Assembly (NCBI GenBank): GCA_902826795.1
Contig: CADEGD010000005.1
Span: 74,086 to 138,085, forward strand
Source of the DNA: an uncultured Acidobacteriota bacterium
GTDB lineage: Bacteria > Acidobacteriota > Blastocatellia > Pyrinomonadales > Pyrinomonadaceae
Reading direction: 5' to 3'
DNA: 64,000 bases
This document shows, piece after piece, positions 1 through 64,000 of the stretch (position 1 is the stretch's first letter; the number at the start of each line of letters is the position of its first letter). The translations under genes were made by a program, and so were the position numbers. The notes below the pieces were generated by a model. The model was not told the origin of the DNA. It saw only the letters and a program-made list of their open reading frames with translations, and did not search any database.

Positions 1-1
1 A

Positions 2-3000
2 AACACGAATTCCTATACGGCAGAGTTCGGCCGTGCGACCGGCGGTGTCGTGAACGTCGTTACCAAACGCGGTACCAACAGCTTCTCGGGCAACGTATTC
101 GGGTTCATCCGCGACAAGAGCATTCAGGCTACCAACGCGTTCTCGCCGATCGCCGAACCGGATTTTCGCCGTACCCAATTCGGAGCAACCCTCGGCGGCC
201 CGATCGTCAAAGACAAGACATTTTTCTTCGCCGCCTACGAAGGCCGTCGGCGCGACGAATCGGGGTTCTTTACGAGCAATGTGGTCGGCAACCTGACCGC
301 CTCGGCAACTATTCCCGTCATCGCAGGCGTCAACCCGGTCGCACGAACATTCACGAATCTGACACCTCAGCAGGCGGCGGCTATCAACCAGCTGGTCGCA
401 TCGGGAGTCGGCAGTGCGATATGTGCCGCAAGAGCTTACGCGTTCTTTGCTTCGAGCGGCGGTCAAACCGCTCTCACCGGCAGCAATCCTCTCACGAGTC
501 CCAACGACGGCAGCGTATGTCCCGCCATTTCACCGATCACTCCCGGAACCATCGGACAGCGGTTCATCATCTCGGGTGCTCCGGTGCCGACAGGAACGGT
601 GAATGGTGACGGCCTCCCGATCGCGTTTCGTGCCTTAAACAATCTTGACCGCATCTTTCCCGTAACCGAGCGAGCAAACTACTTTTCGATTCGCGGCGAT
701 CATGCGTTCAATAGCAGTAATTATCTGACCATGCGCTTCGGCTATAATACCGGCGATCAAACCGGTATTCAGGTCGAATCGCAGAATCAGTCGCTTGGCC
801 AGAACGACTTTTCGCGTACCGGCATCACCGAACTCGAAGATACCTCGTTTGGAGCCTCGCTGAACACGACGCTCAACGCGACAATGGCGAACGAGTTCAA
901 GTTCAGCTACGGCCGGCGCCACACGACCTTCAAGTCGCAGAATGGTGATGCGGTTGCTTACAACATTTCGGGTACCGCTTTCATCGGCCGCGAGCTTTTC
1001 TCGCCGGTTGACCGTACGGAAAACCGCACCCAATTTGCCGATAATTTCAACTGGGTCGTCGGTGACCACGCTATGAAGTTCGGCGGCGACTTTAATTTCG
1101 TCCGCATTCCTTCAGCGGTTTTTGAGCTCAACTTTGCCGGCCTCTTCAACTTCGGCGAGTTTGCTTCAAGTAATCTCAACGCCGCTTTCGGACAACTCGG
1201 CCTTCCGGCATTTACACCAACTCAGAGTTACGGGCTCGGATTGCCATCGAATTACATCCAGGGATTCGGAAATCCGGTTTCGGAGATCAAGAACACGCCA
1301 ATCGCATTCTTCGCACAAGATTCGTGGAAGATCATGCGACGGCTAACGCTGAACTACGGCATTCGCTATGACGTTGAGCTAACGGAAACGATCGCTCCGG
1401 TAGGGATTCGCGACCCGTTGACCGGCATTACGCTTTCCGACAGCCAGATCCTTGCTGCTCAAGATGCCGTCGGCGTCCAGCAGGGAATCCCGCGTGATTA
1501 TAACAATTGGGCACCGCGATTCGGATTCGCTTTCGACACATTCGGAAACGGCAAAACCGTTCTTCGCGGTTCCATCGGCCTTTATTACGATCACCCGCTA
1601 CTCGCGGTAGCATTTAACTCTGACATCGCGGACGCGTCTCAGCAGCAGCAGTCGGTGCTTACGGCTGGCAGTCCCGTACCGGTCGATACGAACCCAAATT
1701 CGCCGACTTTCGGACAGCCGATCCTTCTAAACGCGTCCCTTGTTTTTCATGGCACAGTTTGCGGAGCTCAAGGGTCAAACGCCGCCGTTTGCGCTGCGTA
1801 CGGAAATCCAACCACTCGAGGCGTCGCCACGAGCGCTCAATATCAGTTCGGACGCCAACGGTTTAACGACCAGACCTATTCTGGATTTGGAGCAGTTCTT
1901 CCGTTCACGCTCCCGATAGCGAAAGATTTTGAGTACGCATATGCAACTCAAGCGAATCTCGGTATCGAGCAGCAGTTGACCAAGGATATGTCGCTTGGCG
2001 TCTCGTACATTTACGTCGGCGCCCGGCATCTGCCGCATCCGACTGACTTGAATGCGCCGGATACTTCGTTGCAGATTCAGAACTTCCAAAGATTCGCTGG
2101 TCGTGCTCCGTCGTCACAGCAAGAAGCGATCGCTTTCTCGATCCCGTCTGCGCCGACTCCGGCCGTTCCTTTCTTTGCATGTCCGGGTGCTCCGACGCTA
2201 ACGTGTTACAACAACCCGACGGCTGGACCAAACCAGAATCAGCCATTCGTAGTGATCATTCCCGGAATGGTGACCGCGCCTCTGGCGAACCCCACGAGCC
2301 GAATCGTGGCTCCTGCTATAGCCAACTTCTTCCGGCCGAATGCACCTAACTACTTCCTCGCGGCCGCTCTTTCCGGCGGTGCGGTAAGCAAGGCGTTGCT
2401 CGACGCTCAGATAGCGGGAAGTCTCCGAACGCCCGGTGTTTTCACGCCTTTCGGCGCCGTAAACGCTCAGGTATCGGATGGCAACTCGAGCTATAACGCC
2501 ATGAACGTGGAACTGAAGCGAAGATTCTCAAACAACTTCACTTTCCTCGGAAGTTACACCTGGTCACATTCGATCGATGATTCGTCCGACCTGCAGACGC
2601 TCCTGATCCCTCAGGATGTTCGCAACTTCAGGGCTGAAAAGGCGAATTCGCTCTTCGACCAGCGTCACCGCTTCGTGTTCAGTGGCCTGGCCGCTTCGCC
2701 GACAAGCTGGAGAAACGGAAACACGTGGCAGAAGATCTTTTCGGATTTCACCGTCGCCCCGATCATCGAGATCTCGTCCGGCCGCCCTTTCAACATAATC
2801 ACGAACGTTGACGCGAACAACGACCAGTCGTCGCAAACCGACCGCCCAAGCGTTCTGTCTGACGGAACGTTGTGCGTGCCCGGAACCACGGGTTGTACGC
2901 CGCTGATCGTTAACGGCCAGTTTGCAACCGGAAACCTGGGCCGCAACATGGGCATCACTGGTTCCTATGCTTCGGTCGACATGCGTCTGACGCGTGCGAT

Positions 3001-3202
3001 CCGTTTCGGCGAGCGATTTCGTGTTGATCTGATCGGCGAGGTGTTTAACCTCTTCAACCGGTTCAACGAAGCCTCAGCGTCGCCGTTCTTTACGGACGTC
3101 AATTCCTTTGGCGAACGTGCGGGCAACGGCAGGTTCTTTAGTCGCTCAACCGCGTCGTACGATCCGCGTCAGTTCCAATTCGGAGCGAAGTTCAGCTTCT
3201 AA
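2..3202 (+). CDS. Oar-like TonB-dependent receptor, 5'-truncated by window edge
   Basis: The reading frame is already open at base 2, so the true start lies outside the window and about 1066 residues are visible. The first visible codons (NTNSYTAEFGRATGGVVN) are the end of a TonB plug domain of the Oar/carboxypeptidase-regulatory-like receptor type. The rest is a long beta-barrel rich in aromatic, Asn and Gly strands, ending in FQFGAKFSF with the terminal Phe expected of an outer-membrane barrel. Such receptors usually import oligosaccharides or other large ligands across the outer membrane; the ligand cannot be read here. A strong terminator follows 25 bases after the stop, so this closes its transcription unit. 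The GTG at base 50 is internal to the domain, not a start. Confidence 0.9.
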   Translation, partial: NTNSYTAEFGRATGGVVNVVTKRGTNSFSGNVFGFIRDKSIQATNAFSPIAEPDFRRTQFGATLGGPIVKDKTFFFAAYEGRRRDESGFFTSNVVGNLTASATIPVIAGVNPVARTFTNLTPQQAAAINQLVASGVGSAICAARAYAFFASSGGQTALTGSNPLTSPNDGSVCPAISPITPGTIGQRFIISGAPVPTGTVNGDGLPIAFRALNNLDRIFPVTERANYFSIRGDHAFNSSNYLTMRFGYNTGDQTGIQVESQNQSLGQNDFSRTGITELEDTSFGASLNTTLNATMANEFKFSYGRRHTTFKSQNGDAVAYNISGTAFIGRELFSPVDRTENRTQFADNFNWVVGDHAMKFGGDFNFVRIPSAVFELNFAGLFNFGEFASSNLNAAFGQLGLPAFTPTQSYGLGLPSNYIQGFGNPVSEIKNTPIAFFAQDSWKIMRRLTLNYGIRYDVELTETIAPVGIRDPLTGITLSDSQILAAQDAVGVQQGIPRDYNNWAPRFGFAFDTFGNGKTVLRGSIGLYYDHPLLAVAFNSDIADASQQQQSVLTAGSPVPVDTNPNSPTFGQPILLNASLVFHGTVCGAQGSNAAVCAAYGNPTTRGVATSAQYQFGRQRFNDQTYSGFGAVLPFTLPIAKDFEYAYATQANLGIEQQLTKDMSLGVSYIYVGARHLPHPTDLNAPDTSLQIQNFQRFAGRAPSSQQEAIAFSIPSAPTPAVPFFACPGAPTLTCYNNPTAGPNQNQPFVVIIPGMVTAPLANPTSRIVAPAIANFFRPNAPNYFLAAALSGGAVSKALLDAQIAGSLRTPGVFTPFGAVNAQVSDGNSSYNAMNVELKRRFSNNFTFLGSYTWSHSIDDSSDLQTLLIPQDVRNFRAEKANSLFDQRHRFVFSGLAASPTSWRNGNTWQKIFSDFTVAPIIEISSGRPFNIITNVDANNDQSSQTDRPSVLSDGTLCVPGTTGCTPLIVNGQFATGNLGRNMGITGSYASVDMRLTRAIRFGERFRVDLIGEVFNLFNRFNEASASPFFTDVNSFGERAGNGRFFSRSTASYDPRQFQFGAKFSF

Positions 3203-3227
3203 GCGAACTCTCATACTCCTCCTCGTC

Positions 3228-3260
3228 GGCCGCAAGTTTTATCGCTTGCGGCCTTTTTTT
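3228..3260 (+). terminator. Rho-independent terminator after TonB receptor
   Basis: A perfect 9-bp stem (GGCCGCAAG, bases 3228-3236, with CTTGCGGCC, 3245-3253) and an 8-nt loop are followed at once by seven T residues. It lies 25 bases beyond the receptor stop codon. Confidence 0.92.
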
Positions 3261-3362
3261 ACATACGCAGTCACGTCTATGTATTGACACTTGATTGCAT
3301 CTGTGGGATGCTGTTTGACCCGGCGTGCATGCTTAGGCGGGCCGATCTTTGAAATTATGTTT

Positions 3363-3438
3363 AGAGTTCAAGCTTCAGCTTGTTTCCTTGCGCCACGTCA
3401 CCTCATGGCAACCGAAAACAAGCTAAAGCTTGAACTCT
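3363..3438. repeat. Dispersed inverted repeat (22 of 23 bp arms)
   Basis: The left arm (3363-3385) and right arm (3416-3438) are reverse complements at 22 of 23 positions, with a 30-bp centre. There is no coding potential. A diverged single arm of the same motif occurs at about 46958-46990, which argues for a dispersed element and not a terminator. The spacer 3261-3584 holds only this, the fragment at 3449 and presumably the queG promoter. Confidence 0.7.
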
Positions 3439-3448
3439 GAACGGCGGC

Positions 3449-3465
3449 AGTAAGTTGTTGAAAGT
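3449..3465. repeat. Fragment of the repeat found after the his operon
   Basis: The 17-mer GTAAGTTGTTGAAAGTT is identical to the reverse complement of bases 32544-32560, the right arm of the second palindromic unit downstream of hisIE. After it the similarity fades. Confidence 0.5.
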
Positions 3466-3584
3466 TGATCTAAATCTATGCCCGCGTTTCAAATGAAACA
3501 AAAAGTGTGCGTCGCGAAATGAAACGAAACAAAAACACTTTCGCCCTTCCCAGCCATCTGGAACTGCCGGATAATCAAAGCTGA

Positions 3585-4511
3585 ATGCACGGACTCTCGG
3601 CAAAGATCAAGGCCATTGCGGCCGACCTCGGTTTCGCGAAATGCGGGATCGTGGCCGCCGAGAGGCTTGACTCCGAAAGCGGGTGTCTGCGCGAATGGCT
3701 TGATCGCGGCTGTCACGGCGAGATGAGCTGGATGGGTCGTCCGGAACAAGATCGTGCCGATCCACGGACTGTGATGCGGGATGTAAGATCAGTCGTCGTG
3801 CTCGCCACGAATTACTTCACGCCGCACGAACATTCGGATAAACACGGTCAGGGCAAGATCTCGCGGTACGCTTGGGGAGATGATTATCACGAGGTGATGC
3901 GAGAAAGGATGATGGCACTGCTCGGTCAGATCAAGGTCGAGGCGCCAAACATCGGCGCCCGCATCTGTGTCGACACCGCGCCGATCATGGAGAAAGCATG
4001 GGCCGTCCGAGCCGGGATAGGTTGGATCGGCAAACATTCGAACCTGATAACGAAAGATGTTGGTTCGTGGGTTTTCCTGAGCGAGCTGCTGCTCGATGTC
4101 GAGCTCGAATACGACAAGGAGATCGTCGAAGACCACTGCGGAACCTGCACGGCGTGCCTGGACGCTTGCCCGACCTCGGCGATCGTCGAACCATACGTCG
4201 TCGATTCCCGCAAGTGCATCTCCTACGCGACGATCGAACTTCGGGGCGAATCGATTCCGGTGGAGATCGCCGAGAACCTCAACGGATGGCTTTACGGCTG
4301 CGATATCTGTCAGGATGTCTGCCCTTGGAATCGTTTCGAAAAGCCGACGGACGATCCGAGATTCGAGCCGCGGCACGGAGAAACATCACTCCCGCTTGAG
4401 AGTATTGATAGAATGGAGCATCGGGAATATGCAGAACGCTTCCGCGGCTCGGCGATGAAGCGGACAAAGCTATCGGGGTTGAAACGAAACGCGAAGTACC
4501 TGAAAACTTAA
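3585..4511 (+). CDS. queG: Epoxyqueuosine reductase QueG
   Basis: 308 residues. QueG reduces epoxyqueuosine to queuosine in tRNA, the last step of queuosine synthesis, using cobalamin and two [4Fe-4S] clusters; it acts in the cytoplasm. The sequence shows the N-terminal cobalamin-binding-type region (DUF1730-like, with ICVDTAPIMEKAWA and GIGWIGKH) and then the ferredoxin-like part with HCGTCTACLDACP and GCDICQDVCPWN, which supply the eight cluster cysteines. Length fits the short form lacking HEAT repeats. The start is the first ATG with the expected N-terminus; no convincing Shine-Dalgarno is visible. moaA begins 7 bases after the stop, so the two are probably cotranscribed. Confidence 0.93.
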   Translation: MHGLSAKIKAIAADLGFAKCGIVAAERLDSESGCLREWLDRGCHGEMSWMGRPEQDRADPRTVMRDVRSVVVLATNYFTPHEHSDKHGQGKISRYAWGDDYHEVMRERMMALLGQIKVEAPNIGARICVDTAPIMEKAWAVRAGIGWIGKHSNLITKDVGSWVFLSELLLDVELEYDKEIVEDHCGTCTACLDACPTSAIVEPYVVDSRKCISYATIELRGESIPVEIAENLNGWLYGCDICQDVCPWNRFEKPTDDPRFEPRHGETSLPLESIDRMEHREYAERFRGSAMKRTKLSGLKRNAKYLKT

Positions 4512-4518
4512 ATTGTTG

Positions 4519-5508
4519 ATGTTGACCGATTCTTACAACAGAAAGATCACCGATCTGCGAATTTCGCTTACGGATCGCTGTAACTTTCGCTGTTTCTATT
4601 GCTTGCCGAATGGCGAACCGCCACTCGCCCGCAAGGAGACGATCCTCACATTCGAAGAGATCGCCCGCATCTCACGCGTCTTCGTCTCCCTGGGAATAGA
4701 GAAGATCCGTCTGACCGGCGGCGAACCGCTTATCCGCCGCGACGTTCCGCAATTGGTCGAGCTGCTTTCGGCCTTGAAGCCCGATCTCAGTGACATCGCG
4801 TTGACGACTAACGGGTTCGACCTTCCCCGTCACGCCGCCGCATTGAAAGCCGCCGGACTCGATCGCGTGACCATCAGCCTCGATAGTCTCGATCCGGTCA
4901 ACTTCGAAGACATCACCGGCGTCGATGCTCTCGGCAAAGTGCTTGATGCGATCGCCGCCGCCCGCGAATTCGGATTCGACCCCGTTAAGGTCAACGCCGT
5001 CGTTATCCGCGGCCGCAACGATCACGAGATCGTCGACCTTGCACGTTTTGCTCGCGATAACGCGGTGTCGATGCGGTTTATCGAGTTCATGCCGCTCGAT
5101 TCGGGCGATGAATGGGATCGTGATCTAGTAGTACCGGGCCGCGAGATCCGCAAGAAGATCGACGGCGAGTTTCCGCTTAAGCTGGTCGATCAAAACCGAG
5201 GAAGCGAAACGTCTTGGAAGTATCGTTTTGCTGACGGCTCGCCGGGTGAGATCGGTATCATCGCCCCGGTAACGGAGATGTTCTGCGGCCAGTGTTCGCG
5301 GATTCGCCTGACCGCTGACGGCCAGATCAGAACCTGCCTTTTCTCGACGACCGAGCACGACCTCCGCAGCGTCGTGAGAAGCGGAGCGTCGGACGCCGAG
5401 ATCGCGGAGTTCATTCGCTCCGTCACGCTGAAGAAAGAGCCGCGTCACTACATCAACGACACGGCCTTTAAGGCGGCGAGTCGGACTATGAGTTTTATTG
5501 GGGGCTAG
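4519..5508 (+). CDS. moaA: GTP 3',8-cyclase MoaA (molybdenum cofactor synthesis)
   Basis: A radical-SAM enzyme converting GTP to 3',8-cyclo-GTP, the first step of molybdopterin synthesis. The N-terminal cluster motif CNFRCFYC, the GGEP SAM-binding motif, the C-terminal second-cluster motif (FCGQCSRIRL, then the Cys of RTCLF) and the terminal Gly-Gly tail (SFIGG) are all present. The ATG at 4519 was preferred; two in-frame TTG codons at 4513 and 4516 would add only two residues. No other moa gene is in the window. Its 3' end overlaps the convergent methyltransferase gene by 14 bases. Confidence 0.94.
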   Translation: MLTDSYNRKITDLRISLTDRCNFRCFYCLPNGEPPLARKETILTFEEIARISRVFVSLGIEKIRLTGGEPLIRRDVPQLVELLSALKPDLSDIALTTNGFDLPRHAAALKAAGLDRVTISLDSLDPVNFEDITGVDALGKVLDAIAAAREFGFDPVKVNAVVIRGRNDHEIVDLARFARDNAVSMRFIEFMPLDSGDEWDRDLVVPGREIRKKIDGEFPLKLVDQNRGSETSWKYRFADGSPGEIGIIAPVTEMFCGQCSRIRLTADGQIRTCLFSTTEHDLRSVVRSGASDAEIAEFIRSVTLKKEPRHYINDTAFKAASRTMSFIGG

Positions 5509-6016
5509 GTTCCGCGATCAGCGCGACTGACCTGATCGCGTCTGACTGTTCTTTGAAAATTTCTGTTGCTGAGAAGCCGTGCACTTCAAGATTGATCCGG
5601 AATGCTTCCTCGAACTCTTCAAGGTCGTGTCCCGGCGGTGGTTGGTGGAAGAGGAAAAACCGTCCGGAAGGTTTCAGTAGACGGCGTATCTCGGCAAGCT
5701 CCGACGCTGGGTCCATCCAAAAGACGTTGATGTTAAAAAGGAAGATCTTTTCGAACGACGAATCTGGAAATCGATTGTCGAGAATGTCGCAGTGCAGAAC
5801 TTCGGCTTTGCCCGTTGAAAGCAATTCTTCGTTTGCGTTCGTCGCGGCAGCCGCCATCTTCTCGGACCGATCGATGGCGGTCAGTCGACCGGTCGTGAGT
5901 TGTTCGCAGATGAGAGGTAACGAGGGGCCGTAACCGCATCCGATCTCGAGGATGACATCCGTAGATTGAACATCGAGAATGTCGACGGCCCAGCGGTACC
6001 GTTCGGGTACGGCCAT
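5495..6016 (-). CDS. Class I SAM-dependent methyltransferase
   Basis: 173 residues with the SAM-binding motif [12 protein letters not shown] near residue 23, an acidic motif II ([10 protein letters not shown]), and the post-motif [15 protein letters not shown], typical of a Rossmann-fold small-molecule methyltransferase of the Methyltransf_11/25 type. The substrate cannot be told. Its start codon directly follows the stop of the sugar permease gene on the same strand, so it is the last gene of the glycan locus. A role in sugar metabolism is not evident and it may simply be a passenger. Confidence 0.8.
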
Positions 6017-7159
6017 TTACGTTCCGCGGCGGCCGAACATATCGAGGCCAACGGCAACGACGAGGATCGAGCCTTTAATGATGTCCTGCATGAAATCGCG
6101 AACGTTGAGCAGTGACATTCCGTTATCAAGGCTCGCCATGATCAATGCTCCGAGACACGCACCGAAAACCGTCCCTCGGCCGCCCATCAAGCTCGCACCG
6201 CCGATCACGCACGCGGCGATCGCGTCGAGTTCTTTGAGTACGCCGGCATCAGGTGCCGCACTTCCGACGCGAGCCGTGAAGATAAGCGCCGCGATTCCGG
6301 TAAAAGCCCCGAGCAGTGCGTAGACTTTCAGCACCTGCATCTTGTTGTTGATACCTGAAAGCCTGGCGGCATCGGCATTCCCGCCGATCGCGTAGAGATA
6401 CCTTCCAAAGGTTGTGGAGTTAGTTATGAACGCGCCGAATAAGGCAACGCCGAGCAAGATGATTACCGGAACCGGAATGCCGCGGTATGAATTCATCACC
6501 CAGATGAAGGCGACCACGCCGACGATCGGGATTACGGCTTTGACCATCTCACCACTGTAATTCGCTTCGCCAAGCCCGTAATCCTTAACGGACTTCGCGT
6601 TGCGATATGCCATGAACAAGATGAACCCGATCGCAACCGCAGCGATGATCCATCCTATGGCCGGCAGAATGTATTCATTCGCCATCGCGAGGAAGCTACT
6701 GTCCGAAATAGGCACAGTGTAGCCGCCGAGAAGCCACTTCACCGCTCCACGCCAAGCGAGCAACCCACCGAGAGTGACTATAAAGGCGGGAATACTGAGA
6801 TAGGCGGTGAGAGCTCCTTGAAAAACTCCGATCAGGATGCCGACAACGACCGCGAAGATGATTGAAGGTACCAGTCCCAGCTCATAAGTCGTCATGCTTA
6901 AAGCCGCAATGCCGCCGGCGAACCCAAGCACCGAACCTACCGAGAGATCGATGTTCCCGCTAACGATCACCATCAACATCCCGACCGCGATGATCGCCGT
7001 AACGGACATCTGTGTTGAGAGTTTGGATAAGTTCTCCGGCGTGAGGAAGATCGAGCCTGTTGCCCAGTGAAAGTAAGCCCAGATCAACGCAAGCACGCCG
7101 ATCATCACGTACGCCCGAAGCGCCGCGGTCGATATCTTCGATTCTTTAATTTCGGCCAT
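6017..7159 (-). CDS. Sugar ABC transporter permease, XylH-like
   Basis: 380 residues with about ten hydrophobic segments. The family signatures [17 protein letters not shown] and [13 protein letters not shown] are those of the BPD_transp_2 permeases (XylH, RbsC, MglC). The overall length and the insert between the two halves match D-xylose permease XylH better than RbsC. It forms the inner-membrane channel together with the ATPase gene located 4 bases upstream. No periplasmic sugar-binding protein gene lies next to it, which is unusual. Substrate by homology: a pentose or other monosaccharide; the neighbouring hydrolase suggests glucose-type products. Confidence 0.88.
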
Positions 7160-7163
7160 GGTA

Positions 7164-8675
7164 TTAGTGATTTCCTGTCGCCGCCGCCATTACTTTCTCG
7201 GGCGTTGCTTCTTTTCGCACAAATTCGCCGGTTACGCGCCCTTCATGCAGCACCATCACTCGATCGGAAAGCCCGAGAACCTCCGGCAGTTCCGACGAGA
7301 CGAGCACGATCGCGAGGCCTTGCTCGGCGAGTTTGTTTATCTCCGCGTATATTTCCTGTTTGGCTCCGACGTCGATGCCGCGAGTCGGCTCATCGAGGAA
7401 AAGAACCTTAGGATTTGTGAGCAGCCATTTGCCGAGGACTACTTTTTGCTGATTACCACCCGACAAAGTTCCAGCTACGGTCAGCGGAGAGTTGGCCTTT
7501 ACCCGAAGCGACTTCATCGGCCCATTTGCGGCAATGGTTTCACGGGTTCGATTGGTAAGGAATGCTCCGGAGATCCGCTTCAAACCGGCGAGCGTCATGT
7601 TGTCGAGAATAGTTTGTTCAAGAATGAGCCCGAATCGCTTTCGGTCTTCGGTAACAAAACCGATCCCCTCGCGTATCGCAGAGGCGGGCGTGTCAAGGCT
7701 TACGTTTCGGCCCTCAACAACGACTTGTCGAGAATACTTGCCGGGCCACGCGCCGAAGATCGACATCAGCAGTTCCGTACGTCCGGCTCCCATCAAACCT
7801 GCGATCCCGAGCACCTCGCCTTTACGAACATGAAAACTCACGCCGTCGACCACCTTCTTGTTCGCCGCGTCGATGGAATATGCCGTTAGATTCTTTACCT
7901 CTAAAACTGTCTCGCCGAAGTCGTGGTGACACTCCGGGAAAATGTTGCCGACCTCTCGGCCGACCATCAGTTCGATCACTTTTTCCTTCGTAAGCTCTGC
8001 GGCGTTATGCGTGCCGATGGTCTTGCCGTCGCGAAGCACCGTAATCCGGTCGCTCATCTCAAAAACTTCGCCCAGCTTGTGGGAGATATACACCATCCCG
8101 ACTCCGCGAGCTTTTAGCTTACGAAGGATCGCAAACAGCGTCTCCACCTCGGATTCCGTTAAAGCCGCGGTCGGCTCATCAAGCACGAGGATCTTTGCCT
8201 CCTTCGACAACGCCTTCGCGATCTCCACCAGCTGTTGCTGGCCGATGCCAAGGTTTCCGACTTGAACACGCGGATCGATATCGAGATTCAAGTCCTGCAG
8301 TAATTTCGAAGTGCGGTGGTAAAGCTCGGACCAATTGATCACGCCGAGCTTCGAGGGTTCCTTGCCGAGAAAAATGTTCTCGCCCACCGTGAGTTCTTTG
8401 ACAAGTGAAAGTTCCTGAAAGATGATCGCGACACCGGCGTTCTCGGAGTCGCGAATACCGCGAAACTGCCGCACTTGATCTTCAATGATGATGTCACCCT
8501 CGTAGGTACCGTAAGGATAAACGCCGGAAAGCGTTTTCATCAAAGTGGATTTACCTGCGCCGTTCTCGCCGACGAGTGAATGGAATTCCCCGGCCTCGAG
8601 CGTAAAGCTTACGCCGTCCAGGGCTCGAACGCCCGGAAATTCCTTGACGATGTTCTTCATCTCAAGCAGCGGCAT
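7164..8675 (-). CDS. Sugar ABC transporter ATP-binding protein, XylG-like
   Basis: 503 residues with two fused ATPase domains. The first has Walker A GENGAGKST, signature LGIGQQQLVEIAKA and Walker B ILVLDEPTAAL. The second has the degenerate Walker A GLMGAGRTELL usual for carbohydrate-uptake-2 ATPases, signature LSGGNQQKVVLGKW and Walker B LFLDEPTRGID. This is the XylG/RbsA/MglA family. It powers the permease encoded just downstream. It lies 69 bases after the fusion glycosidase gene on the same strand, supporting a coupled digestion-and-uptake unit. Confidence 0.92.
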   Translation of the reverse strand: MPLLEMKNIVKEFPGVRALDGVSFTLEAGEFHSLVGENGAGKSTLMKTLSGVYPYGTYEGDIIIEDQVRQFRGIRDSENAGVAIIFQELSLVKELTVGENIFLGKEPSKLGVINWSELYHRTSKLLQDLNLDIDPRVQVGNLGIGQQQLVEIAKALSKEAKILVLDEPTAALTESEVETLFAILRKLKARGVGMVYISHKLGEVFEMSDRITVLRDGKTIGTHNAAELTKEKVIELMVGREVGNIFPECHHDFGETVLEVKNLTAYSIDAANKKVVDGVSFHVRKGEVLGIAGLMGAGRTELLMSIFGAWPGKYSRQVVVEGRNVSLDTPASAIREGIGFVTEDRKRFGLILEQTILDNMTLAGLKRISGAFLTNRTRETIAANGPMKSLRVKANSPLTVAGTLSGGNQQKVVLGKWLLTNPKVLFLDEPTRGIDVGAKQEIYAEINKLAEQGLAIVLVSSELPEVLGLSDRVMVLHEGRVTGEFVRKEATPEKVMAAATGNH

Positions 8676-8744
8676 CGTTAGTTTCGGTAAATCGTTTATC
8701 GAGACCTTTTAGGTATGGCTTCAACAATGTACCACAAGTTGTCG

Positions 8745-11700
8745 TCAATATAGATAGACGCTTCGCATAGCTCGGCGGATCTCGTCGTTCTGCATGAACC
8801 AATACCACACCTTGCCGCTCCGGAGGTTCTCGGCGCTAAGCAGCGTGATACCCTGATCGATGCCTATCACGTCCGGCCCGACCCATCCCGTCTGCGGATT
8901 GAATGCATCGGCAAATCCATACGGTCCGTATGCTTTGTCTCCATAGTCGTTCTTCATTCTCTTGAGCGTCGGGAGCGTTAGATCGGGCGTGAACATCAGA
9001 GAACCCGCCGGGGCCGCCGGAACAACGGAACCGTCAGTCATGTCATGTCGCGGCGGAGCCCCCCAACCGACGTATCCACGCTGACTGTCGGACGAGGTCA
9101 ATCCCCACATGTTTCCGCTAAGTTTGGGATATTGCATGCTCAGTTCTTCCGCAAAGAACTTCTGCTGAGCTCGCGTGGCATTGACGGAATTATCGAAATA
9201 ATTCATGAACGGCGGACGGCGTTCCTGCTTGCCGCGGAAGTCGACCCATGCGTGAGAGAACTGGTGAATGAACAAAGGCGAAACCGACCCGATCCATCGA
9301 ATGCCGCGGTACTCATTCCACGGCCGCTCGAACGCATACCAAGAGTTCGCGGGAATCGCGTTATTCGGAGCCCCGATCGCGAGGAAATAAAGAATTGCTT
9401 CTTCGCTGTAGCGAGCCCAATAGTTGTTAAGAAAACCCGTTTCAGGTCGCCGGCCGTGACTAAGCAGATACGGATGGCCATTCTGCATGTACTTGAAGTC
9501 GATACGAGAATAAATCTTATTGGCGTTGTCGACGATCTGCTGGTCTTCCTTGAAACATTGCCTGACCGTGAGCACGCCGGCTATTAGAAGAGCAGTGTCG
9601 ATCGTCGAAATTTCGCTGTCGAATCGTCGCTCGCCGGTGTTGTAATCGACGAAGTGATAAAACCAACCGCGGTCGTGGAAAGAGCGGTTGGCGAAAAAGT
9701 CGAGCGTGTTGCGAGCGCGTTCTTTCGCCTGATCACGAGCCACCCAACCGCGATCGGCGGCAATGCAATAGCTGCTAAGCGCGAAGCCCGACCCGGCGAT
9801 GCTCGCAACGTTATGGCTGCGATGGTCGGGCTTGCGATCGCTACCGTCGGCCGGCGATCTATCGAGCGTTAAACCGTTCGTAGGATTCGTTCGATCCCAC
9901 AGATACTTGAACGAGCGCTTCGACATGTCTTCGAGAAAAGCGTCGTCCTCCGGAGAAACCTTTGCGGTCGGCACTGGATTCGCCGGAGCCGGATCTAACG
10001 TGACGACGCTCTGCGGCTGCGAAGAAAGCGGTCCTAATTTCGGGTCCACAACCTCGAAAATGCTCTGGCCGCCATTGTCGCTGCTGGTGCCAATGATGAC
10101 CTGGAACTCTCCGGGTTCGAGCACCGGCTTCAGGTCGCGGCCAAGGAACATGAGATCCTTCGGCGTTATCGTGAACTCCACTTTTTGCTTCTCGCCCGGC
10201 TTAAGGGTAATACGCTGGAATCCTTTGAGCTCCCTAACAGGTCGGGTAACGCTCGCGGCAAGATCGTGAATGTAAAGCTGTACGACCTCATCACCGGCAA
10301 CCTTTCCGCCATTGATCACCTCGACGCTGGCGGTCAAGTTTTCGTTCAGTCCGATCTGCGTCTTGCTCAGCACGACGGGTGTCAGCCTGAAGTCTGTGTA
10401 ACTCAACCCGTATCCGAATGGATAGAGCGGAGCATTGCTGATGTCGAGATACTTCGACGAATACTTATTCGACTCGAGAAACGGGCGGCCGGTGCGTTTA
10501 TGGTTGTAATAGATCGGGATCTGGCCGACGGAACGCGGAAAAGTGATCGGCAGCTTACCGGCCGGATTCGCATCGCCAAACAACGTGTCAACAATTGCTG
10601 GTCCGGCCATCGTTCCCGGAAACCAGGCAAGCAGCATCGCCGGCGAATTTTCCGCAAGCCAATTGATCGTGAGCGGACGCCCTGTTATCAAGACGACCGC
10701 ATAAGGTTTTCCGGTTGCGTGTACGGCCTTCACCAGATCCAGCTGGTATCCCGGCAGATCGATGTTGCTTCGCGATGCAGCCTCGCCGCTCATTGCCTGC
10801 CCTTCACCAAGAACAAGCACGGTGAAGTCCGAATCTTTCGCTGCCTCGACCGCCTTTGCGAAACCGGTCGTCGATGTACACGGAATATCGCAGCCCTCCT
10901 CGAACCGCATTTTCATGCGCGGATACTTCTGTTTCATCGCTTCGACAACCGTGATCGGATCGGTTGGCTGTCCGTCTCCGGCCCAATTGCTGTTCATCTC
11001 GGCTTTGTTATTTGCCAGCGTTCCGATCACCGCGATCTCGCCGATGTTCTTTTTGATCGGCAGCGTGTTGGCCTCGTTTCGCAGCAGGACGAAGCTCTTC
11101 TCCGCCGCTAGCTTCGCGACCTCCCGATTGGCCTGACTGAAAACTTCGCGCTTTTCGAGTTCTTCGTCCGCCCAGGGATTATCGAACAGGCCGAGGCGGA
11201 ACTTGGTCCTGAGAATGTGACGAACGGCGTTGTCGATCGTCGACATCGTCACCTTCTTTTGTTTGATCAGGTCTTCGCCATACTTGTTGTAGTAGCGGCT
11301 GACCATCTCCATGTCGGTTCCGGCGTTCAGGGCATACATCGCGGCGTCCGCCTCCGTGCGTGCAAGCCCGTGGAACATCAGCTCCATCACCGCGGTATAG
11401 TCGCTGACAACCAGGCCGTCGAACTTCCACTCGCCGCGAATGACATCTTTCATCAACCATGGATTCCCCGTCGCGGGCACGCCGTCGAGATCGTTAAAGG
11501 ACGTCATAAAGGACCCGACACGGGCATCGACCGCAGCCTTGAACGGCGGAAAATAGTCTTCGCGAAGAGATCGCGCGGAGAGATTTGTCGTGTTGTAATC
11601 CCGGCCTCCTTCCGCCGCACCGTAACCGACCCAATGCTTAGCCGTAGCGAGAACCTTGTTCTTCGCGCTGTAGTCCGAACCCTGAAATCCGCGAACACGA

Positions 11701-12284
11701 GCTGCCGCCACCTTCGAGCCGAACCACACGTCTTCACCGGCACCCTCGATGATCCGTCCCCAACGCGGATCGCGTGCGATATCCAGCATCGGCGCGAACG
11801 TCCAGTGAACACCCGCCGCCCTTGCTTCAGCCGCCGCGACCGCCGCCGTTCGCTCCATCATCGCGAGGTCCCAACTCGCGGCCTCACCCAGCGGGACCGG
11901 GAAGATCGTTCGGTAACCGTGAATAACATCGAAGCCGAGCAGGATAGGGATCTTTAGTCGAGACTCTAAGGCCGCTCGTTGAAGTTCATTGGTTATCTTC
12001 GCCCCACGCACATTCAGCGTCGATCCAAGCAGCCCTTTGCGAGCGAGCTCAAGATGTTCTGGCCGGTACGTTCCATTCGCGTCGCCGTCCAGTTGCTGAA
12101 GCTGTCCGAGTTTTTCGGCAAGCGTCATCTGCGCGATCAAAGCCGTTATACGTCGCTCTATCGCCTGCTCTTTAGCGGAAAGTATTGGGCCTGCAGCAGC
12201 AATTCTACGCTGACTTGATACGGTGTTGCCGCCCAGCGCGGCGACGATAGCGAACGCGAAAAGCGCGGTGGTGAGCTTTTTCAT
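8745..12284 (-). CDS. Exported fusion glycosidase: GH3 beta-glucosidase plus GH144-type (glycoamylase-like) domain
   Basis: 1179 residues. A signal peptide (residues 1-25) is followed by a complete GH3 module, about residues 35-620. Its features are KHWVGYGAAEGGRDY, the nucleophile motif VVSDY with Asp295, and the second-domain motif VLGEGQAMSGE with Glu501 as likely acid/base. A fibronectin-III-like domain follows (about 640-745), then a Pro-rich linker. Residues 780-1179 form an alpha/alpha-barrel module matching the glycoamylase-like family that contains GH144 endo-beta-1,2-glucanases (SEISTIDTALLIAG, GSVSPLFIHQFSHAW, YGPYGFADAFNP, GIDQGITLL). Linkage specificity is inferred: an endo-acting beta-1,2-glucanase joined to a beta-glucosidase could convert a glucan to glucose in one polypeptide. 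The start ATG at 12284 gives the signal peptide. Confidence 0.88.
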   Translation of the reverse strand: MKKLTTALFAFAIVAALGGNTVSSQRRIAAAGPILSAKEQAIERRITALIAQMTLAEKLGQLQQLDGDANGTYRPEHLELARKGLLGSTLNVRGAKITNELQRAALESRLKIPILLGFDVIHGYRTIFPVPLGEAASWDLAMMERTAAVAAAEARAAGVHWTFAPMLDIARDPRWGRIIEGAGEDVWFGSKVAAARVRGFQGSDYSAKNKVLATAKHWVGYGAAEGGRDYNTTNLSARSLREDYFPPFKAAVDARVGSFMTSFNDLDGVPATGNPWLMKDVIRGEWKFDGLVVSDYTAVMELMFHGLARTEADAAMYALNAGTDMEMVSRYYNKYGEDLIKQKKVTMSTIDNAVRHILRTKFRLGLFDNPWADEELEKREVFSQANREVAKLAAEKSFVLLRNEANTLPIKKNIGEIAVIGTLANNKAEMNSNWAGDGQPTDPITVVEAMKQKYPRMKMRFEEGCDIPCTSTTGFAKAVEAAKDSDFTVLVLGEGQAMSGEAASRSNIDLPGYQLDLVKAVHATGKPYAVVLITGRPLTINWLAENSPAMLLAWFPGTMAGPAIVDTLFGDANPAGKLPITFPRSVGQIPIYYNHKRTGRPFLESNKYSSKYLDISNAPLYPFGYGLSYTDFRLTPVVLSKTQIGLNENLTASVEVINGGKVAGDEVVQLYIHDLAASVTRPVRELKGFQRITLKPGEKQKVEFTITPKDLMFLGRDLKPVLEPGEFQVIIGTSSDNGGQSIFEVVDPKLGPLSSQPQSVVTLDPAPANPVPTAKVSPEDDAFLEDMSKRSFKYLWDRTNPTNGLTLDRSPADGSDRKPDHRSHNVASIAGSGFALSSYCIAADRGWVARDQAKERARNTLDFFANRSFHDRGWFYHFVDYNTGERRFDSEISTIDTALLIAGVLTVRQCFKEDQQIVDNANKIYSRIDFKYMQNGHPYLLSHGRRPETGFLNNYWARYSEEAILYFLAIGAPNNAIPANSWYAFERPWNEYRGIRWIGSVSPLFIHQFSHAWVDFRGKQERRPPFMNYFDNSVNATRAQQKFFAEELSMQYPKLSGNMWGLTSSDSQRGYVGWGAPPRHDMTDGSVVPAAPAGSLMFTPDLTLPTLKRMKNDYGDKAYGPYGFADAFNPQTGWVGPDVIGIDQGITLLSAENLRSGKVWYWFMQNDEIRRAMRSVYLY

Positions 12285-12297
12285 AACTTTCTATGAA

Positions 12298-13578
12298 TCA
12301 AACAATATAAAGGTCGCGGCCTGCACGCTCGACGATCAGTGTGTCCGCGTCCAAGCGAAGTGCGTCGATATCAAAATGCAGTGGGTCAGCATATGATAGG
12401 TTTGCCGCTTCACTACGCTCCCGAGAGATCGCAGACGATAACGTGATCTTAAACCGCTGGCCGCCATCGGCGGCGGAGCCGTAGGCTACGTGTGCGAGAT
12501 GAGCCGCAATGCAGAGGTCTTGCGAGAGTTCCGGCGAAGCGGCAACGATCTCTCGGATCTGCTCGATAGGGGCGTATCCAAACCGTTCGATTTGTTTTCC
12601 GTGAGTGCGGGAGAATTCAGTGATCTGGGGAGCGTATATGATGAGTTCGCCACCTTCCTCGATGATTCCGCCGAGCTTATAGCTCGCCTTGGCGCCGGTC
12701 CAAAGCTCATCATAATGGTCGTCAAGCAACGCGACAACACTACGATATTTTCGGCCCGTGCGACGAATGTGCACCTCTTTGCTGACGGTAGCCGCAGCCC
12801 TGAAACTTTTTCGCAGGTCACCGCCGAAAAGAGCGTGCGTCTTCATCGTTCCGTCATCGTCCCGTGAAACAACCGACGAAAAGCACACGATCTTCGCAGA
12901 TATCATGTCCGCGGCCGTCTCGATCATTTGCCGAACCGGTGTTTTAACGCGGCCGATCACACTCTCTATGCCTGCAAGTGCTCCGATCCAATGAGTCACA
13001 TTGGTTAGCTCCCTGCCCGACACACCCGGAAACAGATATTTTGCGCCGCCTGCAAAGCCCGCGACCTCGTGCGGTACAACCGAGCCGAAGATGAGTACGA
13101 AGTCACAGTTCGACGGCGACAAGCGTCGATTCACGGTCACTTTCACGGCCTCGCCGTAAGCGCCGCCCGTCATAGACTTGACGGTCTCGGCGCTTATCTC
13201 GCCGATCTCTACCAACTCTGACGGATCATCCCAGCAATGATCGTGAATGGCCGAATCGAGTGCCCAGTCCGCCCAAATATCTCGGCCCGTCTTAGCAGCT
13301 TTCTCCGTCGCGGTCATCGCCGCATGCGTGCCCTGCGCAACCAGCACCTCGAACTTTACCGGATGCTTGCTCGCCAACTCGTCTATCGCCATCGGCAGAA
13401 GGATATTCGTGATGTCGTCGCGTGTTTTATCAGGAACTATCGCAACTATCCGCGAACCTTCAGGGATGCCCTCCAATGAGCGAGACACAATCTCGCGTAA
13501 CGCGGGCCGTCCGAGATTCGAGTCCCGCGACCCCTCGCCAAACAGATCCGCCCTTTTTCCAGTCGCCGAAACGCTCAT
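12298..13578 (-). CDS. LarA-like (DUF2088) nickel-pincer-family racemase/epimerase homologue
   Basis: 427 residues of the lactate racemase LarA family. Matches to LarA active-site segments are DKTRDD, GTHAAMT (first catalytic His region), PHEVAGFAGGAK (second His, with the Lys that binds the pincer cofactor) and NVTHW (third His). LarA racemises lactate with a covalently attached nickel-pincer nucleotide; many homologues act on other 2-hydroxy or sugar acids. Thirteen bases separate it from the fusion glycosidase gene downstream, and the TonB receptor gene lies 61-73 bases upstream on the same strand, so a role on a sugar-derived hydroxyacid is plausible but unproven. No larB, larC or larE cofactor genes are in the window. 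ATG at 13578 was chosen; a TTG four codons upstream is the alternative. Confidence 0.82.
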   Translation of the reverse strand: MSVSATGKRADLFGEGSRDSNLGRPALREIVSRSLEGIPEGSRIVAIVPDKTRDDITNILLPMAIDELASKHPVKFEVLVAQGTHAAMTATEKAAKTGRDIWADWALDSAIHDHCWDDPSELVEIGEISAETVKSMTGGAYGEAVKVTVNRRLSPSNCDFVLIFGSVVPHEVAGFAGGAKYLFPGVSGRELTNVTHWIGALAGIESVIGRVKTPVRQMIETAADMISAKIVCFSSVVSRDDDGTMKTHALFGGDLRKSFRAAATVSKEVHIRRTGRKYRSVVALLDDHYDELWTGAKASYKLGGIIEEGGELIIYAPQITEFSRTHGKQIERFGYAPIEQIREIVAASPELSQDLCIAAHLAHVAYGSAADGGQRFKITLSSAISRERSEAANLSYADPLHFDIDALRLDADTLIVERAGRDLYIV

Positions 13579-13651
13579 GAAAAGGTTCAAAGATACGAGT
13601 CGGCTGTCGAAATTTTTCGACGAACCGACTCGTCTGCTGTGCCTCTATGAA

Positions 13652-16600
13652 CTAGAAACTGAATCGAACTTGGAATTCTCCTACTCGGCCCGACAGTGCA
13701 CTCGTCGGCGTTCCGAACTGATTGAGTTGAATTCGGCTTTGATCAGATAAAGAGTTGATGTTAGCAAGATTCAGCGTGTTGAAAATGTTGAAGAAATTGA
13801 ACTTCACGTCAATGTTCGCATTCTCGCCAAGAACGCCCCAGCTTCCCAAACCAAAACGTTTTGCGAACGACATGTCCACGTTGAAATACTTGGGTCCGAA
13901 GAATACATTCCTGCCGACTATCGGACGATTCTGGAACGGGTTGTTGGAGTTGAACGCAGTACTGAATATCGTCGTTCCCGGCACGCCGAACAAACCGCCG
14001 GGCCTCAGGAAATTATCGTTTGTATTTTCTCCCGGCGTGACCCCGGGTGAGCCTGCCGCGAGAGCAACAGGCCTCGGATCACAAAATGACGCACTGTTTG
14101 AGGTTGAGCCCTGAAGGCACCCAAAAAGTCGAGGCGTCCAAGCGAACCCTGTATTGTAGGTCGCGATCCCGCTTATCTGCCATCCGCCAAGAAGTTTGTC
14201 TGCCAAGCTATTTCCCCGGAAGAAGGGAAGCTCCCAAGTTCCCGCTCCTACCCATGCATGGCGAACGTCGAAATCGGACCTTCCTCTTTCTTCCCGTTGA
14301 TCGACGGGAAAACTTTGGTTGGTAGAAGCCGTCGGAGCCTCAAAAGAAGCCGTATCGAGACTCTTTGCGAAGCGGTAGTTGGTGTCGAACGAAAACTGCT
14401 TCAGGAAGCGGCCCTGAAGACGAGCGATCATAGCATTGTAACTGCTATTGACGTCCGAGCTTGCAAAATAAGCCGCAAAGATATTTGGATTGGTCGACGT
14501 GGTTATATGTAACGGTAGAATCCGCACAAAGTGTCGACCCTGACTTCCCTGATAGGCGAGCGAGGCAACAAGACCGGCAGGCAGCTCATATTGGCCCTCA
14601 AGCGAATAGCGGAAAACATATGGAGTATCTAGGTCACGAGGTGCTCCATAGATCTCTATCGATCCATTCAACGGCAAACCGGTGTTAGGATTTGTGCCTC
14701 CTCCAAGTACCGGGTTGCGGGGATATCCGGTAATCGTACCGTCGGAACTCGGTACGAATGTTATCTGCCCGTTGACGAAAGGTGACCCAAACTCACCTGC
14801 CGCTGTGCCGCAACAGATACCGAAGTTCAAGCCGTTAGGCGGATTTCGACGGGAATTCGCCAGAAGAGCGTTCGGGAGCCGGTCATAGCCAAGGCCCGAA
14901 CCGCCGCGAACAACGAGCTTGCTATCAAACCAGCTCGGATTCCACGCAAAGCCGAGCTGAGGAGCCCAATTATTGAAATCCGAGTCATACAGCTTCTCGT
15001 TGGTGTTGATCGTCGCACCAGACAAACCACCTGTCGGGCCAAGATCTAAATTTCCAAGAACGCCGTCGCTGGCCTTGATAGGAGACAATAAGCTCCATCT
15101 CAGACCTAAGTTGAGAGTCAACGATGGCCGAAATTTCCAATCATCCTGAACAAAAAAGGCCAGTTCGCTGGTGTTGAATTTGGTGTTATTAGCAGCAGGT
15201 TGGCCTGAGAGGTCCGCCGTGATCGCCTCAAATATCGGCGTACCGTTTGCAAAGTTCCACGGTCGATGGAAAGAATACAACGGGCGGGCGGCTCCTATCT
15301 CACCGTTATTGTTATTGTCCCGACGATACTCGCCTCCAAACTTAAAGACTTGATTTCCCCAAACCTTCGTAAGCGTGTTTCTAAAATCGAACTGTTTTTC
15401 ATTGATCACACCCGGCGTGTTTGGCGAGCGGTTGAATCCGAATCGAAGGCGGTCACCATAGAATCCTTCGATCTCTATCCGGGGCAGCCCAAAATCGGTG
15501 TTTGGATTGCTCTCGATCTCATCGAAGCCCCACCGTGTCACATTGAATCGGGCCTCATTCGTCATAGTCGCAGAAAGTTGCCGGTTGTAAATAAATCCCA
15601 AAGCAAATGTCAGCCGCTCGGAATTGATATCCGCTTGCGGTCTGCTTTGAGCACCGCCGTCCGACCCAAACGCCTTATTCGGAACGATATATGAGCTGAA
15701 CGTAAAGCGGTCCTGATCTGTTGGCTGAAAATCAATCCGAGTGGTGTACTGGTTTCCGGTGAACTCGTTAACGTTGTCAAGTAAAGCCCATTGCACGTCC
15801 GCGATCCCGTCGAGCCCGCCGCCGTTAGGGGCGGAAGAAAACGTCGGAACGTAAGTTCCGTAACTGCCCGTGATCGATCCAATGTCCATCCCGTTGCCAA
15901 CCACCGCACAACCGGAGAAGATGCCCGCACAAGTTGGCGTCTGAATCTGATTTACGCGTGGCTCGACACCGGCGGAACTAAGAATTCTAGCGGTCAGCGT
16001 ATTCGGGCGGGCGGCGACTATCGCTGAGCGAAAAGCGCTCGTCTCGACTAGCGATCGGTAAGACGATGTCGAATTCTCTCTGAGTCCTTCGTAAGCGAAA
16101 AAGAAGAATAACTTGTCGCGCACTATCCTGCCGCCAAAACTTCCTCCGTAAGAGTTGAACTTTCGTTCGACTCGTTGCGGCCCGGTCGTTTGAACGGTTC
16201 CGATGAAACGCGGCATCTCGTTGAACGCGTTGAGAGACGGATCGTTAACCCGATAAAACGCGCTTCCGTGCCATTCGTTCGTTCCGTTCTTGGTAACGAC
16301 GCGGATCTGTGCACCACTGTTGCGGCCGTCCTCGGCGGAATAGGTCGAAGAAGTCACTTGAACTTCCTTCACGCTTTCCTGACTCGGTGTGACAACCGCT
16401 CCGCCGCCCCACGTTTGGCTATTAACGCTCGTACCGTCGATCTGGTAGTTATTCGAGGATACTCGCTGGCCGTTTGCAGAGATCGGCTGAACATTTTCGG
16501 TAGCGAAAATGCCGAGGTTAGAGCCGCCAGGCCCGGAAGTATTTGGCAATCCCACCGAACCTCCGCCTCCTCCTCTCGCTCCCGCACCAAACACGCCCGG

Positions 16601-17095
16601 AGCCAGACGTGCGAGTTCATAAGGGTCTCTACCGGGTTGGGGCAATCTAAGAATCTCTTCAGTTCCAAGAGTTTTTCGGATGTTCGCATCTTCTGTTTCT
16701 AAGGTCGCGACGGCCGGATCCGCGACCACCGTCACTGTTTCGGTGAGTCCGCCCGGTTCGAGCGATACGTTCAAACCCGTTATAGATTCCGCATCCACTT
16801 TAACGTTCTCGATTACCGCCTTCTTGAAGGCAGAGCTTTCTACCGCAATCGAGTATTGTCCGGGAGCCAGAGAGGAAAACCGGTAAAACCCTTCGTCACT
16901 TGCGGTAGTTTCGACCGATTGATTGGTCTCCTTGCTCGTTAGAACAACACGTGCGCCGGGAACGACGGCTCCGGCGGAGTCGGTTATAGTTCCCTGAACG
17001 CCGGCTCGGAATTGGCCGAAAACGGATATCGATAATGCCAGCAGGAAAAATCCAAGAAGACTGAGTCTGCCGAACCGGAAATGAACTTTTGTCAT
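13652..17095 (-). CDS. Oar-like TonB-dependent receptor of the glycan locus
   Basis: 1147 residues. It has a signal peptide (about 1-27, ending SISVFG), a carboxypeptidase-regulatory-like domain (about 28-105, with GTITDSAGAVVPGARV), a plug domain (LGTEEILRLPQPGRDPYE to RVVTKNGTNEWHG) and a large barrel ending EFQVRFSF. The ATG at 17095 was chosen because GGGGGAG lies 5-11 bases before it and the signal peptide then starts correctly; the frame stays open 57 bases further. Leading a leftward cluster of glycosidase and sugar ABC genes, it is the likely outer-membrane importer for the polysaccharide or oligosaccharide. The 265-bp spacer to the divergent LacI gene probably carries its promoter and operators. 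Confidence 0.9.
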   Translation of the reverse strand: MTKVHFRFGRLSLLGFFLLALSISVFGQFRAGVQGTITDSAGAVVPGARVVLTSKETNQSVETTASDEGFYRFSSLAPGQYSIAVESSAFKKAVIENVKVDAESITGLNVSLEPGGLTETVTVVADPAVATLETEDANIRKTLGTEEILRLPQPGRDPYELARLAPGVFGAGARGGGGGSVGLPNTSGPGGSNLGIFATENVQPISANGQRVSSNNYQIDGTSVNSQTWGGGAVVTPSQESVKEVQVTSSTYSAEDGRNSGAQIRVVTKNGTNEWHGSAFYRVNDPSLNAFNEMPRFIGTVQTTGPQRVERKFNSYGGSFGGRIVRDKLFFFFAYEGLRENSTSSYRSLVETSAFRSAIVAARPNTLTARILSSAGVEPRVNQIQTPTCAGIFSGCAVVGNGMDIGSITGSYGTYVPTFSSAPNGGGLDGIADVQWALLDNVNEFTGNQYTTRIDFQPTDQDRFTFSSYIVPNKAFGSDGGAQSRPQADINSERLTFALGFIYNRQLSATMTNEARFNVTRWGFDEIESNPNTDFGLPRIEIEGFYGDRLRFGFNRSPNTPGVINEKQFDFRNTLTKVWGNQVFKFGGEYRRDNNNNGEIGAARPLYSFHRPWNFANGTPIFEAITADLSGQPAANNTKFNTSELAFFVQDDWKFRPSLTLNLGLRWSLLSPIKASDGVLGNLDLGPTGGLSGATINTNEKLYDSDFNNWAPQLGFAWNPSWFDSKLVVRGGSGLGYDRLPNALLANSRRNPPNGLNFGICCGTAAGEFGSPFVNGQITFVPSSDGTITGYPRNPVLGGGTNPNTGLPLNGSIEIYGAPRDLDTPYVFRYSLEGQYELPAGLVASLAYQGSQGRHFVRILPLHITTSTNPNIFAAYFASSDVNSSYNAMIARLQGRFLKQFSFDTNYRFAKSLDTASFEAPTASTNQSFPVDQREERGRSDFDVRHAWVGAGTWELPFFRGNSLADKLLGGWQISGIATYNTGFAWTPRLFGCLQGSTSNSASFCDPRPVALAAGSPGVTPGENTNDNFLRPGGLFGVPGTTIFSTAFNSNNPFQNRPIVGRNVFFGPKYFNVDMSFAKRFGLGSWGVLGENANIDVKFNFFNIFNTLNLANINSLSDQSRIQLNQFGTPTSALSGRVGEFQVRFSF

Positions 17096-17227
17096 AAATC
17101 TCCCCCAACTAACTAGAAGTAAGGTCTCGAAACAGTGGGACAGTACGCTCAAACAACGACCAGGTTGCCGACAGTTGTCGCGGTAGAAATACGGGCCAGA
17201 AAAGCTGAATAAGTCGTACTAAATCGT

Positions 17228-17264
17228 TTTAGCTGTGCTAATTTAGCTACTATTTCGTTTAGCT
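17228..17264. promoter_or_regulatory. Candidate operator region between TonB receptor and LacI regulator
   Basis: Three copies of TTTAGCT (17228-17234, 17242-17248, 17258-17264) sit 14 and 16 bases apart. Two belong to a 16-bp imperfect direct repeat (17221-17236 and 17251-17266). A perfect 11-bp palindrome, GCTAA-T-TTAGC (17237-17247), lies in the middle. Placement between a divergent LacI-family gene and the operon it should control makes these likely binding sites. Confidence 0.45.
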
Positions 17265-17360
17265 GTCAAGCTGTTTGTAGCAAATTGGTAACAAATTGAT
17301 TGGTAAACCCAATTTTACGGCTCGACTAAGGGGCTTTTTCAATGGAAGAATAACTACTCG

Positions 17361-18422
17361 ATGGCGAATCGCAGTACGAAAAAAGAGGATGGAGCGCCAA
17401 CGCTCAAGAAAGGCTCCGTAAGTCTGAAAGACCTTGCCGCCCACCTTGACCTTTCCCCTACGACGCTGTCTTGGGTGTTGAACGACGCTCCCGCGGCGAG
17501 TTCGATACCGCAAGAGACAAAAGACCGAATACATGCAGCCGCCGCGGAGTTTAACTATCGGCCGAACTATCTGGCTCGTAGTCTCAGAGTTCAAAAAACC
17601 AACACGATCGGAGTGATCGTTCCAGAATTGAGCGACGGTTATTCCGCGATGGTTTTGAACGGAGTCGAATCTGCACTGTCGACTGCTGAATATCTCTATC
17701 TCACAGGCAGCCATCTGCATAAAGAAGATCTTCTTCAAGAGCTCCCTCAATTGCTGATCGAGCGACAGGTTGAGGGCATAATCGCGGTGGATACGCCGAT
17801 CCGGTTCGAGCCGTCGCTCCCGGTTGTTAACGTTTCGGGACACGATAAGATCGACGGCGTAACGAATGTCGTATTGAACCATCAGCATGCCGCCGAGCTC
17901 GGTATCGGACACCTTTACAACCTCGGCCACCGACGAATAGCCGTCATCAAAGGACAGGAATTCAGTTCGGATACGAAGGTTCGATTCGAAACCATTCGGG
18001 CTGCGGCAGCCAAGAGGGGCGTCCCGATCGATTCTAAGATTACGGTACAGCTACAAGGCGACTCGCCTTCGCCTGAGGTCGGATATTCCGCGATAAAGTC
18101 ATTGCTCGCAAGCGGCGAAGAATTCACGGCGGTTTTTGCGTTCAACGATGTGTCCGCCATCGGTGCCATACGAGCGCTGACGGAAATGGGACTTCGAGTT
18201 CCCGAGGATGTGTCAGTACTCGGATTTGACGACGTCTACGCCGCGGCATTTCATAATCCGGCTCTAACAACTATCCGACAGCCTCTTTTCGAGATGGGCA
18301 GTATCGCTGCAAAGTCTCTCCTTGAGCGGTTGGCAAATGGAGCCGACGGCAACGTGCCGAAAGAGGTTAGCGTTGAGCCTACTATAATTGTCCGCCAATC
18401 AACCGCAAGAATTTCGCGATAA
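17361..18422 (+). CDS. LacI-family transcriptional regulator
   Basis: 353 residues. The N-terminal helix-turn-helix (SLKDLAAHLDLSPTTLSWVLN, about residues 20-40) and hinge (YRPNYLARSLR) are followed by a periplasmic-binding-protein-like ligand domain (TIGVIVPELSDGYSAMVLNG to VLGFDDVYAAAFHNPALTTIRQP). Such proteins bind a sugar and release operator DNA. It is divergent from the TonB receptor gene across a spacer with repeated TTTAGCT motifs, so it most likely controls the glycan locus. A further copy of the motif lies just before acs. It has 15 residues of basic N-terminal extension. Confidence 0.92.
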   Translation: MANRSTKKEDGAPTLKKGSVSLKDLAAHLDLSPTTLSWVLNDAPAASSIPQETKDRIHAAAAEFNYRPNYLARSLRVQKTNTIGVIVPELSDGYSAMVLNGVESALSTAEYLYLTGSHLHKEDLLQELPQLLIERQVEGIIAVDTPIRFEPSLPVVNVSGHDKIDGVTNVVLNHQHAAELGIGHLYNLGHRRIAVIKGQEFSSDTKVRFETIRAAAAKRGVPIDSKITVQLQGDSPSPEVGYSAIKSLLASGEEFTAVFAFNDVSAIGAIRALTEMGLRVPEDVSVLGFDDVYAAAFHNPALTTIRQPLFEMGSIAAKSLLERLANGADGNVPKEVSVEPTIIVRQSTARISR

Positions 18423-18471
18423 AAAATTACCGACCTTTTGATCGCGGCTGAATCCCTTTATATTTAGCTAT

Positions 18472-20424
18472 ATGTCCGAACCAACAGCTATCGAATCTGT
18501 GCTAAACGAAGACCGCGTGTTTCCGCCGCCGGCAGAGTTTGCACGAACTGCCCACATCAAAAGTTTTGAAGAGTACGAACGCATCTATGATGACGCCGCG
18601 AAAGATCCTTCAGCGTTCTGGGCGGAGCAGGCCAATAGTCTTAACTGGTTCAAAAAGTGGGACACTATCCTCGAGTGGGACGAACCCTTTGCGAAATGGT
18701 TTGTGGGCGGCAAGATCAACGTTTCTTACAACTGTCTGGACAGGCACATCAATTCGTCGCGAAAGGATAAGGCTGCGTTCATATGGGAGGGAGAGCCGGG
18801 CGAACAGCGGACGTTGACTTATGAGGAGCTTCACCACGAAACCTCCAAGTTCGCGAATGTTCTAAAGAAACTCGGCGTTGTAACGGGTGACCGTGTGGCG
18901 CTGTACATGCCGCTCGTTCCTGAACTCGCGATCGCTATGCTCGCCTGTTCTCGTATTGGCGCGACACACACAGTTATTTTCGGCGGCTTCTCAGCGGACG
19001 CAATTCGCGATCGAGTAAATGACGGGGAGTGTAAGGTCATCGTCACCGCAGACGGCGGTTATCGGCGTGGCTCGGAGATAAAGCTTAAATCGATCGTTGA
19101 CGAAGCAGCATCAGGTACGCCAAGCGTTGAGAATATAGTTGTTTTTAGGCGGACAGGATCGGAAGTGAATTTTGAAGCCGGACGCGATCACTGGTGGCAC
19201 GAGCTGATGCAAACCGTGGACGCAAACTGCCCTGCGGTCGAGCTTGATTCGGAACATCCACTTTACATCCTTTACACATCCGGCACTACGGGAAAACCGA
19301 AAGGAATACTGCACACGACGGGCGGCTATCTCACACAGGCAGCGTATACGACCAAGGTGGTTTTCGACCTCAAGGACGATGACGTTTATTGGTGTACGGC
19401 CGACATCGGGTGGGTGACCGGCCACAGCTACGTCGTCTACGGCCCTTTGGCGAACGGCGCGACCGTGTTTATGTACGAAGGAGCGCCGAACTTTCCGGAC
19501 TTCGACCGTTTCTGGGACATCATCGAGCGGCACAAGATCTCGATATTCTACACTGCTCCGACCGCGATCCGAGCGTTCATAAAATGGGGCGAGCAGTATC
19601 CGCTGAAGCATGACCTGTCGTCGCTTCGGCTACTCGGCACGGTAGGCGAACCGATCAATCCCGAAGCATGGATGTGGTATCACGAAACCATAGGCAAGGG
19701 GCGCTGTCCGATCGTCGATACGTGGTGGCAGACGGAAACCGGCGCGATGATGATCTCACCTCTGCCCGGCGCGACCCCGACTGTTCCGGGCACTGCTACA
19801 CGTCCGTTACCGGGAATCATACTCGACGTAGTCACGAAGGCCGGTAAACCGGTCAACGTTAACGAAGGGGGCTATCTAGTTGCGAAGCATCCTTGGCCGT
19901 CGATGCTCAGGACGATCTGGGGAGACGATGAACGGTATAAGCAGACATACTGGTCCGAGATTCCCGGATGCTACTTTGCGGGTGACGGGGCACGTCGGGA
20001 CGAACGAGGATACTTTTGGATAATGGGACGCGTCGACGACGTGATCAACGTAAGCGGACACAGGCTTGGGACTGCAGAGATTGAGTCGGCTATCGTCTCG
20101 CATGAAGCCGTCGCCGAAGCCGCAGTCGTTGGCCGCCCGGACGATCTCAAAGGCCAGGCGATCGCGGCATTTGTTACACTGGAAGGAGGCCGTGAAGGAT
20201 CGGACGATTTGAAGAACGAACTTCGGTCTCACGTAGCGAAAGAGATCGGCGCCTTAGCAAAGCCAGACGATGTTCGTTTCACCGACGCCTTGCCGAAGAC
20301 GCGCTCTGGAAAGATCATGCGAAGACTGCTTCGCGAATTAGCCTCTGGTGGAACCGTTGCCGGAGATGTAACTACACTGGAAGATCTTTCTGTATTGGAA
20401 AAGTTGAGACAGGACGAAGAATAA
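18472..20424 (+). CDS. acs: Acetyl-CoA synthetase
   Basis: 650 residues, the usual length. It activates acetate to acetyl-CoA through acetyl-AMP in the cytoplasm. Visible motifs: P-loop [19 protein letters not shown], the Trp-rich acetate pocket [31 protein letters not shown], the hinge [20 protein letters not shown] and the C-terminal catalytic Lys motif [12 protein letters not shown], the site of acetylation control in this family. It is followed 12 bases later by mtnB. A TTTAGCT motif like those near the LacI gene overlaps the presumed leader (18463-18469). Confidence 0.96.
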
Positions 20425-20436
20425 ACGGTTGAACCG

Positions 20437-21060
20437 ATGTCTGAAAAGACTACATTGCCAAGTCCCAGTGAGGAACTCGCGCAAGCGGGACAGGAGTTTT
20501 ATAGGCGCGGATGGGTCCTTGGCACGAGTGGAAACTTCAGCGCTCTGCTAGCGAGAAAACCGCTCCGCGTTTGCGTAACGGCAAGCGGACTCGAGAAAGG
20601 CAGGCTCGATGAGACGAACTTTCTTGAACTGGATGACGACGCTGAAATACTGCAAGGCTTCGGAAAACCGTCGGCTGAGACGCTGATCCATTTAACGATC
20701 TATCGCTTTCTGCCGAAGGCTCGTTCGATATTGCACACGCATTCGGTTTGGGGAACTATCCTGTCCGATCATTTCTTCGAGCAGGGAGCAATCGAGATTG
20801 AGGGCTATGAGATGCTGAAGGGTTTGGCCGGCGTGACAACCCACGAGCATTCCGAACGCGTTCCGATCGTGGAAAACTCGCAGGATTATGTCGCCCTCGC
20901 TCATGTGATCGAGAATGTGATCCGCGACAACATGGACATCCACGGCATTTATCTTCGCCGCCACGGCCTCTACACCTGGGGTGAGACCGTCGCCGAGGCG
21001 AAGCGACACGTCGAGATATTTGAGTTTTTGTTCGAGGTCCTTGGAAGGCAATTGCGGTAA
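20437..21060 (+). CDS. mtnB: Methylthioribulose-1-phosphate dehydratase MtnB
   Basis: 207 residues of the class II aldolase/zinc dehydratase fold. MtnB dehydrates 5-methylthioribulose-1-phosphate in methionine salvage. Evidence: the N-terminal RGWVLGTSGNFSALL, the metal-site HTHSVWGTILS and the later HIHGIYLRRHG-like segment (DIHGIYLRRHGLYTWG) with the third zinc His. The adjacent mtnD and mtnC confirm the pathway. mtnA and mtnE are not in the window. Confidence 0.92.
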   Translation: MSEKTTLPSPSEELAQAGQEFYRRGWVLGTSGNFSALLARKPLRVCVTASGLEKGRLDETNFLELDDDAEILQGFGKPSAETLIHLTIYRFLPKARSILHTHSVWGTILSDHFFEQGAIEIEGYEMLKGLAGVTTHEHSERVPIVENSQDYVALAHVIENVIRDNMDIHGIYLRRHGLYTWGETVAEAKRHVEIFEFLFEVLGRQLR

Positions 21061-21111
21061 CAGATACCTTCGCCCATCTGCTCAAGGCTAACGCGTTATT
21101 TAGTGGGAATT

Positions 21112-21669
21112 ATGGCAATCGTAGACGTACCATCAAAGAATATCCGGCTAACAGCCTCAGACGAGATTGCTGATTACCTGAACGGCATCGGCATCGATTA
21201 CGCAAAGTGGGAGAACCTAAAGCAGATTTCCGAAGATTCGACTGATCAGGAGATTCTCGAAGGATATGCTGAAGAGATCGAAGAACTAAAAGTGAAGGGC
21301 GGATATGTGACCGCAGATGTCATTAACATCGTGCCGACAACGCCAAGCCTCGATGCGATGCTTGATAAGTTCAGCAAGGAACACTGGCACGACGAGGACG
21401 AAGTTCGGTTCATCATTAAAGGACATGGACTTTTTCACATCGCTCCGGAAGGCGGCGATGTTGTGTCGATCGAAATGGAGGCGGGCGATATGATCCGCGT
21501 GCCGCGGGGAACGAAGCACTGGTTTAATCTCTGCGGTGACAGGACCGTTCGTGCCATCCGGCTGTTTCAAGACGTTTCGGGTTGGACACCTCAGTACACC
21601 GAATCGGGAGTAGACGCCGGCTATCAACCGCTGTGCTTCGGAGTGCAGTACCTGCCACAAAGCGCCTAA
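21112..21669 (+). CDS. mtnD: Acireductone dioxygenase MtnD
   Basis: 185 residues, cupin fold. It oxidises acireductone to the keto-acid precursor of methionine. The metal ligands are visible in HWHDEDE (His-X-His-X3-Glu) and GTKHWF (fourth His). The ATG at 21112 was preferred, with GTGGGA just upstream; a GTG three codons earlier (21103) is also possible. It follows mtnB by about 50 bases. Confidence 0.93.
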   Translation: MAIVDVPSKNIRLTASDEIADYLNGIGIDYAKWENLKQISEDSTDQEILEGYAEEIEELKVKGGYVTADVINIVPTTPSLDAMLDKFSKEHWHDEDEVRFIIKGHGLFHIAPEGGDVVSIEMEAGDMIRVPRGTKHWFNLCGDRTVRAIRLFQDVSGWTPQYTESGVDAGYQPLCFGVQYLPQSA

Positions 21670-21674
21670 AAGAG

Positions 21675-21748
21675 ATAGCCGCAAAAAGGCGTAGAAGGCT
21701 CAAAACTAAGAACTCCATTTCTGCGCTTTTGTGCTTTTTCGCGGCTAT
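21675..21748. repeat. Dispersed palindromic element, family A
   Basis: An inverted repeat fills the spacer between mtnD and mtnC: left arm 21675-21696 (ATAGCCGCAAAAAGGCG...) and right arm 21719-21748 (...CGCGGCTAT), with an 8-base insert in the right arm. The same arm sequence recurs at 48002-48070, so this is a dispersed element. It could also act as a hairpin within the mtn transcript. Confidence 0.7.
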
Positions 21749-21755
21749 TCAATAG

Positions 21756-22448
21756 ATGAAAGCCATCCTCCTCGACATTGAAGGCACGACGACCCCGATC
21801 GACTTTGTGCATAAGGTGTTGTTTCCTTACGCCAAGGAGCGGATCGGAAAGTACGTCGAGCAGCATTTCGATAAACTGTCGAACGAGATCGCCCAACTCG
21901 TCGTTGAAAGCTCGCTCGACGAAACTTATACGATCCCGGTCGATCCGACCGAACCTGGCTCGATTGCTGCTTATCTCGAACACCTTATCGCCATTGATAG
22001 AAAATCCACGCCGCTTAAATCTATGCAGGGAAATATCTGGAAAGATGGTTACGAATCGGGAGAATTGAAGTCCATTGTTTTTGACGATGTCCCGACCGCC
22101 TTCGAAAGTTGGAAAAGGGACGGGAAAACAATTGCAATCTATTCATCAGGTAGTGTACTAGCCCAGAAGCTTCTATTCCAATACACCGACCATGGGGATC
22201 TAACGCCGTACATCTCCGACTATTTCGACACCACCACCGGCGGCAAACGCGACGAGGAAAGCTACCGAAAGATCTCCGACGCCTTGAAAGTTTCCCCTTT
22301 TGAGATCTCTTTCTTCTCCGATGTGATAGAGGAACTGGATGCGGCCCGAACGGTGGGTATTCAAACGCTGTTGGCACTACGCCCCGGAAATGCTCCGGTC
22401 GAATCGACGTTTCTCGAGTCGATACGATCTTTCGACGAGATCATTTGA
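21756..22448 (+). CDS. mtnC: Enolase-phosphatase E1 MtnC
   Basis: 230 residues of the HAD superfamily. MtnC enolises and then dephosphorylates 2,3-diketo-5-methylthiopentyl-1-phosphate, giving the acireductone used by MtnD. Motif I is LLDIEGTTTPIDFV, motif II YSSGS, and the acidic motif FFSDVIEELDAA. Its last bases overlap the convergent CHY zinc-finger gene by 8. Confidence 0.94.
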   Translation: MKAILLDIEGTTTPIDFVHKVLFPYAKERIGKYVEQHFDKLSNEIAQLVVESSLDETYTIPVDPTEPGSIAAYLEHLIAIDRKSTPLKSMQGNIWKDGYESGELKSIVFDDVPTAFESWKRDGKTIAIYSSGSVLAQKLLFQYTDHGDLTPYISDYFDTTTGGKRDEESYRKISDALKVSPFEISFFSDVIEELDAARTVGIQTLLALRPGNAPVESTFLESIRSFDEII

Positions 22449-22776
22449 CTTCGAAATACAGATCGTAGTGTTTCGCACATCCGGGATTGAACCTCGCCGA
22501 GCACATGGGACAAGAATTATTGGCTAGCCAGTATTCTCTGACCGAAAGCTGATGCCCCCAGACCCCGCACAGGATGGCCTTCTCATCGAAATCCGTCGAT
22601 GGCAATACAGACGGTTCGTGATCAGCAACCGCCTTGTGACAATCAAAACACGGGTACCAACGTCCGCAGCATCTGAACTTGATCGCTATTACATCAAGGG
22701 GCGAGTGCCAATGTCCGCACCGCGTTTCCGCGTCGATCTCGACTCCGTACACCTCGCATCCGTGAATAACTCGCAT
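22441..22776 (-). CDS. CHY zinc-finger protein
   Basis: 111 residues from the ATG at 22776. Cys and His residues are arranged as in the CHY zinc-finger family: RCGHWHSPLDVIAIKF, CCGRWYPCFDCH, LCGVWGHQLS and CPMCSARFNPGCAKHY. In eukaryotes the domain occurs in ubiquitin ligases; the short bacterial form has no assigned function. The start codon overlaps the alternative start of the divergent msrA gene, so the two share one control region. Confidence 0.85.
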   Translation of the reverse strand: MRVIHGCEVYGVEIDAETRCGHWHSPLDVIAIKFRCCGRWYPCFDCHKAVADHEPSVLPSTDFDEKAILCGVWGHQLSVREYWLANNSCPMCSARFNPGCAKHYDLYFEVK

Positions 22777-22810
22777 GAATAAAAATAAGCCCTTTGGTAA
22801 TATCAATAGT

Positions 22811-23350
22811 ATGGCAGAACTTGAAACAGCGACTCTGGCGGCAGGATGTTTTTGGTGCGTTGAAGCTGTGTTCGACGACCTGATCGGTGTGGAAGATGTG
22901 GTCTCGGGCTATTCCGGCGGTCACAAAGACAACCCTACGTACCAGGAAGTGTGCTCGGAAACGACAGGCCATGCAGAGGTCGTTCAGATCATATTCGACC
23001 CGGACAAGCTTTCGTTTGCGGACCTGCTGCGAGTATATTTTACGGTTCACGATCCGACGACATTGAACCGACAAGGCAATGACATCGGCTCGTCGTATCG
23101 ATCGGCGATCTTCTTTCATTCGCCGGAGCAAAAAGAGACCGCTGAAGAGATCATCAAAGAAATATCCGAAGCTGCGATCTACGATAACCCCATCGTTACT
23201 GAAGTGACCGCGTTCGATAAATTCTGGCCGGCCGAGGACTATCATCAGGAGTATTTCGCCAACAACCCCAGTCAGCCGTACTGTGCCGCAGTCGTTGCAC
23301 CAAAAGTCGCCAAGTTTCGACAAAAATTTGCCGCACGGTTGAAGAAGTAA
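22811..23350 (+). CDS. msrA: Peptide methionine sulfoxide reductase MsrA
   Basis: 179 residues from the ATG at 22811; the frame is open to an ATG at 22775, which would add 12 unconserved residues. MsrA reduces methionine-S-sulfoxide in proteins. The catalytic Cys motif GCFWCVEAVF, then VVSGYSGG and EVVQIIFDP, are diagnostic. It is a single domain without MsrB. Confidence 0.94.
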   Translation: MAELETATLAAGCFWCVEAVFDDLIGVEDVVSGYSGGHKDNPTYQEVCSETTGHAEVVQIIFDPDKLSFADLLRVYFTVHDPTTLNRQGNDIGSSYRSAIFFHSPEQKETAEEIIKEISEAAIYDNPIVTEVTAFDKFWPAEDYHQEYFANNPSQPYCAAVVAPKVAKFRQKFAARLKK

Positions 23351-23376
23351 CCTTTGGCCCGTCTAATCGCGCTATA

Positions 23377-24972
23377 TCAATGAGCGTGAGTCGGTTCGAC
23401 TAGTGACGCAAACAACGGGATGGTCTCGTATTCCCGGGGCTCGAAATAAAAGGCTCTCGGTGGATTTCCGTCGTTGTAGATGAAAACGTGGAAGCAGGCA
23501 TTTACGCCATACTCGATAAGCGCGTCGAGCTTTCCATCGCGTTCCATTTCGGCTAGCTTCGCCATGACAAAATTCTGCTCATCAACTGGCATGTGCTTGC
23601 GGGCAAGGTCGAACGCGCAGCCTGATGTATGAGGCGGCAAACTGCCCTCTCCGCGGACGACGAACGAGTTCGCGTTCCCCTGATTCAGCAGAATCTGATA
23701 GTCCATTGAACGCGTCAGTGATGTCACCCGCAGAGGCCGTCCGAACTTGCCGCTATATGCCTCCGATAGTTCCTTTAGGATAGGTTTCGCCCGAGGGTTA
23801 AACATTCTAAGCAGCCGCATGCGCATCTGTTTTCGGTCGGCAGAATTGTTGAGATCATACTTTTTACCCGCAAAATTCTCTGCAAGTTTCGAAAGCGTCG
23901 CGAATTTCGGATGGCCACTCGCGATCTCGACCCGTTCATTCGGGAACGCGAATGAGTTTATTGGCGAATCCTGAGCCGATCCACCTACATCAAGGTAAAA
24001 ACTCTCAGAAGCCATCGGCATTTCCTGCAGCCTCTGAAGCTGATCGGTCGTCATGCGTTTTTCTGCGAGGTCCGCAAAATCCATCGGCTGTCGGTAGCCG
24101 GCGGTGTTCATCTCCCTCAACTTCAACTTTTGCTTGATGACACCGTCGCCGAAGAGTTCTTTAGGCACGTTAAGTCCTGCCGGGCGAATTCCGCCTTCGC
24201 CGGGCCGAGGTTCGAACGCCTTTCGTTTCGCAGTCTCAAGCTGTGCAGCGCTCACGTTGAGTTCTGCCTCTTCGTCAACGGCGGACGTTATGTCGGCCAC
24301 GTTCTCTGACTTGATCTCTTCTTCGGCCGTTTCCCACGACGCGATCAGATCGTCGAGATCATCCTCATCTTCGCCGCCCAGCGGATCAATAACGCGCACT
24401 GGAATCACGGAGCTCGCGATCGCAGGTGAGCGGCCGCCCGCGCTTGGATCGCCAACCAGCAAGTAGATGCCAACGCCGCCGAGAATGAGTATTAACAGGG
24501 TCATCGCGGCCGAAGCAAAAATCAGGTATGTCTGCGTGTTGGAAGCCTTGGCTTTGGCTTTAGCCTTTGCTTTCGCCTTGGCGGCAGGGCCCTTTGCAGG
24601 GGCTTGCGATGCGGCGGTTTTCGCTTCTGACGCGGGAGGCTCTATCGCCGCTGCCTCGACAGGCCTTGCGCTGACTGCAGCACCGCTTTCAACTCTGATC
24701 TCAGTGTGCGTACCAAGCTTTAGCCGGTCACCGTTCTTAAGGATTCGAGGACGTCCCTCGATCCGTTCTCCGTTAAGAAATGTTCCGTTGGTCGAGTTTT
24801 CATCGGCGACCAGCAGCTCTCCGTCATCGACGAAGAACGTAGTGTTGATACGCGACAAGCCCGAGTCGTCTAGCGCGATGCTGGCATGTTCAGTTCGGCC
24901 AATCGTTACCTCACCATCGACCGAAACGGTCTTGGTTCCAAACGGACCGGTGATGTGAAGAGTGAATGCCAC
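23377..24972 (-). CDS. FHA-domain membrane protein with M15 peptidase-like C-terminus (DUF5715-like)
   Basis: 531 residues. An FHA domain (about 5-95) has GRTEHASIAL and ENSTNGTFLNG, although the usual His of the SxxH turn is Asn43 here. An Ala/Lys linker with alternating AK follows (about 125-145), then one membrane segment (149-172). The outer part ends in a D-Ala-D-Ala carboxypeptidase-like fold with HTSGCAFD (His448, Asp455) and CFHVF (His495), which match the zinc ligands of M15/VanY peptidases. It probably links a cytoplasmic phosphothreonine reader to periplasmic murein processing. The topology is inferred and activity is unknown. Confidence 0.75.
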   Translation of the reverse strand: MAFTLHITGPFGTKTVSVDGEVTIGRTEHASIALDDSGLSRINTTFFVDDGELLVADENSTNGTFLNGERIEGRPRILKNGDRLKLGTHTEIRVESGAAVSARPVEAAAIEPPASEAKTAASQAPAKGPAAKAKAKAKAKAKASNTQTYLIFASAAMTLLILILGGVGIYLLVGDPSAGGRSPAIASSVIPVRVIDPLGGEDEDDLDDLIASWETAEEEIKSENVADITSAVDEEAELNVSAAQLETAKRKAFEPRPGEGGIRPAGLNVPKELFGDGVIKQKLKLREMNTAGYRQPMDFADLAEKRMTTDQLQRLQEMPMASESFYLDVGGSAQDSPINSFAFPNERVEIASGHPKFATLSKLAENFAGKKYDLNNSADRKQMRMRLLRMFNPRAKPILKELSEAYSGKFGRPLRVTSLTRSMDYQILLNQGNANSFVVRGEGSLPPHTSGCAFDLARKHMPVDEQNFVMAKLAEMERDGKLDALIEYGVNACFHVFIYNDGNPPRAFYFEPREYETIPLFASLVEPTHAH

Positions 24973-24980
24973 CTGAACTA

Positions 24981-25208
24981 CTAATGGTGATGGTCGTCTT
25001 CCGCGACCTCTTTCAGCTTCGAAATATCCAGCAGCTTCGAGAAATCGTCGAAGTGGAACATCGTGTCGTCCTTGCAGTGATCGCAGAAGAACGTTACGTC
25101 ATCTGCAAGGTACATATTCTTCAAGTGATATGCGATAAAACATCCGTAGCAGCGCTGTATGCGCTTGCCGAATTCTTTAAGAACTTCTGTATTTGCCGTA
25201 GTTTCCAT
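24981..25208 (-). CDS. Small protein with two CxxC pairs
   Basis: 75 residues. Two pairs, RCYGC and FCDHC, suggest a zinc ribbon, and the tail is acidic and His-rich (EDDHHH). It lies 8 bases before the FHA protein gene on the same strand, so the two are likely cotranscribed. I do not recognise the family. Confidence 0.6.
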   Translation of the reverse strand: METTANTEVLKEFGKRIQRCYGCFIAYHLKNMYLADDVTFFCDHCKDDTMFHFDDFSKLLDISKLKEVAEDDHHH

Positions 25209-25296
25209 GCTGCGAAAGAAAATTCTAGCATATCGGCTTCCTCAGAATCCGCTTGCAATCGGTTGGCGAATATGGTTTCTTAATAATCAAACGCAA

Positions 25297-25365
25297 ATGT
25301 TGAAAGCCTCGCTTCACATTCACCTCTGCCATCATCACGTGCACACCATCCGGCGCGTGGGATAA
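25297..25365 (+). CDS. hisL: Histidine-rich leader peptide of the his operon (attenuator candidate)
   Basis: A 22-codon frame, ATG 25297 to TAA 25365, encodes MLKASLHIHLCHHHVHTIRR plus VG. It has six His within ten residues, written with both CAC and CAT codons, and ends 83 bases before hisG. This is the classic form of a his-operon attenuation leader: ribosome stalling at the His run would sense charged histidyl-tRNA. Downstream, 25373-25379 (ACAAAAC) can pair with 25433-25439 (GTTTTGT) just before CTTTTT, a weak terminator-like arrangement. No clear Shine-Dalgarno precedes the ATG. Confidence 0.75.
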   Translation: MLKASLHIHLCHHHVHTIRRVG

Positions 25366-25448
25366 ACTTTTTACAAAACAAGTAATCAGATTTCAGGCGC
25401 AAAGGAACTTCGAGAAAAGTTTCAACGGCGTCGTTTTGTCTTTTTATC

Positions 25449-26303
25449 ATGAAACTAAAGATCGCATTGCAAAGATCAGGAAAGTTGGCCGAGGGCTCAA
25501 AAGAGCTGTTGCGAAAATGCGGCATCGGTTTTTCGAACGGTGGTGACAAACTGCGGGCCGAAGCCTCCGACTTTCCACTGGAAATATTCTTCCTTCGCGA
25601 CGACGACATTCCAGACTATGTTGCCGACGGCGTCGCGGACATCGGGATCGTGGGAGAAAACATTCTTGCCGAGGACCCCAAGAATGTTGAAATACTCGAA
25701 AAGCTGGGCTTTGGAAGATGTCGGCTCTCGATCGCCGTGCCGAAGTCTTTTGAATTTGCCAGCATAAAGGACTTCGCCGGAAAGCGCATCGCGACGAGTT
25801 ATCCGATGGTTCTGAGCAAGTATCTGTCGGACCGCGGAGTTGCCGCCGACATCCACGAGATAAGTGGCTCCGTCGAAATCGCACCATCGATCGGGCTCGC
25901 CGACGCCGTCTGTGATCTTGTGAGTTCCGGAAGCACGCTGTTTTCCAATGGACTTCGCGAGGTGGAGACGGTTATGAATTCCGAGGCGGTACTGATCCGC
26001 CGGCCGTCTCTTGACGACGAACGATCGAACTTGCTCGACAAGCTTCTGTTTCGCATCCGCAGCGTTATGGCGGCGGAGCAGAATAAATACATTCTGCTGA
26101 ACGCCCCGTCGGATAAAGTTAATGCCATCATTTCGATCCTGCCCGGGATGAAAAGCCCGACGGTCGTTCCGCTGGCTGAATCTGGCTGGGTCTCGATCCA
26201 CTCTGTTATCAGCGAACACGATTTTTGGGAGGTCGTGGATAACCTCAAGCGAGCGGGTGCGGAAGGCATTTTGGTCTTGTCGATCGATCAAATGATCAGG
26301 TGA
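25449..26303 (+). CDS. hisG: ATP phosphoribosyltransferase, long form
   Basis: 284 residues. The first enzyme of histidine synthesis joins ATP and PRPP. Evidence: N-terminal LKIALQRSGKLAEGS, the PRPP-binding segment ISGSVEIAPSIGLADAVCDLV (read as two shorter motifs), and a C-terminal extension (about 215-284, SGWVSIHSVISEHDFWEVVD) corresponding to the histidine-binding regulatory domain. No hisZ is therefore needed. It is the first structural gene of the operon and follows the leader peptide. Confidence 0.95.
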   Translation: MKLKIALQRSGKLAEGSKELLRKCGIGFSNGGDKLRAEASDFPLEIFFLRDDDIPDYVADGVADIGIVGENILAEDPKNVEILEKLGFGRCRLSIAVPKSFEFASIKDFAGKRIATSYPMVLSKYLSDRGVAADIHEISGSVEIAPSIGLADAVCDLVSSGSTLFSNGLREVETVMNSEAVLIRRPSLDDERSNLLDKLLFRIRSVMAAEQNKYILLNAPSDKVNAIISILPGMKSPTVVPLAESGWVSIHSVISEHDFWEVVDNLKRAGAEGILVLSIDQMIR

Positions 26304-26306
26304 TTT

Positions 26307-27590
26307 ATGAAAGTTGTTGAGTTTCCACAGCGAGAAGACTGGACAGATATTGTAAAGCGTCCGGCAATCGACACTCGCAAGTTGAGCGAGTTTGTTGCCG
26401 CGACCCTGACTGAGGTTCGGCTCAAAGGCGATGATGCCGTGCGAAGGTTCACTAGCGAGTTCGACGCATTTGAGATCGACCAACTGGCGGTTGGCGAAGA
26501 CGAGTTCGTCGAAGCGGAGGCGGAAGTAACGGAGGAGTTGAAAGCCGCACTCGCGGTCGCAAAGGCGAATATCGAAAAGTTTCACGCTGCTGAAAATTCG
26601 GCACCCCAAAGAGTTGAAACAACTCCCGGTGTCGTTTGCTGGAAGCGATCGGTGCCGATCGACAAGGTCGGGCTCTACATTCCAGCCGGATCGGCGCCGC
26701 TTTTCTCGACCGTGCTTATGCTCGCTATTCCGGCCAGGCTGGCCGGCTGTGGTGAGATCGTGATGTGCTCGCCCGCCGGTCGCGATGGAAAGGTGAACGC
26801 GGCTACGCTTTATGCAGCGAAGCTTTGCGGGGTAACGAAGGTCTTTAAGATCGGCGGTACTCAAGCGGTCGCTGCCATGGCGTATGGAACTGAATCGGTT
26901 CCCGCCGTTTACAAGATATTCGGACCTGGAAATCAATACGTCACCGAGGCGAAACTTCAAGTTATGCGCGACGGCATCTCGATCGATATGCCAGCAGGCC
27001 CGTCCGAGGTTGCCGTGCTTGCGGACGACACCTGCGTGCCGGCATTCGTTGCCGCCGATCTGCTGTCGCAAGCCGAACACGGGCAGGACAGCCAAGTGAT
27101 CCTCGTAACAAATTCGCGAGAAGTCATTGATGGCGTCTTGGATGAGATCAGCAGACAGGTCGAACTTTTGCCGCGGCGTGAAACCGCTCGGGCTGCCCTT
27201 GCAAACTCGACGGCGATACTCGTTTCCACACTGGACGAAGGCCTCGATCTGCTGAACGAGTATGCAGCTGAGCATCTGATCCTCGCAGTTGAGAATGCCG
27301 AACAGATAGCCGAGCGGGTTACGAATGGCGGATCGATCTTTATCGGAAATTATTCCTGCGAAAGTGCGGGCGACTATGCGTCTGGAACTAATCATACGCT
27401 TCCCACAAACGGCGCCGCTCGTGCTTTCAGCGGCGTTTCGACGACGAGTTTTATGAAGACGATCACTTATCAAAAGCTGAGCGAGGACGGCATTCGAAAT
27501 CTCGGCTCGGTGATCGAAACGATGGCGGCGGCCGAGGGACTAGAAGCACACAGAAACGCGGTCGTGATCCGCCGGGAGTATTTGGGATGA
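26307..27590 (+). CDS. hisD: Histidinol dehydrogenase
   Basis: 427 residues. It carries out the two NAD-dependent oxidations of histidinol to histidine, the last steps. Motifs: YIPAGSAPLFSTVLM, FGPGNQYVTEAK, DMPAGPSEVAVLAD, the zinc-site SQAEHGQDSQV, and NHTLPTNGAARAFSGVS near the C-terminus. It starts 3 bases after the hisG stop. Confidence 0.96.
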   Translation: MKVVEFPQREDWTDIVKRPAIDTRKLSEFVAATLTEVRLKGDDAVRRFTSEFDAFEIDQLAVGEDEFVEAEAEVTEELKAALAVAKANIEKFHAAENSAPQRVETTPGVVCWKRSVPIDKVGLYIPAGSAPLFSTVLMLAIPARLAGCGEIVMCSPAGRDGKVNAATLYAAKLCGVTKVFKIGGTQAVAAMAYGTESVPAVYKIFGPGNQYVTEAKLQVMRDGISIDMPAGPSEVAVLADDTCVPAFVAADLLSQAEHGQDSQVILVTNSREVIDGVLDEISRQVELLPRRETARAALANSTAILVSTLDEGLDLLNEYAAEHLILAVENAEQIAERVTNGGSIFIGNYSCESAGDYASGTNHTLPTNGAARAFSGVSTTSFMKTITYQKLSEDGIRNLGSVIETMAAAEGLEAHRNAVVIRREYLG

Positions 27591-28636
27591 GCTTTGACTT
27601 AGACAGTTTAGTGCGTCCGAATATTCGTCGTCTGAAACCATATTCATCAGCTCGGTCGGAGTTTGCCGGCTCCGCAGAAGTTTTCCTGGACGCAAACGAG
27701 AACGCCTTAGGGTCAGCCGCGGACGGGCCATTCAATCGATATCCCGACCCATTGCAGAAAGAACTAAAGCGAAAAATTGCGACGCTCAAAGGTACTGAGC
27801 CGCAGAATATTTTCATCGGCAACGGCAGCGACGAGGCGATCGATCTTTTGTTTCGTATCTTCTGCAGGCCGGGCATAGATGGTTGCATCATCTGCCCACC
27901 GACATACGGAATGTACGAAGTTTCGGCGGACATTAACGATATAGCTGTAACCAAGATTCCGCTGACTCCCGACTTTCGACTCGACGTTCCATCCGTTCTG
28001 TCTGCGATAAACGCCGGGACAAAACTCATCTTCATATGCTCGCCAAACAACCCGACGGGAAACTTGATGGATCGCGAGGATGTCGTCAAGATCGCATCGG
28101 AGTTTCGAGGGGTCGTGGTCGTCGATGAGGCGTATATCGATTTCTCTTCATCCGCATCACTGATCGGTGAGATCGAAAATTTTCCGAATCTGGTCGTGCT
28201 CCAAACATTCTCGAAAGCTTGGGGAATGGCCGGACTTCGTGTCGGAATAGCCTTCGCGAACGTGGAGATCATCGGCCTGATGAATCGAGTAAAACCGCCG
28301 TACAACGTTAGCGGTATCGCACAGGACGCCGCCATAAATGCATCTCGCAGACTCGCAGATGTTGAGAATTGGATACGCCAGACACTTTTAGAGCGTGACC
28401 GCCTTACAGTCGGGCTTTCATCATTTCCATTCATGCAGACGATATACCCGAGCGATTCGAACTTTCTGCTCGTGAAGGTCGACGACGCGAACTCGATGTA
28501 CAAATATTTGCTGGCCGAAGGGATCGTAGTTCGCAACCGAAACAACGTCGCGCTTTGCGAAGGCTGTTTACGGATCACGGTCGGTACGCCGGATGAAAAC
28601 ACGCGTCTGCTGGAGGCATTGGAAAGATACATATGA
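27587..28636 (+). CDS. hisC: Histidinol-phosphate aminotransferase
   Basis: 349 residues, a PLP-dependent class I/II aminotransferase. Evidence: [10 protein letters not shown] near the N-terminus, [31 protein letters not shown] and the PLP-Lys motif [14 protein letters not shown]. It overlaps hisD by four bases (ATGA), indicating translational coupling. Confidence 0.95.
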
Positions 28637-29727
28637 AACGAGTTCTTTTTATCGACCGCGACGGCACGATCATCCGTGAACCGCATGACTTTCAGGTCGA
28701 TTTGCTCGAGAAGCTTCGCTTTCTTCCCGGTGCGATCACGAATCTCGCGAAGATCGCGAAAGAGACGGAATACGCGATCGTAATGGTGACGAATCAGGAC
28801 GGCATGGGAACCGAAGGCTTTCCCGAATCCGCTTTCTACCCCGCACAAAATTTTGTCCTGCAAACGCTCGCTGATGAAGGAGTTGAATTTGCGGACGTGT
28901 ATGTCGATACCACCTTCGAGCACGAGAACTTGCCAACGCGAAAGCCCGGCACGGGCATGCTTGCTAAATATCTTACGGGCGAGTATGACCTCGCGAACTC
29001 GTACGTCATCGGTGACCGGCCGACCGATGTTCAACTCGCCCGCAATCTCGAATCGAAAGCGATCTACATCCGCAACGAAAACTTTCCGTTGGACGGTGCA
29101 GATGCGTTTGTGGTCGAAACCTGGAACGAAATCTATGAAATCCTCCGGCGGCCCGATCGAAAAGTCACACATCGACGCACGACGAGGGAAACCGACATCG
29201 CGGTTGAACTGCACCTCGACGGCACGGGCAAGGCCGCGATCTCCACCGGCATTTCGTTCTTCGACCATATGCTTGAACAGATCGCCCGTCACGGTTCGAT
29301 CGATCTGATTATCGAGGCGAAAGGCGACCTTCATATCGACGAACACCACACCATCGAAGATGTTGCGATAACGCTTGGCGAGGCTTTCTCGCTTGCAATC
29401 GCGGATAAACGCGGCATTGAAAGATACGGTTTTTCCCTGCCTATGGACGATTGCCTTGCGCAAGTTGCTATCGATTTCGGTGGACGAAACTGGATCGTTT
29501 GGGAAGCCGAATTCAAACGGGAAATGATCGGCGAAATGCCGACTGAGATGTTTTTCCATTTCTTCAAGTCGTTTTCGGATAAAGCTCTCTGCAACTTGAA
29601 TATAAAGGCCGAGGGAACAATCGAACACCACAAGATCGAGGCGATCTTCAAGGCATTTGCCAAAGCGATCAAGATGGCGATCAAACGCGACGGAAGCGAA
29701 TTGCCGAGCACCAAAGGAGTTCTGTGA
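28633..29727 (+). CDS. hisB: Bifunctional histidinol-phosphatase / imidazoleglycerol-phosphate dehydratase
   Basis: 364 residues. Residues 1-165 are a HAD phosphatase ([33 protein letters not shown]). Residues 172-364 are the dehydratase ([58 protein letters not shown]). In the E. coli enzyme the phosphatase part holds a Cys/His zinc loop; here that segment reads [13 protein letters not shown] and lacks the cysteines. The fused form is best known from gammaproteobacteria. It overlaps hisC and hisH by four bases each. Confidence 0.95.
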
Positions 29728-30308
29728 AAGTTGCGATTGTGAAATACAACGCCGGGAACACCGCGTCGGTTGCGAACGCGCTCACGCGTATTGGCGTAGA
29801 GCCGTTGATAACGGACGATGCCGAGGTTCTGAAGTCGGCCAACAAAGTGATCTTCCCCGGTGTGGGCGAAGCCTCGACCGCGATGGCCTATCTTCGCGAA
29901 CGCGGGCTGGATGAAGTGATCTGTTCGTTGAAACAGCCGGTGCTCGGAATATGTCTCGGCATGCAGCTTTTGTGTTCTTCGTCCGATGAGAACCAGACGT
30001 CTTGCCTCGGCGTATTGCCGACGCGCGTAAAGCTTTTCAAAAGCAACGGACTTAAGGTGCCGCACATGGGTTGGAATCAGATCAGCGATCTGCAAGCTCC
30101 TATTTTCTCCGGGATTGCTGACGGCTCGTTCGTATACTTCGTGCATAGTTACTACGTCAACCTCGACAGTCAAACGACCGCCGCATGCACGTACGGAGAA
30201 AAATTCAGTGCCGCTTTGTCTTTCAAAAATTTTCACGCCGTGCAGTTTCATGTTGAGAAGTCTGGCCCGATTGGCCAGCGGATATTGGAGAACTTCCTCA
30301 ACTTATGA
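29724..30308 (+). CDS. hisH: Imidazole glycerol phosphate synthase, glutaminase subunit
   Basis: 194 residues, class I glutamine amidotransferase. The nucleophile motif is [11 protein letters not shown] and the His/Glu pair is in QFHVEKSG. It supplies ammonia to HisF. GTG start at 29724 overlaps the hisB stop (GTGA); there is no better start and the N-terminus [11 protein letters not shown] is as expected. Confidence 0.95.
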
Positions 30309-31027
30309 TCGAGATCATTCCGGCTATCGACGTTATCGACGGAAAATGCGTGCGTCTGACGCATGGCGATTTTGCGCAGAAAACTGTCTACGCAGACGAC
30401 CCCGTCGAGGTCGCGAAACGGTTTGAACAGCTTGGCCTTCGACGGCTTCACATGGTCGATTTGGACGGAGCGAAACAAGGCAAACCGCAGAACATTTCCG
30501 TTCTCGCACGAGTCACTTCCGCAACGAAACTCTCGATCGATTTTGGCGGCGGCGTTAAATCGTCTGACGACGTGAACGCCGTGCTCGACGCCGGTGCGGC
30601 GATAGTAAACGTCGGCAGCGTCGCCGTTCGTGAGCCCGATCTTTTTCTTGGATGGTTGGAACATTTCGGCGGCGATCGCATCCTGCTCGGAGCAGACTGC
30701 AAGGACGAGAAAGTTTCGATCGATGGTTGGCAGACCGAGACGACCGTCTCGATATTCGAGTTGCTGCAGAACTATTCGGCAAAAGGCGTCAGCTCGGCGT
30801 TCGTGACGGACATCGGCCGCGACGGAGCGATGATCGGGCCTTCCATTGAGCTCTATTCGAACATCCGCAAGATCGTGCCCGGCCTCGATCTTATCGCAAG
30901 TGGCGGCGTGAGCTCGATCACAGATGTCGAAGAACTGGAGCGGGTCGGATGCTCGGGCGTGATCGTTGGGAAGGCCATATACGAAGGCCGGATCACCGAC
31001 GACGAACTTAAAATGTATGCTCGCTAA
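30305..31027 (+). CDS. hisA: Phosphoribosylformimino-5-aminoimidazole carboxamide ribotide isomerase
   Basis: 240 residues, TIM barrel. It begins [20 protein letters not shown] with the catalytic Asp, and the second Asp sits in [14 protein letters not shown]. It overlaps hisH by four bases and hisF by eleven. Confidence 0.95.
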
Positions 31028-31772
31028 ACGTATAATTCCCTGCCTCGATGTGAAGGACGGCCGCACCGTCAAGGGCACGAACTTCGTCGGCCTTCGCGAC
31101 GCGGGCGACCCGGCCGAGCTTGCCGAAAAATATTCCGCCGATGGCGCGGACGAGCTGGTCTTTCTCGACATTTCGGCGACCAACGAAGGCCGCCAAACCT
31201 TTGCTTCGCTGGTCAGCAAGATCGCCCGGCTGATCAATATTCCGTTCACCGTCGGTGGCGGGATAACGGCGTCGGACGACATCGCAAGGCTTCTCGACGC
31301 GGGAGCCGACAAGGTTTCGATCAACACGGCGGCAGTCCGCGATCCGGCGTTGATCGAGACGGCGGCGAAGAATTTCGGATCGCAGTGCATTGTATTGGCG
31401 GTCGATGCGAAGAGGACCGATCTTGGCTGGAAGGTTTTCCTCAACGGTGGCAGAGTCGCTACCGACCTCGACGCGACCGAGTGGATGAAACGCGGCGTCG
31501 GGCTCGGTGCGGGTGAGATCTTGCTGACATCGATGAACGCGGATGGAACTAAAGATGGCTTCGAGATCGAACTCACCCGAAGCATTTCGGAAGCGGTCGG
31601 CGTTCCGGTTATCGCCTCGGGCGGTGCAGGTGATCGAGATCACTTCGCCGATGTTTTCGTCAGAGGAAAGGCCGATGCAGCTCTCGCGGCGAGCGTTTTT
31701 CATTACGGCGAGATCGAGATACCGGAGCTGAAAAGTTTTCTCCGGATGCGTGGAGTTGAGGTGCGAGTATGA
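31017..31772 (+). CDS. hisF: Imidazole glycerol phosphate synthase, cyclase subunit
   Basis: 251 residues, TIM barrel. The ATG at 31017 gives the conserved N-terminus [20 protein letters not shown]; the frame extends 51 bases further upstream inside hisA but without family similarity. Later motifs: [28 protein letters not shown] with the catalytic Asp, and VIASGGAG. Confidence 0.95.
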
Positions 31773-32362
31773 ACATCGATTTTTCCAAGTATGCCGACGG
31801 GCTTGTACCGGCGATCGTTCAGGATGCGGCGACGCGTAACGTGCTGATGCTCGGCTTTATGAATGCCGAGGCAATTGAACTCACAGAATCGACCAGCCGA
31901 GTCACGTTCTTTTCGCGGTCGAAACAGCGGCTTTGGATCAAGGGCGAAACAAGCGGCAACTTTCTCGAGGTCGTATCTATCACGCCCGACTGCGATAACG
32001 ATACGCTTCTGATCAAAGCACGCACAAACGGGCCGGTCTGCCATACCGGATCGCAGACTTGTTTCGGTGATGTTGACAGATCCCTCGCGTTTCTTGCCGA
32101 ACTAGAATCGGTGATCGCAAGCCGTATGACCGAACCCGCCGAAGGCTCGTACGTTTCCAAGCTCTATGCAAAAGGCCTGAACAAGATCGCCCAGAAGGTT
32201 GGGGAAGAGGCCGTCGAAACCGTGATCGCAGCGAAGGACGACGACCTCGACGCATTCAAGAACGAAGCCGCCGATCTGCTGTTCCACTATCTCGTTCTGC
32301 TTCGAGTCAAGGGCGTTGATCTCGGCGAGGTTGTCTCCGTCCTCAAAGAACGGAAACGGTAA
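31769..32362 (+). CDS. hisI: Bifunctional phosphoribosyl-AMP cyclohydrolase / phosphoribosyl-ATP pyrophosphatase
   Basis: 197 residues, the HisIE fusion. The cyclohydrolase part (1-105) has [11 protein letters not shown], the metal-binding [10 protein letters not shown] and the Cys motif CHTGSQTCF. The pyrophosphatase part (112-197) has [20 protein letters not shown] and [13 protein letters not shown]. It overlaps hisF by four bases and ends the operon; repeats follow, not another his gene. Confidence 0.95.
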
Positions 32363-32560
32363 GTCTCCGTAAGTTGTTTGAGTCGAAACATTTCGCGACG
32401 GCGATTTTGAATCAATTGACTCAAGATCTAAGACTTACACGAACTTTCAACAACTTATGGGTCGTCTTCGTAAGTTGTTTGTTCCGTTCCATTCTGCGTG
32501 CCTCATTTTTGTTCTTTTTGGAACAAGATCTAAGACTTACACGAACTTTCAACAACTTAC
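32360..32560. repeat. Two tandem palindromic units with compensatory arm changes
   Basis: A 36-bp exact direct repeat (32422-32457 and 32524-32559) forms the right arm of two units 102 bp apart. Each left arm is GTAAGTTGTTTG plus four variable bases (32369-32384 and 32470-32485). In unit 1 the variable part AGTC faces GACT; in unit 2 TTCC faces GGAA, so pairing is kept although all four bases differ. There is no coding potential. Part of the arm recurs at 3449-3465. The spacer 32363-32721 otherwise holds only the hairpin at 32651. Confidence 0.75.
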
Positions 32561-32650
32561 GACCAGTCTGATTTCCGTTCTTCATGGGTCCTTCACTTAT
32601 CGGGAGCGGGACACCCGTGGCATCGCTCGAAATTAGATTTTCAAAGATCC

Positions 32651-32677
32651 GGCCCGACAAGCTATCCTTGTCGGGCC
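32651..32677. terminator. Hairpin between convergent hisIE and lpxA
   Basis: A perfect 11-bp stem (GGCCCGACAAG, 32651-32661, with 32667-32677) and a 5-nt loop lie between two convergent genes. No T tract follows on either strand, so it may be a bidirectional or Rho-assisted terminator. Confidence 0.55.
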
Positions 32678-32721
32678 GATCAGTATTCCACAGATGCAAC
32701 GTAGTGTCAAGATGTTTCGTT

Positions 32722-33501
32722 TTACTTCACCACACCGCGTTTTGAGCTTTCGATGAACTGGACGAGCACATCGACTTCGCGGCAGCCGGAGATTTCGGAC
32801 TTAATACGCTCGACGGCTTGGGTAGTGTTCAGCTTCGCGGTTAGAAGCAAATGATATGCGTGATGGAGTTTTTCGATGGTTTCCTTTGAATATCCGCGAC
32901 GCCGCAAACCAACCTTGTTTAAGCCGTAGCACTTCGCGTGATTTCCCTGGATGATGGCGTAAGGCGGAGCGTCTTTAACGACCACCGAATAGCCGCCAAC
33001 AAATGCTTCGAGACCGATTCGGCAGAATTGATGAACACCCGAATAAGCCCCGACGTTGGCGCGGTCGGCTATCTCGACGTGACCGGCAAGCGTGGCGGCG
33101 TTCGCCATGATGACGTTGCTGCCGATCTGGCAATCGTGGGCGACGTGGGACTGCGCCATGAATAGGTTGTCGTCACCTATCTTTGTTATTCCGCCGCCGC
33201 CTTCGGTGCCGCGATGGATCGTGACGAACTCGCGAATGTGATTGCGTTTGCCGATGTCAGTCGCGGTCGGCTCGCCGCCATATTTCAGATCTTGCGGTGC
33301 GAGGCCGATCGAAGCGAACGGGAAAATGTGAGTTTCGTCGCCGATCGACGTTCGGCCGTCAACGACGACGTGCGAATCCAGCCTGACGCCGGTACCTAGC
33401 TTTACCTCGGCTCCGACCGTGCAGAACGGGCCGATGTGACAGCCCTCGCCGATCTCAGATTCGGGCGCAACGATCGCGGTTTCGTGAATGAACGTCGTCA
33501 T
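32722..33501 (-). CDS. lpxA: Acyl-ACP-UDP-N-acetylglucosamine O-acyltransferase
   Basis: 259 residues. It makes the first lipid A precursor. The left-handed beta-helix hexapeptide repeats are plain (IVAPESEIGEGCHIGPFCTV and onward), with the catalytic His in SHVAHDCQIGSN and the C-terminal helical domain from about residue 190. It is last in the leftward bamA-ompH-fabZ-lpxA order and starts 3 bases after the fabZ stop. Confidence 0.95.
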   Translation of the reverse strand: MTTFIHETAIVAPESEIGEGCHIGPFCTVGAEVKLGTGVRLDSHVVVDGRTSIGDETHIFPFASIGLAPQDLKYGGEPTATDIGKRNHIREFVTIHRGTEGGGGITKIGDDNLFMAQSHVAHDCQIGSNVIMANAATLAGHVEIADRANVGAYSGVHQFCRIGLEAFVGGYSVVVKDAPPYAIIQGNHAKCYGLNKVGLRRRGYSKETIEKLHHAYHLLLTAKLNTTQAVERIKSEISGCREVDVLVQFIESSKRGVVK

Positions 33502-33504
33502 GGA

Positions 33505-33951
33505 TCAGTTTTGAGGACGGTCGGCGATCACGCTCATGATCACGCATTCGGCGGTAATGTTGCCGTCAACGCGGGCATAGCCCTGCATCTTCTGGATCTT
33601 GCTGCCGATGCGAAGAGCGATCACTTCGAGCTCGAGAGTGTCTCCAGGTACGACCGGCCGCCGGAATTTAGCGGCTTCAATACCGCTGAAAAACGGGATC
33701 TTCGAATCGCGGTCTTCGAATTCGCGAAGCGCCAAGATCGCACCGACCTGAGCGAGGGCCTCGATCTGAAGAACGCCGGGCATCACCGGGGCTCCGGGGA
33801 AGTGGCCTTGGAAAAAATGCTCGTTTACGGTGACTTGTTTAATGCCGACGATGCGGACCTTCGGTTCGAGTTCGGTGATCTTGTCGACGAGAAGAAAGGG
33901 ATATCGGTGCGGCAATATTTGCTGTATCGCCTGTGAATCGTAAATGGCCAT
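33505..33951 (-). CDS. fabZ: 3-hydroxyacyl-ACP dehydratase FabZ
   Basis: 148 residues, hotdog fold. The N-terminal ILPHRYPFLLVDKI and active-site GHFPGAPVMPGVLQIEALAQ segments are diagnostic. FabZ dehydrates 3-hydroxyacyl-ACP in fatty-acid elongation, competing with LpxA for the same pool, which explains the common pairing of the two genes. Confidence 0.95.
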   Translation of the reverse strand: MAIYDSQAIQQILPHRYPFLLVDKITELEPKVRIVGIKQVTVNEHFFQGHFPGAPVMPGVLQIEALAQVGAILALREFEDRDSKIPFFSGIEAAKFRRPVVPGDTLELEVIALRIGSKIQKMQGYARVDGNITAECVIMSVIADRPQN

Positions 33952-33971
33952 CTCTAGCGAGAGATTATACT

Positions 33972-34022
33972 AAAAGCCGGCCGGATCGCTGAGGCATTGC
34001 CTCGGCAAATCCGCCGGCCTTG
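33972..34022 (-). terminator. Terminator-like hairpin between ompH and fabZ
   Basis: Read on the minus strand, a long stem has outer GGCCGGC/GCCGGCT pairing with one bulge, then GGAT/ATCC and an inner GAGGC/GCCTC. It is followed by TTTTAG. Its position between two same-strand genes suggests partial termination that lowers fabZ-lpxA relative to bamA-ompH. Confidence 0.55.
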
Positions 34023-34042
34023 GTAGTTTTGAGAGCCAACCG

Positions 34043-34657
34043 TTACGGTTTGGTCGTTGTCGCGGTTGCGGCTGCTGCCGGACGCGCGTTGTAGAAGGTA
34101 ATGAAGTCCGCAGTGATGTTGTATTTCTCGTCGAAACCAAGCAGGATCTGAGCCTGATCGAGCTTTACGCCGTCGAATATCACTGCATAGCCATTTTTCT
34201 TGGCATACTCATTGAGAGCCTTCATGATGTCGGAATAGATCGGGCCGACAATAGTCGCAGAACGGCGGTCGTACTGGGCCTTGAGATCTTCCTGATCACG
34301 CTTGATCTTCTTTTCAAGGTTCTGAAGCTCGTCGGCCTTGGTCGCGAGCTGCGCCTGGTTGTTCACCGCAGGCACACCGGCTGCGGGCGGTGTGCGAAGC
34401 TTTTCGATCTCTTGTCCAAGCGTCTGGTAACGCGTGGTGTCGGCCTTTAGCTTGGTGAAAGCCGGCTCGAATTCTTTATCGACCGCAGCTAAAGCAGCTT
34501 TATACTTGGTGATGCCGCCCTTATCGGCTTCAAACTCTTGAACCACGACGATCCCGATCTTGCCGGCCGCCGGTGCAGCAGCTGGCTGGGCCATTGCCGA
34601 TCCGGCGAATATTGCCGCAATCGTAAGGCATGCGGCTGCTAAACTAATTCTCTTCAT
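34043..34657 (-). CDS. OmpH/Skp-family periplasmic chaperone
   Basis: 204 residues. The signal peptide (MKRISLAAACLTIAAIFAGS, cleavage after about AMA) is followed by a KIGIVVVQEFEA strand, a long charged coiled-coil-like region (about 50-150) and a closing DGVKLDQAQILLGFDEKYNITADF segment, as in Skp. It guards unfolded outer-membrane proteins on the way to BamA, whose gene lies just upstream. The tail is Ala/Thr-rich. Confidence 0.85.
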   Translation of the reverse strand: MKRISLAAACLTIAAIFAGSAMAQPAAAPAAGKIGIVVVQEFEADKGGITKYKAALAAVDKEFEPAFTKLKADTTRYQTLGQEIEKLRTPPAAGVPAVNNQAQLATKADELQNLEKKIKRDQEDLKAQYDRRSATIVGPIYSDIMKALNEYAKKNGYAVIFDGVKLDQAQILLGFDEKYNITADFITFYNARPAAAATATTTKP

Positions 34658-34839
34658 TATTTTCTGATTACTCCTTAGAACTATCGTGGCTAAGCTTTCT
34701 CAGCTATGTCCGATAACATTGTTTGAAACAATTTTTACTTAAAATGTTGCCCGTTCGATGGAAAAACAGCAAGACCGTTATCCTATTTCATCGGGCATTG
34801 GATGTCAATTTTTTCGTCCCTATATCGGACGGCTCGTCT

Positions 34840-37800
34840 TTAGAACGTTCTGCCGACCGTAAATCTAAATCCGTTTCGCTTTCCGGGCAGGAAGATTCCC
34901 GGCAATTCCTCAGTAACGCCCAACTTTGCGTTCGGGTTGTAATAGTAGATCAGGCGGAACGGAACGTTAACGATCGGCACCTGAACTCGAAGCTCTAGCC
35001 CGAGGCTCGACTTAAAGTCGCCCAGCTTGCTGAAAGCCGACTCGTCTACCCTGAGAAGCGAATTCTGCTGAACCTCGCCGCGAAGGAAGAACTGATCGAC
35101 ACCGCCGGGCAAACTGGTCGGGCAGCCCAAACGGTTGCCGCCGCAGAAAAGGTTTCGAAACTCGGTCCTGGTCAACAAGCGGTTGTTGTAATACAACAGC
35201 GAGCCGTAGATGCTCTCAAGCGCCGGAGCGTTGATCAAGCTCAGTGCCGAAAGCCGGCCGGCACCGATAAGGCGGTCATCGTCCAAAAACTCGCTGTTAA
35301 TGATTTGCGTTCCGGTTTTTTGCAGATTGAATACGCTTCCAACGTCGGCAAATACAGCCATCGTCGCCGGGCCGAACAGCGGAATTCGGTACTCAAAGTT
35401 GCCGAGAAGCTGCGTGTCGCCGCCGATAAAGCGAAAGTTTCGCGAGAAGAGTGCCGGATTAGCTCCGTCAAACCCTGTCAGATTTCCCAGTTGAGCAATT
35501 TCACCAAGGATCGGCGAACCTTCGGGGAATCCGGCCGGAGCGACTGGCGTTCCGGACGCGTTCGCAGCAACACTCACATTGCGGCTCGTTACATAAGTAT
35601 CAAAGTTAGCGACCGGGCCAAGAGCTCTCGAATTGTAGCCGCGAATGTCATTCTCGCTTCCTAGATAAAATCGTTCGTAAGCTGGAATGCCGCCAATATA
35701 CGAAAGCGAATTGGCGTTACGGATCGCATCGGAGATGGCAAAAGACCTTATCGTTCCGGCGAGTATCCTGAAGGCGAAAACCTCAGGATTCTTCGATTTC
35801 TTTCGTCGGATCGGCGTAAATCGCGAATAACTAAGGCTCGGCGAGATCGTTCTTACGTCTCCGCCAAGGCCGGCAAATCCCAGCGAGAGCGAAAGCTGTG
35901 AACCGCCGACCGTGTCGATGCCGTTTGCGGCCGGCTGACGAGTGTCGTAGACGAACGATCCGGTGATCCTGCTGGTCAGGATGCTCGGAATCGCGTAAAT
36001 GATCGGGATCCTTTGCGAAGGATCGGCCGACTCGTTTATCGGCGGGTCTGAGATCGACGTTGCCGAAAACTGATAGGTCAACCCGACCCGCGAGAATTGA
36101 GTGAATCGACGCTTGCGGAAAAACAGTTCCGAAAGCGGCGCCGTCATGAAGACGTTAGCTCCGTAGGTCGTCTGGGTAAACAGGTTGCTTTCGTCAACCG
36201 TGATCGATGCATTCGGATCGAACGTCAGGTCGTCGAGCAGATCCTGATTTTGCGTCAGGAATGTCCCCTCACCAAAAAACTTATAACGCGAAGCGAAAAG
36301 CGAGAAGCCGACCGAGATCGGCCGATCGCGGAAATACGGTTCCTGATAGGTAAACTGCAGGCTCTGCTGACGGTTACCAACGCCCACCGCGAAAGAAAGG
36401 ATCTCACCGCGGCCGGCGAGGTTATTGGTCGAATACTCCAGCCCGAACGAGGAACCGCCGAGGCCGCCCGCCGCACCGTTAAAAGAGATCTGCTGACGGC
36501 CCTTTTCACGAACTTTTACGTTCAGGTCTACGTCGCCCTGCTCTTCGTCAGTACGCGTTTCAACGTCCTGGTCTTTGTCGATCGGGTCGAAATACTGAGT
36601 TTGATTTACGCGAGCGACCGATATTTCCAGGTAATTCTGGTTATAGATATCGCCTTCGTTAAGAAGGAATTCGCGGCGCAGAACGCGGTCACGCGTGAAC
36701 GTGTTTCCGGTAAATTCCAGACGGCGCAGCGTGAATTGTTTGCCCTCGTTGATCGTGATGTTGATATCGACGATACCTTCGGCGGGATTGCTAGGATTGT
36801 CCTTAAAGTCCGGCTCGAACTCGGCGTCATACTGTACGAATCCTTGAGATCCGTACAGCTTCTTCATGTCTTCGTAAACCGCATCCTGAATACGCTTACC
36901 GTTGACGACCTCGCCCGTCTTCAACCCCATGAACGCGAGTATCTGCTGTTCGGAGAAGATCGAGTTACCTTCGACTTTGAGAGCTCCCACACGAAATACG
37001 CGGCCTTCCGTGACCGGCACGACGATGCGAAGGGTATCGTCTTTCGATGAGATCAACGGAAGCGGAAGCGTTATCAAGGGAATAAAGTCGGTCCGCTTTA
37101 CGCCAAGCCCGACCACTTCCGGCTCGCCAATGCGGGCCTGAAAGTAACCCTTCGACCACATGTACGAACGCACGTTACGTTGCAGATCAGCCTGAAGCTT
37201 TTCGAGATGCAAAATGTCCTGGCCCTTGAAACGCGAGATCAGGCCGTGCTCTTTTACGTAGAGCATGGCGGCTTTCAGTTCGCCGTCGCTGAACTTTTCG
37301 TTGCCGACAAAATCGATATCGACAATGCGTGAGCGATTTCCCTGTTCGACGTTAAAGGTCAAAGCGATCGAGGTGGCCGAGACCTCTTCCTCAGAAACGG
37401 TAACTACCGCGTTCGGATAACCGCGGGTCGAGAGCATTTCGCGAAGCAAGCGGGTCGCGTTGCGGGCCTTTACGGGATCGTAGACCGCCTCTTTCGAGAT
37501 ACCGATCCGCTTTTCGCGGAACTCTTTTAGAATGTCGGCTTCAGTAATGGTTTTGCTGCCGGTGAAAAGCAGGTCGCGGATGATCGGGAGTTCGCGGACC
37601 TCAAAGATCACATTCACGCCGCCGCGAACGCCTTCGGTCGTCAAAACGCGGGTCGCGGTTTTATCGAAGAAGTTGAGCGAGATAAGCTCCCGCAGGTCGC
37701 GTTCGAGTGCGGCGGGATCATAGGTATCACCCGGCCGTGTCTTGATGTAATACAGAAGGTCGTCGTCGCGAAGGCGGCGATTACCCTGAATGTCAACGGT

Positions 37801-37926
37801 TTCGACGATCTGTTGAACCGAAGTTTTGGCGGAAATTTCCGCGTTCTTCGTTTCCCCTGCAAGGACCGGAGTCGTTGATACTGCCAGACTCAGTAAAGCA
37901 AGTCCCAGCGCGCTCAAAATTCGCAT
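34840..37926 (-). CDS. bamA: Outer membrane protein assembly factor BamA
   Basis: 1028 residues from the ATG at 37926, which gives a signal peptide (MRILSALGLALLSLAV). Five POTRA-like repeats lie in residues 40-420 (VETVDIQGNRRLRDDDLLYY; LLFTGSKTITEADILKEFRE; and others), followed by a 16-strand-type barrel carrying NDIRGYNSRALGP, the counterpart of the conserved VRGF/Y loop-6 motif. It ends FRFTVGRTF with terminal Phe. It is about 200 residues longer than the E. coli protein because of barrel loops. It inserts beta-barrels such as the TonB receptors. A 6-bp stem hairpin lies in its leader at 37959-37978. Confidence 0.92.
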   Translation of the reverse strand: MRILSALGLALLSLAVSTTPVLAGETKNAEISAKTSVQQIVETVDIQGNRRLRDDDLLYYIKTRPGDTYDPAALERDLRELISLNFFDKTATRVLTTEGVRGGVNVIFEVRELPIIRDLLFTGSKTITEADILKEFREKRIGISKEAVYDPVKARNATRLLREMLSTRGYPNAVVTVSEEEVSATSIALTFNVEQGNRSRIVDIDFVGNEKFSDGELKAAMLYVKEHGLISRFKGQDILHLEKLQADLQRNVRSYMWSKGYFQARIGEPEVVGLGVKRTDFIPLITLPLPLISSKDDTLRIVVPVTEGRVFRVGALKVEGNSIFSEQQILAFMGLKTGEVVNGKRIQDAVYEDMKKLYGSQGFVQYDAEFEPDFKDNPSNPAEGIVDINITINEGKQFTLRRLEFTGNTFTRDRVLRREFLLNEGDIYNQNYLEISVARVNQTQYFDPIDKDQDVETRTDEEQGDVDLNVKVREKGRQQISFNGAAGGLGGSSFGLEYSTNNLAGRGEILSFAVGVGNRQQSLQFTYQEPYFRDRPISVGFSLFASRYKFFGEGTFLTQNQDLLDDLTFDPNASITVDESNLFTQTTYGANVFMTAPLSELFFRKRRFTQFSRVGLTYQFSATSISDPPINESADPSQRIPIIYAIPSILTSRITGSFVYDTRQPAANGIDTVGGSQLSLSLGFAGLGGDVRTISPSLSYSRFTPIRRKKSKNPEVFAFRILAGTIRSFAISDAIRNANSLSYIGGIPAYERFYLGSENDIRGYNSRALGPVANFDTYVTSRNVSVAANASGTPVAPAGFPEGSPILGEIAQLGNLTGFDGANPALFSRNFRFIGGDTQLLGNFEYRIPLFGPATMAVFADVGSVFNLQKTGTQIINSEFLDDDRLIGAGRLSALSLINAPALESIYGSLLYYNNRLLTRTEFRNLFCGGNRLGCPTSLPGGVDQFFLRGEVQQNSLLRVDESAFSKLGDFKSSLGLELRVQVPIVNVPFRLIYYYNPNAKLGVTEELPGIFLPGKRNGFRFTVGRTF

Positions 37927-38197
37927 AAAAACGCAATCCCTAAAAATATGTGCGTGATGAAAGCCGAGGAGAGCTTTCAATAACCGTCAAACTGCAAGAA
38001 TAAAATTCAGAATAGCCCAAACATTGACGGCATTCAACGGCGGTATTAGTACTCAACCTAAGATTCTGCGCCCAGTTCTTTGGTTGCATTCCGGTAGCCG
38101 CGCCAAAGTTTCGAATTATACAGGGTGTGCAGGACAAAAAGAAAAGTCCCAAAGGCCTCGGACGGCGCCGAGTGTCGGGCTCGAAACGCAAATATTC

Positions 38198-38224
38198 AAA
38201 AACAAGAGCCGGAAATGATCCGGC
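38198..38224 (-). terminator. Rho-independent terminator after clpC
   Basis: Read on the minus strand, a perfect GCCGGA/TCCGGC stem with a 5-nt loop is followed by TCTTGTTTTT. It lies 38 bases beyond the clpC stop. The spacer 37927-38261 holds this, the bamA leader hairpin and no convincing gene. Confidence 0.75.
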
Positions 38225-38261
38225 CCGGGGTGAAGCTGCAATTGGGTCAAGATTCGGCTTT

Positions 38262-40670
38262 CTAGGAGCTGCTGACCGTTTCGGACACCTCAGTCGTCAC
38301 AGGACGGAAGCCAAACTTACCGTCGGCCAGGCTGATCTCGATATTCGAGCCTTCTACGACATCGCCCTGGATCAGTGCTTCAGAAAGCTCGTCTTCAATA
38401 AACTTTTGAATAGCACGCTTTAGCGGCCGTGCTCCGTAGCTTCGGTCGGCGAGGGTTTTGTCGATTAGCCAGCGTCGGGCTTCTTCGGAAAGCCGGATGG
38501 TGAGATCGCGGCTTGCGACGACCGAATTGAGGCTGGCGATCTGCAGGTCGATGATCTGCGAAAGGTCGTCTTCGGTGAGTTCGTCAAAGATAACAATCTC
38601 GTCCAGGCGATTGACGAACTCTGGGGCGAACGTCTGCTTAACCGCAGACATGACCTGTTCTTCCATCTTTTCGCGAGAAACATCGGCACCGGTTTGGAAG
38701 CCGAGGCTGCCGCGTTTTTGGATAAAGCGAGCACCGATGTTCGAGGTCATTATGAATACCGCGTGCTTGCAATCGACCACCGTTCCCTGTGCATCGGTGA
38801 TGATCCCGTCTTCAAAAACCTGGAGCAGCAGATTGTAAACATCCGGATGCGCCTTTTCGATCTCGTCGAACAAGACGACCGAGTACGGAGCCCGTCTAAG
38901 CTTTTCGGTCAACTGGCCGCCTTCTTCGTGCCCGACGTATCCCGGAGGCGAGCCGATAAACTTGGCGACGGCGTGCTTCTCCATAAACTCGCTCATATCA
39001 AAGCGGATGAGCGATCGTTCGGAACCAAACAGGAAGGACGCCAGAGTCTTGGCAACCTCGGTCTTGCCGACGCCCGTAGGCCCGAGAAAAAGGAAAGAGC
39101 CAACCGGCTTATTCGGATCTTTCAGGCCGGCACGCGAACGTCGTATAGCCCTCGCAAGAGCTGAGATAGCGGGCCGCTGCGAAACCACACGCCGGTGCAA
39201 CTCGCCCTCGATCTCGAGCAGCTTCTTTGCTTCCTCTTTCTTGATCGACGCGACCGGGATCCCCGTCCAGCGGGCGATCACATCGTCAACGTCGTCTTTG
39301 GTAACTTGAACCGCGAAAACCGCGTCTTCGAGAGCTTTTATCTCGAACGAAGCGAGCTGGTCTTCATTTGCGGCGATGCGCTTCCAGTTCTCTACCGTCT
39401 CTTTCCACGACTTGTCGCCCGCATCTTCCTGCTGATGTCTCAACTTTGCGCGCGAACCGGCCTCGTCGAGCACGTCGATGGCCTTGTCGGGAAGAAAGCG
39501 GTCGGCAATGTATCGGCTCGATTGATAAACCGCTGACTCGATCGCCTCAGGCGAATATCGTATCTGGTGAAACGCTTCGTAACGCCCGACGACACCTTTC
39601 ACGATCTGAAGAGCTTCCGTCTCGGACGGCGGATCGACCTTTACGCTTTGAAAACGGCGTTCCAGCGCCCGGTCTTTTTCGATCGAACGGCGATACTCGG
39701 CCGGTGTCGTTGCCCCGATGACCTGAATCTCGCCCCGCGAAAGTGCGGGCTTCAGGATGTTCGCGGCGTCGAGCGTACCCTCGGCGGAACCGGCGCCGAT
39801 CAGGGTGTGTATCTCGTCGAGAAAAACGATGTTCGAAGGGTCGTCTTTAACTTCGATTAGGATCTTTTTAAGCCGCTCTTCGAACTGTCCGCGATACTTC
39901 GTACCCGCGACAACGGAAGAGAGGTCAAGGGCAAGTATCCTTTTATCTGCAAGATAAGTCGGCACGTCACGGTCGACGATTCGCTGGGCGAGACCCTCGA
40001 TAATGGCCGTCTTACCTACGCCCGCCTCGCCGATCAGTACAGGATTATTCTTCGTGCGGCGGCAGAGGATCTCGATCAGGCGTTCGGTCTCGGCAGAGCG
40101 GCCGATCAGCGGATCGAACTTGCCGATGGACGCGTCAGAGGTCAGGTCGCGGGTAAATTCCTGAAGCGAAGACTGCTTTGCGTCGTCCTTTTCTTTATCA
40201 GAAGATCTTTCGGTTCGGCCGCCCAAAGGCAAGGGCGTAGAGCTTTTCGCGATCAGGTCTCGAACGTCAGAAGCTCGCAGGCCGAACTTGATAAGGATCT
40301 CTGACGCTACGGAACTTTCCTCTCGCAGCAGCCCGAGAAGCAGATGCTCGGGGCCGATGGTCCTGCTCTTCATCCCGCGGCTTTCCTCGTTGGCGTAGAA
40401 GAGGATCTTTTTGGTTTCGGATGAAAGGTGCAGCTCGGTCGTTTGCGGAATGCGGTCACGAACGGCGATGCGGTCTTCGATCTCTTTGCGGATCGAATCG
40501 GCACTCAGGTTATGCCTGAATGGAAAGAATCGACTCGTAATGGTTTTATCTTCACGGACCAGGCCCAGAAGGACATGCTCCGGAGCTATCACCGGAGATC
40601 CATATTGAAGCGCCTCATATCGAGCAAAGAAAATTACCCTTCGAGATCGTTCTGTGTAGCGTTCGAACAT
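38262..40670 (-). CDS. clpC: AAA+ unfoldase ClpC, ATP-binding subunit of Clp protease
   Basis: 802 residues. It has a double Clp-N domain (1-145), AAA domain 1 with Walker [11 protein letters not shown], a shortened coiled middle domain typical of ClpC (about 405-460), and AAA domain 2 with Walker [12 protein letters not shown]. The ClpP-docking tripeptide LGF is in GSLGFQTG. It unfolds proteins for ClpP. The UVR motif of some ClpC proteins is not evident. No mcsA, mcsB or ctsR neighbours are present. Confidence 0.92.
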
Positions 40671-40808
40671 AAAAAAACGATTCGCACCCGTCTTAGCCGT
40701 ATAAAGGAATTATAGCCAAGATCCGGCACCGGAATCCAAACTGCGGGTCGCTTATTCTAATGATCTACAGCTATATAGTTGCAAATAAAGGAGCAATCCA
40801 GAATTTCT

Positions 40809-41363
40809 TTAATTCGTCATCGACGAAGCGGAATCGACCTTTATCTTCTTCGGGGTTTCGACCTGAGGGATCTCTTTGACGAGCGGGCCTTTTTTACCGA
40901 TTCCCTTGATCATTTCACCTGCCGGAGCGAGTTCGACACGAGATGACAAAACGCGTGAAACGCGTTTCGGAAGCAGCATAGGAGCGATGCTCGCGATCGA
41001 ATCGGCCAGCGAGACGATGTCGCCGCCGCCCGACCAATGTTGGCGCACGACCGACGCATCGGTGCGATTGAGAAGGCGAAGCAGAGTCAAAGCGACGACA
41101 TAAATATCGTCTACCTGGCCGATAAAGGGGAAAATGTCGGGTATAAAATCGAGCGGGGAAATTACATAGACTATGGCGGCGACGAACAAGGCCTTTTCAG
41201 CACCGGGCACGCGAGAGTCTTTCAGAAGCCTACCGAGAAGCTTGACCATATTGGGCAGGAACATCAAAAAATTGCCCATGCGGCCACGAGCTTCGCGACG
41301 CTTTATCTTAGTTTTCGGCTTTTCGATCGCTGCCATTTTATTCACCCGAACCTGCGTTTCCAT
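40809..41363 (-). CDS. DUF1232 (YkvA-like) membrane protein
   Basis: About 184 residues from the ATG at 41363; the ATG at 41336 is an alternative and a TTG at 41432 is less likely. The core VAAIVYVISPLDFIPD followed by IGQVDDIYV is the DUF1232 signature, a short membrane-embedded unit seen beside chaperones and envelope proteins. Function is unknown. It is divergent from pta. Confidence 0.8.
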   Translation of the reverse strand: METQVRVNKMAAIEKPKTKIKRREARGRMGNFLMFLPNMVKLLGRLLKDSRVPGAEKALFVAAIVYVISPLDFIPDIFPFIGQVDDIYVVALTLLRLLNRTDASVVRQHWSGGGDIVSLADSIASIAPMLLPKRVSRVLSSRVELAPAGEMIKGIGKKGPLVKEIPQVETPKKIKVDSASSMTN

Positions 41364-41464
41364 AAGTCTAAAAACAACCTGGTGTTTGTGCAAGTTTATG
41401 CCATGCGCGTTGTATGCTAACTTCATCCACAACCCCTTGCTGACACGCGTGGGCCTTAAGCAAA

Positions 41465-42475
41465 ATGATTCTCGATAACATTCGAAAACGTGCGGCCGCC
41501 GACATTCAACACATCGTGCTTCCCGAAGGTGAAGACGTCAGAACGCTGCTTGCGGCAGAAATGTGTTCGCGCGACCGAATTGCAAAAGTCACGATACTCG
41601 GAGACGAAGAGAAAATGCGTGAACTTGCAACCCGGTCGTCAGTGAATCTGAACGGAGTCGAGATCGTCGATCACAAGAAATCAAAAGATGTCGCGAGGTT
41701 TGCGACGCTATACTACGAACTCCGACGTGCCAAAGGAACGACGCTTGAGGAGGCCGAGCAGGCGATTCGGGATCCGCTCTATTTCGGCAACCTGATGGTT
41801 CGCGACGGTCGGGCCGATGGCTCGGTTGCCGGCGCTACGAACACCACGGCGCACACTGTGGCGGCGGCACTTCGATGTATCGGAGTTAAGCCGGGGTTTA
41901 AGACCGTTTCGAGTTTCTTCTTGATGGTCGTTCCCGATGTGAAGATCGGCGAGAAGGGAGCAATGATCTATGCGGACTGTGGCGTCGTTATCGATCCGGA
42001 TGTGAGCCAGCTAGCCGAGATCGCGATCGCCTCGGCCGATTCCTGCCGGGCTTTACTTCAGGCTGAACCGCGAGTAGCGATGCTCTCTTTCTCGACGAAA
42101 GGCAGTGCGGAGCATAAGTCGGTAGACAAGGTGATCGAAGCTACCAAGACGGTCCGAGTTCGCATGCCCGAGCTTGCGATCGACGGTGAGCTGCAGGCCG
42201 ATGCGGCGTTGATTCAGTCAGTAGCAAGTTCGAAAGCGCCCGGATCGCCAGTAGCCGGGCGGGCGAATGTCCTCATCTTTCCTGACCTCGACGCCGGGAA
42301 TATCGCCTATAAACTCACCGAACGACTCACCGGCGGAACCGCTATCGGCCCGATATTACAAGGACTTGATCGGCCCTGTAATGACCTCTCGCGAGGCTGT
42401 AAGGCGGAAGACATCGTCGACGCTGTCGCGATTACCACCGTTCAATCGCAAGCGAGAAAGGCGGCAGCTGCCTAA
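41465..42475 (+). CDS. pta: Phosphate acetyltransferase
   Basis: 336 residues, the short single-domain form. It interconverts acetyl-CoA and acetyl phosphate. Motifs: [48 protein letters not shown] and [20 protein letters not shown] with a C-terminal [18 protein letters not shown]. No ackA is adjacent. Its 3' end overlaps the convergent diguanylate cyclase by four bases. Confidence 0.93.
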
Positions 42476-44271
42476 TACCACTGAAGCGATTCCTGGGCTT
42501 GATTTTTGTCGGTCACTGACGGTGCGGGTGCGACTATCTCGCGACCGGCTTTGCGTTTCTTTTTCTCTTCATACATAGCCTCGTCGGCTTCGGCAATGAT
42601 GTCTTCGAAGGTACGGTCGCCTTCGAGTACCACGGAAGTAACGCCGATGCTGCATTCGATCTTATAGGGCTTGTCGCTTTTTGAGTTGTATTCCTCAAGA
42701 TAGGCTTCGATCCGCTCCGACATCAGATGAACGTTTTCTCCCACGGCGCCTACTGTCAGGATCACGAACTCATCGCCTCCCCATCGCGCGACAAGGTCGC
42801 CGCTTCGCACCACCGATTTTACGATCGACGCCAAAGTTTGAATGGCGTCCGACCCAGCCTCGTGACCCAACGTATCGTTGATCTTTTTTAGGCCGTCCAT
42901 ATCCGCGAACATCAACGCCAATCCACGGGCGGTGCCGCTGTGTCGCTCAAGGCGAAGCTGCTGTTCGGCGTGCGTCAGGAATCCGCGACGGTTAAGCAGC
43001 CCGGTAAGTTCGTCAGTTAGCGAAAGGTTTTTCAGCTCCGATTGTGCTGCCATCAATTCCGTAACGTCCAGTGCATGGCCGATAACATAAGGGGCTTTTT
43101 CATCCTCGGTCACGAGAATACTGTGATAACGCCACATTAACTGTCGGCCGTTTTTCGCTACGATCGGCAGCAACCCGTTCGATAGTCCCTCGTGTTCGAT
43201 CTGGCGCAGGAACGCCTGAATGCCGATCCGGTGCTCTTCCGGCAAAAACTCGGTAATGTTTTTCCCTATCAGATCGTCTTTGGAATATCCGGTCGCCGCA
43301 AGCACGGCGGGATTAACGTTGCTCAGAACGCCCTCGGCGTCGTGGATGCAGATCATGCCCTGGCTATAATCGAACACTTCGCGGAATCGAGCCTCCTTTT
43401 CCGCAAGGTCAGCCTCGATCTTTCGCCTGTGAAGGTCCATCTTGTCGATCGAGATGCTGTAATGAAACAGAACGACCGCCATTACCGCCATGGAAAACGC
43501 GACCGTCAATGCGAGACGAAAACTCGCGTCGTAAAGCCCGGCTTGAAAGCCGGCATGCAAGATCAGCCCGATGATCGGCGGAACGATAAGTACGACGGGA
43601 ACGATCCGTCGCCCCATCGAGGCTCCGCTCCCCGTGCTCTGTAGAAGTCTCGCGAAACCCGACCTCTCGTCTCTAAGGCCAAGCCCCATCGTCAGAGTGA
43701 GAAAGATAAGTGCCGTATGCAGCGCCATTGAACTGTTCTGCGTCATGCCCAACAGCGTCTTCGCTCCGTAAAGGAGACCGAGCATGGCGACAAGCGTGAT
43801 CACTCCTACGAGAGCCAGAAGCACACGAGTAGCTCTGCCAAAACGGTTAATGGCGATCAGCACGATAGCGAGGCCGAGTAGTGTGAAGTTGAGAGCCGAA
43901 TGCAGGGACATGCGTGCCGACTGCTCATCGGCCGCGTGTACCAAAAACCTGTTCAGATGAAAGTCGACGCCGGCGATGTATTCGACCACCAGAAGCCCGC
44001 CAACGAGAAAAACAACAGTTCCGCAAAACGCCGCGTAAATTTGGCCTTTGCCTCTTTCGTAACGAGCCAGAAGATACAGCGCGACTCCCGAGAAAACAAA
44101 AGCGATCGCGGTAAGCGGTTTCATCGGCGGAAGGCTCGGTAAAAGAGACTTCAAGACGGTAATGTCCGCCGCCCATCCAAAGAGGACTATGACGGCTACC
44201 GAGACCGTCATTACGGCTCCGGCTAACGGGAAATTGTCTAAATTCGGTTTGAGAGGAAAAGAAGGAGTCAT
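42472..44271 (-). CDS. Membrane-bound diguanylate cyclase with PAS domain
   Basis: 599 residues. About eight hydrophobic segments occupy residues 15-265, then a PAS domain (about 295-410, [19 protein letters not shown]) and a GGDEF domain. The active motif GGDEF is intact (498-502) and the inhibitory RxxD site is present (RSGD, 489-492), so it should make cyclic di-GMP under product inhibition. A 19-bp palindrome lies in its leader. Confidence 0.9.
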
Positions 44272-44311
44272 CGCCGCCCGTGAGAGTTGAGAGAAGGCTA
44301 GAGATCAGGTG

Positions 44312-44330
44312 AGTTGAACAATGTTCAACT
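44312..44330. promoter_or_regulatory. Palindromic operator candidate upstream of the diguanylate cyclase
   Basis: AGTTGAAC-AAT-GTTCAACT is a perfect palindrome with 8-bp arms, 41 bases before the cyclase start. A TATGAT-like -10 box lies on the minus strand just upstream of it (about 44346-44351). Position and symmetry suit a TetR-type repressor; none is encoded nearby. Confidence 0.5.
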
Positions 44331-44375
44331 GCGTTATCGTATCATAACGCATGGGCAATAGAAAAGAGGTAAGCG

Positions 44376-45176
44376 TTAGTTGTTTCCCGCCATGATTAAA
44401 GCCGATATCCGCAATGGGCCGCCGGAGCCGCCCTTGATCTTCATTGGAAACGCTAATATCTGAAATCCCTTGGCTGGAAGCTGGTTCATATCGGCGACGT
44501 TCTCGAAAGCGGGGATGTTATTCGTCATTAGCGCGACGTGGCTGGCGAAATTGGTCGATTGGCCAAAGTCGATGCTGGCAGTGTCGATGCCAATGGCTTT
44601 GAACTTGCGATTCTCGACCAGCCACTTGGCGGCGTCTGGATGCAGACCCGGGAAATGCAGATCTTTCACGGCCTCCGGCCCTTTCCGGTCAGTTCCGAGA
44701 TAGCTTTTCTTGTCCGGCCAGCGCGTCGCGAATCCCGTTTGAAGCAGGATAATGCTCCACTCGGGAATCTTGCCGTTTGCCGATTCCCAAGATTGGATAT
44801 CTTCAGTCGTCACCTGATAGTCGGCATTCGTAGCCGCCTTTGCCGAGACATCGATCTTCACGCCCGGGCCGACAAGCTGACTGATGTCGATCTGATCTAC
44901 GGTCTTTTTTCCCTCAGCGAAGTGTATAGGCGCGTCGAGATGAGTTCCGCCGTGTTCGGCTCCCGAAAAGTTGTACGCGGAATAGTAGTAGCCGCCTTCG
45001 GTCTTGCCCTCAGAAACCGTCGTCCGCTTGAATGGCTCGGCGGTGACCCAATAGATCGTGTCGTCGCCAAGATCGTGCGAAAGGTCAATCCACGTTCCGG
45101 CTAGCGGATCTTTTGCGGGTTGCATACAGCCGAAGGAAAACACGGCGACAAGGAGCGCGATCGATACTTTTTTCAT
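44376..45176 (-). CDS. Exported cyclase-family (KynB-like) metal hydrolase
   Basis: 266 residues from the ATG at 45176; a GTG at 45185 adds three. A short hydrophobic leader ends FSFGC, possibly a lipoprotein anchor although the lipobox is imperfect. The metal motif HGGTHLDAPIHF is that of the kynurenine formamidase-like cyclase family. The substrate is unknown and an extracytoplasmic location is unusual for kynurenine breakdown. It follows the S51 peptidase gene by 16 bases. Confidence 0.8.
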   Translation of the reverse strand: MKKVSIALLVAVFSFGCMQPAKDPLAGTWIDLSHDLGDDTIYWVTAEPFKRTTVSEGKTEGGYYYSAYNFSGAEHGGTHLDAPIHFAEGKKTVDQIDISQLVGPGVKIDVSAKAATNADYQVTTEDIQSWESANGKIPEWSIILLQTGFATRWPDKKSYLGTDRKGPEAVKDLHFPGLHPDAAKWLVENRKFKAIGIDTASIDFGQSTNFASHVALMTNNIPAFENVADMNQLPAKGFQILAFPMKIKGGSGGPLRISALIMAGNN

Positions 45177-45192
45177 AGTGTTCACGTGCTCG

Positions 45193-45978
45193 CTATTTCA
45201 CTACTTTCAGCTTCCTTAGATCGAACTTCCCGCCGGCGTTCAGAAAGCTCAACGAGAACGGCTGAGTTCCTTTCTTTGAGTAGACAAACATTACCTGAGT
45301 CGAGCCCACAACGGTCAGCCGTCGATTGTCTTCGATCATTACCGACGTATCCTCGTCGATGCCAATTCCCGTCATTCTCGAGTGTGCGATGATCAGCCCA
45401 AAGAGCCTATTGTGACGCTGACGAACGAGGAAATGCTGATCGAAGATGACGTTGGGCAATAGCCCGAGGCCTTTTCGGACACCGACTTTGCTGCCGTCGA
45501 GGATCTTGAGGTCGGCCTCGCCCGTCATCATCGGGTCGGACATCACCGCGGCTCCGGCGCTGGTTCCGCCGACGGGCGTGCCGGAATTGTATTTCGACCT
45601 GATCATCTGGAGAAGTGTTTCGTCGGATAAAACATCCATGATGCGGTTCTGGTCTCCGCCGGAGAAGAACACCCCGGATGAGCTGTTTAACTGCTCGATG
45701 AACTTTGCACGCTTTTCGGCGCCCAGCGGAGCGACAGGTGCGTGTTCGACAAAGCCGGCGTTGGCCGACTGAAAGCCCTTTTCGAGCGACGCGTAGCTTT
45801 CGTCTGGAACGCCGCTAGCCCACGTGACAACAAGGATTCGCGACTTGGACCCGCCGCTCCATTCGACGAATTTTTTCATCGCTTCGGGCGGACGTTCGCC
45901 GCCGCCGATGACGAGAAGCCGCTGCTGAGCAACGGCCGGAATTGTAAACAAAACAAGAACGAGAAGAAGTCTTTTCAT
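45193..45978 (-). CDS. Exported peptidase S51 (cyanophycinase-like)
   Basis: 261 residues. The signal peptide (MKRLLLVLVLFTIPAVAQQ) is followed by a flavodoxin-like alpha/beta fold with RLLVIGGGERP, FFSGGDQNRIM and the nucleophile motif GTSAGAAVMSDPM, then DQHFLVRQRHNRLF, as in cyanophycinase. Intracellular cyanophycinases hydrolyse beta-Asp-Arg dipeptide polymer; an exported form points to use of external isoaspartyl peptides. Seven bases from the acyltransferase gene upstream. Confidence 0.87.
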   Translation of the reverse strand: MKRLLLVLVLFTIPAVAQQRLLVIGGGERPPEAMKKFVEWSGGSKSRILVVTWASGVPDESYASLEKGFQSANAGFVEHAPVAPLGAEKRAKFIEQLNSSSGVFFSGGDQNRIMDVLSDETLLQMIRSKYNSGTPVGGTSAGAAVMSDPMMTGEADLKILDGSKVGVRKGLGLLPNVIFDQHFLVRQRHNRLFGLIIAHSRMTGIGIDEDTSVMIEDNRRLTVVGSTQVMFVYSKKGTQPFSLSFLNAGGKFDLRKLKVVK

Positions 45979-45984
45979 AAATCG

Positions 45985-46914
45985 CTAGTACAGCGAAGGT
46001 TCGCCGCTGGGTCGCGTTTTCCATCGCTTGTGGATCCAGAGCCATTGATCGGGATACTGGCGAATGATCTGCTCGATCTCGGCTGTGTAAGCGGCCGTCG
46101 TCGCGATAACGTCCGCTTCTCGATCGCCGGTGTTTGCCGGTTCGATCGCACTGCCGTGCACGATCTTGTATCTTTTGGCTTCCCGATCGTAAACGCAGAA
46201 AATGGGGAACAGCATCGCCCCCGTTCTGATCGCGAGCGTCGCAGGGCCGGCAGTCGTACACGCTGGAACGTCAAAAAAAGGAACAAATACTCCTTCTTTT
46301 GGGTGGGCGTTCACATCAGCCAATACCCCGACGATCTCGCCGTCTCTGAGAAGTTTGATCGCCGTTCGAGCTGAGTTGGTTTTGTTTAGCGGCGTGTTTC
46401 CGAATCGCGTCCGCATCGCGACTGTCAGATCTTCGATCAATGGATTGTCGATGGGTCGGGCGAGATATGACATGGGCTGATGCCATACTGCAAAGGTTTG
46501 TACGAGAAGCTCCCAGTTACCGAGATGGCCGGTCGTGATAAGCACGCCGCGTTTCTCACGCTTTATTTTGTCGTAAAGATCCTGGGTGTATTCGTCGAAA
46601 GTAAAATCGACCATGGCTGCCATCTTTTCTTTCGAACACTTCGGGAACTGGCTCACCTCGCCGAGAACTCGGCCAAGACTCTCAAACGTTCCGCGCAGGG
46701 TGCCCTGCCTTTCGTCCGCAGTCATGTTCGGATAGGCGATCGTCAAGCTTTTCACGCCCGCTTTTCGTAGGCCGCCCAGCAACCGGTAGCAAAGCTGTGC
46801 CACGCCGATCGACAACGCGAGGGCGACACGACGCGGCAATACTCCGAGAAAGCCGAGTAATAGGCTTGCAACGGAATATTCGGCCCAGATTTGGATTTTA
46901 GATTTCTTTGCCAA
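45985..46914 (-). CDS. LpxL/HtrB-like lipid A acyltransferase
   Basis: 309 residues with an N-terminal membrane segment. The HX4E-type catalytic motif is in TGHLGNWELL, followed by YLARPIDNPLIE and the C-terminal QYPDQWLWIHKRWKTRP, all typical of lysophospholipid/lipid A secondary acyltransferases. TTG at 46914 is the only usable start since a stop codon lies two codons before it. Fits the LPS genes elsewhere in the window. Confidence 0.88.
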   Translation of the reverse strand: MAKKSKIQIWAEYSVASLLLGFLGVLPRRVALALSIGVAQLCYRLLGGLRKAGVKSLTIAYPNMTADERQGTLRGTFESLGRVLGEVSQFPKCSKEKMAAMVDFTFDEYTQDLYDKIKREKRGVLITTGHLGNWELLVQTFAVWHQPMSYLARPIDNPLIEDLTVAMRTRFGNTPLNKTNSARTAIKLLRDGEIVGVLADVNAHPKEGVFVPFFDVPACTTAGPATLAIRTGAMLFPIFCVYDREAKRYKIVHGSAIEPANTGDREADVIATTAAYTAEIEQIIRQYPDQWLWIHKRWKTRPSGEPSLY

Positions 46915-46957
46915 GGCTCACATGAACTATACCAGCACGAAAACACCCGCGAAATCG

Positions 46958-46990
46958 CAAGCTAAAGCCAGAACTCTAAACTTCAGCTGC
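46958..46990. repeat. Diverged single arm of the 3363-3438 repeat
   Basis: CAAGCTAAAGCCAGAACTCT resembles the right arm at 3416-3438 (about 16 of 22 positions over the shared part). It lies between divergent genes with no coding potential. Confidence 0.4.
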
Positions 46991-47037
46991 CGCATACCGC
47001 AATCTCAACTGTTACACAACTCTTACAAACTGTGACA

Positions 47038-47052
47038 GCTATCTTTGATAGC
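47038..47052. promoter_or_regulatory. Operator candidate upstream of the desaturase
   Basis: GCTATC-TTT-GATAGC is a perfect inverted repeat, flanked by two direct TGACAG copies (47033-47038 and 47061-47066). It lies about 55 bases before the desaturase start. Confidence 0.4.
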
Positions 47053-47107
47053 CTTAAAAGTGACAGTACGAGCTCTCCACATCAAAATCCGGGGAAATTC
47101 CATCAAA

Positions 47108-47992
47108 ATGACAAACACAGCCATCTCGGTAGACAAACACGCGAGCCTAAACTGGAACACGATCGTCGCGGTTGCTCTTTTTCACGTGTTCGCGATAGCG
47201 GCATTTTTCTTTTTTAGCTGGTCCAACCTGTTAGCCGCAGGGATTCTCTGGTGGCTGGCCGGCAGTCTTGGGATCGGGCTCGGTTATCACCGCCTTTTGA
47301 CGCATCGCGGATTTAAAGTCCCGAAATGGGTCGAATACACGCTGAGTGTATTTGGCACCTTGGCGTTGCAGTCAGGACCGTTAAGCTGGGTGACGACGCA
47401 TCGAATTCATCACGCGTTCACCGAGACCGAAAAAGATCCGCACAGCCCGAGGAGCGGAACCTATTGGGCACACATCGGCTGGATCTTTCGCGGAACTTCG
47501 CAGAACCAATCATGGGCGACGATGCAGCGTTACTGCCCGGATTTCGCCAACGATCCGGTCCATCAGTTTCTGAACAAATATTACTACCTTCCGGTGATCG
47601 CTGCGTCCGCCGTCCTTTTCGCTATCGGTGGGTTTGGCATGGTGCTGTGGGGAATCGCTCTTCGCACGGTGATCGGTTGGCACTTTACATGGCTGGTAAA
47701 CTCGGCTACGCATCTTTGGGGCACGCGCCGGTTCGAAACGCGAGACGACTCTAGAAATAATGGGCTGATCGCCGCGATAACTTGGGGCGAGGGCTGGCAC
47801 AACAACCACCACGCCTATCCGCGATCGGCGAGACACGGGCTCGCGTGGTATGAGATCGACATCAACTGGATCGAGATCGTGGTGTTGAAAAAATTGGGGC
47901 TCGCGACGGACGTTTATGCTTATAGCGAGAAGAAGACGGTCAAAGAAAGGACAGAGCTGACGAGTTTGGAACCGCTTCACGAAACGCTTTAG
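47108..47992 (+). CDS. Acyl-CoA / acyl-lipid delta-9-type fatty acid desaturase
   Basis: 294 residues from the ATG at 47108; the frame is open 63 bases upstream but without similarity. Membrane di-iron desaturase with the three His boxes GYHRLLTHRG, THRIHHAF and WHNNHHAYP, and four membrane segments. It introduces a double bond to adjust membrane fluidity. The palindrome upstream may mediate control. Confidence 0.92.
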   Translation: MTNTAISVDKHASLNWNTIVAVALFHVFAIAAFFFFSWSNLLAAGILWWLAGSLGIGLGYHRLLTHRGFKVPKWVEYTLSVFGTLALQSGPLSWVTTHRIHHAFTETEKDPHSPRSGTYWAHIGWIFRGTSQNQSWATMQRYCPDFANDPVHQFLNKYYYLPVIAASAVLFAIGGFGMVLWGIALRTVIGWHFTWLVNSATHLWGTRRFETRDDSRNNGLIAAITWGEGWHNNHHAYPRSARHGLAWYEIDINWIEIVVLKKLGLATDVYAYSEKKTVKERTELTSLEPLHETL

Positions 47993-48001
47993 GAATTACT
48001 T

Positions 48002-48070
48002 GCCGTAAAGAGGCGCAGAAGACGCGTTAAGGAACCTTTCCTTTCTCGCCTCCTGCGCCTTTTTGCGGCT
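48002..48070. repeat. Dispersed palindromic element, family A, second copy
   Basis: Left arm 48002-48024 and right arm 48047-48070 are imperfect reverse complements. The right arm reverse complement begins AGCCGCAAAAAGGCGCAG, matching the arm at 21675-21696. It lies between the desaturase and the histidine kinase. Confidence 0.65.
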
Positions 48071-48122
48071 ATTTCCGTGATTTCGCTTTGCGTTTTTTGG
48101 CTTAACTTCTTACTTTTGCAGG

Positions 48123-49010
48123 ATGCGGCGGCGCAAGACAGCAATTTTTTTTCTTGTATTCGGCATCTGCCTTAGCGCGCTCGCCGTCGCGCTGAATGTA
48201 GGCTGGATATTGCTTAACCTCACCGAGGTCGTGCTGCTGGTTTTGGGCATCATCTTTTTCGCCCTGATAATCACCGGGCTGGTTCTAAACACCATATTTT
48301 TGGTGCGTGAGATCAGAAAGAACGAACAGCACGATGCCTTTTTGAATGCCGTTACACACGAGTTAAAAACGCCGATTGCGTCCATACGCCTGTATCTCGA
48401 AACCTTGAAGGCCCGCGACGTCGAGCCGGAAAAGCAGCGAGAGTTTTACGACGTAATGCTTGCCGATAGTAACCGGCTGCTGACGACAGTAGAGCAGGTC
48501 TTGGCGGCGAGCAAATCGGGCGAAACGCGAAAACGCTACGAGGTGGAAGAGCTTGATATCGTAAGCTTGCTCGACGATTGCGCCGAGATGGTTCGCACTA
48601 GATACAACCTGGAACGCGGCTCGATCAAGATCGCCGACGCGCAAGCGGGCCTCAAGGTTTCGGGCGATGCCGACGAGCTTCAGACGGCTTTCGTCAACCT
48701 GCTCGACAATGCCGTGAAGTATTCGCCGGATCAGGTTAAGATCTCGGTTCGCGTGAAGGCCTCGTCGATAAGAAACCGCATTGACATCTTTATTCGTGAT
48801 AGCGGAGTCGGCATGGAAGCGACCGAGCTTAAGCGGATCTTTCGAAGGTTCTACCGCGTTCCACACGGCGACGGCAAAAAGGTGAAAGGAACCGGCCTTG
48901 GACTTTTCATCGTCAAGTCGATCATCAAAAAGCACGGTGGCTCGATCAGCGCAGACAGTAAGGGTAAGGGACGCGGGTCTACTTTTGTAGTTCAACTCCC
49001 GAAAGCGTAG
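48123..49010 (+). CDS. Sensor histidine kinase
   Basis: 295 residues. Two membrane segments (about 7-28 and 35-62) with almost no periplasmic loop, then the H-box VTHELKTPIASIRLY (His79), N-box NLLDNAVKYSP, G1 RDSGVGM, and G2 GTGLGLFIVK. The lack of a sensor loop suggests membrane-borne or partner-mediated sensing. The response regulator starts at the next base after its stop. Confidence 0.93.
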   Translation: MRRRKTAIFFLVFGICLSALAVALNVGWILLNLTEVVLLVLGIIFFALIITGLVLNTIFLVREIRKNEQHDAFLNAVTHELKTPIASIRLYLETLKARDVEPEKQREFYDVMLADSNRLLTTVEQVLAASKSGETRKRYEVEELDIVSLLDDCAEMVRTRYNLERGSIKIADAQAGLKVSGDADELQTAFVNLLDNAVKYSPDQVKISVRVKASSIRNRIDIFIRDSGVGMEATELKRIFRRFYRVPHGDGKKVKGTGLGLFIVKSIIKKHGGSISADSKGKGRGSTFVVQLPKA

Positions 49011-49697
49011 ATGAAGATACTTATCGTCGAAGACGAAAGACATATTGCTGACGGCCTGAAGTTTAATCTTGAAGCAGAAGGTTTTGACGTCACCGTGGCC
49101 GAGACCGGTGAGGATGGACTGGCAGCTGTCGAGGGCCACGCAGCTGTTGTTCTGGACGTGATGCTGCCGGGCATGAGCGGGTTCGATGTCGCCCGAACTC
49201 TTCGCGAGGCTGAAAATTTTACGCCGATCTTGATGCTCACAGCTCTAGGCCAAGCCGAGGACGTGATCCAAGGATTTGAGGCGGGCGCGGATGACTATCT
49301 GCCCAAGCCTTTTCAACTCGATGTTTTTCTCGCTCGGCTTAAGGCCCTACTGCGAAGGAGTAAATGGCAGAAACGGGATGCTCCATCCGAAGATTCCATC
49401 GTAGTGAACGGGAGAACGGTCGACCTTACTAATCTCGAACTTAGAACGCCGACGGGCACGATCCATCTCACGCTGATGGAAAGCAATCTGCTTAAATACC
49501 TTATCGACAACGAAGGACGAGCGGTCTCGCGCAAGGAGATACTTGAGAAGGTGTGGGAACTGCAGGAAGACACGGACACGCGTGCGATCGACAACTTTAT
49601 TGTGCGACTTCGGCGACATCTTGAAGACGAGCCTAACAATCCGCAAATATTGAGAACAGTGCGAGGCGTCGGATACCGATTTGTTCGTGCTGACTGA
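49011..49697 (+). CDS. OmpR/PhoB-family response regulator
   Basis: 228 residues. Receiver domain with VEDE, phospho-acceptor Asp49 (VVLDVMLPGMSGFD), and Lys99 (YLPKPF); winged-helix DNA-binding domain in residues 125-226 (VSRKEILEKVW, RAIDNFIVRLRRHLED, TVRGVGYRF). Partner of the kinase encoded directly upstream. Targets not evident. Confidence 0.94.
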   Translation: MKILIVEDERHIADGLKFNLEAEGFDVTVAETGEDGLAAVEGHAAVVLDVMLPGMSGFDVARTLREAENFTPILMLTALGQAEDVIQGFEAGADDYLPKPFQLDVFLARLKALLRRSKWQKRDAPSEDSIVVNGRTVDLTNLELRTPTGTIHLTLMESNLLKYLIDNEGRAVSRKEILEKVWELQEDTDTRAIDNFIVRLRRHLEDEPNNPQILRTVRGVGYRFVRAD

Positions 49698-49765
49698 TCA
49701 TCTATAGTCGTGGCGGGCAAAGACGTTTGTGGTAAACTGCCGATGCTAAGTTAGTTGCGAAGATT

Positions 49766-50104
49766 ATGGCTACTACGACGGTCACGAGAAAGCAACTGGA
49801 TTCTATTGCTAAGGCGATTGTCGGCGTTTCCCATCCTCTTAAAATCATACTTTTTGGCTCCCGAGCCAGGGGGAATGCTAATGAGCATTCCGACATCGAC
49901 TTGCTCGTTGTTGGAGAACGTCCCAGTACTCCCTGGAGTAGAAATCGCCTGATCGGAGATATGCGCCGCAGTCTCCCTGACGTGAAAGTGCCTGTAGATA
50001 TTTTGTTTTTTACGCCGGAGGAGATGAACCGCTGGAAGGAGACGACAAATCACGTTGTCCGTGAAGCGCTGGACGAGGGGGATGTGTTGTATGAACGACA
50101 TTGA
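49766..50104 (+). CDS. MNT-type nucleotidyltransferase (antitoxin-like)
   Basis: 112 residues. The minimal nucleotidyltransferase motif GSRARG (31-36) with HSDIDL (Asp43, Asp45) and a third Asp at 78 (VPVDILFF) are complete. MNT proteins pair with HEPN ribonucleases and can silence them by AMPylation. The HEPN frame starts inside its 3' end (ATG 50091). Confidence 0.87.
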   Translation: MATTTVTRKQLDSIAKAIVGVSHPLKIILFGSRARGNANEHSDIDLLVVGERPSTPWSRNRLIGDMRRSLPDVKVPVDILFFTPEEMNRWKETTNHVVREALDEGDVLYERH

Positions 50105-50476
50105 GCATGCCCGCGAACTCCTCGAAATGGTCGTTCGGATCTGAATGCGTTGAAAGGGATGACCGACCCCGACAACGCATTTTTTAGTGATGAGATATTC
50201 GGTTTTCATGCACAGCAAGCGGTCGAGAAATCAATGAAGGCTAGACTTGCCAGCCTCGGGGTTCAGTATCCCAAACGCCACGATTTGATGGTGTTCATCA
50301 ATCTTCTCTCCGATGCGGGCGAGAACGTTGCAGGGCTTTACGAACTCGTGGATTTGAATCCTTTTGGAGTTCAGTATCGTTATGAATCACTACCCAACGA
50401 TGAAGAGGTTATTTATCGAATGAACCTACTAGATAAAGTGGAAGCTCTTTTCATCAGAATTGAAAAACTTCTGTAG
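50091..50476 (+). pseudogene. HEPN-domain protein, frameshifted near its N-terminus
   Basis: ATG 50091, overlapping the MNT gene, opens MNDIEHARELLEMVVR and then meets TGA at 50142. One base inserted after about 50137 would restore ...VVRDLNALKGMTDPDNAFF and join the downstream 108-residue HEPN frame (HAQQAVEKSMKA, YPKRHDLMVF). Both sides are typical HEPN sequence, so a one-base deletion has occurred, unless it is a sequencing error. The downstream piece could still be made from the TTG at 50150 without the first helix. Confidence 0.78.
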
Positions 50477-50509
50477 TAGTTTTTCTGCCATCCTTTACAT
50501 ACCCTTTTT

Positions 50510-51979
50510 TTAAGAATGATTCCGAAGGAAAGACGTTCGGGCGATCACCTTTATCTCGCGACGCCAATCTTCGTGCAGCTCAAAACGCCACAGCTCGATT
50601 TCGGGCGAAAGCATTTGGGCAAAGTATTCGAATTTGTGATGAAAGCTCAGAGCAGGTGCGACGACGTAAACGAGTGTCGATTCGTCTTTGATCTCAAGCT
50701 CGCCAAATAATCTCGCTTTCGCAAGAACTCCGCGACGCCGCTGCAGCTCGATCTTTCTCCAATAGTCCGCGGCTTGAAATACAGCTTCGCGATCTGGCGA
50801 AGTTTTTAGCTCGATCAATACCAGACGGCCATCGCGGCGAAGCGCCAACAGATCGATCTTGTCCGTCGATGAACGAAACTGATTGTAGATCGGCGAAAGT
50901 ATGAGATTCCCATCTAGCTTTCTGATATCACGCTTTAAGATCGATTCAAGCCACAGTTCGGGCGACGAGCGGTAGTATTGGTGTCGCGGATTCGGAGAGT
51001 CGAACCTGCGGAAACGGTCGAGTTCGGTGATGAGGCCGTCGAGATCTGCCACGTTTTCTGGGAGCAGCGGCCGACGCTGTTTGCCGACCCCGAACCAAGA
51101 ACTTTCCCGGCCCATCATTGTTCTCACTCGAGCAAACGGAAGTCCGCGAAACCGGGCCGTTTCGCCCTGCTTCGATCGTAGCGTATCGATCGCGTCAGGC
51201 ATGATCTCGACTATCTCGGAGAGTGTTTTTGATACGCGGACTTCGGACGGGATGGACAGCTTCCGCGGCTTTTCCCGCCAGACGGCGGACATCGTCCATT
51301 CATCGAGCGGCTTTAATTTATCTTCGACCTTTTCGACGATCGTCACGCGAGACTTTGCATTCCGATTCAGCAGGGTGTGAAGACGCCGCACCGCCCGAGC
51401 CTGTTTGCGCTCAGCGACTATCCAAACGGTTTCAACAGGCTTTTTGCGCCGAGCGTTTAGGCGCTCGAGCCAAACGAACGCGGACGCGAGCAGGTTCTCG
51501 GCGGTGAGAGCGTTCGTCACATCCGCGAGAATAGCGGTGTGCTGTTTGTTCGGCGACTCAACGAGGATGTTCGCCATCCTGCCGTTAGTTTCGTTGAGGG
51601 CTACGCGGACGATCTTAAATGCTGCAAAGTTTGACTCGACAAGCTTCGCTACCTCATTGGCACGGAGCAGACGCGCAAGTTCCACTTCCTGTGCGAGTTC
51701 GGATGCTGAGGTTCGCGGGACGAGACGAACTGTCTGCCTTTCGGTGCCAAGTTTGCGGGAAAGACCCAGTAAGACAACTTCATCTTCGCGACTTACCTCG
51801 TGAACTCGCCAAGTGCAAAAGCCTTTATCCCCGTGCAATCCGATCAGCGTTTTCGAGCGAGATTCGTCGATCTCGATCTCGTCGGATCGCAGCGGGAAAG
51901 CCCGGCCCTCGGAATAGACTGCAAGCCATTCGAAATGCGTCGCGAGAAGGTCAGTGAGAGATTCGGCGATTTCTACCAT
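50510..51979 (-). CDS. Uncharacterised protein with C-terminal PD-(D/E)XK nuclease-like domain
   Basis: 489 residues. I do not recognise the N-terminal 330 residues (mixed alpha/beta, many Arg and Glu). Residues 345-430 look like a PD-(D/E)XK nuclease core: Glu in ELWLESIL, Asp376 in KIDLLALRRDG, the ELK triad Glu390-Lys392 (VLIELKTS) and Gln402 in VFQAADYW. That is the order seen in NucS- and Holliday-type nucleases. The gene overlaps the SGNH hydrolase gene upstream by 7 bases, so the two are coexpressed. There is no signal peptide; it acts in the cytoplasm. Confidence 0.7.
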   Translation of the reverse strand: MVEIAESLTDLLATHFEWLAVYSEGRAFPLRSDEIEIDESRSKTLIGLHGDKGFCTWRVHEVSREDEVVLLGLSRKLGTERQTVRLVPRTSASELAQEVELARLLRANEVAKLVESNFAAFKIVRVALNETNGRMANILVESPNKQHTAILADVTNALTAENLLASAFVWLERLNARRKKPVETVWIVAERKQARAVRRLHTLLNRNAKSRVTIVEKVEDKLKPLDEWTMSAVWREKPRKLSIPSEVRVSKTLSEIVEIMPDAIDTLRSKQGETARFRGLPFARVRTMMGRESSWFGVGKQRRPLLPENVADLDGLITELDRFRRFDSPNPRHQYYRSSPELWLESILKRDIRKLDGNLILSPIYNQFRSSTDKIDLLALRRDGRLVLIELKTSPDREAVFQAADYWRKIELQRRRGVLAKARLFGELEIKDESTLVYVVAPALSFHHKFEYFAQMLSPEIELWRFELHEDWRREIKVIARTSFLRNHS

Positions 51980-52719
51980 TGGTGGTGCTTATCGAAGTGT
52001 TTCAGCATCGCCGCGGCCCAATCGCGATAGCCTTGCTCGGAAGGATGAATACCGTCTGCCCAGAATCCGTTGAAGTCGATATCCACCGGCTGTGGATAGT
52101 AGTAAACGCGATCCATCCCGCTCGTAAACTCAACGATGTTCGCGTTGTGCATCTGCGAGAGATTCCAGAGAATCCCCTTGATCGGCTGCGGAAGGATCGG
52201 CGAATAGCCGATCATCGGACAATTCGAGATGAAAATGGCCGCGTCGGGATTTGCTTTGCGGACGATTCCGATAAGCTCCAGCATATCGCGCCGCCATTTC
52301 TTCGGGCTGCTGAGTTTCATTACGTCGTTGCCGCCGATGCCGAGCAAAACGTAATCGTACTTCTCATCGCGAACGAGCGGCCAGAGTTCGTCGATCGTCC
52401 GGCGGGCGGTTACGCCATTCTTTCCAATGACGGTCCACTTTACCGGCCTTCCTGTTCGCTCGGCCAGGCCCTTTGCGAACTGTCCACCGAGTGCAAGGTC
52501 GTGGGTACGCGCGCCGAGGCCGGCAACCGTCGATTCGCCAAGGACGAGTAGTTTCAACTCACCGTCGCCGCTGCCAGCCACGCCAGCCGGACCCTTCGCC
52601 TCGGGCAAAAGGCCAACCTTCCAACGTGTTATCAGGCCTTGCACATACAGAAAAGGAGCGATCGGCATGATCGCGGCCCCACCAAGGATGAATTTCGCCT
52701 GCCATTTGTTCAAGCTCAT
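51973..52719 (-). CDS. SGNH/GDSL-family hydrolase
   Basis: 248 residues with an N-terminal membrane segment (about 8-30). Block I LVLGESTVAGLGA holds the catalytic Ser, block III LLGIGGNDV the Asn and block V DGIHPSEQGY the Asp/His pair. Probably an ester hydrolase anchored to face the periplasm. Substrate unknown. It overlaps the nuclease-like gene downstream. Confidence 0.85.
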   Translation of the reverse strand: MSLNKWQAKFILGGAAIMPIAPFLYVQGLITRWKVGLLPEAKGPAGVAGSGDGELKLLVLGESTVAGLGARTHDLALGGQFAKGLAERTGRPVKWTVIGKNGVTARRTIDELWPLVRDEKYDYVLLGIGGNDVMKLSSPKKWRRDMLELIGIVRKANPDAAIFISNCPMIGYSPILPQPIKGILWNLSQMHNANIVEFTSGMDRVYYYPQPVDIDFNGFWADGIHPSEQGYRDWAAAMLKHFDKHHQW

Positions 52720-52759
52720 GTTCGGATAATTTCGTTATGATAAACTTCCATTTCTTTCG

Positions 52760-53410
52760 ATGTTTTTGTCAAATCCACACGCCGCAACAGCCGCGCTCTC
52801 ACTCGTTATTTTCGCGGTAGCGGGTTGTTCCTGGTTTCAAACGAGCGACCCCGTAACACTATCCCCAACTGCGATCGCTCCGCCCGACACCGGCCTTCCG
52901 TTCGACGCGTTCGAGCCGGAGACTTATCAGGCGGATTTCATCACCATCGCCGCAGACGCGGAATCGAAGTCGCACTTTGCTCGAAAGCCGGGCCGGTGGC
53001 GTATCGACACTTTTGCGGGTGACAAGCTCGTGAAATCGATACTGCGGACCGATAAGCTGCTCTATATCGATCACGGCACGAAGCAATATTCCGAACCGCC
53101 CATCGCCGGACCCGACCCGCAGCCGACCATTCTCGCAGATCTCACTACTTCTTTGCTAAGTGAAAAACAGCCGGCTAAATTCGAAAAGATCGGAACCGAC
53201 GGAACACTTGAGCGGTATAGCGTAACGGTGGAAGGTTCATCGCCTTCAACGATCGTGTTTGACACGTCGACAAAAATGATCGTTCGACACGAATTCGAAG
53301 GCGGTTTTGCTTTCGAGATGCGGAACTTTAATCTTGAGGTTGACGACGCGACATTTGCCTTACCGGCCGGATATCGAAAGGTCGCGTGGAATGTGTTCAA
53401 GCAGCAATGA
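52760..53410 (+). CDS. Lipoprotein of LolA/LolB-like type
   Basis: 216 residues. A signal peptide with lipobox VAGC (Cys at about 23) is followed by a beta-rich region (RKPGRWRIDTFAG, LLYIDHGTKQYSEPP, STIVFDTSTKMIVRHE) reminiscent of lipoprotein-carrier folds, though the family assignment is tentative. It is the first gene of a four-gene operon with 4-bp overlaps. Confidence 0.72.
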   Translation: MFLSNPHAATAALSLVIFAVAGCSWFQTSDPVTLSPTAIAPPDTGLPFDAFEPETYQADFITIAADAESKSHFARKPGRWRIDTFAGDKLVKSILRTDKLLYIDHGTKQYSEPPIAGPDPQPTILADLTTSLLSEKQPAKFEKIGTDGTLERYSVTVEGSSPSTIVFDTSTKMIVRHEFEGGFAFEMRNFNLEVDDATFALPAGYRKVAWNVFKQQ

Positions 53411-53829
53411 CGATGGAATTTAGTGAAGAGCGAAGGCAGTTAGCGGCTGACAAACTCAACGATCTGCCGTTCGCTAAGCTGATCGGAATGCGGCTGACCG
53501 ACATTCGCCCAAATGAAGCCGTTATCGAGATCGATATGCGAGACGATTTGCGGCAGCCGAGCGGCGTCTTGCACGGCGGAGTTACGGCAACGCTTATCGA
53601 CACGGCAATGGCGTTCGCTGTCCGAACTTATCTCACCGACACGGAGCCGACTGCAACGATCGATCTGACCGTCCATTATCTTCGCCCGCACGTCGAAGGC
53701 CGCGTGATATGCAGGGCCCGCGTGGTGCGGCCCGGCAAGCGGATCTTCACTGTTTCTGCCGAAGTTCATAATGAGCAAGGCAAGCTGATCGCGACCGGAC
53801 TATCGACCTATACCCGACTCGAAAGTTGA
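53407..53829 (+). CDS. PaaI-type hotdog thioesterase
   Basis: 140 residues from the ATG at 53407, which overlaps the lipoprotein stop (ATGA). The signature [21 protein letters not shown] and [11 protein letters not shown] identify a hotdog acyl-CoA thioesterase of the PaaI/YdiI group. Substrate not evident. Confidence 0.9.
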
Positions 53830-55655
53830 AAGAGATACTAAAACAATTCGCAAGATATTTCGGGCCGTATCGTTGGTCGATCGCTCTCGGCGTGTCATGC
53901 ATTTTGGTCTCGATGTGCTTCGGGTTGCTGGTGCCATATCTGGTCGGAACGGCGGTTGACGATCTTGCCGCCGGAATTACGTGGCAGAAGATCATTTTCT
54001 ATCCGCTTGTGATACTTGCCGCGAACTTCTGCAGCGGTATCTTTCTTTTCTTACAGCGTCGATTGCTGATCAACGCGTCACGTCACATCGAGTACGACAT
54101 GCGCGAGCAGTTTTACGCCTCTCTTGTTCATCAGCCGCTTGAGTTTTTTCACAACAACCGGATCGGCGATCTAATGGCGCGTGCGACCAACGATCTCGCA
54201 GCCGTCAGGCAGATCGTCGGACCGATGATCTTGTACAGTTTTCAGGCGATATTCGCGTTGCTGATCGTGCTGCCGATCTTGCTCAACATATCGGTCAAGC
54301 TCACGCTGCTGATGCTGATCCCGCTGCCGCTGGTGTCGCTGACGGTCAAGTTTCTGGGTGAACAGATCCATAAGCGGTTCGAGAAGATCCAGGAATTTTT
54401 CTCGGATATCACGGCCCGTGCTCAGGAGAATCTTTCGGGTGTTCGCGTCGTTCGTGCATATGCACAGGAAGATGCCGAGATCGAGCAGTTTCAGGTTTTG
54501 AATCGCGAATACGCGGCGAAGAATCTGCAGCTTGTGAAATTTGCCGCGGCGATGCGGCCGATGCTTTTCTTCTTTATCGGGCTTGGATTCGTCGTGATCG
54601 TCGCGGTCGGCGTTCCGATGGCGGTTCGCGGTGAGATCACAGCGGGCAATTTCACGTCGTTCATTCTCTACCTGCAGCGGATGATCTGGTATCTGATCGC
54701 TCTGGGCTACGTCGTCAATCTTTGGCAGCGGGGCACGGCGAGCTTGAAGCGATTCAACGCCATACTCGAGACCGAACCGACGATCGATGACTCGCCCGAG
54801 GCAATTAAACAACCGCCGATCACGGGCGAGATCGAGTTCAAAGATCTTACTTTCGCCTACAACGGCAAGCCCGTCTTGCACGATATCGATCTTAAGATCG
54901 AGCGAGGGCAAACAGTTGCATTTGTCGGTAAGACCGGCAGTGGAAAATCTACGCTTGTGAGTCTTGTACCGAGGTTGCTTGAAGCTCCGGACGGAAACGT
55001 ACTAGTAGACGGCAAGCCCGTTCGCGATTTTAAAGTCCAACAGCTTCGAAGCGCGATCGGCTTCGTTCCGCAGGAGACTTTTCTCTTCAGCGACAATCTT
55101 TCTGCAAACATTGCGTTCGGCGTAGAGGCAGAACCGCTCGCGTTAGCGGGTGGTAACGACTCGGCCCGTAGTCAACGCGAACTCACGTCAGTCGCGTTGC
55201 CACCCGCTTACGCAGGCGGTTCCACCATCTCCGTTCAGAAGGCCGCAGAGATCGCAGGGCTAGCCGATGATATTGAAGACTTTCCGAACAAGTATGAACA
55301 GCTTGTCGGAGAACGCGGAATTACCCTTTCCGGCGGGCAGAAACAGCGGACGGCTATCGCCCGGGCAGTAATGCGCGACCCAAAGATACTTATTCTGGAC
55401 GACTCGCTCAGCGCCGTCGATACATATACCGAGGAGCGCATCCTCAAGAATCTTCGCGGCGTCAGAAAAGATCGAACGACGCTTATCGTCTCGCACCGGA
55501 TCTCGACGATTCGCGACGCTGATCTTATCTGCGTGATGGCGGACGGGCGAATAATCGAACGCGGAACTCACGAAGAACTACTTCTGCTGGACGGCGAATA
55601 CGCGGACCTTTACGAACGCCAGAAACTTGAGGATGAGCTGGAAGCGACCGATTAA
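53826..55655 (+). CDS. MsbA-like ABC exporter with an in-frame palindromic insertion
   Basis: 609 residues. Membrane domain (1-310, six helices; [18 protein letters not shown] coupling region) and ATPase domain with Walker [11 protein letters not shown], signature [15 protein letters not shown] and Walker [16 protein letters not shown] start at 53826 overlaps the thioesterase stop. Residues about 436-466, between [12 protein letters not shown] and KAAEIAGL, are an extra piece encoded by the palindromic element at 55131-55222. It explains the length excess of about 28 residues and sits in the variable helical subdomain. Likely a lipid or drug exporter. Confidence 0.9.
55131..55222. repeat. Palindromic element inserted in frame in the ABC exporter gene
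   Basis: Left arm 55131-55160 and right arm 55191-55222 are reverse complements at about 25 of 28 aligned positions plus a 2-base gap, around a 30-base centre. The piece codes for [10 protein letters not shown]... ending [10 protein letters not shown], out of character with ABC ATPases. It resembles a REP-like or Rickettsia-type protein-coding palindromic element. Confidence 0.78.
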
Positions 55656-56117
55656 ATGATAGATAAATCTACGCCGAACCTGGTTGAGCAATACAAAACG
55701 CTTGTGATCATTTGGGCGGCGATCCTGATGTCGCAGTTCATGTTTCTGCTCGTGCTGTTCTTTACAAAAAAGGAACTTTTCGAGTTCCGTCTCGATCAGC
55801 CATTCACAGGCCAAAGCGGTGCGATGATAATGGGGTTTGCCGCTGTAGCAATAACTTGCGTCGCGTTCTCATTCGCGTTCAAACGGCGTTTTTTCGAACG
55901 CTCGGTCGAGCAGCAGGAACCGCAACTCGTGCAAACCGGAACGATCATAGCCCTCGCCCTTTGCGAGGCGTCGTCGCTGATCGGGATGTGTCTCGCCTTT
56001 GCGTTCGACTATCAATATTTCTTCATCTGGTTCATCCTCGGCATCGCCGGAATGTTGTTTCATTTCCCCCGGCGGGACGATCTGCTGGCCGCAGGGTACA
56101 AACAGCAAGGTCAGTAA
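55656..56117 (+). CDS. Four-helix membrane protein of unknown function
   Basis: 153 residues with four predicted membrane segments (about 15-36, 56-75, 96-115, 120-137). The start follows the ABC exporter stop directly, so it is the last gene of this operon. I do not recognise a family. Confidence 0.75.
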   Translation: MIDKSTPNLVEQYKTLVIIWAAILMSQFMFLLVLFFTKKELFEFRLDQPFTGQSGAMIMGFAAVAITCVAFSFAFKRRFFERSVEQQEPQLVQTGTIIALALCEASSLIGMCLAFAFDYQYFFIWFILGIAGMLFHFPRRDDLLAAGYKQQGQ

Positions 56118-56121
56118 AATC

Positions 56122-57498
56122 TCACAGATCGTTTGTCCACGCGATGTATTTTTTCGAATCGAACTTTTTGCCCGTGCTGCCGCTGGTCATATAGCGGATG
56201 GTGCCGAAAACGTCGCGCTCCATCCACGGCCGGTCGTGCTTGCCGAAGCACCAAAGGATCCCTGCGTACGAGTTCGGATTGCGGCCGTCGAGGCAGTACT
56301 TATTGTTAAGATGCACGAGCGTTTCGAACGCTTCTTCATAGCTCCGCGACCAACCGATCACGTTCTTGCCCCACAGCATTCGCACGTAGTTGTGCATTTC
56401 GCCCGTCTCGACCATCTCGCGTTGGCAGGCATTCCAAAGCTCGTCGTGGGTATCGCCGGCTTCGAGTTGTTCGGGCGTGTAGACGAACTGACGTTTGTCG
56501 CTCGCGTGTTCCCGCATCGTCTTGTGGACCCACGCCGGCAGAGCTTCGAGCGAATCGTATTTAGGATTGTGCCGCGTCATGTTATACGAAAGTTCGCGGC
56601 GGACGATCAGTTCTTCGAGATATGCGTCCTTCGATTCCTGCGGAGCGTCGGCGTCCTGAATCTTCGACGCGACCTCAAGCGGTGAGAGAAAACCAAAATG
56701 CAAATATGATGACAGTCGCGAAGATCCGTCGCGGTCCGGCTTGCTGCGGGCTTTGTCGTAATCGGGCAAGATCTCTTCGACAAATTTCTTCAGTCGCTTT
56801 CTGCCACTCGCCGTACCGCCGTGATAGACGTTTGAAGCTTTTACCGAATGATCGATATCGCACTCAGCTACCAGCGAGGCGATGGTTTTGTCGGTTACAG
56901 TCGTCTCGGGACAATCGACTTCGAGCTTAAGAGAGTCAATTTCGACCGACTCCTCAACGAACGGCTTCAGATAGTTCGGCAGAAGCTTCTTGATCTTAGG
57001 CCTGATCGTGTAAGCGGCGTATTCTTCCTTGTCGAATTTCGACATCGGGACGATCCCGTTCGAATCGACGGCGTGAACGGGAATGTCGGCACGCTCGGAG
57101 ATCCGTCGGTTGTGGCCGGGAATAATGAAGCATGGAAAATCGTCCGTGACGATCAAGGCAGCATCTTTCGCAAGCCTAGCGACCGTATTTTTCGGCGAGC
57201 CTTTGTCTCTTTGCAGATAGAAAATGTAACGAATGCCGAGCTTTTCAAATTCTTTTCGCTTCTCCTCAACGCCTTCGAGAATGAACGTATGCAGCCGGTC
57301 GCTCGCCCACGGGTAGTAATATTTCAACCCCTCGTAAACTACGAGCGGCAGCTTCAGTTCGTTCGCCTTGCGTATGGCCCAGATCAACGCATGGTTGTGC
57401 GATGCCCGCTTGAACATCTGCATCCAATAGAGAACGTATCTGCCCTTAGTGTTCGTTTCTTTGTCGTTAAGCTGAACGACTCTTTCGTTGATCCGCAT
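56122..57498 (-). CDS. phr: Class II CPD photolyase
   Basis: 458 residues. The N-terminal GRYVLYWMQMFKRASHNHAL and C-terminal GEMHNYVRMLWGKNVIGWS plus LNNKYCLDGRNPNSYAGILW are diagnostic for class II deoxyribodipyrimidine photolyases, which repair UV dimers using light and FAD. Its 3' end lies 4 bases from the convergent membrane protein gene. Confidence 0.93.
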   Translation of the reverse strand: MRINERVVQLNDKETNTKGRYVLYWMQMFKRASHNHALIWAIRKANELKLPLVVYEGLKYYYPWASDRLHTFILEGVEEKRKEFEKLGIRYIFYLQRDKGSPKNTVARLAKDAALIVTDDFPCFIIPGHNRRISERADIPVHAVDSNGIVPMSKFDKEEYAAYTIRPKIKKLLPNYLKPFVEESVEIDSLKLEVDCPETTVTDKTIASLVAECDIDHSVKASNVYHGGTASGRKRLKKFVEEILPDYDKARSKPDRDGSSRLSSYLHFGFLSPLEVASKIQDADAPQESKDAYLEELIVRRELSYNMTRHNPKYDSLEALPAWVHKTMREHASDKRQFVYTPEQLEAGDTHDELWNACQREMVETGEMHNYVRMLWGKNVIGWSRSYEEAFETLVHLNNKYCLDGRNPNSYAGILWCFGKHDRPWMERDVFGTIRYMTSGSTGKKFDSKKYIAWTNDL

Positions 57499-57522
57499 TG
57501 CTTTGTATTATAGGTTTAATTT

Positions 57523-57655
57523 CACCACAGCGTTCACAGAGAACACCGAGTTTATGAAGATAGATTTTTGGCCGTCCTACCTCGTGTTCACGAGACGTTT
57601 CGTTGCAACTGAATTTTTAGCGTCTTTCCTCTGTGCTCTCTGTGTTCTTTGTGGT
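57523..57655. repeat. Dispersed palindrome spanning a signal-peptide region
   Basis: Left arm 57523-57550 (CACCACAG...) and right arm about 57628-57655 (...TTTGTGGTA) are imperfect reverse complements of the CCACAGAGAACACAGAG type. The right arm is translated as part of the signal peptide of the next gene. Confidence 0.65.
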
Positions 57656-58765
57656 AGCACTCCCGCTCAAGACTTCAAACAAGTCCACCACGGCGTAGAG
57701 CACGCACAGGCCACAAAAGAGATCTCGGGCCTCAACGTGAAGATCAATCTTCTTCGGCTCGATCTCAAGAAGGTTCGCCTGGACGTCTACCACGCCTTCG
57801 ACAAAGCCATCGGCCTAGAAACCACATCATCCATCGCCATCCGCAAAGGCGCCATTGCCGCGATAAACGCAGGGTTTTTTCGCCTAGATAAGAGCGAATG
57901 GGCGGGTGACGCGGCAGGTATTTTAATGATCGACGGGAAATTCTGGAGCGAGGCGACGAACAACCGCATAGCGTTGATTATCGTCAACGACGAAAAGGCG
58001 ACCAAGTCTATCTTCATGCAGCACATGGATGCCGGGCCGCACATCCAGTTCGACAAAACGGAAAGCTCAAGGCCGGTTGGTATCAACAGGGAACGCAAGG
58101 CCGGTGATATAGTTCTTTTCTCGCATCACTTTGGCGCGACAACACGGACAGATCCGTCGGGAATTGAGGTCTTACTGAAAAACTGCAAAGACGAAGTTTG
58201 TCGAGATTTCGAATTAAGAGAAGGGGGAAATTCACCTATTCCTAATGACGGTTATGTGATCTCTCTAGGAACCGAGTTTATCGGCCTGAATCCTGGACTC
58301 GTCTCGAAACTTCGGAACGGATCTAAGGAGAAGATGGAGTTTCGCGTTACGAATTCGATGAAGCGAGACCTTCTCACTAAGTTGTTGAGCCTTAACGCTG
58401 ACATCACGAACGGCGTCTCTCAACTCATCAAAAACGGCAAGATCGACATTACTTGGGAGCAGGAGAAAGCGAGCAAGTCGTTCGTCGAAACACGCCATCC
58501 GCGGACGGCAGTCGCGAAACTCAAAGACGGCAAGTTCCTGATGATCACCGTCGATGGCCGCAGTGAATCGAGCGGCGGGATATCATTGCAGGATCTTGCC
58601 GAATACCTTCTCTCGCTCGGCGCGGTGGACGCGATGAACCTCGACGGCGGCGGTTCGACGACGATGTTCCTCGACGGCAAGGTCGTCAACACTCCATCTG
58701 ACAAAGAAGGCGAACGCAAGATCGGCGATGCGATCGTCGTCACCTTGCGCAATAATCGTAAGTAG
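57554..58765 (+). CDS. Exported phosphodiester glycosidase-family (NAGPA-like) protein
   Basis: 403 residues from the ATG at 57554; an in-frame ATG at 57488 is less likely. A signal peptide (RRFVATEFLASFLCALCVLC, cleavage near STPA-Q) is followed by the NAGPA/DUF2233 domain: AIAAINAGFF, ILMIDGKFWSE, FLMITVDGRS and the hallmark DAMNLDGGGSTTMFLDGKV. The family cleaves phosphodiester-linked sugars. The hydrophobic core of the signal peptide is encoded by the palindrome arm. Confidence 0.87.
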   Translation: MKIDFWPSYLVFTRRFVATEFLASFLCALCVLCGSTPAQDFKQVHHGVEHAQATKEISGLNVKINLLRLDLKKVRLDVYHAFDKAIGLETTSSIAIRKGAIAAINAGFFRLDKSEWAGDAAGILMIDGKFWSEATNNRIALIIVNDEKATKSIFMQHMDAGPHIQFDKTESSRPVGINRERKAGDIVLFSHHFGATTRTDPSGIEVLLKNCKDEVCRDFELREGGNSPIPNDGYVISLGTEFIGLNPGLVSKLRNGSKEKMEFRVTNSMKRDLLTKLLSLNADITNGVSQLIKNGKIDITWEQEKASKSFVETRHPRTAVAKLKDGKFLMITVDGRSESSGGISLQDLAEYLLSLGAVDAMNLDGGGSTTMFLDGKVVNTPSDKEGERKIGDAIVVTLRNNRK

Positions 58766-58799
58766 AAGTCGCGTTGTTCCGGCTTTCGTGTCGCGATCT

Positions 58800-59651
58800 A
58801 TGAGTATCCCATTTTGTAAGTTTCACGGCTTCGGCAATGACTATATCGTAATTGAACGCGATCGGATTCCCACCGAGCTCGACCAGGTTGATCTCGCCCT
58901 TGGTATTTGCCAGCGGCACACAGGCGTCGGGTCTGACGGCATTGCGATCGTCGAAAGGATCGATGGGAGCGACGCAGATTTCTTTTGCGAGATCGTCAAT
59001 CCGGACGGCAGCGTCGCTGGATTTTCCGGAAATGGGACTCGGTGCGCGGTCTCCTACATTTACTACAAAGATCTATGGCAGGAACCGAAGCTTCGGTTAA
59101 AGACGCGAAGCGGCGTGAAGCGTTTTCGATTAATCGAGGAAAGATCGCCCGGGCACTATTGGTTTGAGGCCGAGATCGGCAAGCCGAGATTTTCGAGCGT
59201 TGACGTTCCCGTGGCTTCGGAGGAGCTGCTCGAGACCGTTGTCGATTTTCCGGTGCAGGTCAACGGCCGGCAGTTTCTGGTTTCCGGCGTGAATGTCGGC
59301 AATCCGGTCGCATGTGTTTTGGTAGAAGAATTTGACCCAATGTGGCGGGTTTACGGCCGAGCGCTTGAGCAGCATCCGGTTTTTCCGCAGCGTGCAAACA
59401 TAGTATTCGTTAAGGTGATCGACCGCGAGAACATCGAGCTTAAGATCTGGGAACGCGGAGCAGGCGAAACTTCCTCGTCAGGAACTTGCGTCAGCGGAGC
59501 AGCATCGCTCTCCGCCCTTACGGGAAGAACTGGCCGCAAGGTGTCGGTTCACACAGAAGGCGGCACGAGTGAGTTCGTCTGGCGCGAAGATGACGAGATG
59601 CTCTTGACCGGCCGTGCCGACCTCGCTTTCTGCGGCGAGTGGTCTTATTAG
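58800..59651 (+). CDS. dapF: Diaminopimelate epimerase
   Basis: 283 residues from the ATG at 58800, giving the conserved N-terminus FCKFHGFGNDYIVIE; the frame is open 72 bases further upstream. The two catalytic Cys are in FSGNGTRC and SSGTCVSGAA. It makes meso-diaminopimelate for lysine and peptidoglycan. It overlaps the PIN-toxin gene tail to tail by four bases. Confidence 0.94.
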   Translation: MSIPFCKFHGFGNDYIVIERDRIPTELDQVDLALGICQRHTGVGSDGIAIVERIDGSDADFFCEIVNPDGSVAGFSGNGTRCAVSYIYYKDLWQEPKLRLKTRSGVKRFRLIEERSPGHYWFEAEIGKPRFSSVDVPVASEELLETVVDFPVQVNGRQFLVSGVNVGNPVACVLVEEFDPMWRVYGRALEQHPVFPQRANIVFVKVIDRENIELKIWERGAGETSSSGTCVSGAASLSALTGRTGRKVSVHTEGGTSEFVWREDDEMLLTGRADLAFCGEWSY

Positions 59652-60088
59652 AGCAAGTCGCTCATGACGACAAGGTTAATGTTTGGGAGCCGGCGGAGAC
59701 CATCGTCGTTTGTGATGAGATAGTCGCATTTCAAAGCGATTGCGGTTGCGGCATGGATCGCATCGGGCGTTTTCAAGCTTAGCTGAGCACGCAGGGTCGC
59801 TGCTTCGCGCAAAATCTCGGCAGTAATAGGTGAGAGAATAACCTCGGTTTTGGTTAATAGTGTCCCGTATGATTCGATCAGCACCTCGTTATTTTGCCGA
59901 ATCGGTACTACCAGGGTCTCCAAAAGCGTCAGTTCACTAGAGAGCGCTGTAGCTTCCCCCTTTTTGACAGAAAGCCAGAACGAGTTGAGTGGCACCCAGA
60001 AATCGACGTGCTTCTCTATCGTGTAGATGATTGGAGCGGTGTCGAGGTAAACAACGGATGAGAGCGGAAAAGTTAATTGTCCCAGGAT
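59648..60088 (-). CDS. PIN-domain (VapC-like) toxin without a canonical start codon
   Basis: The frame open from 60088 encodes SSVVYLDTAPIIYTIEKH and then a complete PIN domain: first acidic Asp in YLDTAP, Glu in SSELTLLETLV, TPDAIHAATA and ITNDDGLRR. No ATG, GTG or TTG lies between the in-frame stop at 60089 and the GTG at 59995, which is inside the domain and would lose the first catalytic Asp. Possible starts are CTG 60085 or ATC 60088. It is either a decayed toxin or uses a rare start. Confidence 0.7.
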   Translation of the reverse strand: MLGQLTFPLSSVVYLDTAPIIYTIEKHVDFWVPLNSFWLSVKKGEATALSSELTLLETLVVPIRQNNEVLIESYGTLLTKTEVILSPITAEILREAATLRAQLSLKTPDAIHAATAIALKCDYLITNDDGLRRLPNINLVVMSDLL

Positions 60089-60291
60089 TCACGCTCCGTC
60101 TGCAGGTATTCGTCTACATCCTTGGAATCTTTGAAAACTCGCTCGCCGGAGAGGCTCTGGAGAAAATCATATGCGGAAAGACGTGGCATATCCTTCTCCT
60201 CATGCTCGATGATTATTCGAGCAAGGCGGAGTCGCTCATTCCGGGACAACGGCAAAATGGACTGATTGTAAATAGCCTCGACACTTTGCAT
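60073..60291 (-). CDS. VapB-like antitoxin
   Basis: 72 residues: MQSVEAIYNQSILPLSRNER and on to TERESWDN. Its size, position just before the PIN gene, and the LPLSRNERLRLARIIIEH segment match short antitoxins paired with PIN toxins. Its 3' end overlaps the presumed toxin start region. Confidence 0.65.
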   Translation of the reverse strand: MQSVEAIYNQSILPLSRNERLRLARIIIEHEEKDMPRLSAYDFLQSLSGERVFKDSKDVDEYLQTERESWDN

Positions 60292-60372
60292 AGCATCTGC
60301 ATCTTAACAGGAAAGCAGACGTTTCGTGAATACTTTAAATGAACGCGGAAAGCCTGTGGACGACCGGTCATT

Positions 60373-61470
60373 TTACCTCAAATGCTTCCGTAAATAAGAA
60401 ATTATCTTGTAGCCGTCGATGTAGACCCAGGGTTTTTCGCCGAGGGTGTAGTGGCCGCAGGGGAGCGATACTTCGCTGTGTTTTACGTTGTGGCGGCGGA
60501 GGGCTTCCATGGTCTCGAGAGATAGATCGATCGGGAAGCTTAGGTCGTATTTGGTGTAGATGTATCGCTGCGGGCGTTCGGGCAGCGAGGCGAGCTTTTC
60601 CATGTACGCCATCGGCGAGACCGGCAGCCAATACTGTCGAAGCTCGTCGAGCGTCAGATTGTCGCCAAAGCTTTCGCGTACGTGATAGGTTGAAAGGCCG
60701 TGCCAGACGACGTCCGCCATGTATCCCGAGACGTGATTGAACACCGCCGCGTCGATCCGCAGATCGTGAACGAATGCCATGAACGATACGCACGATCCGA
60801 TGCTCGTCCCGACGATTCCAACCTTTTCGTAACCCTGCTCTTTCAGCCACGTCACCGCCGCACGCGTATCCAGGATCGCCTGGCGGATCGATTGCAGCGA
60901 GCGGCCGACGTTCGGAGCGACGAGGTGATCGGCGCGCGTCAGTTCGGGCGGCATACGTTCTTCGTGATATGGAAGCGTCAGGCGAAGAGCCGACATTCCG
61001 ACCTTGTTGAAAAACTTGGCAAGATCGAAATAGGTTCCGGCTTTGGCGTTCCAGTGAGGAAGGATAATTACAGCTGAAGGATTGCGGACAGGAATGTCCG
61101 CGGTCCCTGCCGGAAAGTATGTGGCGTAGGCGGTGTTGTTCTCAATCGATGGCGTTTCGACGGCGCTCTGCCAAGTGACGACCTCGAGCTCGGTTTGCTT
61201 TACGGGCTTCTTTAGTTCGGCGGCGCTGAGCGACGCGGTCGATGGATAAAGCCTTCGGTCGACCAAGTATTTCACTCCTTCGGGTGCGGCAAAGTGAGCA
61301 TCGCTATTCTCGACCGCCCATCGCGAATGCTCGGCGAGGACCTCCCGCCGGTCGTGTCCGTTTACGTGATCGACAACAAACTCCGGCCCAAGATCGAACG
61401 GCTGCACCGTGCGATTGTCGTTCAACATCGCAAAGTGCCGCTCCCGCTTGTGCATGTAACGCTTCAACAT
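60373..61470 (-). CDS. Alpha/beta hydrolase
   Basis: 365 residues from the ATG at 61470; ATG 61455 is an alternative. Hydrolase-fold features: VIILPHWNAKAGTYFDLAKF, the nucleophile elbow GIVGTSIGSCVSF and a late His in PCGHYTLGEKP, as in abhydrolase families acting on esters. No signal peptide. The substrate is unknown. Confidence 0.78.
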   Translation of the reverse strand: MLKRYMHKRERHFAMLNDNRTVQPFDLGPEFVVDHVNGHDRREVLAEHSRWAVENSDAHFAAPEGVKYLVDRRLYPSTASLSAAELKKPVKQTELEVVTWQSAVETPSIENNTAYATYFPAGTADIPVRNPSAVIILPHWNAKAGTYFDLAKFFNKVGMSALRLTLPYHEERMPPELTRADHLVAPNVGRSLQSIRQAILDTRAAVTWLKEQGYEKVGIVGTSIGSCVSFMAFVHDLRIDAAVFNHVSGYMADVVWHGLSTYHVRESFGDNLTLDELRQYWLPVSPMAYMEKLASLPERPQRYIYTKYDLSFPIDLSLETMEALRRHNVKHSEVSLPCGHYTLGEKPWVYIDGYKIISYLRKHLR

Positions 61471-61624
61471 CTTCGATAATGCTAATGAATTCTGCCCGCG
61501 GGTTCCATCGGCGGCGGTCGAAAGCAAAAAAAGTTCTGGCAGATTCCGGCGATGTTGTGTTATTTATATTCATCGTTCCAAATCAACTCGTTAGATAATC
61601 TTTGCCTTTTTTTACGGAGAATCT

Positions 61625-64000
61625 ATGCGGATCAAAGCCCTTCCTCGCTCTTTGGTGCTGTTCGCGGCGCTGCTCGTTTGTGTGTTCATTTTCGCCGTGC
61701 TGCTAAGCAGAGACGCCGGTTTCCGCGTTGGAGCCTCGGCTCAGGCAACGCCGACACCGGCCGGAATATCGCCGGAGGCCGCGGAGCAGATAGCGGCCCT
61801 CAACCGTGAGAAAGATCTGCGGACCGCGGCTCAGCAGAAGATAGATTCACGCCTGCTTTATGCGATCAAGGCGGCTGACGGACGCGCATCGCTTGAAGGA
61901 TTGCCGGTGCTTCAGACGGGAATTCAGCCGGACAAGAGCGGCAACATCGAGGTCGATATCCGCACGCAAGTGACGAAAGACTTACTTGAGCGGATAGAGT
62001 CTCTCGGCGGCCGCATAATTTATAGCTCGGAAGAGCATCGGACCGTGGTCGCGGAGATCCCGCTCAGAGCGGTCGAGACCGTGGCGGGCGAGGATGCAGT
62101 TATCTTTATCGGACCCAAGGAAGAGAACGGCCCCAATTCGGTAGCGTCTCCGAACGTGGAGGTCTCAGTGCTTCCGACGGAGGTTAATTCGGTAAAAAAG
62201 CTTCTGGAAAGCGGCGCGACACAGCAAGGAACGTCCGCCGCAAGGCTAAGGGTCGGAAGCCAAACCTCAGAAGGTGATATCACGCACCGTGCGGCGCTGG
62301 CCAGGCAGCTGTCGGGCTCGGACGGAACGGGCGTGAGAATCGGCGTACTGTCGGACGGTGTCAGTTCGCTTGCCGCACGGCAAGCCTCGGGCGATCTTCC
62401 AGCTAACGTCACGGTTGTTGTTCCCGGCCCGGCCGGAACGGAAGAAGGCACGGCGATGCTTGAGATCGTCCATGACATCGCTCCCGGTGCTCAACTATTT
62501 TTCGCGACGGCGACGGGTTCAGGCTCGGCGGCCTTTGCAGATAACATCCGGACGCTTCGTAACGTTCACAATTGCGACATCATCGTAGACGACTGGACCT
62601 ATTTCGCCGAGACGCCGTTTCAGGAAGGCCAGGCACCGGGCGTAATTTCACCATCGAATGGCGGCGTTGTCATTCAAGCGGTCAATGACGTTACCGCTTC
62701 GGGAGCCCTATTCTTCTCGTCGGCCGGCAACTCGGGTAACAAAAATGACGGCACAGCCGGTGCGTGGGAAGGCGATTTCGTAAATGGCGGAGCGTCCGCC
62801 GCTCCATTACCCGCGAACCTCCAGCTTCACGATTTTGGCGGCGGCACTTTGTTCAATACGGTTTCACTTCAATCATCCGGAGGCGCGGGCACTTACTTAA
62901 AATGGTCGGATCCGCTTGGCGGTTCGGCGAATGACTACGATTTCTATGTGCTCGACAGCACCGGAACAACAGTCATTTCCGCCAGTACTAACATTCAAAG
63001 CGGTACCCAGGACCCGCTTGAGATCGTCGCTCAACCCACGACAGGCAGGCGTCTAGTAGTGGCGAGAAAAGTCGGCGCCGCCGACAGGTTTCTACACATC
63101 AATACGAATCGCGGCCGGCTTGCGAATTCTACAAGCGGAGTCGTTCACGGGCACAATTCCGGGCGAAATACGCAGACGACCGCCGCGTCACCCGCGCGTG
63201 GCCCTTTCCCTTCGGCTTTTTCGACAGCGAACGCCGTCGAGACTTTTAGCTCTGACGGGCCGCGACGTATCTTCTTTAACGCCGATTCGTCGCCGATCAC
63301 ACCAGGCAACGTTTCATCGACTGGCGGCGAACTCTTGGCAAAGCCGGACATGACGGCGGCCGACGGCGTGACCACTACCACGCCGGGATTCCTTACATTC
63401 TTCGGAACGTCGGCGGCGGCTCCGCACGCGGCGGCGATCGCGGGACTTTTGAAATCTGAGAATCCGGCACTAACGGCGTCGCAGATATCGACGGCGATGA
63501 AGAACAGCGCTCTTGACATCGAGGGGCCGGGCTACGACCGTGATTCGGGAGCGGGGATAACAATGCCGCTGCGTGCGATGAACGCCGCGGGCATAACCGG
63601 CCAGGCGTTTATCGACCGAGGTGCGGTCGTTGCGACCCAGCGGATAGGCGATGGGGATTCGTCGATCGAGGCTGGAGAGACTTGGAACCTTGCTGTAACC
63701 CTGGATAATCTGGGTCTTTTGAATGCTTCAAACGTCTCGGCGACATTGACGGCGACGACGCCGGGCGTCACGGTCATTCCGTCGGCGACGCGAAGCTACG
63801 GCAGTCTCGCGGCGGCGGTAGGCAGCGGTACGAACAGCGTGCCTTTCGCATTCTCGCTGCCCACGAACTTCCCGTGCGGCGGAGTCGTGAACTTCGGACT
63901 GAACATTACGTTCACTTCATCTGCGGGTGCAGGCAACGTTGCTACGACGCTCTCAGTCGGCACCGGAAGCCCGACGGCGGTTACGACGACGCTCGATGCC
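61625..64000 (+). CDS. Exported subtilisin/sedolisin-like serine peptidase, 3'-truncated by window edge
   Basis: ATG 61625 with GGAGA 5 bases upstream; 792 codons are visible and the frame is still open at the end. A signal anchor (residues 8-28) is followed by a propeptide-like region and a peptidase domain: Asp244 in GVLSDGV, EEGTAMLEIVHDIAPGA (273 onward) where subtilases have a His, the oxyanion Asn in SSAGNSG, and Ser596 in GTSAAAPHAAAIAGLL. A CARDB-like beta-domain begins near residue 680 (GDSSIEAGETWNLAV). It is probably an extracellular or surface peptidase. The catalytic His position appears to be Glu, as in sedolisins. Confidence 0.82.
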   Translation, partial: MRIKALPRSLVLFAALLVCVFIFAVLLSRDAGFRVGASAQATPTPAGISPEAAEQIAALNREKDLRTAAQQKIDSRLLYAIKAADGRASLEGLPVLQTGIQPDKSGNIEVDIRTQVTKDLLERIESLGGRIIYSSEEHRTVVAEIPLRAVETVAGEDAVIFIGPKEENGPNSVASPNVEVSVLPTEVNSVKKLLESGATQQGTSAARLRVGSQTSEGDITHRAALARQLSGSDGTGVRIGVLSDGVSSLAARQASGDLPANVTVVVPGPAGTEEGTAMLEIVHDIAPGAQLFFATATGSGSAAFADNIRTLRNVHNCDIIVDDWTYFAETPFQEGQAPGVISPSNGGVVIQAVNDVTASGALFFSSAGNSGNKNDGTAGAWEGDFVNGGASAAPLPANLQLHDFGGGTLFNTVSLQSSGGAGTYLKWSDPLGGSANDYDFYVLDSTGTTVISASTNIQSGTQDPLEIVAQPTTGRRLVVARKVGAADRFLHINTNRGRLANSTSGVVHGHNSGRNTQTTAASPARGPFPSAFSTANAVETFSSDGPRRIFFNADSSPITPGNVSSTGGELLAKPDMTAADGVTTTTPGFLTFFGTSAAAPHAAAIAGLLKSENPALTASQISTAMKNSALDIEGPGYDRDSGAGITMPLRAMNAAGITGQAFIDRGAVVATQRIGDGDSSIEAGETWNLAVTLDNLGLLNASNVSATLTATTPGVTVIPSATRSYGSLAAAVGSGTNSVPFAFSLPTNFPCGGVVNFGLNITFTSSAGAGNVATTLSVGTGSPTAVTTTLDA

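Follow-up and report, generated by a model that had tools for sequence, protein, structure and literature searches.

The question raised by this locus is whether a short, histidine-rich reading frame located just upstream of hisG is the leader of an attenuator that controls the histidine operon or a fortuitous run of histidine codons. The locus lies in a window of 64 kb (the whole stretch of DNA that was analyzed), from a genome that is placed by named GTDB neighbors in Pyrinomonadaceae (Blastocatellia, Acidobacteriota). The operon is complete, compact and of the enteric type, with the order hisGDC(NB)HAF(IE) and all eight histidine genes present. The leader and the genes that follow it are:

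25297..25365, plus strand: leader ORF hisL, MLKASLHIHLCHHHVHTIRRVG, with ATG at 25297, 22 codons and TAA at 25363-25365
25449..26303, plus strand: hisG of the long form, which includes the regulatory C-terminal domain (above the cut-offs of TIGR00070 and TIGR03455)
26307..32362, plus strand: hisD, hisC, bifunctional hisB, hisH, hisA, hisF and bifunctional hisIE (NCBIfam matches above cut-off)

The comparative evidence described below indicates that this region is very probably a ribosome-mediated transcription attenuator of the his operon. The original prediction described a frame of 22 codons starting at 25297, with six histidines within ten residues, that ends 83 bases before hisG and is very unlikely to be a chance occurrence. 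On re-reading, the frame is exact and the distance of 83 nt between the hisL stop codon and the hisG ATG (25449) is reproduced. In the six-frame translation of the 64-kb window, a run of at least six histidines in ten residues occurs only once, namely in hisL, where these six are all the histidines of the peptide. In dinucleotide-type shuffles of the region 25181-25448, such a run, even with no start codon required, appeared in 21 of 20,000 sequences, so that chance alone is an unlikely explanation, as had been claimed.

Conservation of the leader among relatives removes the question of chance altogether. This form of HisG is present, at full or partial length, in 34 of the 119 genomes of the family; one of these (L011), in which the contig starts 20 nt before the match, was left out, yielding 33 relatives with readable upstream DNA. 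All 33 encode a short His-rich ORF upstream of hisG, with 4 to 10 histidines per leader and, where both ends could be set, 69-124 nt between the leader stop codon and the hisG start, at a HisG identity to the window protein of 63-82%. Close relatives devoid of the leader had been named in advance as the observation that would speak against attenuation; there are none in this set. The histidine codons of the 33 leaders include 138 CAT and 87 CAC. Such free use of both codons implies that it is the coding for histidine that is conserved, with the nucleotides free to change. In the other Acidobacteriota that were read, no His-rich leader precedes the short form of hisG. The same holds for hisG in two loci of another Acidobacteriota family that encode the long form of HisG (L022 and L023). 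In the place of the leader, these two loci contain, by eye, a frame of the TrpR/HisR-like (YerC-type) family directly before hisG, which can be likened to HisR in Firmicutes.

The leader RNA of the window and of nearly all relatives contains four recurring segments, denoted A to D, which are predicted to form three helices: a pause hairpin (A:B), an antiterminator (B:C) and a terminator (C:D). The first three segments were delineated by folding of the window sequence:

25335..25342, plus strand: segment A, within the codons of His13-His16; 5' arm of the pause hairpin
25353..25366, plus strand: segment B, the last leader codons and the stop codon; serves as the 3' arm in the pause hairpin and as the 5' arm in the antiterminator
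25382..25400, plus strand: segment C, 3' arm of the antiterminator, with 25396-25400 as the 5' arm of the terminator

In the relatives, segment A lies inside the histidine codons (typically, CACGCG), segment B where the leader ORF ends (typically, CGCGTGAACTAAT), segment C downstream of the ORF (typically, ATTAGTTTT...ACGCG) and segment D right before the U-tract (typically, GGCGTC). The predicted pause hairpin of the window pairs 25335-25342 with 25353-25360 and thus overlaps the regulatory histidine codons, and in the predicted antiterminator, 25353-25356 pair with 25397-25400, accompanied by inner pairs. Bases 25397-25400 are common to the antiterminator and the terminator, which makes the two predicted structures mutually exclusive. 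Folding of the region for alternative hairpins, suggested as a check of the original prediction, recovers these three helices. A point against the model is that the overall stability of the whole leader RNA of the window is not exceptional (z -1.49).

Changes on the two sides of each helix are matched across species. The A:B arms read TCACGCGC/GCGCGTGA in L002, TCATGCGC/GCGCATGA in L012 and GGCGCGA/TCGCGCC in L098. The B:C arms read AACTGAT/ATTAGTT in L007, GATGTGAA/TTCATATC in L004 and TGAGCT/AGCTCA in L101. For C:D, GAACTTG/CAAG alternates with GAACCT/AGGTTC. A MAFFT alignment of the whole leaders was dropped given that the helices were poorly aligned; co-variation was assessed by an alignment-free test in which each arm is paired both with its own partner and with partners from other species, and the resulting duplex energies are compared (20,000 permutations, which do not model the tree and correct only in part for shared ancestry). 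Own partners pair better in all three helices: the mean energy is -11.7 versus -10.0 for A:B (z -5.2; 0 of 20,000 permutations), -11.4 versus -9.7 for B:C (z -4.2; 1 of 20,000) and -13.3 versus -8.2 for C:D (z -9.7; 0 of 20,000). The last value is inflated because the C:D arms were picked by folding each sequence, whereas position and motif served to choose those of A:B and B:C. The control pairings, for which the model has no role, show no preference for own partners in this test (z 0.6 for A:C, -0.1 for B:D and -0.5 for A:D). With the set reduced to 9 or 7 dissimilar leaders, the p values of the three helices are about 0.03 to 0.00005, and those of the control pairings remain above 0.05. Comparison of the related spacers, which had also been proposed as a check, thus reveals a conserved histidine run, synonymous drift of its codons and co-varying stems.

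The position of the leader stop codon in the relatives fits a terminating ribosome that would cover segment B. This segment starts 9 nt before the stop codon in 23 of the 33 relatives, and in none of the 33 is its start more than 14 nt away from the stop codon in either direction; the last histidine of the longest run is located 12-21 nt before B in 29 of the 33.

The predicted terminator of the window consists of two features:

25396..25432, plus strand: terminator hairpin C:D, pairing 25396-25400 with 25428-25432 and 25404-25410 with 25417-25423 (by folding)
25433..25445, plus strand: U-rich tract GTTTTGTCTTTTT, separated from hisG by 3 nt (by sequence)

This hairpin region has a predicted free energy of -15.2 kcal/mol compared with a shuffle mean of -2.9. 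Together with its U-rich tract GTTTTGTCTTTTT, the hairpin supersedes the 7-bp AT-rich stem (25373-25379 with 25433-25439) that was originally suggested as the terminator. A terminator-like hairpin with a T-rich tail precedes hisG in 32 of the 33 relatives, in each case more stable than the shuffle mean; the clearest cases are L020 and L021, with long stems and a T run that leads straight into the hisG ATG. The sole exception is L018, in which the leader and A:B are present but there is no terminator. The last 60 nt before hisG in L018 contain the only strong Shine-Dalgarno-like site of the set (GGAG, -6.6 kcal/mol), and this system possibly has switched to translational control.

The effect of ribosome position was modelled in the window fold, with the ribosome taken, on textbook grounds, to shield about 15 nt beyond its A site. 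With the A site on His14 and D not yet made, the minimum-energy fold is the antiterminator (-15.1); with D present, the antiterminator still forms (-22.7) and the outer stem of the terminator does not. A ribosome at the leader stop codon leaves the terminator to form (-17.5), and in the fold with no ribosome, both A:B and the terminator are formed (-33.0). In the relatives, the stretch up to C folds with a mean of -14.3 kcal/mol when B is free versus -2.4 when B is masked.

These alternatives point to the following sequence of events. Transcription would begin no more than a few bases from the leader ATG, with a ribosome following the polymerase. When charged tRNA-His is plentiful, the ribosome would reach the stop codon and cover B, so that C:D could pair and RNA polymerase would stop in the U-tract before hisG. 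Upon a shortage of charged tRNA-His, the ribosome would stall in the histidine run, on segment A, and B:C would pair before D is made, such that no terminator forms and the operon is transcribed. If the leader is not translated, A:B would form and lock B, leading to termination. We infer the response to histidine from this anatomy. Attenuation control, as originally proposed, is strongly supported by sequence comparison, given the histidine run in 33 of 33 relatives, the co-varying and mutually exclusive helices, and the terminator-like hairpin in 32 of 33.

The start of the transcript is indicated by a putative promoter:

25254..25280, plus strand: candidate sigma-70-like promoter, formed by TTGCAA and, about 17-22 nt downstream of it, an A/T-rich -10 region

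About 29 of the 33 relatives have a TTGC-like motif at a distance of 38-42 nt upstream of the leader ATG (44 nt in the window), and an A/T-rich -10 region is situated in between, which suggests that transcription starts about 3-9 nt upstream of the leader ATG. A good Shine-Dalgarno sequence is absent at both the leader and hisG in the 33 relatives, except for hisG of L018. Among the long ORFs of the window, 10% are preceded by a Shine-Dalgarno sequence of -6 kcal/mol or better, against a background of 4%; a nearly leaderless leader ORF would be in keeping with this genome, where few ORFs have such sites. The promoter region, of roughly 90 nt, is common to the his leader and a small divergent gene on the minus strand (about 24990-25209) that encodes CxxC pairs and appears zinc-ribbon-like by eye.

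The main effect of the same alternative helices could be to mask or expose the hisG start, and not to terminate transcription. In most relatives, a mere 6-27 nt separate the hisG ATG from the hairpin, and in the window, 3 nt separate it from the U-tract, so that an effect on translation is possible; L018 has no terminator and possesses the strong Shine-Dalgarno-like site. Such translational attenuation nevertheless appears unlikely as the main mode of action: the hairpin does not include the hisG ATG, 32 of 33 relatives have a T-rich tract after this hairpin, and in all relatives but L018, there is no Shine-Dalgarno sequence to hide.

Two further explanations, both of which we consider highly improbable, dispense with histidine sensing by the leader. 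The histidine-rich product might be a small protein that has a separate role and no part in controlling the operon; metal binding, of which poly-His peptides are capable, is an example of such a role. However, the leader precedes the long-form hisG operon and is missing before the short-form hisG of the other Acidobacteriota that were read, and the ORF is interwoven with the alternative helices, its stop codon falling at B. It is equally hard to believe that the leader is an upstream ORF that only feeds ribosomes to hisG by reinitiation. Although several phyla, Acidobacteria among them, show an enrichment of gene-proximal leader ORFs (PMC4833913), the leader and hisG are separated by 69-124 nt, compared with a reinitiation peak at 10-16 nt, and reinitiation would account for neither the histidine run nor the co-varying helices.

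The predicted attenuator resembles the enteric his attenuator (hisL; RF00514 His_leader), for which the model with the ribosome as the sensor is summarized in PMC9413887. In both, a leader with histidine codons precedes hisG of the same compact eight-gene operon, and pause, antiterminator and terminator helices are combined with a sensing ribosome. The differences are that, in the window, the histidines are dispersed and broken up by other residues, the predicted terminator has a lower GC content and directly adjoins hisG, and the leader ORF is apparently nearly leaderless. Membership in the Rfam family was rejected: RF00514 gave no match at the gathering threshold in the window (none even at E up to 10) or in eight other Pyrinomonadaceae his loci, and it matched the his leader of Erwinia (L106), used as a control, with 104.8 bits. 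The system thus appears to work like the enteric attenuator but outside of that RNA family. The suspicion that the mechanism itself could differ from the enteric one is not borne out, since the logic of A, B, C and D is the same and only the sequence, the Rfam family and the start-site geometry differ.

Attenuators of his genes have also been predicted in Firmicutes, namely in the Bacillus cereus group, Peptostreptococcaceae and Erysipelotrichales (PMC9413887). Compared by description, these similarly combine a His-rich leader with alternative hairpins predicted by comparison but belong to another phylum and another operon lineage. The nearest relatives of this HisG outside the family come from Bacteroidota, at about 52-62% identity. 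Several of the Bacteroidota loci (L041, L045, L047, L049, L051, L061 and others) also encode a short His-rich ORF before hisG, whereas no U-tract terminator of the Pyrinomonadaceae kind is apparent there by eye. Two other RNA patterns are discernible by eye upstream of hisG in Bacteroidota his operons (L041, L045 and L048-L055): in one group, an ACTCC...GGAGTG hairpin over the stop codon, and in another, a long-range AGTGGG/CCCACT match. Some amino-acid attenuators were reportedly predicted in Bacteroidetes/Chlorobi in the 2004 FEMS survey of Vitreschak and others. In a paper on Bacteroidota his genes, leader peptides are unmentioned (PMC8305728). Another his attenuator is likely present in an unclassified bacterium (L064), in which the leader MTRCISIFAVAGTSHGHHHTEDDPWRRTR and the strong terminator AAGGCCCGCCTCAGGCGGGCCTTTTTTTTT are found within 200 nt before hisG. 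With regard to the nearly leaderless start, a parallel exists in mycobacteria, where leaderless attenuators with a leader peptide are known; as is predicted for the window, their leader ORF begins close to, or directly at, the 5' end of the RNA, but these attenuators respond to cysteine and belong to another phylum.

The HisG proteins of the family form a single clade (support 99) among Bacteroidota sequences in a quick tree, and the other Acidobacteriota of the class that were searched mostly have a different HisG, with about 28-42% identity over part of the length. The simplest reading of this phylogeny is that the operon was exchanged between Bacteroidota and the ancestor of Pyrinomonadaceae, in either direction, followed by long vertical descent. 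This would be a case of a compact his operon changing phylum, with a leader RNA unlike that of its nearest relatives.

Similar arrangements are detectable in front of other amino-acid operons. In 7 of 8 genomes of the window's genus, short ORFs with clustered tryptophans are located upstream of trpE, about 130-270 nt before the trpE match (L130, from contig C10 of the window's genome, and L126, L127, L131, L133, L134 and L135; L134 by eye). The clusters are WRW, WGWW, WWAW, WRWSW and WW, with W..WRW in the window's own genome, and in most of these genomes, a strong hairpin resembling an intrinsic terminator follows before trpE. A trp attenuator is thus probable across the genus. Upstream of ilvB, in L142 (contig C2 of the window's genome) and L147, Ile/Val-rich short ORFs (VGISIIVII and FISVVVIII) are followed by strong terminators and are probably parts of branched-chain attenuators; L145 has a weaker Ile/Val-rich candidate. 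No convincing Leu-rich leader was found before leuA in the genus.

Leader-peptide attenuation has been described or predicted in Proteobacteria, Actinobacteria and some Firmicutes. Of the predicted acidobacterial attenuators in a survey from 2010, almost none had an assigned function (PMC2965389), and in the literature covered, to which subscription papers contribute little, no description of a his leader in Acidobacteria or Pyrinomonadaceae was found. The mechanism, accordingly, is already known, and its occurrence in Acidobacteriota is new. A whole family of mostly uncultured Acidobacteriota would have a comparatively well-supported his attenuator, in addition to the probable trp and ilv ones. 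The his attenuator would imply transcription-translation coupling in this phylum, and a simple annotation rule for amino-acid operons in such genomes follows. The chances seem to us evenly divided on a broader proposal, namely that Pyrinomonadaceae widely use ribosome-mediated attenuation (his, trp and branched-chain) with nearly leaderless, Shine-Dalgarno-free leader ORFs, and that the his attenuator was built anew around the operon exchanged with Bacteroidota, its three-helix logic being independent of the enteric one. Within the genus of the window, hisG is absent in 25 of 41 genomes and hisD in 21 of 41; several of these genomes are 97-99% complete, and much of the genus may consist of histidine auxotrophs.
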